Assembly: GCF_964019385.1 (NCBI RefSeq)
Contig: NC_088650.1
Coordinates: 29,550,685 to 29,614,684, forward strand
Direction: 5' to 3'
Length of the DNA stretch: 64,000 nt
From: Sycon ciliatum
Lineage: Eukaryota; Porifera; Calcarea; Leucosolenida; Sycettidae
The notes under the pieces are model-generated. The model worked only from the letters and a program-made list of their open reading frames with translations. It did not search any database and was not told where the DNA came from. A program made the position numbers and the translations under genes. Shown in pieces: positions 1-64,000 of this stretch (positions are counted from its first letter, which is position 1; each line of letters begins with the position of its first letter).

Positions 1-504
1 CTGGCGCGCCATGACTTCGGTCTTTCTGAACGGTCCGAACTTCTTCCACATGTTCAACTTCTGATACTCCTTGTCAAGGTCCTCGTTATGCAGCCAGATG
101 GTGACGCGGTCTTCGCCGAACTGACGCGCTATTTCCACTTGTGGATCATCTTTGTCACCCGAATCTACCACCAGGAACACATGATCGATGCCTATAGAAA
201 AATGGTAGCAGAGGAACTGCCACAAGACAGTTTCTGACTTCCACACCGTTGCCACGATGGCAACACGTTGCGGGTTCTTGCCAGCCAGGAACAGTGGCTG
301 ACAACAGGCGGCAGGCTTGACAGCACTCGAGCTGGCTCTGAGAAGCGACGCAATGCCACCTGGTCGCGATACTGCCCAGCCGCCTATCGCCAATGACAGC
401 ACGGCCACAAGAACAGGCAATCCCCACCCAAAAGACTTCTTGTCAGCACTCCTGCTATCGCCATCGGCTTTCGTCGGGCGAGATTTATCCAGCTTTTTCC
501 CCAT
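1..504 (-). CDS. Type II membrane glycosyltransferase-like protein, N-terminal part
   Basis: The reading frame starts at an ATG (504-502) and stays open for 168 codons to the window edge, so only the 5' part of the gene is present. Residues 1-24 are short, basic and polar. Residues about 25-46 are a hydrophobic segment (FGWGLPVLVAVLSLAIGGW), as in a Golgi type II signal anchor. Residues about 82-125 read RVAIVATVWKSETVLWQF, then CYHFSIGIDHVFLVVDSGDKD. This is the opening strand-helix-strand pattern of GT-A fold enzymes of the GT92 / Glyco_tranf_2_4 type, and VDSGDKD sits where the nucleotide-sugar and metal-binding acidic motif is expected. The family transfers sugars to glycans or proteins in the secretory pathway. 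The substrate cannot be inferred. No splice donor is seen inside the visible frame. The family call rests on motif resemblance only. Confidence 0.7.
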   Translation of the reverse strand, partial: MGKKLDKSRPTKADGDSRSADKKSFGWGLPVLVAVLSLAIGGWAVSRPGGIASLLRASSSAVKPAACCQPLFLAGKNPQRVAIVATVWKSETVLWQFLCYHFSIGIDHVFLVVDSGDKDDPQVEIARQFGEDRVTIWLHNEDLDKEYQKLNMWKKFGPFRKTEVMARQ

Positions 505-1448
505 TGCAGTAACACTAGCAGCAGAAGATGCGTGAGAGGCTGTGCTAATTGTTGCACTGGATGCAGTAGGAGTTGCAAGGAACGACTAGGAGTCCATCAC
601 CAGACAACAACGGGAGGAAGAGAATGCAACTCTACAATTGCTTTAGCAAGCCGATAATCTCGGAATGAAGACAGATTGATTGATTTTGAAAAAGTGTCAC
701 TCTGATCTTAGCATAATTTTAGGGTTCACGGATTGGCATGCTAGCGTCGCCAGCTACATCATGCACGTGACAGGCGCGTGCATATACTGTCCCACACAAT
801 CGGTCAGTGCTCAAATCGCATTTTCCCATCAATATCACTCACTTTCAACTCTACGGGATTCATTACGGTTGGCTCAAACTGCCTGAATTTTTGAATCCAC
901 ACGCACGAAAGACGTTCCAAGACTTCCACCGTTCGTATTTTTTCAAACGAGTTCCGGGTTTTCCAGTAACTTTGGCCAAAGTTCGGCTAAAAAAACAGGG
1001 GGAACCGTTGCGTTTCCGTAAAATACTGAACGGTAGAAGGATAGCCAAGGTCGAGAGCAAAACAACAAGCCATTATTTGTCAAAATCGAACAAGAAACGG
1101 CTCAGCGCATCTATTTTCCGTGCACGCGCGCGCGTACTTTGGCCGACAAGGTGTGGAGAATTTCTGAAGAAGAAGAATAACAAGAGCAGCAGCGCTCGGA
1201 ACAGCCGTGCTGGATACTTCCAATCCCGACGATGGAGCGTGTTGGCTGTCGTGAGCTGCTGAAACGACCATGACATTTCTTTTTCTTTGTATACCCTACA
1301 TATCTTGACGTGCCCTAGCTCAGTTTCGGCCTCTTTACAGGAAGAATATTTTCTTCCATGGCATCAGCGGCCAAACAGCAAGAAGAGCAACAGATCGAGA
1401 TTTGCAGGGCAAACAAAGGATGCGTGCAGCTACATCTAGTCAGGTTCG
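505..1448. other. Upstream region of the glycosyltransferase-like gene, no gene recognised
   Basis: This stretch lies between the minus-strand start at 504 and the possible exon at 1449. Open frames exist (for example 807-1262 plus), but their translations have no recognisable domain. A well-formed pyrimidine-rich acceptor (ctctttacag, ending at 1340) is visible, but it cannot be linked to a donor. No repeat with clear ends is seen. Confidence 0.3.
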
Positions 1449-1640
1449 ATGCAGCTGCGCTCTGCCAGAACCTCAGCAGATAAGAAAAGACGACAGAGTG
1501 TCTCAGATGGAACTGGATCTTTCGCCAAGACCGCCACCGCCGCCATCATCAAGTCCAGGTCAGTCAGAAAAATGCAAAGCCCGAGTGAAGTGAAGCCACT
1601 GAAGCCAAGGAAAAATTCAAAAAGTACGCTCTCCGGCTAG
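1449..1640 (+). CDS. Possible small or first coding exon, basic protein
   Basis: An ATG-started frame of 63 codons encodes a basic, serine- and lysine-rich peptide beginning MQLRSARTSADKKRRQ and containing KSRSVRKMQSPSEVKPLKP. Its composition resembles the disordered N-terminus of a nuclear protein. An AG|GTCAGT donor-like site at 1556/1557 lies inside it, so the exon could instead end at KSR and splice downstream. No downstream exon was found. Two other frames are also open here. The peptide is not recognised and this may not be a gene. Confidence 0.25.
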   Translation: MQLRSARTSADKKRRQSVSDGTGSFAKTATAAIIKSRSVRKMQSPSEVKPLKPRKNSKSTLSG

Positions 1641-1884
1641 ACTTCGAGTCGATATTTTTTTACTTCGATAGGCGCTGTCGCGGCCTGTAGCGCGCGTCCA
1701 TAATCCAAAATGGAGGCGCACGTGACGGGTGCTTTTAGTGGCAAGCCGTGAACCCTAAATTTATGAGGATCGCTTGAATGACGTAATGTGATTTTTTTGG
1801 CGGAGCCTCGTTTTTCGCACCATGGTAACCAGGCGAGTGAGACACTTCGCCGTGATCCCCAGCCTGCGCACTGCATGCAGGCGC

Positions 1885-2120
1885 TAGGCGGGCCAAGTAA
1901 GAAAGATAGGCAGACTGATTAATTTTGGTACTTTTTCTGATATGTTCCATGCAGCTTTGGTATGTGGATTTAAAAAAATGGAGCACTGAGAACTCAAGGA
2001 AGTGCCTGCCATAACGGCATAAGGATCTAGGAGTGTATGGTTCTGCCAAGAGTCACTGCTTTTCGAGCAGAATCTGCCAATTTTTCGAGCACTACTATCC
2101 GCCAAGCAGCGGCGGATCCA
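1885..2120. mobile_element. Diverged hAT-type MITE copy
   Basis: This segment is collinear with the elements at 30304-30742. Shared blocks include ttttggtactttttctgata, ggtatgtggat with an A-run and tggagca, ctgcttttcgagcagaatct, and a terminal ccgcc. It is more diverged than the later copies, and neither a clean terminus nor a target duplication could be placed. Confidence 0.6.
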
Positions 2121-2171
2121 GCAATCTCTACAGGGGGTTCCAGCATACAGTCAAAACTGAATAGCTGATAC

Positions 2172-2205
2172 CAAGAGTTCATAACCCGGGGGTTATGAAC
2201 TCTTG
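2172..2205. repeat. Perfect 34-bp palindrome
   Basis: The two 16-base arms CAAGAGTTCATAACCC and GGGTTATGAACTCTTG are perfect complements around a central GG. A shorter relative (CAAGAGTTCATAACTCTTG) lies at 21145-21163, and single arms of the form AAGAGTNCATAA occur elsewhere in the window. Confidence 0.85.
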
Positions 2206-2662
2206 CTGATACATGTACATGGACACGCATATGGTTGCCAGTACTGGCAGTAGTACATTTACGAAAATTAGGGTGGAATCCCTCCTGGATCCGCCCCTGC
2301 CAAGGCCCGGGCTAGACTGTATAGGACGCGCATGTCCCCGACCCCAAAACATACATGACCGGGACCGCCTGAACGGTTTGGTCAGGTGATTACCGGACCA
2401 ACGTGTTGGCAACCAACGCATAGTTACTACCAAGAGTACTCTTGTTACTACTGAGGAGGTATGATTTGCAACCACGATAATCATACACAAAGTATAACAG
2501 GCTAGAATTAGACTATCAAGAGTCCATGGGGTTATGGTATGGCTGGACCAATCAAAACCTGAGGCTTCCGGCAGTCCTGAATGAGCATAATAATAATATC
2601 CACCTCTGTATGTATGTATGTAAGCATGCGACTTGTATATATCTGCCACCCCTGCCTCATAG

Positions 2663-2670
2663 ACACACAC

Positions 2671-2739
<69 letters not shown>
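2663..2739. repeat. (AC)n microsatellite
   Basis: About 77 bases of nearly pure AC dinucleotide with one G interruption. It creates long Cys-Val and His-Thr open frames on both strands that are not genes. Confidence 0.97.
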
Positions 2740-2740
<1 letters not shown>

Positions 2741-3024
2741 ACCACGCAAGCTTTCGTGCACCCGCACATTTGCTAAACGGGCGTCAGGGGTCCAGCCTCC
2801 CCACTCCGACATCAGGCTCGCCACACACAACAATGTAATTGTCGACATTAATCTACTCCAGTATAATTCCGTGTCAAGACAGAGACGGACAAACAAGATG
2901 ACCAGACACTACGAGGCAAAACTGAGAACCAAAAAAAGGCAAACATTGTGGCAGCATACGACTCATGTGCAAAACATTGTGACACAAGTGACAATGACGT
3001 ACTGTAACCATTCTTGACCAGTCG

Positions 3025-3063
3025 CAGGGAGCCTTACACATACCGTATGTATAGGGCTCCCTG
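3025..3063. repeat. CAGGGAG-type micro-palindrome
   Basis: The arms are CAGGGAGCC and GGCTCCCTG around a spacer that is itself partly palindromic (ACCGTATG). It belongs to the dispersed CAGGGAGT...ACTCCCTG family also seen at 3174, 20925, 21086, 30866, 35071, 39167, 39559 and 49995. Confidence 0.8.
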
Positions 3064-3173
3064 GACCAGCGCAGGGGGACCACGAACATTTTACTACGCC
3101 ACAAGCTACAAACTATACAAAAACTTGCAGAAACTTATCAAAAATCAGTTGCACTTTCTGTAAGTTTCTCACC

Positions 3174-3200
3174 AGGGAGTAGTATTATACTACTCCCTGT
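3174..3200. repeat. CAGGGAG-type micro-palindrome
   Basis: A perfect 27-base palindrome with arms CAGGGAGTAGTA and TACTACTCCCTG around TTA. Same family as 3025-3063. Confidence 0.85.
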
Positions 3201-3773
3201 TTCTCACCCTCCTTGTAGAGGATAATGATAACTCATTGCACAAAGGAGTACTTTTCACACTGACCCGCTTTGCAGTCACACACTGAATGGGAGTGAAGGA
3301 GAGACCTGCACTCACCTACACTGGCAAGATCAATGTGCTTCAACAGATCGCAAAGACTAAGTAGCCTTCCTGGCTTTCCGAGTAGTAATTTTAAAATTTA
3401 CCCGCAAAATTCAGATTCCGCAAGCAAAAGTTTAGATTCCGTGATTTCCGCAGATGATGGAAATTTCTGCGAAAATTGATGCGGCATCCCGTTTTCTATG
3501 CAAGGGGACAGATAAGAGTGCAGCAAGATTGAAAAATAAGAATGTCTAAAGCTAACCCCTTGCCTTGGAAACAACACCCGTCAGGACGAGGCCCAACTAA
3601 AACTCCCGTTTTGTGATTGACCTAGCACTTGTGATAGTTGTGTCTGGTAGAGTTGACACCTTGCACCAGCATCTTCTCCCTACTTGTCGGGTTATGTACT
3701 CTTGCTTGTACCGTATGTCCGCACCTTTATCCAGGGGTTCTCCACTTGTGCGATATTGACTGGGTAGCATAAC
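3201..3773. other. Intergenic stretch with no recognised gene
   Basis: I see no coding signal or well-bounded repeat here. It is followed by a poly-G run of about 19 bases at 3775-3793. Confidence 0.3.
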
Positions 3774-3820
3774 AGGGGGGGGGGGGGGGGGGGTAAAGCG
3801 ATGGGCCTCAGAAATGAAAT

Positions 3821-4190
3821 TACCGTAAAATCCCGCCAGAGCGCCCCTACCTCCTCGACGCTTCGTTGGGGAGGGGCGGATGAGCGAGTTTTACTTACCG
3901 CATTCAGTACTAGATAAAAAAGTACTCGCCCTACGAAAACTGTTCGTGCATCTCGTACACCGACCAAAGGTCAAGAGCTAGGAGTCTTACAGACCCGTCA
4001 AAACTAAGGGTTTGTGCGATCCCTGGTCAAGAGGGTGGGGACTGTTGCGTACATTTCCAACCGAATCGAGCAAACGTCTGCCGTACAGTACGGCACCACA
4101 GTCATACGAGGATACAATCAATCTTCCCTGACAAGAAGTCAGGGAGGGGCGGATGGCAGAGACGGGGCGGTCTGCCGAGATTTTACGGTA
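3821..4190. mobile_element. MITE with TACCGTAAAATC termini (TA target)
   Basis: The left end reads TACCGTAAAATCCCGCCAGA and the right end is its approximate reverse complement, TCTGCCGAGATTTTACGGTA. Both ends lie at TA, as expected of Tc1/mariner-type elements. No coding frame of note lies inside. It sits just downstream of the RPS10 3' end. Confidence 0.75.
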
Positions 4191-4726
4191 CTACAGTAAA
4201 CCCCTTGTCAACAACTGTATGAAATAGCACAGTTTAGCGGAACCTTTTTCATACACTTGCTTCTACTCTCACGAGTTCTCGTTATCTTTCGGAACAAAAC
4301 AAGACCTGTCAGGAGTAACACTACTGACCCTCTGGACAAAAGCGATTCTGCAGCCGCAGCAATTTTCGCAGAAATCGCCGTCATCGGCGGATTCCACACT
4401 TTGCCCGACAAATCTAACTTTCTGTGGGTAAATTTGTAAAATTACTATTCAGAAAGCACCAGAAACGCTACTTTGGGATCTGTTTGAGTAAATTGGTCTG
4501 GACACACTACGAGCCAGGGGATCGGCTGCACTCCAATTCAGTTTGTGACGACAGTGTAGAGTGGGAAAACTCCCCCATCCCATATTCCAGTCCTGTACCA
4601 AATGATGTCTATTGGCACCACATCTTTTGTCCAGACACACCATGCTCACACATACTCCTTACTAAGACACCGAAAAGCATTTTTTCCTTTACTATTGGTA
4701 CAGAAAATGAGTTGGTAAAAGTGACA

Positions 4727-7700
4727 TTACTGCGCTCCACCGAAACCACCACGTCCACCGCCACGGGGTGCACCACGACCGAAACCTCCACGCTGCATAC
4801 AAAGAGACAAAAGCAAAGAAAGGGTGTCAACAGACTGCATTGTAACAAAATCAAGTAAATAAGTAAACTCGGAATGAGTTTTGGCGCAATGAAAGAAAAC
4901 ATTAGACAACATCATGAACAAATGGGCCAACAAATGCAGACGGTTCGAATTTTACAACAAACAGGAAAGACGTACGTGAAATAAGCCCAATAACGATCAG
5001 TTGCATCATCATTGGGTGTGGTCAATAACAAAACACAATGGTTAAAATCAGTTTCGGAGAGGAAAGAGCTTCTTTCACGACACTGCAATCCTAACAGAGT
5101 AAAGATCAATTGAGAACTTACGAACTCTGGTCTGAAGTCAGATCCAGCACCAGCAGGCTTGCCTTCGGCACCACCGAATCCATCAGCACGACGGTACGTG
5201 GAGCGGTCATCCTCAGGGCGACCAGATGGTGCACCACCGAAGCCTATATATGCACACACGGTAAATATATACAAGCATAGCCATTTCAAAATGGGTGATA
5301 CGGAATAAAATTGTCATATAGCCATACTTGAAGCGCGAAGCCAGAAAACAGGACAATGCACACTGAATCGAGTGGAAAATTTGCACGGATAGGGGCAGCA
5401 TCACCAGAGCAATCAAAGTATCAGCAGAGAATTTTTGAAAAGGGCCGTCTACAGACAAGGGATGCACGTCAAGAGTTTGGAATTACTTAGGGCGTTTTCG
5501 AATTGCCACCCTTTGATTTTTCGAGGAGTTTCGTTTTTCCTTATTGGCCTCTTCAGAAAAACGAAGCTCATCGAAGCTCCTCGAAACTCCACAACCTCAT
5601 CCAATGGGCCAAGGTGGATTAGTTTCGAAGAGTTTGGAATAGCTACGTCACGTAGTACGTGGAGATGGTCGATCTGATCGGACGTCATCATCGCCATGAC
5701 AATTCCAGTGAAAAACTCTAAAAATGATAGAAACCGTTTTAATGGGACACTTCGAACGCGCCCTTAGTCAATCACATGGTAGATGTTTGGGATAGACAGC
5801 AAGGAGAGAAAAGGGCATGTTCAACTGTGCAAATCCACAGGCCCCGGATACGCCACATTCGTACATGTTTGATTGTAAGAGTCCGGACCCAGCCAACGAG
5901 CAGGATAAAGCTGTGTTCACAACTGGCGCGTGTACGCGTGAAACCACGCGTTTGTGCGTATTTTTGCTGGCTTTTGGGGCGCCATGCGTACGGAACGCGC
6001 CGAAATGGAACTTCCAACATGTTGGAATTTTCAGCGCGTATCAGGCGCGTATCAGCGTACATGCCAGTCACTTTGACTGGCGGGGTCAAAAAATTAGTAC
6101 TTGAAGGTGTCGCACGCGCTAAATACGGCTCGGATTGCTGTTTTTTGTGAAAGGCTGAGCGCGCGTTTGGGGATGCATGAACCGCAAGCGTACCGCGCCC
6201 ACGCGCCAGTTGTGAACTCAGCTTTAGACGAATTTATTCGCACACTACATGCATGTACTCAAACTCATAATATACGTACACTAGTTCACTAGAATGCACA
6301 CAGACAATACAAAATAGCACAGGATGAGCTGCAGCAACGCGGTTGGAACAGGCACCAGTTGTTCACATTCGATTGTATCTGTCGGATCCAAGTGATCGGG
6401 TCGACGGGGTTCCGGATCCTGACTGACAACCGAATACAGCCTAAATACAACTTAAGAGATAACTCACCCTTGGGGCGGGGTCGCTGACCCTCTGGGCGTG
6501 CAGCGCGACGAAGAGTGGTGGGAACGATCTCAACTGGCAAGTGAAGATACTCACGGAGATAGTTGATACCTGTAGCATGAACATTTAGCGACAAAACAAA
6601 AGAGGCTCGTCAAGCAGAGCATCTCCAACAGTTGACATGCTCATAAGGTAAGCTGAAAAGGGGGACGACTTTGGCTTCCATGTCTACACTCAATAACACG
6701 CATCAATCTCTGTGCGCATAAATCTCTGAGGTACAAATCAGGTATTTGATATCAAGCATTGACTTCGGAAACGCATACAGTCTAACAACGCCAATTCGCA
6801 AATAACGACAGCATTTCCATGCCCAGAGCAAAGTCCCGTCCAACTGTAATATGTATAATGAGACTTCGCGAATAAGGACACTTTTCTGATGCCCATCGAG
6901 TGTCGTTATAAGCGAAGTTGACTGTACATGTACATGGCAGGATCCTATTCGGGAGCTAGAAGAATGGAAAAAATGGTGTTCCAATGCAGGGAATACGATG
7001 TAGGAACGGCTGGAAAACCTAATGCAAGTGTGCACATACATAGCTTGTGTGTAAAATTAATACACCCCTTCAAAGTTTGGGCATCTACTTAAATCGCACT
7101 TGACAGAATTGGGTGTCCCCAAACTTGGTGCGGGTTAGTGAGCTAGCCGTGTACAGTAGAGCCGGGAGTCAAGAAGACTTTAACCTGAAATACTAAGGAT
7201 GGCGGTGTCGGTTTTATGGCAGTTTTTTGTGAAACATGCGATCAAGCACAATTTGTCTCTAAGAACATGCAAAAAGAACGCAGCCAGATGGCTGAAACAT
7301 TAATGCTGCAGCCGGGCATCTTGGGAACGACATACAGTAGAGTCGCGCGCCCAAGAACGTTGTTTCTAAAGGGTTAGCCTGGGACGTTCTTATTTTTCAG
7401 CAATCTGGCTGCGTTCTTATAGCACGTTCTTAGAAATAGTCCGTACTGGATCATCTGTATCCCACAAGATGCAAGAAAAAAACACTGACGCTCTTAGCTT
7501 TAGGCTGTGACGTTCTTAGTATTTCAGGCTAGACGTTCTTCAGCGCGCGACTCTACTGTACTTGGGCGCGCATGTGCACTGTTATCGAAGATATTTCCCC
7601 TTCTTCAATTTCTACATGGCCCATCCATTCTTGGAGTGATTTTGAGATTCTGGATTTGGTCAGTTTGTGATGTTTTTTTTTCAAGTGCATGTGGATAGTA

Positions 7701-8643
7701 GCCTTGTGCATATCAAGCGTAATGATTCTCCGGAACTTTCTGTGACCAGACGTGTGGCTTGTGATTAACTATGACGCGCAAATTCATATTTGCGACGTCG
7801 TAGGATTCGTGTTTGTAGAAGAGTGGACTCTCTTAGTAAGAGTACATAAACAGAGTGTGCATCTGTGAGAAAACCGTCCCATGGCAAAATTTTCAAACAT
7901 GATTATTAGGAGCCACCTGTGCTTGTACTCACAGCACACCTAATCAACAACAGACATGCTGTGCACTCACCTTCGTTGTTCAAGTACCAATAGTAGTGTC
8001 GCCAGTTGTAAGTCTCATTGACATATCCTCGGGACTTGAGGGACTGAGTGGAATTAGCACAAACACAACGTACGACAAAACACAAACGATGGTGTGACGA
8101 ACAGCCGTGAACGGAACACTACGAGCCGGGGGATCGTCTGCAAGCAGTTGTTGTGATTGTTAAGGTGGTCACACATGCTTTACAGGTGCTGCATGTCAAT
8201 AATATAATATAATTTCACAACAATTTTAGTCAATACTAGTAATACAATTAGTACAAAAAGTTCAATACGTGTACTCTAGATCGAGTTGCATTCGGAGCCT
8301 CAGCATTATAGGTATTAGTGATTGGCTACACTGATGAAGACAACCACTTTAGTGGCATTGGACATGTCAACTAGTGGTGTTGGACAATCATGTAAACTAT
8401 TTTACCAATTCTTTGCAAATATTTTTGAATCTTTCGGAACAAATTTTATCCCTCATGTAATGGTCCAAAGCTGACAAAGTTATTTCACCGCGGTAGTACC
8501 TGCATGGCCTTGATGACTTGCAGGTTGGGAAGGGCCTCCAACTCTGGATGCTTAGGCGCATTGAAATCCTTATGAGCCACCATAACTCCCTCACGGAAGA
8601 GGTGCTCATAGATAGCAACACGGTTCTTCTTCGGGATGAGCAT
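4727..8643 (-). CDS. RPS10: 40S ribosomal protein S10, complete spliced gene
   Basis: Five coding exons on the minus strand join at GT-AG junctions: 8643-8500 (exon starts at 8645), 8043-7971, 6569-6468, 5243-5122 and 4792-4727. They total 507 nt, encoding 168 aa plus a TAA stop. The protein begins [20 protein letters not shown] and carries [19 protein letters not shown] and [19 protein letters not shown]. This is the S10/plectin winged-helix domain over residues about 3-95. It ends in a Gly/Arg-rich tail ([19 protein letters not shown]) like other animal S10 proteins. RPS10 sits in the small ribosomal subunit near the mRNA entry side. The start is fixed by family alignment and by an acceptor 2 nt upstream. 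Intron 2-3 (6570-7970) contains a TIR element. No canonical AATAAA is seen; an AGTAAA lies about 35 nt past the stop. Confidence 0.97.
7333..7560. mobile_element. Tc1/mariner-type MITE inside an RPS10 intron
   Basis: The 18-base terminal inverted repeats are perfect: TACAGTAGAGTCGCGCGC at 7333-7350 and its reverse complement at 7543-7560, both at TA. The interior repeats the word CGTTCTTA several times. A second, unpaired end (tacagtagagccggg) lies at 7154 beside similar interior words, which suggests an older copy alongside. Confidence 0.85.
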
Positions 8644-8766
8644 TTCTGTCACACAATCCAAGCCAAAAACACGAAACTATGTCTAATCCACGTCTTCCAG
8701 GTCTGAAGTATCCATAAACTAAGTCTTGAGCATTCAGGAAAGGGTTTGAATCACAGAGAAACTCAC

Positions 8767-8802
8767 TTGCAGTCGGTCGCAGAGACAACGACGAAGGAAA
8801 GG
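8767..8802 (-). promoter_or_regulatory. RPS10: RPS10 5'UTR exon with TOP-type start
   Basis: On the minus strand a pyrimidine tract CCTTTCCTTC begins at about 8802, which is the expected form of a ribosomal-protein transcription start (5' TOP). The short exon ends at a GTGAGT donor (8766-8761) and splices to the acceptor at 8646. Upstream of the tract, at 8808-8820, the sequence GCGCTTGCGCACA resembles an NRF-1 site. The exact start base is inferred. TOP tracts couple translation to TOR signalling in animals. Confidence 0.7.
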
Positions 8803-9577
8803 ACGTTGCGCTTGCGCACAGGCAACTATGATGGCCGCGGCTGAAGCAAAAAGAAAGAGAAAACATGAAAAGACCAAAAAGTTGAAAAACGTGCACGATA
8901 TCGAGATATCGACATGAAAAAATCATTATTTTGAAAAAGAATATTCTCCGCACACGCACGCTAGCTACACATGTGTGTACATGTGTACAGTCGAGTCATG
9001 CATGCATACTGCATAGCCTAGATCCCGGGAGTGGGCGGGAGCCGGGAAAACCCTGCACGGGCAGCAACAGCAGCGCGGATCAGCTTCTGGACTGGTATGG
9101 TGAGTGGTATGGATCATGGATATGGATAGGACTGCACTGCACTGGTCTGCACTGGTAATGACTTTGTAGTTGAGCTGAGCTCAGCTCGAGACAAGTCGAG
9201 TTGTACATGTATGCAAAGCGGCATCACTCATTTCTGCTCTGATTTGAGCAGTCTTTTGCTGTTTTGGTGTCCAATGACTGTGTGTGTTCACGCTCCACGC
9301 CACTTTACTGACGTGATTTGGAGTTTCTGTAGTGTCAACAGTGAAGTGAATATCTTCGTCCGGATACCTCCAGCTCGGTATATGTAAAGTTGGCAAGAAG
9401 TATCCAGGTGGTCTCCTGCATACGGCCTGTTTTTCCGTTTGTTGTATGCAGTCATTGACTTGACAATTTCTGTTCCAAGTCACTTGCTCTCGCCCCAGTC
9501 GCCGATTATTTTTGTCCTATCACCGGGCTAAATACTTGTACCAGTAATAGTAGTAGTAGTAGTTTACAAACTTGCAA
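8803..9577. promoter_or_regulatory. Head-to-head RPS10/PACSIN intergenic region
   Basis: The 775 bases between the RPS10 start (minus) and the PACSIN ATG (plus) contain a GC-rich patch near 9025-9075, short direct repeats of TGGTATGG and CTGCACTG near 9090-9155, and a GAGCTGAGCTCAGCTC palindrome near 9173. No gene is visible. Shared bidirectional promoter use is inferred from spacing. Confidence 0.5.
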
Positions 9578-19246
<9,669 letters not shown>

Positions 19247-20431
19247 TACCGGTGTCACTCTACCACCGCTGTATGGAGCTCGCATGCGAATGAAGGAGAT
19301 AATGAGCTGATGCAGCCACCGAATCTCAAGCACTACCCCATATCATGTTTGGGAGTATCTGGAAGTAGCGATGCCTTACGTGGCAACGTCCCAACGCCTC
19401 ACTCATCGAGATGCACCCCTGCGTCAACTATCTATTGACTTTTTATGATTCTTCCTCCGGTTTCTGTACAGGTATGTATTCTTTGAATTAGGTTTGTCCG
19501 CCTTGATTATCCCATGCACCTGTTTATAATGTGCACTGGGGTTTTATGCTCACTGCTGTGCTGTGACCTCTAAGGGCATGGAGTGCTATTTTGGTGCCGT
19601 TTTCACGATAAAAAAAGCATCTCCTGCCTGTGTTGTGATGGCTCGAACAGATCAGCTCACACATCAGCATCCTTTCCTGTTTGACTATGACATCAGGATT
19701 TTTAAAGTTATTGTTCCCTTTCTCTGCCCAATATGCAATATCAGCATCTAACACCTTTTCAACTCTCCATCGGAAATCTTCTTTTCGGAACTCATCTGCA
19801 CCTCCCTTTGTTATACTCCACTGTCCAGAATTGTGTGCGCCCTCTCCAGCTATGGCGCACTATTGTACTGTGACCTCTGGTTCACATCTTTACTTTAGTT
19901 CTTGAATCGTCCGCTCTCATGCTTCGTCAGTAGGCTGCTTGGTCTCCTCTTTTTTTTAACAGTTTCATGTTTGGCTGGTAGTGGCTGCCTGTGTTCCGTT
20001 GAGCGTTTTGTTGTTGCTGGCAACCTGTCCTCTTCGCCTCGTTTCCGTGAGTATAATTATTATGTTTAGAGTGGTTGTTTTTCCTCTGATTGCTCCTGCT
20101 TCTTACATCTTCACCGAAAGGTCGGTGAGCTGTGTCGAGTACTTTCCACTCTTCTTTTCTTCGCTGTCTTAACTTTTGCTCCAAGTGTGCTGCTCTTTTT
20201 TTGGTAGTTTGTAATCACACGTCACAATCGCTTCTGTAGCCATTTTGTTCTGCCGATACAGCTCCTATATTTACAATGTATTGATTTTAAATACCAAATG
20301 ATCCCCAGTGTATTTTGTTGATTAGACCCTATATAGTTTTTACTGGCCTTCTTTTGACAGCAATGCTGCATGCCACTTCTGCATAGGGCGTGATGGCAAT
20401 GCAGTGACTGACTTTCATTACATGTACTGTA

Positions 20432-20463
<32 letters not shown>

Positions 20464-20599
20464 GTGTGACTGCATGCTTGTGATCTGGATGAGTGCCGAC
20501 ATGGCCCGAGGCATTGGTGCGCTGCTTGTGCTGGGTGCTTGGAATAATGTCATGATGGTGAGTCAGCAGAACCGCTGATGTGCGTGGTGTGTACAAAAT
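19247..20599. other. PACSIN 3'UTR and downstream region
   Basis: No further gene is recognised. A canonical AATAAA first appears at 20597-20602, inside a SINE-related repeat. The 3'UTR end is therefore undetermined. A (GT)n tract lies at 20432-20462. Confidence 0.4.
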
Positions 20600-20800
20600 A
20601 AATGAAAAAGACCAAAAAGTAGGGATTCACTGGCCAGAAAAAGCTGTGTGGTGTAGACCAGGCTGAATAGTGGCGGTCAATTCTTCAGCCTTGCAAGCTG
20701 TTGAATGGTGCAATCCCAGCACAAGCTGCTATGGTAGTATGGCTTCTGTTGTAGCATCGCTATCATCGCCTCCGGCGATGGGCGTCCAATGGTACAGGGT
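20600..20800 (+). mobile_element. SINE body copy (5' truncated)
   Basis: This segment (from gggattcactggccagaaaa through gcaagctgttgaatggtgca to cgcctccggcgatggg) closely matches parts of 49190-49326 plus 49902-49950, and 51170-51345. It lacks the tRNA-like head seen at 48980. It preserves the uninterrupted sequence cacaagctgctatgg, i.e. the empty site of the insertion found at 49327. Confidence 0.75.
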
Positions 20801-20924
20801 GAGCTGCTAATGCATCACTGTGCCACGACAACGACTGATGATGTAATCGCATACCGGTAACCTCTGCAGGGAACTGTACCCAACCCAATTTTGATTGCGG
20901 TATGCAGGCCGAGCAAATGCAATC

Positions 20925-20957
20925 CAGGCAGTCGTAAAGGTATTTTACGACTCCCTG
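20925..20957. repeat. CAGGGAG-type micro-palindrome
   Basis: CAGGCAGTCGTAAA and TTTTACGACTCCCTG flank a 3-4 base centre. One arm mismatch. Same family as 3025. Confidence 0.8.
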
Positions 20958-21085
20958 ATATGCAAACATGTCCATGGTGGCTTTAGCCTAGTTTAGGCGG
21001 TCGCCCGGCGAGCCCATGCGACTCGACTACCACGTCCTTACTAGTACTACACTCGTACCTCTCGGTCATCCGGACCCCTAAGTAG

Positions 21086-21123
21086 CAAGGAGTCGTAAAA
21101 TACCGGTATTTTGTGACTCCCTG
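21086..21123. repeat. CAGGGAG-type micro-palindrome
   Basis: The arms AGGAGTCGTAAAATACC and GGTATTTTGTGACTCCCT are nearly perfect complements. A TACATGTA motif and a second palindrome (CAAGAGTTCATAACTCTTG, 21145-21163) follow within 30 bases. Confidence 0.8.
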
Positions 21124-21989
21124 CTAAGTAGGTACATGTATAGGCAAGAGTTCATAACTCTTGGTATGGGCACAACGGGTGGAAAAATATTACTCTTTTT
21201 TCACTTTTTGTGGAAATAGTGACGTCATATGCAATATCGATGGCCTTTCCCCATCAAAGTGCATAATTGAATACGGCAATGCATGTGATTCGGAGTTACG
21301 GGCAGTGCCCGGTCCCAGACCGCCCGGATAAACGAGGTGCGATATATACAATGACATACATGTATGTATTGTCTGTCCTCCAGGGAGTTGTTTTCCCCAG
21401 AGTATCACTCAATCTCTGCAACCAAGTCTACATACAGTCATGGTACGTAGCAGAGGCAGGATGGTCTGATTAAAATTGTTTTCACATTTCTCTGGGGCAG
21501 ACCCCATAGAGCCACGGGCACCCTATAATTGGACTACTAGTTAACCAATTCACACAGGATTGCGATGCGATTTTTAATATACAGGGTGAAGTAACAAGTA
21601 GCCAAGTTCCAGCGGTCCGCATGCATGCACTGATGCATGTAAGCAGCTTCGGTTAATGTGCCAGAGAAAATCATCGCACATGGATAGAGTATCCTGAGAG
21701 GAGCTAGGTTATCCCAGCATTACGATCTGCCGAAATGAAATCTGGAATGCCATCATGTCTGGCTGGCTTCGTGACTGAAGCATGTGGCTACCGATGTCTC
21801 CGTCGAGCCCCACCCTGAACGTCTACTTGGCGAATACATGTAGCTCCGTCACGGTACTGTGTTTTGTACAGATGCTGCTTAGCTTATAGCTGGATGTGGC
21901 AAAAAAGACCATCCGGATTGAATTGCTGAGATAACTTACACACGTGGTAAGCCGCATCGGGATGGGTCTCTGCAACCGTGACTCGCCAG

Positions 21990-22682
21990 CGTGTTGATCA
22001 AAGCACACCAGTCATGCACCCGGCTTCGTACAAACACGACATCAGTCGGCAAATCCGTATACGTTAGTGCCAGAGAATACCCCGCTCCATGTCTGAAGCC
22101 AGATGAGTCTTTTAACAAGGAGCACTGTCTTCCTACCACTGGGCCTGTTGCCTCAGTCATGCTTAAGGCCCTCCGCTGTGATTCCAGTAGTCCGGAGTGC
22201 CACAATGCGGTACACAGCGACATCACCATCATCATAAGTTACCATCCTGGCATGGAACTGCTGCATGGTGTGGCCAGATGTTCGGCTAGAGGAACCGTAG
22301 CTAAAGGCAAAAAAGCCATGGCCAGCGGATCTCCTTGGCATGTGCCTTCTCTCAAGTACACTGTCTCGCCACGGTTCAGGCACTGGGATATCTGCTTGGT
22401 AGGTGTTCATTGCGACACACATGTGCCTGACGTGGAATGTTATGCAGCACAGCCAGCCGCCCGGTTCACGGCGCGTTAGTAGGGTCTATGAGGTATATTG
22501 CCAACAACTTTCGGCCACTTCGCTGCATGCCGATGGTATACCACCGCACAGCTGAGTCGACGCCGTTGCCGTCACTGAATCCCTTTGTATCGCCGTCAGG
22601 ATTGCCTTCCCGACTGCATCAGTGCCGGAAAACCTCACCAGACCAACGGCGATTGGCCGTACAACAGGCCCGCTGTATGTAA
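21990..22682 (-). pseudogene. Decayed LINE reverse transcriptase (restriction-like nuclease family)
   Basis: Minus-strand translation across frames shows the order seen at 62962-64000. First comes RPIAVG with VGKAIL and QLCGG (22680-22560). Next is GETVYLREGTCQGDPLAMAF with LATVPL (22380-22290), then RSRVHDWCALINTLAS near 22030. These match VRPIGIGE/VGKAIL/QLCAG, GETVW...GTTQGDPLAMAM and GKVNTWCKEVDKL of the better copy. Frameshifts and stops break it repeatedly. The catalytic YADD segment is not clearly preserved. Confidence 0.75.
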
Positions 22683-22689
22683 CTTATAC

Positions 22690-22820
22690 TAATATTGACT
22701 GAGTTACAGTGAGTACGAGGTCAATATAGGAAATAAAAGCCGAGTAAAAGACCGAGGCGAAGCCGAGGTCTTTTACGAGGTTTTTATTTCCTATACTGAC
22801 CAAGTACGAAGTCAATATTA
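22690..22820. repeat. 131-bp hairpin with GGCGAAGCC tip
   Basis: TAATATTGAC pairs with GTCAATATTA at the ends, ATAGGAAATAAAA with TTTTATTTCCTAT inside, and AAAAGACC with GGTCTTTT near the tip GAGGCGAAGCCGAG. Internal mismatches are few. Confidence 0.85.
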
Positions 22821-22964
22821 GATTTATCACGACAAACAGTCCGTATTTCAAATTCCAGAACGATAACCTCATGAATCCCGGTTTTATGATTGCACAACCG
22901 TTGCACCACCACCTACTCATGCAGTGACAATGCTGCACTAGGCACCGTTCAACTGCGCAACCCC

Positions 22965-23033
22965 TAAGCAGTCAAATATAAGCAGTCAATATAGCCCTAA
23001 GGAGTGAAATATGCAGGAATATTTGACTGCTTA
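22965..23033. repeat. Short fold-back repeat
   Basis: TAAGCAGTCAAATAT at the left pairs with ATATTTGACTGCTTA at the right. The interior contains a second partial copy (agcagtcaatata). Confidence 0.7.
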
Positions 23034-23135
23034 GGTATAGCGAAAATCAATGGGAGTCAATACTACTACTAAGAGTGATAACTACCAGCATCGGTCCAGC
23101 TGAAAGAAATAAGCGAAAAGGAACCGGAACAATCC

Positions 23136-23438
23136 TACCGTACTTCCCCACTTATAAGCCCATGGGCTCACTTATAAGCCCATGGGCTTATAAGTGAAAA
23201 TTTGCTACAAAATTTTTTTTTGCTTTGTGAACATGTTCGGGTAGAAGCCCATGCGCTTATATGTGCAATAACGGTTTGTCTGTGTCCTAAACAACGGTGT
23301 TATCACAATGCTTAGCAGTATATTCAGCTCCCGGGTGTTACACCAATAGTGTTCACATATTAGCCCATGCGCTTATAATTGGGGGTGCGCTTATGTCCGG
23401 ACATAAGCACATGCGCTTATATGTGCGGAAGTACGGTA
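23136..23438. mobile_element. MITE with TACCGTACTTCC termini
   Basis: Left TACCGTACTTCCCCACTTAT and right ATATGTGCGGAAGTACGGTA form inverted ends at TA. The interior repeats AAGCCCATGCGCTTATA in both orientations. The ends resemble those of the 50084-51112 element (TACCGTATTTCCGC). Confidence 0.8.
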
Positions 23439-25236
23439 CGTAGATATCCTCTGGACCTGGTGCATAAAAATGATTATGTCCGCACTACTCCTTACCTGTA
23501 CTCATGGTACTTGCTCGTTCGCTTTCAGTTCTAACTGTCGATGAGTCAGGAAACTAAAATTCTGGAGCAGCGTTGCTGGGACTTTCCGCTACCGGCTGCG
23601 TTACCAACTCCTCACTGCCGTGACTGCGGCTAGCAACAGGTTTGGCGGAGCTGGCGTTACTAGTACTGTGGGCTGACTTTGCGGCCTTTCTTGTGATGTT
23701 GGAAGACTGTAACTGACAGAATTGGATATGCCCTTCTTCTCGTCCCGTTCTTCAAGTAAGTCCCCGCTAGCGTTCTTCACGGCGTATTCGGATAACGGCA
23801 TCCAGGAACCCCCGAGCTCCGACAAACCTATGAGTCCTCAACCTTGTTCGATGCTTTCTTGCCGGCGAACGCGTAGTTCGCCTGTGATGACAATTCGAAA
23901 GCCAAGTAAAGGGCACCATTGGGCCAAGGGCACTTGATTTGCCAGTTTGGGAAGTAGCTTAGTTAGTTGGTTCAAGGGCAGACGCAATAATGGTGGTGAA
24001 TCGTTCCTACTGTACTGACTACTGGCGAATGCGAGCGGGACAGGAAGCTATAGAGATAGTACTGTACAGTGATAGTAATTTCAACATCCTGTGTCCGGCA
24101 CGCCGCATATACATAGCGACGTGGACAAGATTCCTATGTTCAACTACTTCAAGCGTCAGGGAGATCCGATGCCCCGCTCAACTTTGCAGCCAAGTCGATT
24201 TTATCCTCAGTGTCCCCAGTGGCCGCTTGCCTTGTCAGAGCCCTCAGGAACGGCAGGTCACGTGCAGGTTGTGAATCATGAAGGTGGTCATCGCCACGTC
24301 AGTCTTCTGCAGATCTGGAAAACCATCAGTTTGTCCGGCCAGAAGACTGAGAACACCGGGATTTCCGTCACTGGGAAATTCCCAGGCAGCGATGTACTGG
24401 ACGACAATTGCAAACCGCGAGAGGCTAATACGGTAGCCGCTGCAACCACAGCGTCTGCAGTGTATTCGAGGCACAATCTCGCCAGTACCATAGAGAGGCA
24501 ACTGCGGAGGAAGTGCTTGGAGTGATCCGTGATGCTACCGCACACACGATCCACACTACATCACAGATAATCCACAAATCAACACACGACCCTCTCTCTC
24601 TCGTAGCCTCGTCAGCCGATGTCACTGCGAATCAAGATACAAGTACAGACCATCTCCGGTTCCACCCGAGCGTGTAGCCGCGATGCCAACCGGGTGCCAC
24701 TGGTCAAAACCGTGAAAGCGCAACAAGCACTAGGCCATAGGTGCTCCCGGCACGGAGGTATGCCCGGAGATCAAGAAGAGATCGATTTCTCATCTGGTCA
24801 CTGAGGGCTGCAAAAAGTGCCAGAAACTAATACTTGGGGGATCAGAAATGGCACTGCCAAGATCAACACTAGTCACTACTGCACTGCAGAGTGCAGTCAA
24901 GCCGGGTCCCGGAGGAAAAAACAAGCTTGAAGTACAGAGCTAGAGCCAGTAGAGGTCCATGCATGCATGTTCAAGACCGTGATGTCGACCACGACTACTG
25001 TGACGGGTGTCCAGAAGGGACGGAGTCGAGCGGGAAGCCTACTACTTTTGAACATCGCCGGGCGAGTTCCTCAGGCTTAGCGAAGATGCACCGGCGAGTG
25101 TACGTGCATTTTGCAGAATTTATAATCGAAGATAGCGTCAGCCGTGCAGGGCATGTCTGAAGCCGGCATTGCCCCTATACGGACAAGTATCAGGTGTACA
25201 TGTAGGGGTGAAAGTAATAGTTGGCACTGAGAGCCC
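23439..25236. other. Gene-poor stretch with an unidentified open frame
   Basis: A plus-strand frame from about 24091 to 24525 encodes HSDVDKIPMFNYFKRQGD followed by a long Ser/Thr/Pro-containing peptide ending at a stop. It has no domain I can name. MFNYFKR-like words occur near the N-termini of some transposon-derived zinc-finger proteins, which is weak evidence only. The rest shows no clear gene or bounded repeat. Confidence 0.25.
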
Positions 25237-25443
25237 GAGTACTGTAAAACCGGAAAGTCTAACGGCCAAAAAGTTTAACGTTTTTGTAATTTTGGCATGA
25301 TTACGTGCAGAAAGTTTAACAATGGCTACCTGGCCACCCATCTGTATGCGCATCTTTACACAGACATATAGAGATAACGTTTTTTCAAATAACGAAAAAG
25401 AATTGGTCGTTAAAACGTTAGACTTTCCGCTTTTACAGTACTC
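25237..25443. mobile_element. 207-bp MITE
   Basis: The 28-base terminal inverted repeats differ at one position. The left begins GAGTACTGTAAAACCGG and the right end is its complement, finishing TTTTACAGTACTC. The interior is AT-rich and repeats GTTAAAC/GTTTAAC words. Confidence 0.85.
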
Positions 25444-25799
25444 TGATTTTCTCCGATCGAATTTTCGAGTACACGTATTCTTCATCTCCTAAAAATTAAT
25501 TGCAGACCACGGGCACACACGATTGAACCGAGTGGCAGTCATTTTTCTCGGGTATATTGGTTGGTGGGTCATTTGGGCTCTCTCTACTCGTGAACCAATG
25601 TTCACCACACAGTCTGCATATCTGCCGACTGCTACTCTGAAACTGCAGCCGATGATTTCTGTGGTAAATGCATGATGTACAAACGAGTACTCTGCTGATC
25701 TGATTTATTCCGAGTACGATTATTTTTGGAAAAATCGAGCGAGTACTATACTTGAGTAATAATAATATTCAAATAATCTACGTGGAGATAAAAGTTTAA

Positions 25800-27576
25800 T
25801 AATAGCAATGAAAAGTATGAATGCCGCAGACATCACCACGCAACATGACAATTTGTTCAAGGTTTGGTTTTGTGTGTTTCCAAAATCGATTTTCACGTTG
25901 CGATCATCAGTGGAAATACGCAACTAAAGAGATCAAGGGAAAACAAAGGTTAAAAATCCAAAGAAGTGTGACACATGACGGGTAACTTGTGGTAAATATT
26001 ACAAAAAGTGAGAACTAAAATAAAGAGTAAGTGTGACAAACGGGCATGAACAGTGCATCATTGGTCCAAGTCGTTGCCCAGTCTACCTTTCCTTACCTTG
26101 GAAAGGAGAGGCATCACAGACATTGTGCCGCACAATCAAAACGCTAGTTACACAAACATACTTTGCGGCGCACTTCATCCCTGTGTTCACTACGATACGT
26201 GCGTTCACGGTGAGGAAGGATGTCCTACCATCCCACCTATTGAGCCACTTGGTCTACCAATTTGAGTGCCGGAATTGTGATAGCCGGTACGTTGGTAGGA
26301 CCCTTCAACACCTGAGCGCACGTATCAAGCAGCATGTACCACTTCACATGCTGCAGGACGCAGCAAAAGCGAAGCGCCCGAAGCGGGGAAGACCACGCAA
26401 GAACCCGCTCCCTCTACCACCGACACAACCAGAGCAAGTCGAACACACGGTGCAGAGGAAGAGTGGTGGATCACTAAGCCAACCGAATGTGCCTTCTCCA
26501 CCGTTGCCCTTGCCGCCACCGGAGCCACCACCAGTGCCGTTGGTGGCTGGGGTTGGGGAGGAGTCGGCAACAACAACAGTACCGCCAATCACAGAAATTG
26601 AGCCCATTTCTTTGACACAGTATCCGGTTGTGCGGACACCGCAGCACCCTCCGGCGATTGATCCGTGGGTCCAGAGACCACGGAGGTCGACCGCCAATTA
26701 TTCAACCGAAATATATGCTAGGAATGGCCAAGGCCCACGCGGAGCATCGAAGGAGACCGGAAGCCGGGGGCAAAACGGAACACAATCTCGGGACGTAGAT
26801 GAGGTAAGGACAGTGACACGGGACAGACGTAGGAAGGAGAACATGGATGGTATCAGACGACTGACTGGTGGTGAATATGAGTTGGGTGATGATGCGGCGG
26901 ATGACGAGAATACAGATGACGACGAGGCGGATGACGGCGAGGATACAGATGACGACGAGGCGGGTGATGACGAGGCGGCGGATGAAGACGAGGCGGATGA
27001 CGGAGAGACGGCTGGTGGTGATGGTGATAAAACGGACAAGGAGGAGTCAGGTGGCAGGGAAGGTGATGGAGCTGATGAGGGTGAAATTCGTAAGAAGTCA
27101 GCTGTGTATTTGCATTTGTTATCTCGTCCCGATTGTTTGAGTGTGTATGATGATTCCCACTTCTCTGTACTGTGTCGTGCCCGTTATGTCCAGCAGTTGA
27201 AGGTCCTTGAAGCTGTTTGTATTCGTACGCATAAGCCCGATTTGTGTAAGCAAAAAGAACATGTTTTAGCACTTAGGTTATTTTCGTGAGTTTGCACCCC
27301 GTGTTCATGAGTTGTTTCTGCACTGTTCATGCCCGTTTGTCACACTTACTCTTTATTTTAGTTCTCACTTTTTGTAATACTTACCACAAGTTACCCGTCA
27401 TGTGTCACACTTCTTTGGATTTTTAACCTTTGTTTTCCCTTGATCTCTTTAGTTGCGTATTTCCACTGATGATCGCAACGTGAAAATCGATTTTGGAAAC
27501 ACACAAAACCAAACCTTGAACAAATTGTCATGTTGCGTGGTGATGTCTGCGGCATTCATACTTTTCATTGCTATTA
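25800..27576 (+). mobile_element. Penelope-like element remnant with 258-bp inverted repeats
   Basis: The left arm 25800-26057 and right arm 27319-27576 are reverse complements of equal length with a single difference seen by eye (gtaaatatt versus gtaagtatt). Between them lies one long ORF with a split GIY-YIG endonuclease domain and no reverse transcriptase. Penelope-like elements carry a C-terminal GIY-YIG nuclease and repeats that can be inverted in truncated copies. Near-identity of the arms implies recent formation or gene conversion. The arms contain CTGATGA ... GAAA words that resemble hammerhead ribozyme boxes. Confidence 0.75.
26033..27289 (+). CDS. GIY-YIG endonuclease ORF with intradomain AT-hook/acidic insert
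   Basis: The frame is open for 418 codons but begins at a GTG just after a stop. No ATG precedes the nuclease part, so the true start is missing or lies upstream by splicing. Residues about 72-103 read HLVYQFECRNCDSRYVGRTL then SARIKQHVP, the GIY-YIG core with its arginine. Residues 350-418 supply the rest of the domain: SAVYLHLL, FSVLCRAR, and KVLEAVCIRTHKPDLC with the catalytic Glu at about 393. About 250 residues separate the halves: an AT-hook-like KRPKRGRPRKNP, a proline-rich tract, and an Asp/Glu-rich tract (about 283-345). The frame stays open through the insert. The role would be DNA nicking during retrotransposition. Confidence 0.75.
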   Translation: MTNGHEQCIIGPSRCPVYLSLPWKGEASQTLCRTIKTLVTQTYFAAHFIPVFTTIRAFTVRKDVLPSHLLSHLVYQFECRNCDSRYVGRTLQHLSARIKQHVPLHMLQDAAKAKRPKRGRPRKNPLPLPPTQPEQVEHTVQRKSGGSLSQPNVPSPPLPLPPPEPPPVPLVAGVGEESATTTVPPITEIEPISLTQYPVVRTPQHPPAIDPWVQRPRRSTANYSTEIYARNGQGPRGASKETGSRGQNGTQSRDVDEVRTVTRDRRRKENMDGIRRLTGGEYELGDDAADDENTDDDEADDGEDTDDDEAGDDEAADEDEADDGETAGGDGDKTDKEESGGREGDGADEGEIRKKSAVYLHLLSRPDCLSVYDDSHFSVLCRARYVQQLKVLEAVCIRTHKPDLCKQKEHVLALRLFS

Positions 27577-27617
27577 ATAATAATATTAATAACTTTATTA
27601 GGAAAGGATTGGGAGAA

Positions 27618-27738
27618 CTTCAAATTCAAAGGATCAGTCATTGCTCATGACAAGCAGGGTCCCAGGTTCGAGTCCTGGTGGGTCTGGCGTTTTTTTCTCT
27701 TTTCAGGCAGTTCACTTCCCCGACTGATCCTTTGAACT
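27618..27738. repeat. Short inverted repeat with a tRNA T-arm-like centre
   Basis: TTCAAAGGATCAGTC near 27626 pairs with GACTGATCCTTTGAA near 27721-27735. Between them CCAGGTTCGAGTCCTGG (27662-27678) forms a textbook T arm, but no matching acceptor or D arm is found. It is likely a tRNA-derived fragment inside a small element. Confidence 0.55.
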
Positions 27739-27740
27739 TT

Positions 27741-29261
27741 ATTAGGATTATTATTATTATTTAATATTATTATTAAATTTTTGATAGGGCAATCCCCACA
27801 GGCCTAAGGCCTTGCTTTTATGGTACGTACAAATCCCCATTGAAAAGACATAGTGGAGACGAGAAACTGCAAATAGATGTTGGGAACCGCGAAGACCACC
27901 CTTCCTTGCCAAGCTCCCTGAGGGTGTGGAGGGGGGGGGGGGGGGCGGAGGAGGGACATTCCTGCACTGCTTAAAGCAGGATTCACAGGAGCATTTTCAG
28001 AAATTGCTTGTACATTTGTACCAGTTGTAACCGACAAACGCATTCTCATTGAGCTTTGACTTGAGGCACGTCAGCAAGGCGCTGTTGCATCGCTTACGTC
28101 TTGTCGTGATTCTGTGAATGGTATTTTGTGCGAGTTTGCATCGCACGCAGAATCGCAGGTCGTGTCGCATTGCGCAGCACACTGCCAAATTGCTTCTGTG
28201 AATCCCACGTGAATGGAAATTCCAATGGGAATGTAATCCATTGCCAACAGGTGTATTCCCGAGCTGCGCATCATACTGCAAAATTGCTCCTGTGCATGCA
28301 AATGGATTTCATTGCTCTTCTGTAGTTTGGGAAATTCTCGATTATGATAATTCTGCGTGTGTGTGTACACCAGCCCTGAACATACATGTAGGTGACCCTT
28401 ATGCTTTCTTTCTGTATCACTTGTATCTTGCAGGTACATGTATATCACCCCGTGACGACCACATCGAAGTCTGAAATTGAAGTGTGAAGATGCTTCAGCA
28501 ACCCCTTCATATTTTTCCATTGCTTTTATTGTGCTTCTACTGTGCATGTGTGTAACTTGTGGGGTATGCATGTGATGACAATGTATGCCGGTGAGACAGT
28601 CAGATTTTGTCAATGCGTGTAACGTACACCTGCATGCTATCGTTGAAAAGGATCTGCCACTTACGATCTTTGGACGAGTATCAGGTCAGCTTGGTTTTGT
28701 GTGTGCTGTACCAGATGCTGTTCACTTCTCTATCTGTTGGATATGTGACTTTCTGCAAGTTTCTGGTGTATGGTGGCCACTTCTTTGCTTGTCTTTGTAT
28801 GACATTACAATAATTCTGTATTCACTGCTTCCATGGTGTGGTCTGCAAACTGCAATCCTTAGGCAAATATTATCACGGTTTGCAATGTTGTGCTTTGGCC
28901 GCCAGCTTACCTACACATTGTAGTTGAATTATTTTTGTTTCACAACTGACTTCCTGAAGTATGGTGGCCACTGCTTTGCATGGCATTATACAATGTTCAT
29001 CAAGAATTTCCTGTTTGGGTTGTGTGTGTGTGTGTATGTATGTACATGTATGTGTGTGCGTGCCCATGTGTGTGTGTGTGTGCCATGTGCATGTGCGTGT
29101 TTGTCACAAGGTGTCTGTGTGCGGGGTAGCGAGGTGGGGAGGGCTGGAATGTATCAGTGTGCTACTGCAGTTGCATGGCTACATACAGTGCATCGCGCGC
29201 GTGCTCACCATGTTTATCTTCGGAGCTGGGCTGGGGTGGGGAGGGAACAGAAAAAGAACTG
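27741..29261. other. Intergenic region without recognised genes
   Basis: The start (ggcaatccccacaggcctaa) looks like a common retroelement 3' end. A poly-G run (about 15) lies near 27932, and GT-rich sequence near 29020-29095. Two related segments with tatggtggccact occur near 28770 and 28960. No coding gene is seen. Confidence 0.3.
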
Positions 29262-29350
29262 AAATTACCCATATAAAAACCGCTCTGTGAGCGGTTCTGA
29301 AAAACCTCTACTGGTGCAGCCCCGTCGTAAAAGTAAGAAATTAGAACTGG
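29262..29350. repeat. Diverged relative of the 34264-34684 palindrome arm
   Basis: GAAATTACCCATATAAAAAC, a hairpin AACCGCTC-TGT-GAGCGGTT (29278-29296), then CCCGTCGTAAAAGTAAGAAA align with one arm of the 34.3-kb palindrome. That arm has AAAACTGC-TTTAT-GGCAGTTTT at the hairpin position. Both hairpin arms have changed together. Confidence 0.65.
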
Positions 29351-30303
29351 CGCATTGTCCTCCCAAATGTGAACTGATCCACCTAAATCGCGATTGACGG
29401 GACCCGAACGCACCAGTAGCACGAGGTCGGGAGGGCACAGGATCACAGCCGGCGTCGGCGCTGATCAAGTTACCGTACAACACTTACACTAGATCTACAC
29501 CGAAGCCCACCTTTGCCGCTTTGGCTTTGGCTATGGACCAGCGTCCCCAGCTGCATCCACAGGTAGGAACCTCGTGCTAGGATGACCCAAAGGCTGACCG
29601 CCTATCGTGGGGTCCGTCGCATTGAAGGATGATGGTACAAGAGAGTACAGATAGTATTTGAACCCTTCCAATTTTTTGTAGCTAGCTAACTGTCAACAAA
29701 ACTAAAAGTTACTTCAAAAGTCAAAGCAGAAAAAGACACTTGCACGGATGAGTACGAGGTGATTTGGCTTTTTGTTAACATGGTTGTAAAATGACGTTTT
29801 TTCAGTCACTTCTATACGAGCTACGTCCAAATAAATCGTTGCAAGTGGAAGTGCTATCCTTCATGCCCGTTGTGTCCAACAATGGGAATGATTCCACTTT
29901 GGAAAGTGTCGACATGTCTTGAATCATGTCCTACTTTCATAGTATTCTCAGGGTTGAAATAGATTTGAATGGGAGTGTCATTTTTTAACAAATTTGAAAA
30001 ATGGCATCACAAACTGGGATATAATATTATTCGGTCATCAATGTTCTGAAGTATTAAAGTTGATAGATATCACTTCAACTTGTTCAAGGATTGCTAGTGG
30101 ATGAAAATTAATCTGTCAACAGAGGAGTGAACTGCATTGTAATTTGTATGCTGCGAAAGCCGTGTTTTTTTGTATTTGTAACTAGTGGCTGTGTTATACG
30201 GTGGAATTGGATAGGTAGCATAGCATCGCAGCCATGTTTTCGTTCTCACAGAGTGTATTCCGTGACCTACTGTTCTTCATTCACTGTCTTTAGTGATGGC
30301 AAG
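29351..30303. other. Intergenic region, one dispersed repeat
   Basis: Near 29575-29630 an inverted, diverged copy of the 18560-18670 tail repeat is visible (gatgacccaaaggc ... cctatcgtggggtcc). The remainder has no recognised feature. Confidence 0.35.
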
Positions 30304-30742
30304 TAGGGTCCGGCGGATTCTGCTGGCAGAACAATTGGCAGAATTCGGTACTTTTTCTGGTACGTTTCATGCATGTTTGGTATGTGGATAAAAAAATGGA
30401 GCAGAATTCGAGGAATTGCCCGCCATAAGGTTTGTATGGTTCTGCCAATTTCACTGCTTTTCGAGCAGAATCTGCCACCTTTTCGAGCAGAATCCGCCGG
30501 TCCCTAACGCCCGGTGGATCGGTAGAGCCACTTACCTGCTTACGGTCCGGCGGATTCTGCTGGCAGAAAAATTGGCAGAATTCGGTACTTTTTCTGGTAA
30601 GTTTCATGCATGTTTGGTATGTGGATAAAAATTGGAGCAGAATTCGAGGAATTGCCCGCCATAAGGTTTGTATGGTTCTGCCAATTTCACTGCTTTTCAA
30701 GCAGAATCTGCCACCTTTTCGAGCAGAATCCGCCGGTCCCTA
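30304..30742. mobile_element. Dimeric hAT-type MITE with one 8-bp target duplication
   Basis: Two near-identical units (30304-30506 and 30541-30742) of about 202 bp, each with TIRs TAGGGTCCGGCGGATTCTGC-like at the left and the complement ending CCGCCGGTCCCTA at the right, are separated by 34 bases. The 8-bp duplication ATGGCAAG flanks only the pair (30296-30303 and 30743-30750). An 8-bp duplication is the hAT hallmark. A diverged single copy lies at 1885-2120. Confidence 0.9.
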
Positions 30743-30865
30743 ATGGCAAGACGGCCTGACGTCGTCCAAACAAAGGCCCTGCGGAAGCAATTCACTGCCC
30801 TCCTCGTCCATTCAGGGGCATTGTACGATAAACTGGCTCTCATTTGCCAACACCCATGTTTCGAT

Positions 30866-30903
30866 CAGGGAGTAGTACAATACCATAATTGTACTACTCC
30901 CTG
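30866..30903. repeat. CAGGGAG-type micro-palindrome
   Basis: CAGGGAGTAGTACAAT and ATTGTACTACTCCCTG are perfect arms around a 6-base centre. Same family as 3174-3200. Confidence 0.85.
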
Positions 30904-31054
30904 GTTTCGATACAGCCATCCATATCCGGAGCAGAGAAACAGCCAGAAGAAAAGCAAATTAATATTTTACACATTTGTTAAAAAAAGCCAAATCACCTCG
31001 TATCATACGCGGTACGAGTCCCAGACGTAGACAAAATGTGAAGGGATATACCGT

Positions 31055-31534
31055 ATTTAGAAAAGCGATCCTGTCAGCTTTTCTATTATTGTGTTCACAT
31101 GGCAAGAAAAACGACACCGCTATGCTACGTAAGTTTCTACGTAAGGTGCTCGGTATTTCACTTAGGCTACGTAAGTCTCTACGTAAGGTGCTCGGTATTA
31201 TCTACCAACGGGTGGTAGCCGCGTGCTGTGCACGCGCACGGCAGACATTGTGTTGCAGTGCAGTCCGTGTTCGGATGTGCATGCGCGAGGAACTTCCTCC
31301 TTTGGAACTGCTTCTTGTATGAGCCCTTTCGGATATTTCGTCTCCTGGCCTGGCTTATTTCGTTTCTGCGCTGCTGAGACCTCCTTTCGCGGAATATTAC
31401 TCAATGACAGGTGAGTTGACCAGTTCCCTTTTATTCATTTCCTTGTGTTGACTCTTTCATTTACGAAAAGTGTGCTCATTTTGGGCGGAATGCAATAAAT
31501 AATGGAACAGCTGACAGGATCTCTTTTCTAAATT
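31055..31534. mobile_element. TIR element with internal repeats
   Basis: ATTTAGAAAAGCGATCCTGT near 31056 pairs with the region 31510-31533 (24 bases, one mismatch). Inside, a 32-base unit (ctacgtaagtttctacgtaa...) is duplicated at 31125-31157 and 31168-31199. Downstream, 31545-31680 repeats the motif order of 31375-31480 (cctcctttcgcggaat, gacaggtga, tcatttacg), suggesting an older tandem copy. Confidence 0.55.
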
Positions 31535-32253
31535 TAGCTTTTCCGCTGCCCAGGCCTCCTTTTACGGAATACTCGATGACAGGTGATCTCTGAGTTGACC
31601 GGTTTCCTTCGATTCATTTGCTTATGCTCACCCTTTCATTTACGGAAACGTGTGCTGATTTTATTCGGATTTATTATTATTATTATTATTATTATGACGG
31701 ATAACCCAAAGTAGATCCATTTTTATCTCTTTGCCCTTGTCTACAGTGTGCGAAGAACGCGAGTTCACCTTCTTGACGGTGAGGCTTATGTTAGATGTGT
31801 TGTCGAAATACTCATATTCATTGTACATTGGTACGTTACAAGTAAGGCACTGGTCAGTGGCATACTATCGTTGGCAGTTCCCAATCTGGAGGGAAAGGTT
31901 CAAGGACCCATTGACCGAGTTTGCAAAATAAATTCGCATATCAGGGAACATCTCCATTGTGGAGAGTTTCAGTAAACTTATTTGCTTCATACGAAACAAG
32001 TCAAAGGGTGCAGTCTCGTCTCGTCAAGATCTCGTACTTGTATGTTTGGATTTGTTTACTCGAGTCTGGGCTGTTTGATTTATTATTTGTGAGTTACGCC
32101 GAGATTGCACTGCCCCAAATGAAGTTTCGTGCCGCCAAAGCAAGAATTACGATCTGCAAACTGTTTGTAGTACCTGCAAGAATCTGCTGTACATGTATCG
32201 TCCTTTCTCTGTTGCTGTTTCAGTTGCCGTCATGTTGCTAAAGAAACGTTCAG

Positions 32254-32535
32254 TAGAGAGGTTCTGCAAAACAAAAATTCGAACGAAGTTTCGCGACAGT
32301 CCTTGCGAAAGTGTGTACGAATTTTTGCACGAAGTTTGCGTTCTGCACATTTTCGTAGTTTGCGCTGGCCAAGTGCACGTACGCCATGACCCGATCACAC
32401 GAAAGTGTGTACGACTGTTCATTTCGCGTTCCCTGCAAGTTTCGCATCCAAAGCTGCGAAAGTTCGTGCGAAGTTTCGCACCTCCTGATGTAGAGGGAAA
32501 GTTTGTACGCATTTTCGTTTTGCAGAACCTCTCTA
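32254..32535. mobile_element. MITE with TAGAGAGGTTCTGC termini
   Basis: The left end TAGAGAGGTTCTGCAAAACA and right end TTTTGCAGAACCTCTCTA are inverted repeats of about 30 bases with few differences. The interior repeats ACGAAGTTTCGC-type words in both orientations. No matching 8-bp flank was found. Confidence 0.75.
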
Positions 32536-33077
32536 GTGACTCATTTGTTTCATACGAGACGAGTCAATGAGTTGGTGTGGCTTAGAATCTTTCGCTGTAG
32601 AAGAAATCTATTCGTATGTCTATTGGAGAAATAATTGTATTCACTGGTTACACTACAGAACAACAAGGACAATCAAGGCTTGTTTGCTGCTACTTTAAGT
32701 TTCATGCTTACGCAATCATCAGGCAACATGAAGATCGGGTGCCGACCATGCCGGTATATATGCCAGGAGAGGGTGGTATAAAAAGCTGTGTGAGACTGTG
32801 GGGGCTAGCGCAGTAGCGGTGATGTTTTAGGCAGGGGGCTGTGTGCAGAGTGTGTGGTTGTTGAAGGCAGGGGCTAGCAGTGCAGTGTGAGCGCGAAGTG
32901 TGTGGCTGGTGTGGGCAGGAGGTGGTGAACAATGCGTGTGGATGATGTAGGCAGGAGGCTGTAGAGCTAGAAGTGTGATAATAGCGCAATGTAAATGGAT
33001 ATGTCTGGTGTGGGCAGGGTGTTATGAGCAAGGTGTGTGAACGTGAATGGTGTGGGCAGGAGGCTGTGGAGACATGT

Positions 33078-33530
33078 TTAGGTGACACCGTGGTTTTTTA
33101 GGAGATACTTGTTCTCGTGTCGGCACTTGGACACCATTTCGGAGCGCTTGTTGAGGCAGGACGGTGACCCTAGCGTGTTCAGGATGTGATACTTTTCTCT
33201 GGTACAGAGGGAACACCGCTTCGTGATGTTGGAGTATGCCCGGGCGCGATCTTTTATCCTCCATTCGACTTCGTATTGGGCGTTGGATTTCTTCAGCTTC
33301 CAGATGTAGTTGGAGAACTCAGTGCAGCTGGAGTACTTCTCGTATCTTGTAGTCATGTGGTTGGCATGGCGTGACTTGAATGGTGGCGCCGACATACCGG
33401 TGTATTCCTTTTTGGTGGGGCCTGACGTTATGGATGCCACATATATCAGCTCCGTCGTTTGGCATTCACCGTTGAGTGGACAAGATGGCTTGTCTCGGCA
33501 GTTGCAGGGGTATTCACTGGTTATAAAATA
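33078..33530 (-). pseudogene. GIY-YIG endonuclease fragment of a Penelope-like retroelement
   Basis: The minus-strand frame (stop at 33078) encodes CNCRDKPSCPLNGEC, then ELIYVASITSG ... KEYTGMSAPPFKSRHANH, then KRCSLCTREKYHIL and NKRSEMVSKCRHENKYLL. This is a contiguous GIY-YIG domain with Cys clusters, the R/H pair and the Glu in CTREKYHI, as found at the C-terminus of many animal Penelope-like elements. No RT is adjacent, so the copy is 5' truncated. It belongs to a different lineage from the 26-kb ORF because its domain is not split. Confidence 0.75.
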
Positions 33531-34263
33531 GGTTAAGACAAACTCACAGAATAAATACCATCGGTCCCTTGGTGTTCGTCCTAAAGAGGTTCGACTGGAT
33601 ATCATTCAAACTCACCAAAAGATGTGTAAGATTTTATTATTATGGAGTGCCTTGTTTATTTCTCAGTACCTCCAACCATAGCCTTGCCCCTTTTATCCTC
33701 AGGATCAGTGTAGTTGTTGGAACGATATGTCGGACTCGACAATGTATTTATTTACATTTTAATACATGTATATTGTTCCTCCTTTGCTGTGTTGTTTTAG
33801 AAAATCGTGGACTAACAGTTTGAAGTCATTGAACTACTTCCAAAAGTTGTATCGACATCAACAGGGTTACGATTTCAGTGCAATACGATGCAGGATGACC
33901 TTATCACGATAACCCATGATTACAAACCATTATAAACACAGAATCAACAAAAACATCTGCGACACGCACCTGGTTACATTTCTCAAATAAATCTGAAATA
34001 TCTGAAAGGCAAGACAATTTTATGACAGAGTCATGAAATTCTGCTACAGCAACATGCACAGAATGACCTCCGTATAAAAAGAAGTATCACCACGGTCCAC
34101 CACAACTCGCATGTTTCCCCGCAGAAGAACATGCTTGTGCCATTTTCTGCAAGAAAAGGCTTGCACATCAATGCGTATAATACAGTATTGATATGATGTG
34201 AAGGCCATCATTTACATGTTGATATAGGGCATTCCATTGATTGGTGACAGAAAAAACAAAAGA
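33531..34263. other. Intergenic AT-rich region
   Basis: No gene or bounded repeat is recognised here. Confidence 0.3.
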
Positions 34264-34684
34264 AATTATAGCAATAAAAACTGCTTTATGGCAGTTTTCT
34301 AAAAAAAGTTATTGTGTTCTAGTCCATGGACCCCGTCTAAAAAGTAAGAAATTAACAAAATGTGATAGCTGAAAATTAAAATTTCACACAAAACCTCACA
34401 ATAATCACACACAGAATGAAAAGCTACATGTAGAAGACCTTTTCCCCTCGTGATCCTCTTTCCTTTGCATGCATGACATGCATGTTGCCAATTGTTGGTG
34501 CAGTACAAGTCTAGTGTTGAAAGCAGCATTTCAAGTGTTGTGATTATTGTGAGGTTTTGTGTGAAATTTTAATTTTCAGCTATCACATTTTGTTAATTTC
34601 TTACTTTTTAGACGGGGTCCATGGACTAGAACACAATAACTTTTTTTAGAAAACTGCCATAAAGCAGTTTTTATTGCTATAATT
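34264..34684. repeat. Perfect palindrome, 146-bp arms, 129-bp spacer
   Basis: The arms 34264-34409 and 34539-34684 are reverse complements with no difference found by eye. Each begins AATTATAGCAATAAAAACTG and contains an internal hairpin (AAAACTGC-TTTAT-GGCAGTTTT). The spacer is unrelated to the arms. It behaves like a fold-back MITE, and one diverged arm relative lies at 29262. No flanking target duplication is evident. Confidence 0.95.
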
Positions 34685-34790
34685 ACATGTGCTCCGACAC
34701 TGACTCCGAAATGGAGTCTGCCGACTGTGTCGACTGAGTCGGACGGCCTGTTCACACACGGGGAACGACTCACTCGCAATAGAGTCGCAT

Positions 34791-35271
34791 TAGGCCTTGA
34801 CGGATTATGCTAATATTTTCGTGAAATTATGCTTTTCGCATTGCTGAAAAAATTGCAGAATTATGCTATTTTTATGCTAAAAGTTATCATATTATGCCGC
34901 ATTATGCTCACATATGCTGCTAATGTATATGATGGTTCTGTGCAAAATAACAGGGGAATTTTTTATAGGGCATTGTACTGTAGTAGCAAAAGTTCAACGG
35001 GGTTAACGCACCGTCCGACCTACAATTGTAGCTACGACCATCACTGATTGTAATGGGCTGAACATGTTATCAAGGGAGTCGTCAACCTACGACTTCCTGG
35101 TGTATCTACTTGTACTTGTAGAACATGTACAACTCTATGGAATATGATGCAAGAAGGCGGATTATTCCATTATTTATGCGATTCGTATGCGATTTGCCTT
35201 GAATTATGCGATTATTCGATTTTGGTAGGAATTATGCGAAAAATTATGCTAGCATAATCCGTCAAGGCCTA
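34791..35271. mobile_element. hAT-type MITE, 481 bp
   Basis: The TIRs TAGGCCTTGACGGATTATGC and its complement are near-perfect. The 8-bp target duplication AGTCGCAT lies at 34783-34790 and 35272-35279. The subterminal regions repeat ATTATGC many times, as expected of transposase-binding arrays. The ends resemble those of the 3.09-kb element at 52736. A micro-palindrome (35071-35100) lies inside. Confidence 0.92.
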
Positions 35272-35409
35272 AGTCGCATCGATTATCCATAAAAGCAAGA
35301 GTTCATGGGGGTTATGAAATTTTGGTAGGACTTTACATTTCATCAAGACTCAAGAGTACAAAAGTACAAGAGGTCATGAGCTCGACATCGACGCTCTTTG
35401 CTGTCATGG

Positions 35410-35670
35410 TGAAAAGCCTTAGGCCCTACCGTGATTGGTCCGATGACCGCTCCATCACGTGCAAGCAGTAAAAATCGGCCGGCTTTTCGGCTAAATATCG
35501 ACCAGTCGATACTTGGCCGAAAACTAGTGCGACAAGAAAATCGCCGCAGATTTGTCGGAACCCTGTACGACAACACAGTTCACACTACGCAATTTTCGCC
35601 CCATCTTGAGGATTTTTCGTACGAGTCCATGTCGGCCAGGAAATCGGCCTAGTGTGAACCAGGCATTAGG
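35410..35670. repeat. Probable degraded DNA-transposon remnant
   Basis: Words such as ccttaggccctacc, atcggccggcttttcggc and cctagtgtgaaccaggc, in partly inverted arrangement, resemble MITE ends, but clear paired termini could not be fixed. Confidence 0.35.
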
Positions 35671-36109
35671 TTATGCGATAACGTCAAATCCGCCATATAT
35701 AGGAGCCAGTTGGGGTGGCAAAATGCCCAAAGCGGGTACAGAAACCCCTTATATAGAAGAATTTGGGGTGGCGCATAACCTCCTTTATTTTTTCAATGTA
35801 CATGTACCTCCGCCCCATGCGTTCCTTTTAAGGACTGTTCCATTTAATAATTATTTCAACCTCATTTCAGAGGCATGTTGCCATGCCAAATTCATGTCAG
35901 ACACACACATTTCAGGGTTTTTTCGCCGGTACAGATAATAACACAGTGTGCTTATAATATAGACTGAGCACTATATTTTTTGAATGCCGCCCCGGCCCCA
36001 AGCCTTCTATTATTGGAGCAAGAGTCCATAATCAGATAATGCACTCTTGATTGGAGACGTGCTGATTATTGGAGACTGTGCTTATAATTTTATTACTTAT
36101 TAGAGATAC

Positions 36110-36699
36110 TAGTGAGGTTTTGCATTCCGAAATTCGGCAAAAAGATTCGGCACGCGGGAGCGAGGTCGAAAATGCACACGAAGATTCGGCATGTTTGTTC
36201 GGAAAAAGCTCACTTTGCCGAAAATATTTTTCGGATGAATCTTCTTGTAGAAGAGCGCTAGCGCGTGATTTATTCAAAGAGATTTCTTATCTCAGCATCG
36301 CTTCGCCTCCGTCTTTGGCAACATCAGCATCGTCAGCTACCTCTGATTGCTCCTCTCCACTGCCTGTCTACTCTCTTTCGCCTGGAGTATCCTCACCGTC
36401 ATCTGTGTGGCTGAAAAGACTATGGCGATACGCATAAAATTTGACTTGGCCATGGAGTTGGTTTTTCTGAGGCGACAGGGGAGGCAGGTTTGGCCCTCGA
36501 CTCTTTGGGCGATCAAAGTTCGTTGGAATCAGCAAGAAAAGGAGCACGGGACAGGACATTGCTGATGTTGGGGCTCACGAAATGAAAACACATCATTTTC
36601 GACTTGCAAAACAAACGTTGGTGCGAAAATTCGGCATTTTGATGTTCGACAAATGACCGAAGAATGCCGAACCGAAATTCGGAATGCAAAACCTCACTA
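36110..36699. mobile_element. MITE with TAGTGAGGTTTTGC termini
   Basis: The left end TAGTGAGGTTTTGCATTCCG and the right end (GGAATGCAAAACCTCACTA) are inverted over about 28 bases. The interior repeats AAATTCGGCA-like words. A 4-base ATAC flanks both sides. It lies 130 bases upstream of the hydrolase start. Confidence 0.8.
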
Positions 36700-36828
36700 A
36701 TACGGCAATGAAAAACCCTGCTTTGTATTATTGCACAATGTCGCTCCCCTCGCAGTCTACGCATCCTTCAACCATTCAGGTCTGTTTTCCCCCACGCATG
36801 CTCTTGTTTTAGTCAATAGAGAAGCGTC

Positions 36829-38286
36829 ATGGCGTCCATAAAGCCTTTGTACCTGGTCCAGGTTGTCTTAGTGTTGGTCTTGGCGTGGTGGTTTTCAGGT
36901 AGTATCGTCATCTTTTTCAATGTAGGGTGCGGCTTCGTGTCCAAGACTGTTTGCAGTGGAGTGTTTGTAGCCAACCGAAGTGCACTATCCATGCACAAGC
37001 ACGATCTCAGCCCTATTTCCAGGCTGCTCGTAAACTACGAAGTGGATTACCAGCGCAAGTGTGTAAATTCATCAATATGGTTATTGCAAAGTTTGTTCGC
37101 ATCCACAGCAGTCTACAATGGGCATTATACAGGATGCAGTGTCATCGCGGACGCTGATCTGTATGAAAGCCAGCACAGGGCCTTATTCGAGGCGTTCCGT
37201 GATGAGGAAAGACCCGTGCGTCACACAAATGCTAATGCGGCGCGAGCTGTTCGTCAGAACAAAGCCGTGCAAGATGCCGTTGATGCGGAGTTCACGCTCG
37301 CAGCATTCGAGTCTTCACACACGCGTGCACTTGTTGTACTGCACCGGGGAGAGCTCATCGCAGAGGGCTATGCAAGCGAACACATTCCCGACATCGGCGT
37401 GGCTACAGGACACTTGGGGTGGTCAATGACAAAGACACTGATGGCAATCCTGGTCGGTATGCGCATCCGACAGGGACACCTGTCCTTGGATGAAGTTGTA
37501 CATGGCAACGCAACCCTGAGGAATGTCCTTCAGATGGCCGACGTCTTGCCCGTCAAGGAAGGGTATGATGCAACAGACGATATGCCGGTCATGCTCTTCA
37601 GCAAAGTCAGCGTCATGGAATTTATTCAGAGCTACGATGCCAAGTCGGGTCGAGAGCCTCTTGGCACGGATGCATGGTACTACAGTTCCGCTCTGTCCAA
37701 TGTTCTATCGGATGTGCTAAGGCGGACATTCGACACAACGGCGGATTACTGGCGTTTCCCCAGGGAGGCGCTCTTTGGCGTGATTGGTGCCGACTCCATT
37801 GTCTTGGAGACAGATCAGAGTGGACTGTACGTGGCGTCGACCTTTGGCTACGCAACGGCTCGCGACTGGGCCAAGGTTGGCCAGCTACTGGTGCAGAAGG
37901 GAAGGTGGAACGACGAACGGCTGTTTGACGAGTCGTACGCGGATTTCCTGACGGCGCGTGCGCCAGGCAGTGGCGGTGTGTACGGCGGGCAGCTCTGGTG
38001 CGTTGATCATCGCCCCGTGCCGTCCAGCACACCGTTGTTCGTGCAGCGCGAGCGAGTCGCGGTGAACTATTTGCTGAGGGCCTCGCCACCGCCGGACACC
38101 TGCTTCCTGTCCGGTCACGATGGCCAGCTTGTGCTCATGTCTCCCAGCCTCAACCTGGTCGTAGCAAGACTAGGCGACACTCCTGGCATGGTTGCGCCCC
38201 AAGATCCCGCGCTGTGGGGTGACTGGCATCCGAAGTGGAATATCTCACGCTTCTTCAAGTCAGTCCTGGATGGCATTGAGTCATAA
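36829..38286 (+). CDS. Membrane-anchored serine beta-lactamase-like hydrolase (intronless)
   Basis: A single open frame of 485 codons from ATG to TAA. Residues 5-32 are hydrophobic (LYLVQVVLVLVLAWWFSGSI), a signal anchor or signal peptide. The catalytic domain spans about 155-480. VVLHRGELIAEGYA is the first strand pair. GWSMTKTLMAILVGM gives the SxxK motif (Ser199, Lys202). WYYSSALSN (Tyr284/285 to Asn291) is the second motif. SGHDGQ (about 428-433) is the HxG third motif. This order fits the class C beta-lactamase/6-aminohexanoate-dimer-hydrolase superfamily (COG1680). These enzymes hydrolyse esters or amides. Bacteria have many, and animals have LACTB-type relatives. The substrate is unknown. 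The lack of introns beside intron-rich neighbours could reflect transfer or retroposition. Residues 40-150 match nothing I recognise. Confidence 0.85.
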   Translation: MASIKPLYLVQVVLVLVLAWWFSGSIVIFFNVGCGFVSKTVCSGVFVANRSALSMHKHDLSPISRLLVNYEVDYQRKCVNSSIWLLQSLFASTAVYNGHYTGCSVIADADLYESQHRALFEAFRDEERPVRHTNANAARAVRQNKAVQDAVDAEFTLAAFESSHTRALVVLHRGELIAEGYASEHIPDIGVATGHLGWSMTKTLMAILVGMRIRQGHLSLDEVVHGNATLRNVLQMADVLPVKEGYDATDDMPVMLFSKVSVMEFIQSYDAKSGREPLGTDAWYYSSALSNVLSDVLRRTFDTTADYWRFPREALFGVIGADSIVLETDQSGLYVASTFGYATARDWAKVGQLLVQKGRWNDERLFDESYADFLTARAPGSGGVYGGQLWCVDHRPVPSSTPLFVQRERVAVNYLLRASPPPDTCFLSGHDGQLVLMSPSLNLVVARLGDTPGMVAPQDPALWGDWHPKWNISRFFKSVLDGIES

Positions 38287-39166
38287 ACCTGAAGATACAC
38301 CATGCTGGTAATGGTGTTTTGAGTCTAGAAATTGAACACAAAAGTAAGTCTTCCTTTCTTGCTGTGGATTGGAGATTATTTTTTACTCCACCACTCCACA
38401 TTGTGCTCTCGGCCCCCATTCACAACACACGTGGATTGGAGTTATTTTATTTATTTTGCAGAGCTCACTGGCTGGTCAGTTTGAGCACTCTGGCGAGGTA
38501 CGTTCGGGCCTGGTTTCATTGCTACCAGGTTCGGCCTCATTTTCTCTGTGCTGCGCTGATGAGTCCACGAAGGACGAACCAGTTGTGTCCGCAGATTGAG
38601 TTTATTTTACTTCCGTAAAACCGGCTGCCACAGGCCGCAGCGCTTGAGAGATTTCAGGACCTTTCATCAAAAAAGTATTGTTGTCCTAACCTGGTCACAT
38701 GTAAATTGAGTTCTTGGTCTTATTAAATTTTGTTTTCTTGTACATGCCGGTACAGGCCAGTACATACGCCAACCAACCTCTCTTCTATTAGAAGCCTCAT
38801 ACCTTTTAAATTTGACACCGTTAAAAATACTGTGAGCACTGACGGTTCACTTTACAGATTGAGCTGACTTTGGCACGTGGAGTTCTGCAAATGCTCTCCG
38901 GCTCCAGGCCTAGCGGTTTAACGCCAGCAGGTGCCAGTGGGCGGCGACGGGATATGTCTCACGAGCACAAGTGTGACTTTGCACGATTCTAGGTGTTAGC
39001 GGCCGTCGTGAGTTCCCATGGAAACTGGAAAAATTCACTCGTTTCCACAGTACGGGAAAGCATGAAAGGTTTAATGCGGAGAATTTGAGGTAGGGTGAAC
39101 GTCTGTAGTTTGATCTCGAGTTTGAGTATTGGATCTACAGTATTCAGCCAGTTCACACGTTTCAGG
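38287..39166. other. 3' region of the hydrolase gene and intergenic DNA
   Basis: An ATTAAA near 38722 is a possible polyadenylation signal. No other gene or bounded repeat is seen. Confidence 0.3.
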
Positions 39167-39207
39167 CCAGGGACTCGGGGGGTCGTAGGTTTTATACGAC
39201 TCCCTGG
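39167..39207. repeat. CAGGGAG-type micro-palindrome
   Basis: CCAGGGACTC and GACTCCCTGG-like arms (right arm ATACGACTCCCTGG) enclose GTCGTAGG. Imperfect member of the family. Confidence 0.7.
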
Positions 39208-39558
39208 TTCAGGCTTCAGCACTCTCGCTCTGTCTCAGCACACTGGACAGTCCTAGCAGAGTCAGACTCAGCAGTGATTGATGCACATGCACAATCAGAT
39301 TACTGAGTGAAGATTAGTGAAAGAGAAGTGCAGTCGATCTACTGTACTTGTACAGATCACTGACTGCTGAGATCAGCTCATCACTGAGTCATCACTCATC
39401 AGGCGCTGAATCCGTGATGTCATATTATTCGATTATGACGTTGCAATGCAATGATATGACTGTGTTGATAGTATGTTGTGAGTGGCATCAAGAGTACGTC
39501 AATGGTCATGGGCGGGCTGAGCTCCCTGCTGTACACATGTACATTGTATATGTATGTG

Positions 39559-39596
39559 CCAGGGAGTCGTAAAATACGTATTTTATGACTCCCTGG
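39559..39596. repeat. CAGGGAG-type micro-palindrome
   Basis: CCAGGGAGTCGTAAAATAC and GTATTTTATGACTCCCTGG are complementary at 18 of 19 positions. This is the clearest family member. Confidence 0.9.
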
Positions 39597-39629
39597 TATG
39601 TGCATGATTGTACTGAGTGCTTGTACATG

Positions 39630-39700
39630 TACTTGCGCGCATGCGCTCATTGGCTCAAACAGGCCGCGTGACTTGTGGCGGTTATTTCAAACCAAAGCCA
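39630..39700 (+). promoter_or_regulatory. Putative cell-cycle type promoter (NRF-1, CCAAT, CHR-like)
   Basis: Within 60 bases lie GCGCATGCGC (39637-39646, a perfect NRF-1 core), ATTGG (39649-39653, inverted CCAAT box) and TTCAAA (39686-39691, reverse complement of the CHR element TTTGAA). They lie about 190-240 bases upstream of the Spo12-like ATG. CCAAT plus CHR is the usual pattern in animal G2/M genes. Function is inferred only. Confidence 0.4.
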
Positions 39701-39873
39701 AAGGCTAGCAAGCGGTGCACCGGTACGCGGTGGGCATGTGGCCCGCAGACCAAAGACAAGCGCTGTTCGCTCAAACTCAGTGTTGTGCAGCGTGTGTTGA
39801 AGAAACAAACTCGAACAGCATAGGTCCAGTTTTGAAGTCTTTGATTTTAGTGAATTCACCTTTACTGGCAGAA

Positions 39874-42800
39874 ATGGAGTCTACAGAGGCAACAGAAAAC
39901 GCTTCTCCAGTGAGTCCTCAGGGAAAGCCGGCTGATGGCCCACCTGCGACAGGAACAGAAAAGAAAACGCCGTTCAAGGAATCGAATCCAAGGTTTGTTT
40001 TCAGCTGCTTGCGTGAGGCCAGCAAGCGAAAATGCCAGAAGGCAAGTTGTGTGCTGGCTGGTTTGTGTTTGCAGAGACTTCATGAGTCCTACCGACACTC
40101 TGTTCTCGCCCTGCTCACAACTTCTATCCAAACCTAAAACCCGGAAAGCGGCGAACAGCTCATCGATGTGAGTTTGTGACTCAGTGATCATTATCAAGGC
40201 AAAGTTGTACGGAGGAATTTTATAGGAGAGTGTTTTCCTTTTTTTGCCCCGTAGTGAATCTGATCTTGGCCCAGTCCATGTTTTTCGAACGTATGGAGAA
40301 AAGTTGACAAGGCCCTAAATAATTAATTTGCAACCAAGTTTGTTTTGGACGGCTATAAGCCGTAGTTGGGGAAGCAAAACGAAAACAGACACATTCTAAT
40401 GAGTGTTTTGTTGGCTGCCTGGACTTGCCATGAGTAAATCGGGAGGAAGAGCCCCTTGCTACAACTGCTAGTGCTGGGTAATGACTACACCATAGCTTAG
40501 TGATAGAGCATCGCTGGCCATAGCCATGGTTGGCTATAAAAACCCTGCAATGGCCTGTCCCTTCAGAAACTTGCGGAGACATTTCGGAAATATCGCGGAA
40601 AAAGTTGCGAGGTAAAATGCCACAAATTGCGGGGAATATTGCGGATTTTATCAAATATTGCGGGATTATTGTGGTAAAATTGTGGTAAAATTGCGGCCGA
40701 TTTTGGTACTTGTACTGTAGTGGTGTACGATGTACGAGCACGGCTGTTTTTTTTTCCGCGAAATTTGGACATTTAACAAGATGGCAGCCAAAAGTCTCGA
40801 TTGGGCTGGATCGGCAAGGAAATTTGAATTTTCAAATTCTCAGCAGCCGATTTCGCTGTGGTTTTCGCTCGATTTAGAAAGCTACCAGGCCAGGTTTACC
40901 CGGAAAACAGGTATTCCGTGTTCCTCTTGAAACTAGCTTTCCGCTGGTACCTCACATGGCCAACTTCCTCGCAGGAACAGTTTATTCCGCGTTGCACAAC
41001 TCAAGCCTTCTTTCTCGCTCGTTCCTTGATTCATCGTTGACATGCCTGCCTCAAGAAGCCCTTTCAGAAGTTTTCCCAGTCTAGCTTTCAGTTTTCCCAG
41101 GTAGAGGACTATCTTCTGGCTATCTTCACCAAGTTTTATCACGTCCCGTGCACAAACATCAGGTCCCGTGCGTGCGATGCTGAGCTACCTTTTCATGCGA
41201 TTTGGGGGTCAGATGGCATGGCGCTGGAGTCGCATTGAGTCCAGGAGGCCGAGGCCTGGTGGAAACTGCCCAGTAGACATGTGGGGTATTGCTGAAAAAG
41301 GCAGCAAGCACACAGATAGCCTCAAAATTGTGATGTAGATCCAATTGTGCGTTTGTTCGAGTGCACATCGGCAAATTTGAAAGTTACACCCGTGATCCCG
41401 ACGAGGAGAAGCTGAAAATCAGTGCGTGCGTCAATATCCAGACTACCAGGGATAGCTTGGAGAGGTTTGAAAAGGTCAGGATGCTGGTTGACCATGGTAG
41501 GAGTTCCTTTTACCTTCCTTCTCTCTCAAATTGTCTGGATATTGAGTATCTCGCTCGAGCGCTTTCAAATAATAAATCCTGGTTTAACTTGCGAAATCGT
41601 GGAACCACACGGAGAGTGACATGAGTTTCATCCCAAAACGCAAACTCCCATCGTATTCATGAGGTTTGTACCGCGTTACGTAAATCGCACTGAACGACTC
41701 CATATTGTTAGATGTCCGTGCGCGAACAGCCGTGACGAGTCGTACAGCATAAATCATGCATGACAAAACAGAACGTGTGCTGCGCTGACTGTGTTCAACT
41801 GCCTGACAGGAGCTTGCAAGACAGCTTTCCTCCATCCTCGGACAACACTCGACGCGAGCCTTATTTTGTGACTTGTCAGCCGCTGATTTGCCCAGAAACT
41901 TCTCCATTCTGGTGTCGATCTCACAAGTAAACTACTGACGAGCTTGAAGAACTAAACAACATCGAAGAAAGACTCAAATATCGCGGTTGCTTTTCGAAAT
42001 ATCGCGGTGCTTTTCAAGTATCAAGGACAGTTTTCTACAATAACGCGGATGATTTTTCAAATATCGCGGATATCACGGACTTTTGTTCAAATCACGGAAA
42101 ACAACGCTGCCGCGGAATCGCAAGTTCCTGGAGGGAACCCCAGCCATGTATTGCTTGGAACGAGAGAGCTTGGAAGCTCAGGGCCCTACGCTATGCTTTT
42201 TTGCCTTGATGACCTAGACAAAAAAAAAGCATAGGGATGTTATAAATTCTTTAAAAAAATCCTTTTTTTAAAACCTAGGATTCGAACCCGCACTATCGCG
42301 CGCCCTGCATGCATCCCCTATACACTTCGCATACATACTAATTCTTCCAAGTTGTTTCACATTGTGATCTTGCATTTGAAAGCCCTATTTGAATATGCAT
42401 TGTGGCCAGCCGTCTTTGATGGCACGGTACGGTAGGGGATAGGTACGGGACAGGTACGGTCGAGGGTAATACGACACCGTCTAGCTGCCCGCAATATTCA
42501 AATAGGGCTTTCAAACGCAAGCTAATAACGTGAAGCAACTTGGAAGAATGGGTATGAATGCGAAGTGTATGGGGGAATGCATGTAGGGCGATAGTGCGGG
42601 TTCGAATCCCAGGATATGCCTGAAAAAAAAATCCTATGCTTTTTTGCCGTCAGATACGGATAGCGCCAGGCGTGACACAAACACACAAACAAATACCAAA
42701 TTAAAGCTGTGTGGACCCTGGCTAGCGCCAGACGTTACTGAAGTAACGTCTTCTGCATAGCTACGGGAATAAATAAATAATATGAGCCAGGGTCCCTGGT

Positions 42801-45800
42801 TGGTAATTATTTAGGTGTACACAGTTTTTGGTTTTGAAGGTCTCAGTGTTACCAAGTGCCCCCTACCCCCATGCGTATTGCCCAGTGCCATTTTGGAGAA
42901 TTTTTCAGAGTTTTGCGTACTCGATTTTTCAGGTCAACATTTTGACTGATTTGGTGTGGGAAAAACCCCGATACTGTATAACCCTTCCAGCCCCACTTGT
43001 GTAGCCTACGAATTCATTACAATTTTCAACTTCACCAAGTCATAACTTTGGTCAACTTCGCTTGATTTTCACAATCTAGGGTTCGTTAACAGCTGGAAAG
43101 CTCATGGCAGGAGCAACGCCAGGCTCCATTAATAATGCATTATGACGCCGCGACGAATCAGGCGCGGTAACACAGCAAAGTCGTCCCCAAGCCTAAAATG
43201 CAAGCACATTCATCCCATCAACAACACCATTCCACTCTCCTTCATCGCAGAACACTCAATTTTTTTCAAGGCGATTGAAACTTCAGCCGGCTACGTCATT
43301 ATAATGTGGTCAGTGACAGTCGCTCAAACGAGTCAAAGAGTACACGATAAGGGAATTTCCCAAAAATGGCGAAGAGATCGATCAAAAATTTGAATTTGTC
43401 GAGGTAAGAATACCGGAATACGGCGCGCAATATCTCTGCAGTCCAATCTCGTAACTCTTCGGCAATTGTTGTATTGGACAGCTTGGAGTTTTCGCTACCA
43501 CGTAGACCATTCGAATCTTGAAATCACACAAGAAACGATTGAGTTATGAAGGTTTTAGTTATCGATCATACATGATCATTTACGGGATAATTCGATTGAA
43601 ATCCGTACTGCGGACAAAACTTCGTTTTTCCGTAAAAATACGGACAAATACGGGCGGTTGGCAACACTGAGGTCTGTCTGCCAGTCAAGAGCAGGGTCAC
43701 ATCAGATAGGTCTTCTGTAGGCTATGACTTTTCAGTCCTATTCTGAGCAAATTCCCAGCTCACCCTCTCGTCGGTCAACTTGGCCTAACCAGCACACGAT
43801 TGCGTGTACACCGTACTGTCTTGCATAGAAACCTGTTTTGAATACAAGCCTGATTTTCAAGATGCAATGTTGATACATGCGCCTGATTCTAGTGTTGACA
43901 CACATCGAAATACCTGGTTTTAAGTGCAGGGCTGATTGAGAGTCCTGACACTGACATCGGCCTCTATGGGAATGCGCCGGGTCTCAATTGTTATGATGCC
44001 ATCACTCATCCGAGTGTCGTCTGTGTTTAATTCCATTCCATGTCAAAGAGGGGTAGCTCAGTTCATCTGTTCAAACTCCTTTTCCCAAGGATCAGGGTGT
44101 ATTCTAGAGCCAAATTTTAACCCTTTCCGGGTTTATGACGAGTATACTCGTCATGCAATCCCCATCTCGTCTGGGCAATGACGAGTATACTCACGCTATA
44201 CTTTTTGTACAGTCCACGTACCGTACGCACTGATAGACCACTGTACAAACAGCGATAACTCTGGAACGGATTATCGCGAAGATCTATAGCTCATTGGAAC
44301 GGTCTTGGAAAGGGCTTTCCAGAGGTGTTTTCGGTGTGGCGATAGCTCAACAAATGATCGAGCGGCGATAAATTTCACGCGCGATTTCGATCTGAACATT
44401 TTTCTTACTTTCTGTCTGGCGATATTTTTGCGACTTTCAAGTCATTCAAGGGGATTTCCCAATGATGAGTGAAAGGCAGCATGGCGTATGAGTACATCAT
44501 TTGAATCGCTTGAATCTCACGAGCTCGATGCAGTTTGAATCATAGTTCTACGTTGAGTATGAGCACCAAACCGAAGGAAATAGTTGAGCGTGGTCTTGAT
44601 GCCAAACTGGCGCATGGTAGGGACACTGTTGGCGAGGCTAGGGGCGTCCTTGAGGTGCTGTATGCTCTGAAAAGTACGTGGAAGATGACGAGCAGGAAAG
44701 CAGCTTTCCAGTAAGCCATAAGTGGTGAAAATCCGTTGAGAAACAAAAATGTTGTGACAATTTGTTTGTTGCTATCTCCACAATTGTACTGATGCACTGA
44801 CTTTCAGTGCCTAGACGTAGTAAATGCACTGTGACCCTGAAAGGGTTAACCGGTCGGTAAGAAATGGGGGGGGGGATTGTAGACCTTTTTTTGGAGACGG
44901 CTGTCTCCAAATATTTTACACGTCAGCCATGTAAAGTGAGCAGTTCCCCTTTCTCTCAAAAAGCACATGTAAAGCCAGGCGTACCAGTGGACTAAGTGCC
45001 AGTAGTACCAGTCCTACTAAGGTCTGAAACAACCTGCCTCCAGAAGACCAGCAAGAGTCAAGATCGCAGACACAGCCCATACATATACTGCGGACTCCAC
45101 TTTAATATAATTAACTTGCATATAGCGAATTTCATGATATGGCAAACCAGTGTTCATGTCCATGTTTGAGCCCATACGAAATTGACCCTTTGTAGCGAAC
45201 CGTTTTCGTTTATAACGAGCCATATCTTGCAGGGGAGCATGTAAATTACTTCGGAGTAAGTGCAGTCATACTGTCATGGGCCACACGCCAGTCATCACGA
45301 GCTGCTTGTATGGCGTGGGTGCATTTGGATTATAAAAGAACTTTGGCTATAAAGAAATAATTCTCCTGCACAATGGTAAAGAAAAGGGACCAATAAATTT
45401 CGAGTTATGACTAACAATCCACCAAGGTAACGAGATACCAAGTCTCGAATTTCTTGCTCTCGTTCAGTTGATCTCTGGTCTATTTCTGCTGAAAGAGGAA
45501 TGATGAGCATACATGCTCATTCCCTGGACACTACAAATTCACCACTCATTTTCACTGTATCATTTCCACGTTTCAGCAAATCGCCATCATCAGGATGTGC
45601 TCACCATTCCTCTTTCGGTCATGAAGCTGCAGGATGCCTCACCCCTATTGCATTCGTAATTCTGCTGTACTCTAGAAACCTTGCTTTGTCTGCAACAGCA
45701 GAATTATTTCAAAGCAAGCACACCGCGGAGACATGCTAGACTATTCAGTAGGGAGGTTTAGTCCCACGTAACGGATACGGGAACGTGGGTGATGCACGTA

Positions 45801-47742
45801 AAGTTCATGCAATGGACCCAGGTTTGCAATGTGTTTAGTCACACGGATTCAAAACTTGTGAAAACAAGAAAAGTATTAAACATGTTATTTCGGGACTCAA
45901 ACGCCTTGGATAAGGGTTCGGGAAGAAACGAAAGCACTTCGAAGTGAGCTTGGTTTGTGTTTGTATCGATTATGGGTTGGTCGTCTCTGAATGTGTTGTG
46001 ACTCAGAAAGCTTTCAAGCCATCAGGTATCATGAGCTTTTCGATTTTCAGCACGTCTATTTTATCTGAATCCAAGCATCACCACCTTTCTCTTTCCCTGT
46101 GAACCCTCGCACGGACTCAAGAACGACAAGAAAGACTTCGAAAAAGCAAAGTTTTCATGCGACAACAAACAAAAGCATGAAAGCGAAAGCGAAAGGCCCA
46201 AGGACGAAGCTTCAAAGCTCGTCGAATAGTTTTATTTCATGCTTCGAAAACTTCTTCAGCTGAGCATGCTCACAGCTTGCACAATGCACTCCATTCTGAT
46301 TTTCTCTGGCGGAACGTGGGTGAGCCTCCATACATGTCGTGAATCAGAAAACGCCTGTCCGTGGGTCACTGAGTATCACGTGGTACACACACGTGAAGTA
46401 CACAGGTTATGTGGGACTAAACCTCCCTAGTATCGCACCAATATGAAGAAGAAAAAAGCTGACTGGTTGGCAGCTGGAAATGAGTTTTCAACCGGCCAGC
46501 CATGATTTCAACCCGTCAAAACCGGTTGGGGCGGCTCTGGCGGAATGAATCACTGCAAGGACGATGAGACATTTTGGAAGACTACAGTCCATCTATGGAA
46601 AGATTAGGGCTGAAACAAATGCTCATTGAAGCGAACCAGGTTATGTCCAAAAAGCACTAAATTGGGAAGAAAAGTTTCCCAAAAAAACTTGTAAATCCAG
46701 GCCGTTAGACTTCACTCGCAGCAGTACATTGTACGGTTCACAGTTGAGTCACCTTTTTTGGACCCTTTTTTCAAATTTCGCAGCGCTACACGTGTACGGT
46801 AAAATCCCTGGCACTGTCGAAGGCCTGGGGATATCTTATTTTTGAAGCCAACTGACTCTAGTTTTCTGTACCGGCGAAAAAAGGAGATGAAGAGTCAAGG
46901 CACCGGGAAATACTGATCATCAGCTTGTGCATGTGGCGGACTAGAACTAGAATCGCAGTTTTAGGTGGATGGCCATGAGAAAGCTTCCCAGCTTGACTGC
47001 GAATTGTCTAAGGATTCATAGGCACACGCACCAACCATTACACAGTGAAGGAATTCCGCTGAGGGGGCTTCTACACTGGAACGTATCATGTACTCTCTTG
47101 GGCGCAGGTGTTTTATAGTACCAAGGGTACTACCGTAAAGTACAGTTTATCCCCCCCCCCCCCCCCCACGCCATGTCGCTTCCCAGCTGGTTTTTTGGCA
47201 GGGGGCGGGAATTAGATCAAGGCTGTCAAGTGCAGTGCGATGTACAACAACTTGGAGGATCAGACTCGATGTGCTAAATTGTGCACATTTTCACCCTGGA
47301 TTGGCACATATTGTGTACAGCAGTGCAAGCGTCGGTTCAACATCGTATTTCGTTGTATACGCCGAAATCGCTTCACAGGTAGAAAATCGACAGGGGGCGG
47401 GAATTAGAGAGGGGGCGGATCAACGGTACTTTACGGTATTACCAAGAGTGCTCAGATACCTGTGCAACCTCCATCCAGTGTCGCCACGTCATAACTTCAA
47501 ATCACGTGGCATTGTTCAATAGGTTACGCTGGCAAACAGTGCGAAATGACCACAAGACAGTTGAACGCAAAGTAGGGTTGCGCGCAACCCTGTATCTATC
47601 ATACACGTGTATGAGTTTGTCCTGTGATGTGAGGTTCTGCCATCGCAGACCCCATAGCTGGAGTTGATTGCACATTCTTGGTACTTATGTACACTTGATA
47701 GTACGGCCATGTGCATGTGTCATGTTACTGGTGTTCACGGCT

Positions 47743-47822
<80 letters not shown>

Positions 47823-48108
47823 CGGCTGCAACCCGGACCACTCGCGTACGAGATGCGGGATTGCATGTGGGGAAATGAGTGAGCAGAGACGCGTATATGC
47901 ACAGTTATGGAACTGTGGGAAGTGGTATCTCAACAATAGGAATGAAGATAACCCATCATGCTTTGTTAGTCATCCGGCATCTGAAAACTGAGCATCTATT
48001 CATCCTCTTTTTCTTTCCAGGCCCAAGAAGTTACTTACGCAGCGAATGAAGCAAGCGCAGGAGGAATCAACAAAGGCGGACGAGCCGGCACCCTCCGAGG
48101 CAACGTAA
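39874..48108 (+). CDS. Spo12-motif protein, 99 aa, three exons
   Basis: The exons are 39874-39992, 40075-40167 and 48021-48108. Donors are AG|GTTTGT and AT|GTGAGT; acceptors are TTTGCAG and TTTCTTTCCAG. Phases agree and the sum is 300 nt (99 aa plus TAA). Residues 1-35 are acidic and Pro/Ser/Thr-rich with minimal SP sites. Residues about 40-58 read RDFMSPTDTLFSPCSQLLSK. This matches the conserved core of fungal Spo12 (SPTDxLxSPCSxxL), where the two Ser-Pro sites are phospho-regulated in mitotic exit (FEAR/Cdc14 pathway). The C-terminus is basic (MPKKLLTQRMKQAQ) then acidic. Intron 2 is 7.85 kb and holds several MITEs. An AATAAA at 48246-48251 follows the stop by 138 bases. The exon joining is inferred, and cDNA would be decisive. 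Confidence 0.75.
40168..42221. other. Spo12-like gene intron 2, proximal part
   Basis: No internal gene is recognised. Repeated words such as atcgcggat and attgcggg near 40570-40690 and 41980-42110 suggest degraded repeat ends of one family (cgcggaaa...tttccgcga types), not resolvable by eye. Confidence 0.3.
42262..42652. repeat. Head-to-head inverted repeat with tRNA B-box-like sequence
   Basis: The left arm (42262-42402) and right arm (42483-42652) are reverse complements at roughly 85-90 percent. In the right arm AGTGCGGGTTCGAATCCC carries a B-box-like GGTTCGAATCC, and the left arm carries its complement. CTATGCTTTTTTGCC recurs outside both ends (42192 and 42643). It looks like two tRNA-related short elements fused head to head. 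Confidence 0.7.
42715..42797. repeat. Hairpin with GACCCTGGCT stem
   Basis: GGACCCTGGCT at the left pairs with AGCCAGGGTCC at the right. Inside lies a perfect palindrome AGACGTTACTGAAGTAACGTCT (22 bases, split here for clarity: AGACGTTACT / GAAGTAACGTCT). Confidence 0.6.
44121..44845. mobile_element. piggyBac-type MITE (TTAA target), 725 bp
   Basis: Flanked by TTAA at 44117-44120 and 44846-44849. The ends CCCTTTCCGGG and CCCTGAAAGGG are short inverted repeats. A subterminal palindrome ATGACGAGTATACTCGTCAT follows the left end. A short plus-strand frame near 44559-44712 (beginning MSTKPKEIVERGLD) could be a captured or decayed transposase piece; I cannot identify it. Confidence 0.8.
44872..45748. 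other. Intronic stretch with mariner-type relics
   Basis: The segment 45090-45220 (gcggactccactttaatata ... cgtttataacgagccatat) resembles the ends of old Tc1/mariner MITEs. A short palindrome GGAATGATGAGCAT/ATGCTCATTCC lies near 45497-45523. No gene is seen. Confidence 0.35.
45749..46429. mobile_element. MITE with TAGGGAGGTTTAGTCCCAC termini
   Basis: TAGGGAGGTTTAGTCCCACG at the left and GTGGGACTAAACCTCCCTA at the right form perfect ends. ACGTGGGTGA-type words repeat inside in both orientations. No coding content is recognised. Confidence 0.85.
47131..47438. mobile_element. MITE with TACCGTAAAGTAC termini
   Basis: Inverted ends TACCGTAAAGTAC / GTACTTTACGGTA at TA. GGGGGCGG-rich words repeat inside, and a poly-C run of about 17 lies at 47151-47167. 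Related to the 3821-4190 element (TACCGTAAAATC). Confidence 0.8.
47441..47684. mobile_element. Short copy of the 14796-15786 TIR family
   Basis: Left (CAAGAGTGCTCAGATACCTG ... AACTTCAAATCACGTGG ... GTTACGCTGG) and right (TGTGATGTGAGGTTCTGCCA ... CCCATAGCTGGAGTTG ... CATTCTTG) match both arms of the PACSIN-intron element with diverged bases. It abuts the preceding MITE. Confidence 0.75.
47745..47820. repeat. (GA)n microsatellite
   Basis: About 75 bases of GA repeats, 200 bases upstream of Spo12-like exon 3. Confidence 0.97.
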
Positions 48109-48245
48109 CTCTGTATGTGTTCGCAGCATGTAACACGGTTCTGTTACTGCTGCTGCTACTGTCCTTCACCTGCACTCTAGTTGCAGCTCAGCTGTCCGTG
48201 CCCGCCGCCTGGCTACCCTCTGACAAGCAATGTCCTTCTATTGAG

Positions 48246-48251
48246 AATAAA
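48246..48251 (+). terminator. Polyadenylation signal of the Spo12-like gene
   Basis: A canonical AATAAA lies 138 bases past the TAA at 48106, in a position consistent with a short 3'UTR. Confidence 0.6.
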
Positions 48252-48395
48252 CTGGTGTGATGATACACAGGCACACACAGGCATTTGCGCGTTGTCCCCA
48301 CATGCACCTATCACAGGCAACACCTAACCAACCAAAATCAGCTGATCATACTCACAATCAGCGCTCACTGAATCACTGCTACTTCTGTCAACGGT

Positions 48396-48398
<3 letters not shown>

Positions 48399-48464
<66 letters not shown>
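48399..48464. repeat. (CT)n microsatellite
   Basis: About 65 bases of pure CT. A (GT)n tract lies at 48943-48980, immediately before the SINE head. Confidence 0.97.
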
Positions 48465-48467
<3 letters not shown>

Positions 48468-48945
48468 CGTTTCCTTGCTTGCTCGCTTTCACAATTTCAA
48501 TTTGCAATGATAAATGTTCCAGACTTAAAAAAATTTGCATGAGTGCATTCAACTGGCTGTTCTAACCAGCTTTCTCAACCAGGAAACACCTTCCAATCAT
48601 TTTAGTCAATTTGAATTTTCCATTTCTTGTATTCAATACTTTGTGTGCTCTCGTAATGCGGTATTCACTAACTTTTCTCATCGTGTTATTCCTTGTGCAA
48701 CAGGCACTTTCTCTCTCTACCCGTGCATTTAGTTAATTGTACCATATTTTAACCCACTGCCCTCGATGATTGAGGCTGTTTGTTTGTCCTGCAGCGTACG
48801 TCTGCGTAGAAGAAATGTAAGCCATCTACAGCGTATGGTTTGTGTGTTCAGATCCTGTCCGCTGTCGTTGCTGTAGGAGAAATTTGTGGGTGTGCATTCC
48901 AGCGGATTTGCCTGCTTCTCTTGTGGCGAGCATGCATGGTGTGTG

Positions 48946-48979
<34 letters not shown>

Positions 48980-49960
48980 CCATATGGTGCAGTGGTATGT
49001 GCAGCGATTTCCAATCGATAGGTTGCGGATTCGATTCCCGACAATTATGGTCACACACGTCTTTCTTCTCTTTCTCAGACTCCTCCTGACTTTTCTTTCA
49101 TTCTCGTGGGTGGTTAGTGGTTACCAACAGCCAGTGCATGCCGGAGTATGTGGTGTGATGTGTGTGCGTGAGAAAAAATGAAAAAGACCAAATAGTAGTA
49201 TAGGGATTCACTGGGCCGTCTGGCCAGAAAAAGCCACTTCATAGCTGTGTGGTGTAGACCAGGCTGAATAGTGGCGGTCAATTCTTCAGCCTTGCAAGCT
49301 GTTGAATGGTGCAATCCCAGTACAAGCCTGTCCCCGGGGAAAATCGCGATTCCGCGGCCGCGATTTTCCCGCGTTTTTTGAACTTTTTTTTGCACTACAG
49401 TCCATTTCAAAACTATAGACGCGTACCTAGGCAAAAACCGTTATGCCAGCATCTATACCACATAAAATCTGTGATCACTTTGTGCATAAATTTTTCCAAA
49501 TTGGGCGTCTGTTATCCAATCCTTTAGAAACTATATTATGAGAGTAATTGTGGAGCGATCCTGAGCAATAATTATTCCGAAAACTATTCTCAAAAAGTTC
49601 CAGCCAAATTTGAAATATTTCAAAAACCCTACGCGTCTATAGTTTTGAAGTGCACTGTTCGGTCAGCAACGTCTCATCGTGGCGGCTTTGTACTCAAATA
49701 TGACGAGTGCTTACACCAGAGACTTGTAACTGATTGATTGCCTACTCATATCAACTGCAAACTTGCCGCATATCAACTATAATATTCACTGCATATTTAC
49801 CGCACATTTACCGCAAATTCACCGCAAATTATGCCATACTATGCTGCGTTTTCCCCGCGTTTTTTGCGATTTTTCCGCGATTTTCCCCGGGGACAGACAA
49901 GATGCTATGGCTTCTGCTGTAGCATCGCTATCATCGCCTCCGGCGATGGGCGTCCAATGG
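48980..49960 (+). mobile_element. tRNA-derived SINE, split by a 570-bp MITE
   Basis: TGGTGCAGTGG (48985-48995) fits a Pol III A box and GATTCGATTCC (49028-49038) a B box, 33 bases apart as in tRNA genes. The body continues through ttctttcattctcgtgggtg and gcaagctgttgaatggtgca to 49326, then resumes at 49902 (atgctatggcttctgctgta) to about 49955. Other body copies are at 20600-20800 and 50028-51345. Confidence 0.75.
49327..49896. mobile_element. 570-bp MITE with CTGTCCCCGGGGAAAATCGC termini
   Basis: The ends are inverted repeats of more than 20 bases rich in CGCGATTTTCCC words. A 5-bp duplication ACAAG lies at 49322-49326 and 49897-49901. The same SINE position is uninterrupted at 20740 (cacaagctgctatgg) and 51290 (cacaagttgctatg), so insertion is demonstrated by comparison within the window. 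Confidence 0.92.
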
Positions 49961-49994
49961 TGCACATGTGTGGTGTGTGTGTGTGTGTGTGTAA

Positions 49995-50022
49995 CAGGGA
50001 GTCGTATTTTACGACTCCCTGG
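49995..50022. repeat. CAGGGAG-type micro-palindrome
   Basis: Perfect arms CAGGGAGTCGTA and TACGACTCCCTG around TTTT. Its right half is repeated at 50172-50194 through a tandem duplication. Confidence 0.9.
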
Positions 50023-50343
50023 TGTGTAACTTTTCTTTCATTCTCCTGGGTGGTTACCAACAGCCAGTGTACCGTATTTCCGCAAATAAAAGGCCGTCCT
50101 CGTATACAACGCCTTCCTCGTATACAAGGCCGGGGCAGGGGCGATTGAAAAATTAAAGACCGTCTCCGATTAGTCGTATTTTACGACTCCCTGGTGTGTA
50201 ACTTTTCTTTCATTCTCCTGGGTGGTTACCAACAGCCAGTGTACCGTATTTCCGCAAATAAAAGGCCGTCCTCGTATACAACGCCTTCCTCGTATACAAG
50301 GCCGGGGCAGGGGCGATTGAAAAATTAAAGACCGTCTCCGATT
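50000..50343 (+). repeat. Perfect 172-bp tandem duplication
   Basis: Positions 50000-50171 and 50172-50343 appear identical. Each unit contains half of the micro-palindrome, SINE body sequence and the first about 90 bases of the TACCGTATTTCC MITE. The duplication therefore post-dates the MITE insertion. Confidence 0.9.
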
Positions 50344-50389
50344 AGAAGACCGGGCCTACTAATTGAGTCTTTGTTCTTGTGTTAAAAAT

Positions 50390-50545
50390 AGAAGACCGTG
50401 CTCAAACTGTGGGAAAAAATAGAAGACCGTGCTCAAACTGTGGGAAAAAATAGAAGACCGTGCTCAAACTGTGGGAAAAAATAGAAGACCGTGCTCAAAC
50501 TGTGGGAAAAAATAGAAGACCGTGCTCAAACTGTGTAGAAGAAAA
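50390..50545 (+). repeat. 31-bp minisatellite, about five copies
   Basis: The unit begins AATAGAAGACCGTGCTCAAA and continues CTGTGGGAAAA. It repeats in tandem with the first copies identical, then degrades (GAAGAACGGGGGTAAAACTG). It amplifies the GAAGACCG word of the host MITE. Confidence 0.9.
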
Positions 50546-50609
50546 TGGAAGAACGGGGGTAAAACTGTGTGGCGAGAAATAGAAGACCGGGGTCAAACTG
50601 GGTTGAAAG

Positions 50610-51017
50610 TAGGGCTCAAACGGTCACGGTTTTACCCCTGACGATTAACTGCTAAGCTAACGGTCGGTTAACCGGTTATAACCTATAAGCCACGGCAATC
50701 CTGCGGACTCTTTTTTAACCGTATATTTGACTATACTCATTCAAAAAATGTACCCTATTCAGTACAACCCACACTTGTACATTCCCTTGCATGCTCATTC
50801 ATACATACTCTCACACCAAGAGACCAGATATGACCGAGTTGACAGCCCAGAAATTGCGTACGGGTGCGACAGCCCGCGAAAGTGCACACTTTGCAACGAC
50901 CTGATACTTGAAAAATTGACTGAAAAGTTACTGCGTAACCGTTATCTTTATCGGTTAACCGTTAATTCTTCGTAACCGGTCTGCAACCGGTTAATCGGAC
51001 TAATCGTTTGAGGCCTA
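50610..51017. mobile_element. hAT-type MITE, 408 bp
   Basis: The ends TAGGGCTCAAACGGTCACGG and CTAATCGTTTGAGGCCTA are inverted, flanked by the 8-bp duplication GTTGAAAG (50602-50609 and 51018-51025). Subterminal CGGTTAACCGG-type words repeat on both sides. Confidence 0.9.
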
Positions 51018-52844
51018 GTTGAAAGAATAAAAGACCGTCCTCGATTATAAGGCCGGGTTAGGACGAGGTTGAAAAAATAGTAGACTGGCCTACTATTTGT
51101 AGAAATACGGTATGCCGGTGTATGTGGTGTGGTGTGTGTGTAGAAAAAAAAGAAAAATGAAAAAATTAATAGGGATTCACTGGCCAGAAAAATTCACTTC
51201 AATCAGCTGTGTGGTGGATACCAGGGTAAAAATAGTGGCGGTCAATTCAATAAGCCTTGCAAGCTGTTGAATGGTGTAATCCCAGCACAAGTTGCTATGT
51301 CTAACATAGCTGTTCGCTATCATCGCTTCCGCGATGGGCAGATCTGAGGTCTGAGGTGTGTGTGTGTGTGTGTATGTGTGTGTATGTGTGTGTATGTATG
51401 TGTGTGTGTGGGGGGGGGGGGGGGAGGTATTCCTAGTACACGTAGCTACTTTTGGGCACATGCCCAGCAAAGGAAAGGTTCAGTTGTGCGGGCTCGAGCG
51501 AGAAGGCCCATTTTGAACCCAATTCGTTGGGTTGCATGTCACGAAGAGTACATAATTGTTACTAATTAACCCCCTTGATGTCACGAGTCAAGCAAAAAAG
51601 GTCCTGATGGGTTGTGTTCCAATAGTACTGTACTTGGCAACACCGTCTTCACCAACGTCCATTGCCCGCACCATGTCCGATGGAGCAGAGGCAATGCGGC
51701 TCGTTGAGCAAGCCGTGTCTGAGTTCTTCCTCCCCGCCCTGTTAGGACGCGCCCCACCTGGAGCTTTGGAGAGAGAAGTCCTCGCTTTACCGTGTCGCCA
51801 TGGCGGACTGGGCCTGGTATCACCGGTGTCACTTGCTGGGCAGTATTCAGCATTCTATGCAAGTGACTGCTCCACTTGTTGAAAACATCCTTGCCCAGGA
51901 AACCTCAATGGAAGGCATTCGAATGGCGACGGCAACGGTCAGCAAGCAGGCGCGTAAGTCTGCCAGGAGGGCTGATGAGCAGTTGGCGCAGAGTGTCGGC
52001 CAACGATGTGACCCTTGCATGATGCGCGACCTCGCCGCCGAAAAGGGATCATCAAGCTGGCTGACATGCCGCCCAATCAAGCGTCATGGCTTGATTCTGC
52101 ACAAGCAGGCCTTTCGCGATGGCGTCTTTGTCCGCTATGGTTGGACACCGCCACATCTGCCTCCGCAGTGTACCTGTGGCATGGCAATCTCGCTACAATA
52201 CGCCTTATCCTGCCCGACAGGAGGTTATCCTGCAATTCGGCACAACGAGCTGCGAGACGTCACTGCTAGGCTCCTGGATGAGGTAGCCTACAACGTTGCA
52301 GTGGAGCCGGGTCTCCAGCCGTTATCTGGAGAGCGGTTTCGCCACCGCACCACAATCCGGGAGGACGGCGCTCGCCTTGATGTTGCGGCCAGCGGAGTGT
52401 GGGGTGGCCGGTTTGAGCGAACCAATTTTGAAGTTCGGGTGTTCAACCCTTTGGCTAGCTCAAATCAGACTCACTCTCTCTCCGCTACATATGCCAAGCA
52501 TGAGGGTGAGAAGCGCGGACACTACAAGGAGCGTGTGCGGGAAGTCGAACATGCAGTATTTGTACCACTCGTATTCAGCGCTACTGGAGGGCAGGGAAAG
52601 GCCGGTAGTGCACTTTACAAGCGCCTCGCCACAATGCTTTGCGAGAAGCGGAAGGAGCCGTATCCGGTCATGATGGCTTATGTCCGGTGTCGGCTTGGCT
52701 TTGCACTGATTCGCTCGGCCATTACGTGCCTCAGATAGGCACCGGCGGATTATGCTCGCGAAATCAAGGAATTATGCTTTCATGGATTCTCGCATTATGC
52801 TCGTAAAATCCTCATATTATGCTTTGGCACCCGGGGATATATGT

Positions 52845-52990
52845 TGTCCCTGCCCTTTTGGCACGTGTTTGCCCCTTTTGGCACGTGTGTGCGGACCGCG
52901 CCGGTTGCGCATGCTTGCATGATTATCGTACATGTTCTTGTTGTGCGCATGCTTGCATACTTATCGTACGCATTCTGGTTGTTTTGGGTG
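52845..52990 (+). repeat. Short direct repeats inside the 3.09-kb element
   Basis: CCCTTTTGGCACGTGT occurs twice (about 52853 and 52871). A unit of about 38 bases beginning GCGCATGCTTGCAT occurs twice (about 52906 and 52944). Confidence 0.7.
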
Positions 52991-53358
52991 CCTTCTTCTT
53001 GAGACTCTCTTTGGAGCAACAACAATAATCTGTTCTCTGAGTGTGGCGTCCGTGTGATATGAGATATCGAGAGTAATCGGAAGGGCTATCGCCGAGGGAT
53101 AAAACCCCCCGACGACATATATATATATATTCACTTTGTTGTACTTATGGAGCCTCAAATTTCGGGAAATTGTGCCTTTTTCGTACTTGCAAGTTGCAAG
53201 TGGCCATAAGTACAAGAAAATACATGTACAAGAGTATCCCCATACCGAGGTGTCCATGCATGTAAGAGGTCAAAATGGAAAAGAGAAAACAATACTTCTT
53301 CTATTCATTACTTGATTTCTTTTGTACTTCAGTAAAAATATTATTTCATTGCCAAATT

Positions 53359-53776
53359 AGGCTATGATCGTTTGGTCGGATCCAGATCCAGATCCAAATC
53401 TCAGATCCGTCGGATCCTTCAGAATCAACCGAACACTTTTTTGCGGACCTTGGGTGTTGCCATGTTGACGAAGTAAAAAATGGCGCTGACAGGTCACCCA
53501 AAAAAGGCATAAGTCGTACTGATCGCCCACGTCGTACGAAAAGTCAACAAAAGTCCACTAGACGTACGACAATGAGTATAAAAATGATTTTTACCCACCA
53601 TATACGCACAAAGGTCACATTTGGATCCGATGGATCCAGTCAACCCTGCTCCCGGGGCAGGGTTGCTCGGATCCAAATCCGAAGGATCTGGATCCGGATT
53701 CGACCAATCGATCATTGCAGATCCAGTGGATCCGATGGATCTGGATCTGGATCCGACCAAACGATCACGGCCTTAG
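53359..53776. mobile_element. GATC-rich MITE nested in the 3.09-kb element
   Basis: The left end (TAGGCTATGATCGTTTGGTC then GGATCCAGATCCAGATCC) and the right end are inverted repeats of more than 35 bases. GGATCC/GGATCT words recur throughout, including CGGATCCAAATCCGAAGGAT. A clear target duplication was not found. Confidence 0.8.
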
Positions 53777-54085
53777 TTTGAGTTACCTTTGAAAATTATC
53801 ATGTTCAACCGTCTTCGTAATCATCATACTCGTCCATCCAATGTCACCCTGGGCCTCCCCCTGCGAATAATCAGCTCATCTCTTCCTAGCTCCACGTCTC
53901 CTTCCATCATGACCGAACATCAACTATACATCAATTAATAGGGTTATTTAGAGCAACTTATCCGTAGCCTGCAGTCATATCATGGCTGCTAAAATCCAGA
54001 CTGGTCGTGACTTCGTAACATGCATAATGTACATACGTCGCACCCCACGTGAGTGTTTCCATGGTTTGAGCCAATCAGCGGCCTT

Positions 54086-54466
54086 ACTGAGCGTGCAATA
54101 TTCCCCAGTACACCGCCAGCCAATGTGGATGCACTGCAGTGCGATATTGCACCCCGGCGAGTGAGCGTGCAAATAACCTATATTTGCACGCTCACTTCGA
54201 AGTGAGCGTGCAAATATAGGTTATTTGCACGCTCACTTCGAAGCGAGCGTGCAAATATAGGTTATTTGCACGCTCGCTTCGAAGTGAGCGTGCAAATATA
54301 GGTTATTTGCACGCTCACTTCCAAGTGAGCGTGCACTTCGAAGTGAGCGTGCAGATAGGTTATTTGCACGCTCACTCGCCGGGGTGCAATATCGCACTGC
54401 AGTGCATCCACATTGTCCTCTGGCTCTGGTCATTGGCTGGCGGTGTACTGGGGAATATTGCGAGTC
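54086..54466. repeat. Inverted repeat enclosing a tandem array of 46-bp palindromes
   Basis: The outer arms (about 54086-54162 and 54375-54466; core GCAATATTCCCCAGTACACC and GGTGCAATATCGCACTGCAG types) are reverse complements except for about 17 extra bases in the right arm. The centre (54163-54374) repeats about five times the self-complementary unit GTGAGCGTGCAAATATAGG / TTATTTGCACGCTCACTTCG with AAG closing the unit. Each junction CTTCGAAG is itself palindromic. One unit is shortened. Confidence 0.92.
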
Positions 54467-54515
54467 GCTCCGCCAAGCAGTCGCTGCTGACTTGCTGCAG
54501 CACACCAAATAATAA

Positions 54516-55167
54516 TTGGTCGAGGACGCTGTCGCGGAAGCGAATGTGGACCCGGCTTGCGTCCGCCAAGTCAACTTCACAAGCTCCGTGAGAGTCGAGA
54601 CAGCAGACGCCCAAGTATTGGAGAAGACTGTCGACAGCCGATTTGAGAAACTGTCCGACGCCGCCATCGACAGCCTCGTTTCTGAGCAGAAAAACAAAAA
54701 CACAGAGCAGGCAACTGACAAATGGCTCCGCTTATTCGACGAGTACTGTAAAGACACAGGACGTCGCTGTGACCTGAGTACGGTTACGGCAAGCGACCTA
54801 GCTTACATTCTGCGACATGCATACGTCGAATTCCGTCCGAAGAAAGCTGGAGTGAAGTTCTACTCTGCATCAAGCTTGCTCGGTTTCCGTTCCGCAATAC
54901 ATCGCAAGCTAGTCGAGTTGAAGCGGCTCATGAACGTCCACAGTGACCCAGCGTTCAAGGACGCAAACATTGCATTGAAGGCTTTCCTCCTGAAGTCAAA
55001 GAAAGCGGGGAGAAGTCAAAGCGGTGGAGCACAAACACCCCATCAACGACGACGACATGAGCAAGCTGTCCCGCTACTTCCATGATCTCCCGGGAGTGTA
55101 TACAGCAGCTGCTCGAAAGAAGTGTTCCTCTAAAAATGAACGCGACTGGTTGTGCTGTGTTGTATGA
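54516..55167 (+). pseudogene. Tyrosine-recombinase-like (DUF3504/Crypton-type) N-terminal domain, truncated
   Basis: The frame has no ATG at its start and follows stops, so the 5' end is missing. Residues about 60-150 (KNTEQATDKWLRLFDEYCKD, ASDLAYILRHAYVEF, YSASSLLGFRSAIHRKLVEL) are the helical N-terminal, DNA-binding-like domain of DUF3504/Crypton-type recombinases (ZMYM, QRICH1 and KIAA1958 relatives). A one-base frameshift near 55012 is needed to continue into EVKAVEHKHPINDDDMSKLS and RYFHDLPGVYTAAARKK, expected next in the family. The frame then diverges and stops at 55165-55167. The catalytic Arg/His/Tyr part is absent. It lies 50 bases from the palindrome array. Confidence 0.7.
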
Positions 55168-55287
55168 CTGTGAAAATGATAGCAGGGTTGCATGCAGCAT
55201 GCTAGGGTTGCACCAGAGTCCAGACCGTGTCAAGTCACACACACAAGTGTGTGGTGACAGACTGTGTGGTGGCAGGGGTGCGATAAA

Positions 55288-55398
55288 TGTATTACTGCAC
55301 TCGGACGCGTGCAATACCGGCGTCGATATCTGCACTTACGGCTTCGCCGTTCGTGCAGATATCGGCCGGTATTGCACTGGTCCTTGTGCAGTAATACA
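55288..55398. repeat. 111-bp hairpin with GGCTTCGCC tip
   Basis: TGTATTACTGCAC pairs with GTGCAGTAATACA, GTGCAATACCGG with CCGGTATTGCAC, and GATATCTGCAC with GTGCAGATATC, around ACGGCTTCGCCGT. Same architecture as 15972-16091 and 22690-22820. Confidence 0.9.
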
Positions 55399-55919
55399 TA
55401 CGTACATGTACATGTACACGGAGTTTTGCGGACTACCCGCCACTACATGTATCTCGTCCGCCCCGTACTGGTACTGATGAAGGCTGATTCACTCGCATCT
55501 TCTGCTACATCATGTACTGTGTCAGTGTGAGAAAGAACTTTGAAGAAGACGAGGTCGAGCATACAATAATGTATTGCCATGATTTCTACCCTGCTTTTCA
55601 TTGAAAACACTATCTGCATGACCTCCAAACCCTTTGCCATGCAGACCACCTGTGACCAGCACTGATCAGGTGCAGTGTACACAATTGTATAGCCTACATA
55701 CTAGAACTGTGGTATAATCGTGTAGTTATGCTCCTACCTCCGAGAGGATGCCAAATTATGCTCCAAATTTTCAACCATCAAATTATGCCAATAATTATGC
55801 CGGCATGATCCGCCGGTGCCTAGCCTCAGAGGGCACGGTGGTCGCCCTCATACTGTAGCATCGACGGGCTCCGCATCGCTGATGGTCTCTGAGTGCTGCT
55901 TGCCTTGCTAACCTTGTGT

Positions 55920-56102
55920 AGTACCGTAGCCCACGCTTGCCAGAGCAACTGCTTGGTTCCAGAAGATCTGTATTCTGATTCTGCATGATGCGACACTCGG
56001 CTTATAACACAATACGGAATGTGCCAAACTCTACACTATAGTATGATGGCGTTAATGCTATAAGTATAACCTATACTCTACAACCTAACACTGACCACTA
56101 CA
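55920..56102 (-). repeat. 3' LTR of the Gypsy element
   Basis: Begins TGTAGTGGTCAGTGTTAGG on the minus strand, directly after the purine tract, and ends at GGTAC. Nearly identical to 60300-60473. Confidence 0.9.
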
Positions 56103-56223
56103 TTACTCCCTCTCAATGAAGAAGAGATAAGCAGAAAGGCTAGAAGTATAAGCGAAGAACACAATGAAGGTTGAGCAGAACTTAAGTAACGCAATGTGGC
56201 AAATACCAAAGCTCATACAATGT

Positions 56224-58800
56224 CTAGCGCAGACTGTCCGAATACAGACGGGCCTTCTCTGTCAGCTTGATCTGCCGTCCGGAGCGGGTGACTGCCCCAT
56301 CTATGAAACGGCGGTCCCCGCTGCTGGACGCCACGGGTTCGCAATCAGCAGTGGTCTGTTCGGTCGACGACCGTTCGGATGTATCTTGGAGCTCAGGATT
56401 CTGGGTGACACAAGGCTGATGCGACGCCGGGGGTGAATCCACTGGATGCGGAGGGGTCAACACCGACCTCTGCGCAGAAGACGCATCCTGTCTCGACTCA
56501 GGTAATAATGGCATAGGCGGATACTCGACGGGTTTGTGAGGGCTAACGTACTCGCGGACATGCTGCCGGTTTCGGAGTAGGTATCGGGAGCCATCCGTTA
56601 CTCCAACCTGACGACCGTACTGACTCACCACCGTCCACGGCCTTGCCGTGTCGCAGTAGCCATCCTGCACCACAACCTTCGTGCCAGGCCTTAGGTCAGG
56701 CAGCATGCGTACACCTCGTCGAGAATCGTGATCGTTGGCCATGCCTGCTTTAGCCTTCAACTGATGCTGTGGATTGACGATCATAGGGTCTATACGAGCT
56801 GGGATTCTTGTTCGCAGCTGCCGAGAGAACAGTGCTGCGCTCGGTGACGTGCCCAACATCCTGTGACGCGAGCTGCGGATGTCAAACAGCACTTGGTTGA
56901 GCCGGCGTCGGAATGGGAGGTGTGCTTTCAAAGCAGCCAATCTCTCCCTCACCACCCTGTGTAGTCGCTCCACCATGCCGTTCGAGCGGGCGTACCGTGG
57001 GCTGGAGCGAACATGGGAAATGCAAAGGCGACTGAGGAAAGTCTCCATCTCCCCGGAGACGAACTGCGGCCCATTGTCGGAAACAAGGGTATCGGGTATG
57101 CCAAAAGTAGCAAAAATGTCCTCAAGCTCTTCGATGACTGCGGCAGAGGTAGTCGAGCACAGTATCTTGAGGAGAGGATACCGAGATCCGTAGTCGATGA
57201 CCGAAAGAATAGAATATCCGTCAATTGTCACGATGTCGATTGCCAGTTTGTTCCAGACGCCAACAATCTCTGTCGGTAGAATCTCCTGCGCACTGTTTGC
57301 GCGCCTTCTCCAGCACTCAAAGCAACGCTCCACGAAGATTCCTGCGTCTCCAGTCATCCCTGGCCACCAGACTCTCTGGCGAAGAGTGTCTAAGAACGCC
57401 TCTTGCCCTGGATGCCCCTCGTGAGCCAGTGTCATAATTGCTGATCGCACTCCTTCCGGAATCACGAACCGCCCGCCCATCATCAAGATGCCGTCGACCA
57501 CAGTCAGCTGATCTCGGATGAGGTAGTACTGCTGCTCGCACGACGAGAGATCATGCCATGAATTAGTCAGCACGCGTTGGGTTACTTTGCTTGCGACTGG
57601 GTCATCTCGAGCAGCACAGCGAATGTCGTCGAGACTTACCGGGGCTGCCTCCAGCACTAGACCAACATACTCGTGTAGAGAACGCGATTCTGCAGGCGAA
57701 GCATCCGTTGTTGGAACTGGGGCTCTGGACAGCGCATCAGTGCAGAATAGCTCCTTACCCGGCACGTGCTTCGGGGTATAATCGTAAGGCATAAGAGCCA
57801 CCAACCACCGTTGGAGTCGAGGTGGAACTTCGTCAAATGGTTTCTGGACGATCGGAATTAAAGGCTTGTGGTCGGTGTGTACCTGCACGTGGCGACCCAG
57901 GACATACTGACGAAACCGCGTCAGCGCAAACACTACCCCGAGCATCTCCCTCTCCATTTGAGAGTACCGTGACTCGACGTCTGTGAGTGTGCGGCTGGCA
58001 CATGTAATCGGCAGCCATTGACCTGACTCGCTCTTCTGCCATAATATCGCCCCAAGGCCGGTGGGTGAAGCGTCACAGCTGATGGCTGTTGCTACGTCCA
58101 TAGATGGCTGGAAATAAGCGAGCGTCTGTAGGGAGGCGACCACTGCTTCTTTGGCGGCTGCGAATGCGCTCAACAGGCTCTCATCCACAGTGAACGGCTC
58201 ACGCTTCATCAGCCGACGCAGAGGGTCTGTGGAACCGGTCAGACAAGGCACGAATTTTCCGAGGTAGGTGACCATACCCAGGAAGCGCTGAGCATCTGCC
58301 ACTGTCTTTGGCGGTGCCATCTCGGAAACAGCGCTGAGCTTGCTGCTGTCGGCTTGAACTCCGTCTTTGGTTAGCATGTGTCCGAGGTACTTCACCTGAT
58401 CCTTGCCGATGTTACACTTGTCCCAGTTCAGTTTGAGGTTCGCTGCCCTTAAACGCTCTAGAACACTCGCTAGACGAGCATCATGTTCCACTCGATTCTT
58501 GCCAAAGATCAATATGTCGTCTATATAGACAGTAATACCGGGTAAACCAGCCAAGATGTCAGAAACAACACGTTGAAAAATTTCAGGAGCGCAAGAGATG
58601 CCAAACGGCAACCTCTTAAATCGGTATAAGCCGCAATGCGAAGCAAAGGTTGTGAAGAATCGGGATTCTTCCTCTAATAGCAATTGATGAAAACCAGATT
58701 CCGCATCCAAGACTGAGAAGACCTGCGCGCCTGCTAGCTCTCCAGTGATCTCATCTACAGTAGGTAAGCAGTGCCGCTCCCTAATGATAGATTTGTTCAA
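56224..58800 (-). CDS. pol: Gypsy pol: reverse transcriptase, RNase H, integrase
   Basis: An 858-codon frame, in order: RT (FSVLDAESGFHQLLL, RFKRLPFGISCAPEIF, VYIDDILIFG with the catalytic YxDD), RNase H (AISCDASPTGLGAILW), then integrase. Integrase has the zinc finger HEGHPGQ ... CFECWRRR, the D,D,E core (AIDIVTIDG, VSDNGPQFV, NGMVERLHR) and a C-terminal tail without a chromodomain. The start shown is not an ATG. The RT motif LCVDYRQLNKS extends upstream in the same frame. The link to the gag-protease frame is broken between about 58823 and 58860, where two small shifts of one base each are needed. No stop lies inside the 858 codons, so the copy is young. Confidence 0.95.
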   Translation of the reverse strand: MNKSIIRERHCLPTVDEITGELAGAQVFSVLDAESGFHQLLLEEESRFFTTFASHCGLYRFKRLPFGISCAPEIFQRVVSDILAGLPGITVYIDDILIFGKNRVEHDARLASVLERLRAANLKLNWDKCNIGKDQVKYLGHMLTKDGVQADSSKLSAVSEMAPPKTVADAQRFLGMVTYLGKFVPCLTGSTDPLRRLMKREPFTVDESLLSAFAAAKEAVVASLQTLAYFQPSMDVATAISCDASPTGLGAILWQKSESGQWLPITCASRTLTDVESRYSQMEREMLGVVFALTRFRQYVLGRHVQVHTDHKPLIPIVQKPFDEVPPRLQRWLVALMPYDYTPKHVPGKELFCTDALSRAPVPTTDASPAESRSLHEYVGLVLEAAPVSLDDIRCAARDDPVASKVTQRVLTNSWHDLSSCEQQYYLIRDQLTVVDGILMMGGRFVIPEGVRSAIMTLAHEGHPGQEAFLDTLRQRVWWPGMTGDAGIFVERCFECWRRRANSAQEILPTEIVGVWNKLAIDIVTIDGYSILSVIDYGSRYPLLKILCSTTSAAVIEELEDIFATFGIPDTLVSDNGPQFVSGEMETFLSRLCISHVRSSPRYARSNGMVERLHRVVRERLAALKAHLPFRRRLNQVLFDIRSSRHRMLGTSPSAALFSRQLRTRIPARIDPMIVNPQHQLKAKAGMANDHDSRRGVRMLPDLRPGTKVVVQDGYCDTARPWTVVSQYGRQVGVTDGSRYLLRNRQHVREYVSPHKPVEYPPMPLLPESRQDASSAQRSVLTPPHPVDSPPASHQPCVTQNPELQDTSERSSTEQTTADCEPVASSSGDRRFIDGAVTRSGRQIKLTEKARLYSDSLR

Positions 58801-60262
58801 CTGCCGATAATCTACGCATAATCGAGTGAACCATTCGACTTACGCACAGGGAAGACATGTCGACAGGCGACACCCAGGGCGACGCCTCTTTCACTGGTTC
58901 AATAATGTCCGCATTCACTAATCGTGTCAGCTCCTTTTCGATATCAGCCTTGGCGCTGAACGGTGGACGACGAGCTGGCTGCGCCACAGGCCGTGCTTTC
59001 TGGTCGACAGTGATGGACACGGGAGCAGTGTCCACCAGCCGTGCCGTGTCTGCCAGGTGGGCGTTCACCAGCAGCTCCAGTTGTGCGATAACATCCTGGC
59101 CAAACAGTACAGTTCGCCGGCCTGCCGGTACAACGAAACATTCGCATTGGATTGACCTTTCCCCGACGGCAACATCGACATCCGCCATGCCAAGCGTCTT
59201 GACTTCGCCGCCATTGTACGCGCGCAGCTTACGATCACTGCAGCGAGTGGGCTGTACCACATCATCCGTCAGGATTGTCCGTGTTGCGCCGGTATCGAGA
59301 AGTCCCTCGCACGGCCTGCCATTCACCATGAGCGTCATAATGAATTGACCACTGGCTGCCTTGTCGCTGCAAGCGTAAATCGAATCGTACACAATTCGCG
59401 CGGCTTCACTGTCCTCATCCTGCACCGCATGAGCTTTGCTGGAGAGGCAGACTGCTGCGAAATGACCTACTTTGCCACAGTCCCGACACCTTACATGTGC
59501 AGCCGAGCAAAATTGCTTGCCTTTGGCATGTACACGACCACAGTATTTGCATCCTAGGCTCTTGGTGGACGTCTTCCCCATGGCGCGCCGGTCGCCACTT
59601 CCGATTCCACCCGAGACGCTGCCCGAAACTACAGCAGCCAATTCTGGTCCTCTAGGCGCTGATGTCTCCAATCCTCCTGGACTCGTCCGACTTTCGTATA
59701 GCTTGCAGTCGGAGAAAGATGCTTCTAGGGCCACAGCCTTTGAAACGGCATCCGCTAGCGTCAGCTTTGCCTCCTTTAGCAGTTCCCGTCGCAGCTCCTG
59801 CGATCGCAACCCTGCAATCAGTTGGTCACGCACCTGTGTGTTGATGACCGAGTCCACGTCTGTCGCTGCAAAGTCACACCACTCCACCTTCTCGCGTAAC
59901 CGACTAACGAAGGTGGAGACAGATTCATCTGGCGTCTGTTTAATCTGCCGAAACTTGTGCCTTTCAGACGTCGTGTTTCTGGATGGGCGAAAATGAGCAC
60001 GGACTGCCTCTGTAAGGGCTTTGTATGTGTCTCCTGGGTCGTCGTGTGTTGCATCACTTGGAGCGGGAACAACCAGACCCTTGACAATCTTCCTGATCCC
60101 AAGACCAGCCAGATTCAAGAAGAGACACTTCTTGTCCTCTGGAGTCGAAACTTGACAGATCTTCATGTAGTCGTTCACATCCTCCAGCCATAGGTCGAAG
60201 TCGGCACCCGTGTTTTGTCCGAAGTCAGGATGAAATTCCTTGAGTGGCCGGCCCTTCGCCAT
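58781..60262 (-). CDS. gag: Gypsy gag-protease polyprotein part
   Basis: A 493-codon frame from ATG at 60262. Residues about 15-200 are the gag capsid-like region (FDLWLEDVNDYMKICQV, FVSRLREKVEWCDFA, QLIAGLRSQELRRELL). Two zinc knuckles follow: CKYCGRVHAKGKQFC and CRDCGKVGHFAAVC. This spacing is typical of the Mag lineage. The protease carries GLLDTGATRTIL (DTG active site) and VLFGQDVIAQLELL. The frame then enters the start of RT (SPWVSPV) before leaving frame at about 58860. Confidence 0.93.
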   Translation of the reverse strand: MAKGRPLKEFHPDFGQNTGADFDLWLEDVNDYMKICQVSTPEDKKCLFLNLAGLGIRKIVKGLVVPAPSDATHDDPGDTYKALTEAVRAHFRPSRNTTSERHKFRQIKQTPDESVSTFVSRLREKVEWCDFAATDVDSVINTQVRDQLIAGLRSQELRRELLKEAKLTLADAVSKAVALEASFSDCKLYESRTSPGGLETSAPRGPELAAVVSGSVSGGIGSGDRRAMGKTSTKSLGCKYCGRVHAKGKQFCSAAHVRCRDCGKVGHFAAVCLSSKAHAVQDEDSEAARIVYDSIYACSDKAASGQFIMTLMVNGRPCEGLLDTGATRTILTDDVVQPTRCSDRKLRAYNGGEVKTLGMADVDVAVGERSIQCECFVVPAGRRTVLFGQDVIAQLELLVNAHLADTARLVDTAPVSITVDQKARPVAQPARRPPFSAKADIEKELTRLVNADIIEPVKEASPWVSPVDMSSLCVSRMVHSIMRRLSAVEQIYH

Positions 60263-60299
60263 AGCGTCCAGATGCTTGACTGCCGGTTCACTGCGCCAA

Positions 60300-60473
60300 T
60301 GTACCGTAGCCCACGCTTACCAGAGCAACTGCTTGGTTCCAGAAGATCTGTATTCTGATTCTGCATGATGCGACACTCGGCTTATAACACAATACGGAAT
60401 GTGCCAAACTCTACACTATAGTATGATGGCGTTAATGCTATAACCTATACTCTACAACCTAACACTGACCACT
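60300..60473 (-). repeat. 5' LTR of the Gypsy element
   Basis: Nearly identical to 55920-56102. Its inner edge meets the tRNA-primer-like site. Its outer edge (CACTGACCACTA|TGATAG) lacks the terminal two bases of the other copy. Confidence 0.9.
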
Positions 60474-61268
60474 ATGATAGTACTTGCTGCTTGCCCCAGC
60501 AGGTCACAAACCAGGAATTTGCAGACGACATTGCAATTGAAGCCTCGGGCAGTTGCGAACAAGTGTGCTCTTCTCTAAGCACAGCCATCACTGGCCTGTC
60601 GCAGTGGTTGGAGGACCGCGGACTAATGCTGAACCAAAAGAAAACGCAAGCTCTGTTGATTACCCCAAGAGGCCCAGCCCCTGACACAGATAACATTCGA
60701 ATTCGCTGTGGGAATGCAGCCCTTGCAGTTGTGGAACAAGCGCGGTACTACCTGGGCGTAATGGTAGATGGGCAGCTCTCCTGGGAGCCTCACGTCAATC
60801 ACACAATCCAGCAGGTGCGGAAGTCAGTAGGTGCGCTGTGGCGGAGCCGCCGAAGCCTCACCCTGGCGTCAAAGATCCTGTTTTACAGGTCGATGATCCA
60901 GGGTAGGTTGTCGCACGCTTCCAACGCCTTTTATCCGTCACTTCAAATTGGCAACATGGAGCCCCTCACACGTCTAACGAAGTGCGCTATCCGCGGCTTC
61001 TTCGGTCTGCCACCGTGGTCGCGCACGAGCCCGATCTTTGAACAGCTCCGCCTCACCACCCTGGAGGACATGTTTAACATTAAGCTCCTCATCTTTGTCC
61101 GTCGTTGTCTGTTCTCCCGAGCTAGCTCCCTCTTCACCAGCTTCTTCGTGAGAGTTACTGGTGACCGCACCCGGGGAGCAGCACATCACCTCCAGCCTTT
61201 ACCCATATTAACATTCTGTGTACCTAACTTCATGTCGAAATCCATTTTAACAATCCGCATATCTCTCC

Positions 61269-61600
<332 letters not shown>

Positions 61601-61622
61601 GTCGTTGTTGTTGCTGTTGCTG

Positions 61623-61840
61623 TTGGTCATTTTGTGACAGCTTGTACAATTCCCTGTCTCTCTCCCTCTCTCCCTCTCTCTCTCTCTCTCTCTTGTTGTT
61701 ATTGCTGCTGCTGTGGTGTTGCCGTTGCTGTTGTTGTTGGTCTGTTGTTGTTGTCGCTGTCGCTGTTGTTGTTGCCGTTGCTGTTGTTGTTGGTCATTTT
61801 GTAAGAGCTTGGACTGAGTTCACTTGTCCAGGCAATAACG

Positions 61841-61916
<76 letters not shown>

Positions 61917-62085
61917 ATCTCGAATCTATCTCTCCTCTCTCATCATGCATGCGTCACACTCTCATGGAATTTATTTTATTTTATAAGATGCATGCTTCAC
62001 ACTCTCATGTAATATTTCTTTCCTTTCTTCGTCTTTTTGTGAGAGCTTGGACAATCCACTTGTCCAGGCAAGAAGGCAGCAATGC
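61623..62085 (+). repeat. Degenerate minisatellite around CT tracts
   Basis: The phrase GTCATTTTGTGACAGCTTG or close variants recurs at about 61625, 61793 and 62031. In the last two it is followed by a segment ending CACTTGTCCAGGCAA. CT tracts (61674-61693, 61843-61912) separate the copies. Confidence 0.75.
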
Positions 62086-62774
62086 CTGTTCATTCTGGCG
62101 AAGTAAAATAAAATATACCAACCAACCAACCAACAACCTCGTTCGAGTACCATTTTGGCCCGGTACTGCGGGTCGAGCGACCATGCAGTTCATCGGCGCA
62201 GTCCTGTGGAACCAGCTCCCGCCTGATCTCCGTTCCGAGCCCGGCCACCTTCAGTTCTGTGCCCTGCTAAAAGCGCATCATGGCTCCGTTTAAATGCTTT
62301 TCGGCTAGTGTGTTTCTGTGGTATAGCGGACTGAAGAATAGTAAACGTGTTTTGCAATATATGTATGAAGCTATTTTGTATTATTTTTATAGTATGTTCC
62401 CATTCCGTTTTTGCTTTGGTGTAGCCCTGAGGTTGATTGCTTATTTATTTCTACCCTTCCTCTCTCCATACTTCTGTACCCCCCCCCCCTCTCTCATTCC
62501 TTCTGTCGTCCACATGTATCAAAGGAGGCGAAATCGCCTGTTTGTGGTGCGACGTTAAATAAACTTCTACAACAACAACAACACTAATCCCAGCACTACA
62601 TCTTGGACGTCCCGCATCATGGCACATGATTACTTTTTATGTAACCGTAGTTCTCCACATTCTTGTGACGTGATCTTCACTTGAGTTTGCCACAATCTTG
62701 TGACGTGATCTTCAGTTGAGTTTGCCACAATCTTGTGACATGAGTTGAGTTTGTCGGCTTACACATTGTAGCTA

Positions 62775-62945
62775 TACTGATAGCAAGAATTCTTGTTTAT
62801 TTTTCCCGTAGAAGAGGCTTTTGAGTTTCCGAAAAAAGGCAATACCGTGTATTCATTCATCACAAGAATTCTTGTTTATTTTGCCCGTAGAATTCTAGAA
62901 GAGGCTTTTGAGTTTTCGAAAATAAAGGCAATACCGTATATACGG
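62775..62945 (+). repeat. Direct duplication of about 80 bp
   Basis: CAAGAATTCTTGTTTATTTT with TAGAAGAGGCTTTTGAGTTT and GGCAATACCGT occurs at about 62783-62852 and again at about 62863-62940 with small differences. A related tandem word ACAATCTTGTGACGTGATCT lies just upstream (62660-62740). Confidence 0.75.
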
Positions 62946-62961
62946 GTTCCATCAAGAGTAC

Positions 62962-64000
62962 ATGACATTGTACTCTGCAAGAAGACTCGCAACCTCCGCG
63001 GTGGACCCGGCTGCACTGGAAGCCTATGTGGCGTGCCGACTCATGGCGCTCGACAAGCAGCCAGGCGTCAGACCCATTGGGATCGGCGAGGTCGTTCGAA
63101 GGATAGTTGGAAAAGCCATTCTCTACATCACCGGGCCTGCAGTTGAAGCCGCGACCGGTTGCACCCAGCTGTGCGCAGGCCAGGAAGGAGGCATCGAAGC
63201 AGCCATACACGCCATGCGCACTGCCTTCGCCGACGAGGCAACAGAGGGTGCCTTGTTTGCCGACGCTTCCAATGCATTTAATCGCATCAACCGGGACGTA
63301 TGCCTGCGCAATGTCCAATGCCTATGTCCTGAGCTGGCGACAACTCTTGTCAACACATACTGAAGCCCTGCCCAGCTATTTGTGGATGGCGAGACAGTGT
63401 GGTCTTGTGAGGGCACCACCCAAGGGGACCCGCTCGCCATGGCCATGTACGCTATCGCCACAATCCCCCTCATTGAAGAATGCCGTAGCAGTGGAGCCAC
63501 CCAGAGTTGGTACGCCGATGACGCTACAGCAGCGTCAACACTGCTGCCACTTCGCCACTGGTGGGACATCCTATCGCAGCGCGGTGAGGCCTATGGATAC
63601 TTCCTCAACCCGGAGAAATCCGTACTACTAGTGAAGCCTGCACATCTCGAGCGTGCCACTGAATTGTTCGTTGACACACGTATCCAAGTCCGCTCAGATG
63701 GGTACCGACATCTAGGTGCAGCACTCGGCACCCCGGAATTTGCAGCGGCTTATGTCACGGGCAAGGTGAACACATGGTGCAAGGAGGTTGACAAGCTGTC
63801 TACATTTGCCCACTCCCAGCCGCATGCAGCGTATTCCACCTTTACGCACGGTCTACGGCATCGCTGGGCATTTCTTGCCAGGACTGTACCCAACACAGCT
63901 ACCCTGCTGGAGCCCTTGGAGCAGGCGGTTGTACACCTGCTACTCCCAGCCCTCCTCGGTCGCCCCTCTCCAGGCTCTGCCGAACGGAAGATCCTGGCTC
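62962..64000 (+). pseudogene. LINE reverse transcriptase domain of the restriction-like nuclease family, partial
   Basis: One frame runs to the window edge with a single in-frame TGA (63361-63363). It reads ACRLMALDKQPGVRPIGIGE, VVRRIVGKAIL, GALFADASNAFNRINR (RT motif A), GTTQGDPLAMAMYAIATIPL (motif B), SWYADDATAA (motif C, catalytic DD), then FLNPEKSVLLVKP, YRHLGAALGT and LLLPALLGRPSPGSAERKI. The last piece overlaps the start of the 51.6-kb fragment (LPALLGRAPPGALEREV), so both belong to one family. The TGA fits a CGA-to-TGA change. The 5' end is truncated at about 62965. Confidence 0.85.

Follow-up and report, generated by a model that had tools for sequence, protein, structure and literature searches.

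Penelope-like retroelements (PLEs) of the Penelope/Poseidon type, which include Penelope of D. virilis, PAc of Anolis (PMC11167929) and the Pen families of rotifers (PMC3846280), carry a reverse transcriptase (RT) and a C-terminal GIY-YIG endonuclease in one open reading frame (ORF), as does the element family described here. In the excerpts of these two sources used here, such PLEs share direct or inverted pseudo-LTRs, an optional tail, 5' truncation and AT-rich targets; unlike in the present family, the same excerpts make no mention of an AT-hook or of a long insert inside the GIY-YIG fold. Rotifer elements are arranged much like the present copy, one of their two inverted pseudo-LTRs bearing a tail, and their asparagine-rich inserts lie between RT and endonuclease or between the RT core and thumb (PMC3846280, in excerpt), whereas the insert reported here is located inside the GIY-YIG fold. 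As far as that excerpt goes, low-complexity inserts in PLE ORFs are known between domains, and what appears new is a hook-bearing insert inside the nuclease fold. A literature search covering sources other than a major PLE survey found no paper in which a PLE carries an AT-hook or a GIY-YIG fold contains one; PMC7641849, which came up for GIY-YIG combined with the AT-hook, concerns other fusions in the part consulted. The catalytic fold of our nuclease is shared with the GIY-YIG homing endonuclease I-TevI. In I-TevI, a flexible linker connects the nuclease to DNA-binding modules, which come after the complete nuclease domain, whereas here a putative DNA-binding motif is found in a loop inside the domain. 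HMGA-type proteins carry AT-hooks followed by an acidic tail, an order that resembles the hook, basic motif and acidic tract of the present insert; this is a likeness of composition only, with no homology shown.

The nuclease was found in a 64,000-nucleotide stretch of Sycon ciliatum DNA (hereafter the window), where an uninterrupted ORF at 26033-27289 on the + strand encodes 418 amino acids from a GTG start (Table 1). Protein searches returned relatives with up to 99-100% identity over parts of this ORF, several of which (P0001, P0031 and others) also carry RT. The end of P0001, which has an RT stretch, is 99% identical to the window fragment, and among 45 aligned members, RVT_1 was detected in 21 and GIY-YIG in 34 at E <=1. 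Because near-identical relatives also carry RT, we assign the window ORF to the endonuclease end of a PLE, and it is almost certainly the C-terminal GIY-YIG endonuclease of such an element. The ORF is a 5'-truncated piece of a longer RT and nuclease ORF, not an independent gene, and a stand-alone nuclease gene was accordingly dropped as a candidate. The combination of RT and C-terminal GIY-YIG in one ORF, by which PLEs are recognized, was found in the relatives, the window copy being truncated and RT-less; of the PLE trait of direct or inverted pseudo-LTRs with a tail on one of them, the window copy shows inverted arms with a tail on the left one only, and the tail is present in 35 of 69 junctions of the family. 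When the nuclease region of P0048 was used as the query, eight proteins were found, a set too small for surveying other animals. At their N-termini, both P0001 and P0002 start with the nuclease C-terminus read from the reverse strand (compare the ORF at 26853-27272 on the - strand); here, inverted 3' ends are joined to copies that differ in their truncation, and therefore the 5' junctions seem to have formed independently.

Two inverted-repeat arms of 262 nt (25796-26057 and 27319-27580), which are 99% complementary, surround the ORF. Each arm is a copy of the element's 3' UTR (pseudo-LTR), and only the left, inverted one has the tail. Since 26033-26057 is the inner end of the inverted repeat, the nuclease includes neither the GTG start nor the first eight residues, and the element's own coding starts at approximately 26057 in this copy. 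Such long, nearly perfect arms, flanked by an apparent 13-bp duplication, could also be expected of an inverted-repeat DNA transposon enclosing an independent host gene. This explanation is extremely improbable and was refuted, because the repeats consist of the 3' UTR of the element itself, which follows the same ORF elsewhere and recurs as the 3' end of RT-bearing copies; moreover, 10 of the 100 scored matches in the 538-Mb genome lie in open frames of 1037-1100 aa, and some copies, such as L016, are in tandem. The apparent duplication of the window copy consists of (AAT)-type sequence, where a chance match can arise, and TAATAATAATATT occurs a third time at 27763-27775 on the reverse strand. 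A tblastn search with 59 relatives found no further copy in the window outside 25872-27504. An Rfam scan of 25700-27800, hammerhead ribozyme included, gave no match at E <=1 for this truncated copy, in which divergent motifs may escape. Just outside the element, at window positions 27591-27746, 12-bp repeats, AACTTTATTAGG, enclose 132 bp (27603-27734) that include a tRNA-like piece, GGTTCGAGTCC; this appears to be a SINE-like insertion. Upstream of the element, a 28-nt inverted repeat (25237-25264 and 25416-25443) is 96% complementary, with its arms 151 nt apart.

Table 1. Features of the truncated PLE copy (positions are those of the window).
Feature	Position	Strand	Basis or remark
Left apparent target-site duplication, 13 bp, TAATAATAATATT	25757..25769	.	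exact match; low-complexity sequence
Inverted pseudo-LTR (element 3' UTR), tail at outer end	25770..26057	-	inverted repeat and tail sequence
Short tail	~25770-25799	-	tail sequence found at 25775-25799; same tail in 35 of 69 family 3' junctions
3' fragment of PLE ORF: endonuclease end and stop, without reverse transcriptase	26057..27289	+	99% identity to the end of P0001
N-terminal GIY-YIG half (strands 1-2, helix 1), residues 72-103	26246..26341	+	Pfam PF01541, AlphaFold2, I-TevI alignment
Insert (linker), 250 residues (104-353)	26342..27091	+	landmark positions; predicted without regular structure except short end helices
AT-hook-like motif RPKRGRPRK, residues 115-123	26375..26401	+	conservation among genomic copies and relatives
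Second conserved basic motif RPRRSTANYS, residues 215-224	26675..26704	+	conservation among genomic copies
Acidic tract, residues 279-353	26867..27091	+	39 D/E in 75 residues; pN/pS 0.46
C-terminal GIY-YIG half (helix 2, strand 3, helix 3)	27092..27286	+	AlphaFold2, I-TevI alignment
Codon of Glu at the catalytic position	27209-27211	+	E385 of the 410-residue fragment
3' UTR / direct pseudo-LTR without tail	27290..27574	+	repeat comparison, family 3' ends
Right apparent target-site duplication copy	27575..27587	.	first 2 bases may be the element's own end

A preliminary description of this ORF had claimed that a GIY-YIG domain is split by an in-frame insert and had proposed structure prediction to see whether the two halves pack together. 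Pfam GIY-YIG (PF01541) matched the N-half only (residues 72-116) with 20.7 bits, below the curated cut-off of 22.6. In the AlphaFold2 model, the N-half has block means of 93-96 and the linker is without regular structure save for short helices at both ends. When the model was compared with known structures by VIA-align, I-TevI ranked first with an alignment spanning both halves, and UvrC aligned too. Foldseek gave no significant match in the PDB, with I-TevI at E 2.7, and a search for solved structures by sequence (P0031, alignment A1) returned RT entries and the unrelated PilX but no nuclease. In 25 aligned proteins, Y67, Y78, G80, R89, and H93 are invariant, and E385 (numbered in the 410-residue fragment) is at least 90% conserved, which accounts for the Tyr, Tyr-x-Gly, Arg, and Glu characteristic of the GIY-YIG superfamily. 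Because the Pfam score is below the cut-off and confined to the N-half, the assignment to GIY-YIG rests on the fold and these residues. The claim is upheld by the predicted model and the I-TevI alignment, which place both halves, the C-half included, in one fold, and we consider it highly probable that they form a single GIY-YIG fold. The restriction of the Pfam match to the N-half would also fit an unrelated C-half fused behind a nuclease that ends before the insert; this is very improbable and was dropped, as the I-TevI alignment runs through both halves, the halves are 12-21 residues apart in short-linker relatives, and the Glu position is conserved. The model suggests that the GIY-YIG fold may tolerate a 250-residue insertion in one loop.

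The length of the insert follows from its landmarks, since SARIKQHVP ends at residue 103 and KKSAVYLHLL starts at residue 354, and the frame open through about 250 inserted residues, as first described, is borne out. The three components named in that description are also present: the AT-hook-like KRPKRGRPRKNP (residues 114-125), a proline-rich middle, and an acidic end, with 39 D/E and 4 K/R in the last 75 residues. An AT-hook consists of an R-G-R-P core with flanking basic residues, a pattern that the motif displays. Pfam AT_hook gave no match at E <=10 with either the full ORF or the hook segment alone, and because the curated profile is unmatched, we call the motif AT-hook-like (the hook) rather than filing it as an AT-hook member.

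To what extent the hook and the linker vary was seen in the relatives. Among 47 proteins of the first set that have the helix motif and enough downstream sequence, RGR occurs within 20 residues in 38 and is absent in nine, one of which (P0009) has a degenerate motif. Linker length, measured in 34 of 66 rows (the others are without one of the two landmark motifs and hence outside this set), is 58-255 residues in 26 hook-bearing rows and 12-44 in eight hook-less ones. The helix motif is present in 17 of 18 more relatives; 13 of these have the hook (linkers of 64-276 residues), one has a changed core (P0078, RPKRVRPRK, linker of 70), and three are hook-less (linkers of 16-30). In 25 of 28 non-redundant relatives, which were selected for having RGR, the hook starts at +12 from the helix motif; the column entropy in the 28 is 0.2-1.8 bits at +12..+20 and 2.4-3.6 beyond, and the first few residues after the helix are also conserved. 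An RPRRSTANYS-like motif was found in P0010, P0012, P0014, and P0017 as well, and some proteins (P0051, L062) have two hooks. The related family of L062 has a serine-rich linker with the two AT-hook-like motifs RPRRGRPPK and KKRGRPPKK. P0052, a named Sycon gene model ('sidekick-1-like'), combines a PLE N-half and hook with a short C-half piece without the insert, followed by Ig/FN3, a fusion that may represent mis-annotation or exon capture.

The same genome contains a family with an 843-aa ORF (L060) that has the same nuclease halves, a linker of 16 residues and no hook. Copies with intact flanks but no insert had been named beforehand as evidence against the split domain; they do exist between related families, as this family illustrates, and the domain claim survives. 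Within the window's own family, no insert-free copy was seen among the 100 scored of 11,344 first-look candidates, a fraction in which damaged or insert-free copies are under-sampled. In a tree of the joined halves, built from 31 rows chosen by similar landmarks that do not include the hook-less L060, all 23 hook rows and the hook-less P0040 form a clade of 24 (support 99/99), and the hook label requires two changes, compared with a mean of 7.2 after shuffling. Linkers of 169-257 residues constitute a nested clade of nine (100/97), and those of 190-192 arose elsewhere. Because the long linkers nest inside the hook clade, the hook was most simply gained first and the long arm later.

Selection on the halves and the insert was compared as pN/pS. 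The window family was represented by 48 full-length gapless copies including the window (34 distinct), with L047 (8 extra residues) and partial copies excluded; these copies, selected by score, are biased towards intact ones, and the longest open frames were used. pN/pS was 0.23 in the N-half and 0.17 in the C-half versus 0.90 in the insert (middle, 1.09; acidic tract, 0.46). The value of 1.87 for the first 25 insert residues stems largely from residue 108, which precedes the hook and at which copies commonly differ between Q and P. Counted over 72 aligned segments, 51 of them through the whole linker, the variant cells were 1/468 in the nine-residue hook, 0/571 in RPRRSTANYS, 152/7817 in residues 141-278, 39/4671 in the acidic tract, 10/4643 in the N-half, and 15/4557 in the C-half. 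In a second family, pN/pS between two subgroups (2 versus 4 copies) was 0.05 in the N-half, 0.26 in the hook segment, 0.83 in the remaining linker, and 0.07 in the C-half, and within the larger subgroup it was 0.11 in the hook segment and 0.61 in the linker. In a third family, for which four of five fetched copies were used (L059, with a broken frame, was left out), the hook segment showed zero differences and the linker outside it gave 0.28. Since this value contrasts with 0.83-1.09 in the other two families, the arm is freer to vary in some families than in others.

These results divide the earlier view of the insert as a constrained in-frame part. The lineage does carry the insert in frame and with a conserved hook, but most of the linker drifts. 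The open frame is not a sign that the whole insert is constrained, as had been argued, given the values for most of the linker in two families, though not in the third; and because 51 of the 72 aligned segments in the fetched loci are unbroken through the insert, an open insert in one recent copy is unsurprising. It is conceivable, though we doubt it, that a permissive loop has neutrally tolerated the entire insert as a low-complexity expansion, comparable to the asparagine-rich inserts described in rotifer PLEs (PMC3846280, in excerpt). The near-neutral pN/pS of much of the linker agrees with this, as do the whole-codon indels that vary between copies and the multiplication of short-linker families as well. 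However, the hook and RPRRSTANYS show no more variation than the nuclease halves, the hook is retained across families with otherwise different linkers, and pN/pS is lower in the acidic tract, in one subgroup of the second family, and in the third family. For the hook itself, neutral expansion is already contradicted, and the hook is very likely under selection; a narrower rival is neutral expansion of the linker outside these two motifs.

We then turn to the insertion sites. In the window family, 69 of 71 3' junctions were read, the window included, and two loci were without flank. With L041 and L047, which look like duplicates of one site, counted once, the 33 tail-free junctions each come from a different locus. 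Mean AT content over their first 20 bases is 0.82, falling to 0.70 and 0.65 further out, the window mean being 0.52; 25 of the 33 reach at least 70% AT over the first 20 bases, as do 10% of window 20-mers, and 11 contain (AAT)3 or more within 30 bases, as do 0.4% of window 30-mers. Such an (AAT) run is also present in 8 of 26 distinct junctions that bear a tail and have their own target; a tail-bearing and a tail-free junction may in some cases come from opposite ends of the same insertion. The eight junctions fetched for the hook-less family are all AT-rich (0.70-1.00, mean 0.90 in the first 20 bases), and in seven of them, in contrast to the (AAT) runs of the window family, there are (TA)n runs of at least 8 bases, a TA run that is perhaps partly the element end. 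Flanks of the second and third families come from one copy each (L071, L072), too few to set boundaries. At the 3' junction of L023, telomere-like CCTAACCCTAACCC repeats follow the copy at ~32.5 Mb of contig C1. By eye, one repeat (TTTGAGGGAAAGAGACAAACGGG...) adjoins the target microsatellites of both PLE families in eight cases (L016, L017, L018, L022, and L024 of the window family; L066, L068, and L069 of the hook-less family), as if PLE insertion had occurred in the simple-repeat tails of SINE-like elements; a script limited to 60 bases from the element end caught the TTTGAGGGAAAGAGACAAACGGG repeat in L017 and L022 only.

The preliminary description raised the possibility that the hook steers the nuclease to AT-rich DNA, which is unproven: insertions of the window family are indeed AT-rich, but those of the hook-less family in this genome are too, indicating an AT preference independent of the hook. 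In the excerpts used, AT-rich cleavage is reported for the PAc nuclease and cited for the D. virilis nuclease (PMC11167929), an AT-rich target preference is cited for PLEs (PMC3124438), and such a preference seems general in PLE nucleases. The AT-rich sites of the hook-less family also speak for the rival view that the basic motif is a nuclear-localization or RNA-binding signal, with the arm otherwise passive. PLE proteins need nuclear entry and binding of their own RNA, the motif is short, strongly basic, and located at the start of a poorly predicted stretch, and RPKRGRPRK would fit such a role equally well. On the other hand, the R-G-R-P core with flanking proline and lysine is the AT-hook pattern and lies at a near-fixed distance from helix 1, and a pure import signal would need neither that place nor the glycine. 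We regard a signal of this kind as possible but rather unlikely.

Overall, the explanation that we favor, and consider probable, is a PLE nuclease in which a loop inside the fold gained the hook and then a long arm. In one PLE clade, the loop that connects helices 1 and 2 of the GIY-YIG fold would have acquired the AT-hook at a near-fixed distance from helix 1, and in families of Sycon ciliatum it would have grown to about 170-280 residues through proline-rich, basic, and acidic low-complexity segments. The hook may serve as a minor-groove anchor on AT-rich DNA beside the active site and help to hold the nuclease on its target, while the acidic and proline-rich parts may act as a flexible spacer or charge counterweight. 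The hook, whose conservation and place are shown here, probably contacts DNA; that it shifts the choice of target rather than just adding affinity is doubtful. Somewhat less likely still is a bolder reading, in which this clade has built a target-selecting module into its nuclease, with the hook (sometimes two) re-aiming the enzyme to other tracts, such as (AAT)n instead of (TA)n, and the acidic arm tuning it. Also counting against the explanation that we favor are the hook-less P0040 inside the hook clade and the altered cores of P0009 and P0078.

Among eukaryotic retroelements, PLEs form a class of which little is understood, and it is their site choice that is at stake here. The hook-bearing and hook-less families, both of which have recently multiplied in one genome, appear to differ in their microsatellite target and so offer a natural comparison for PLE site choice, to the value of which a near-fixed motif inside the catalytic fold of one clade adds.
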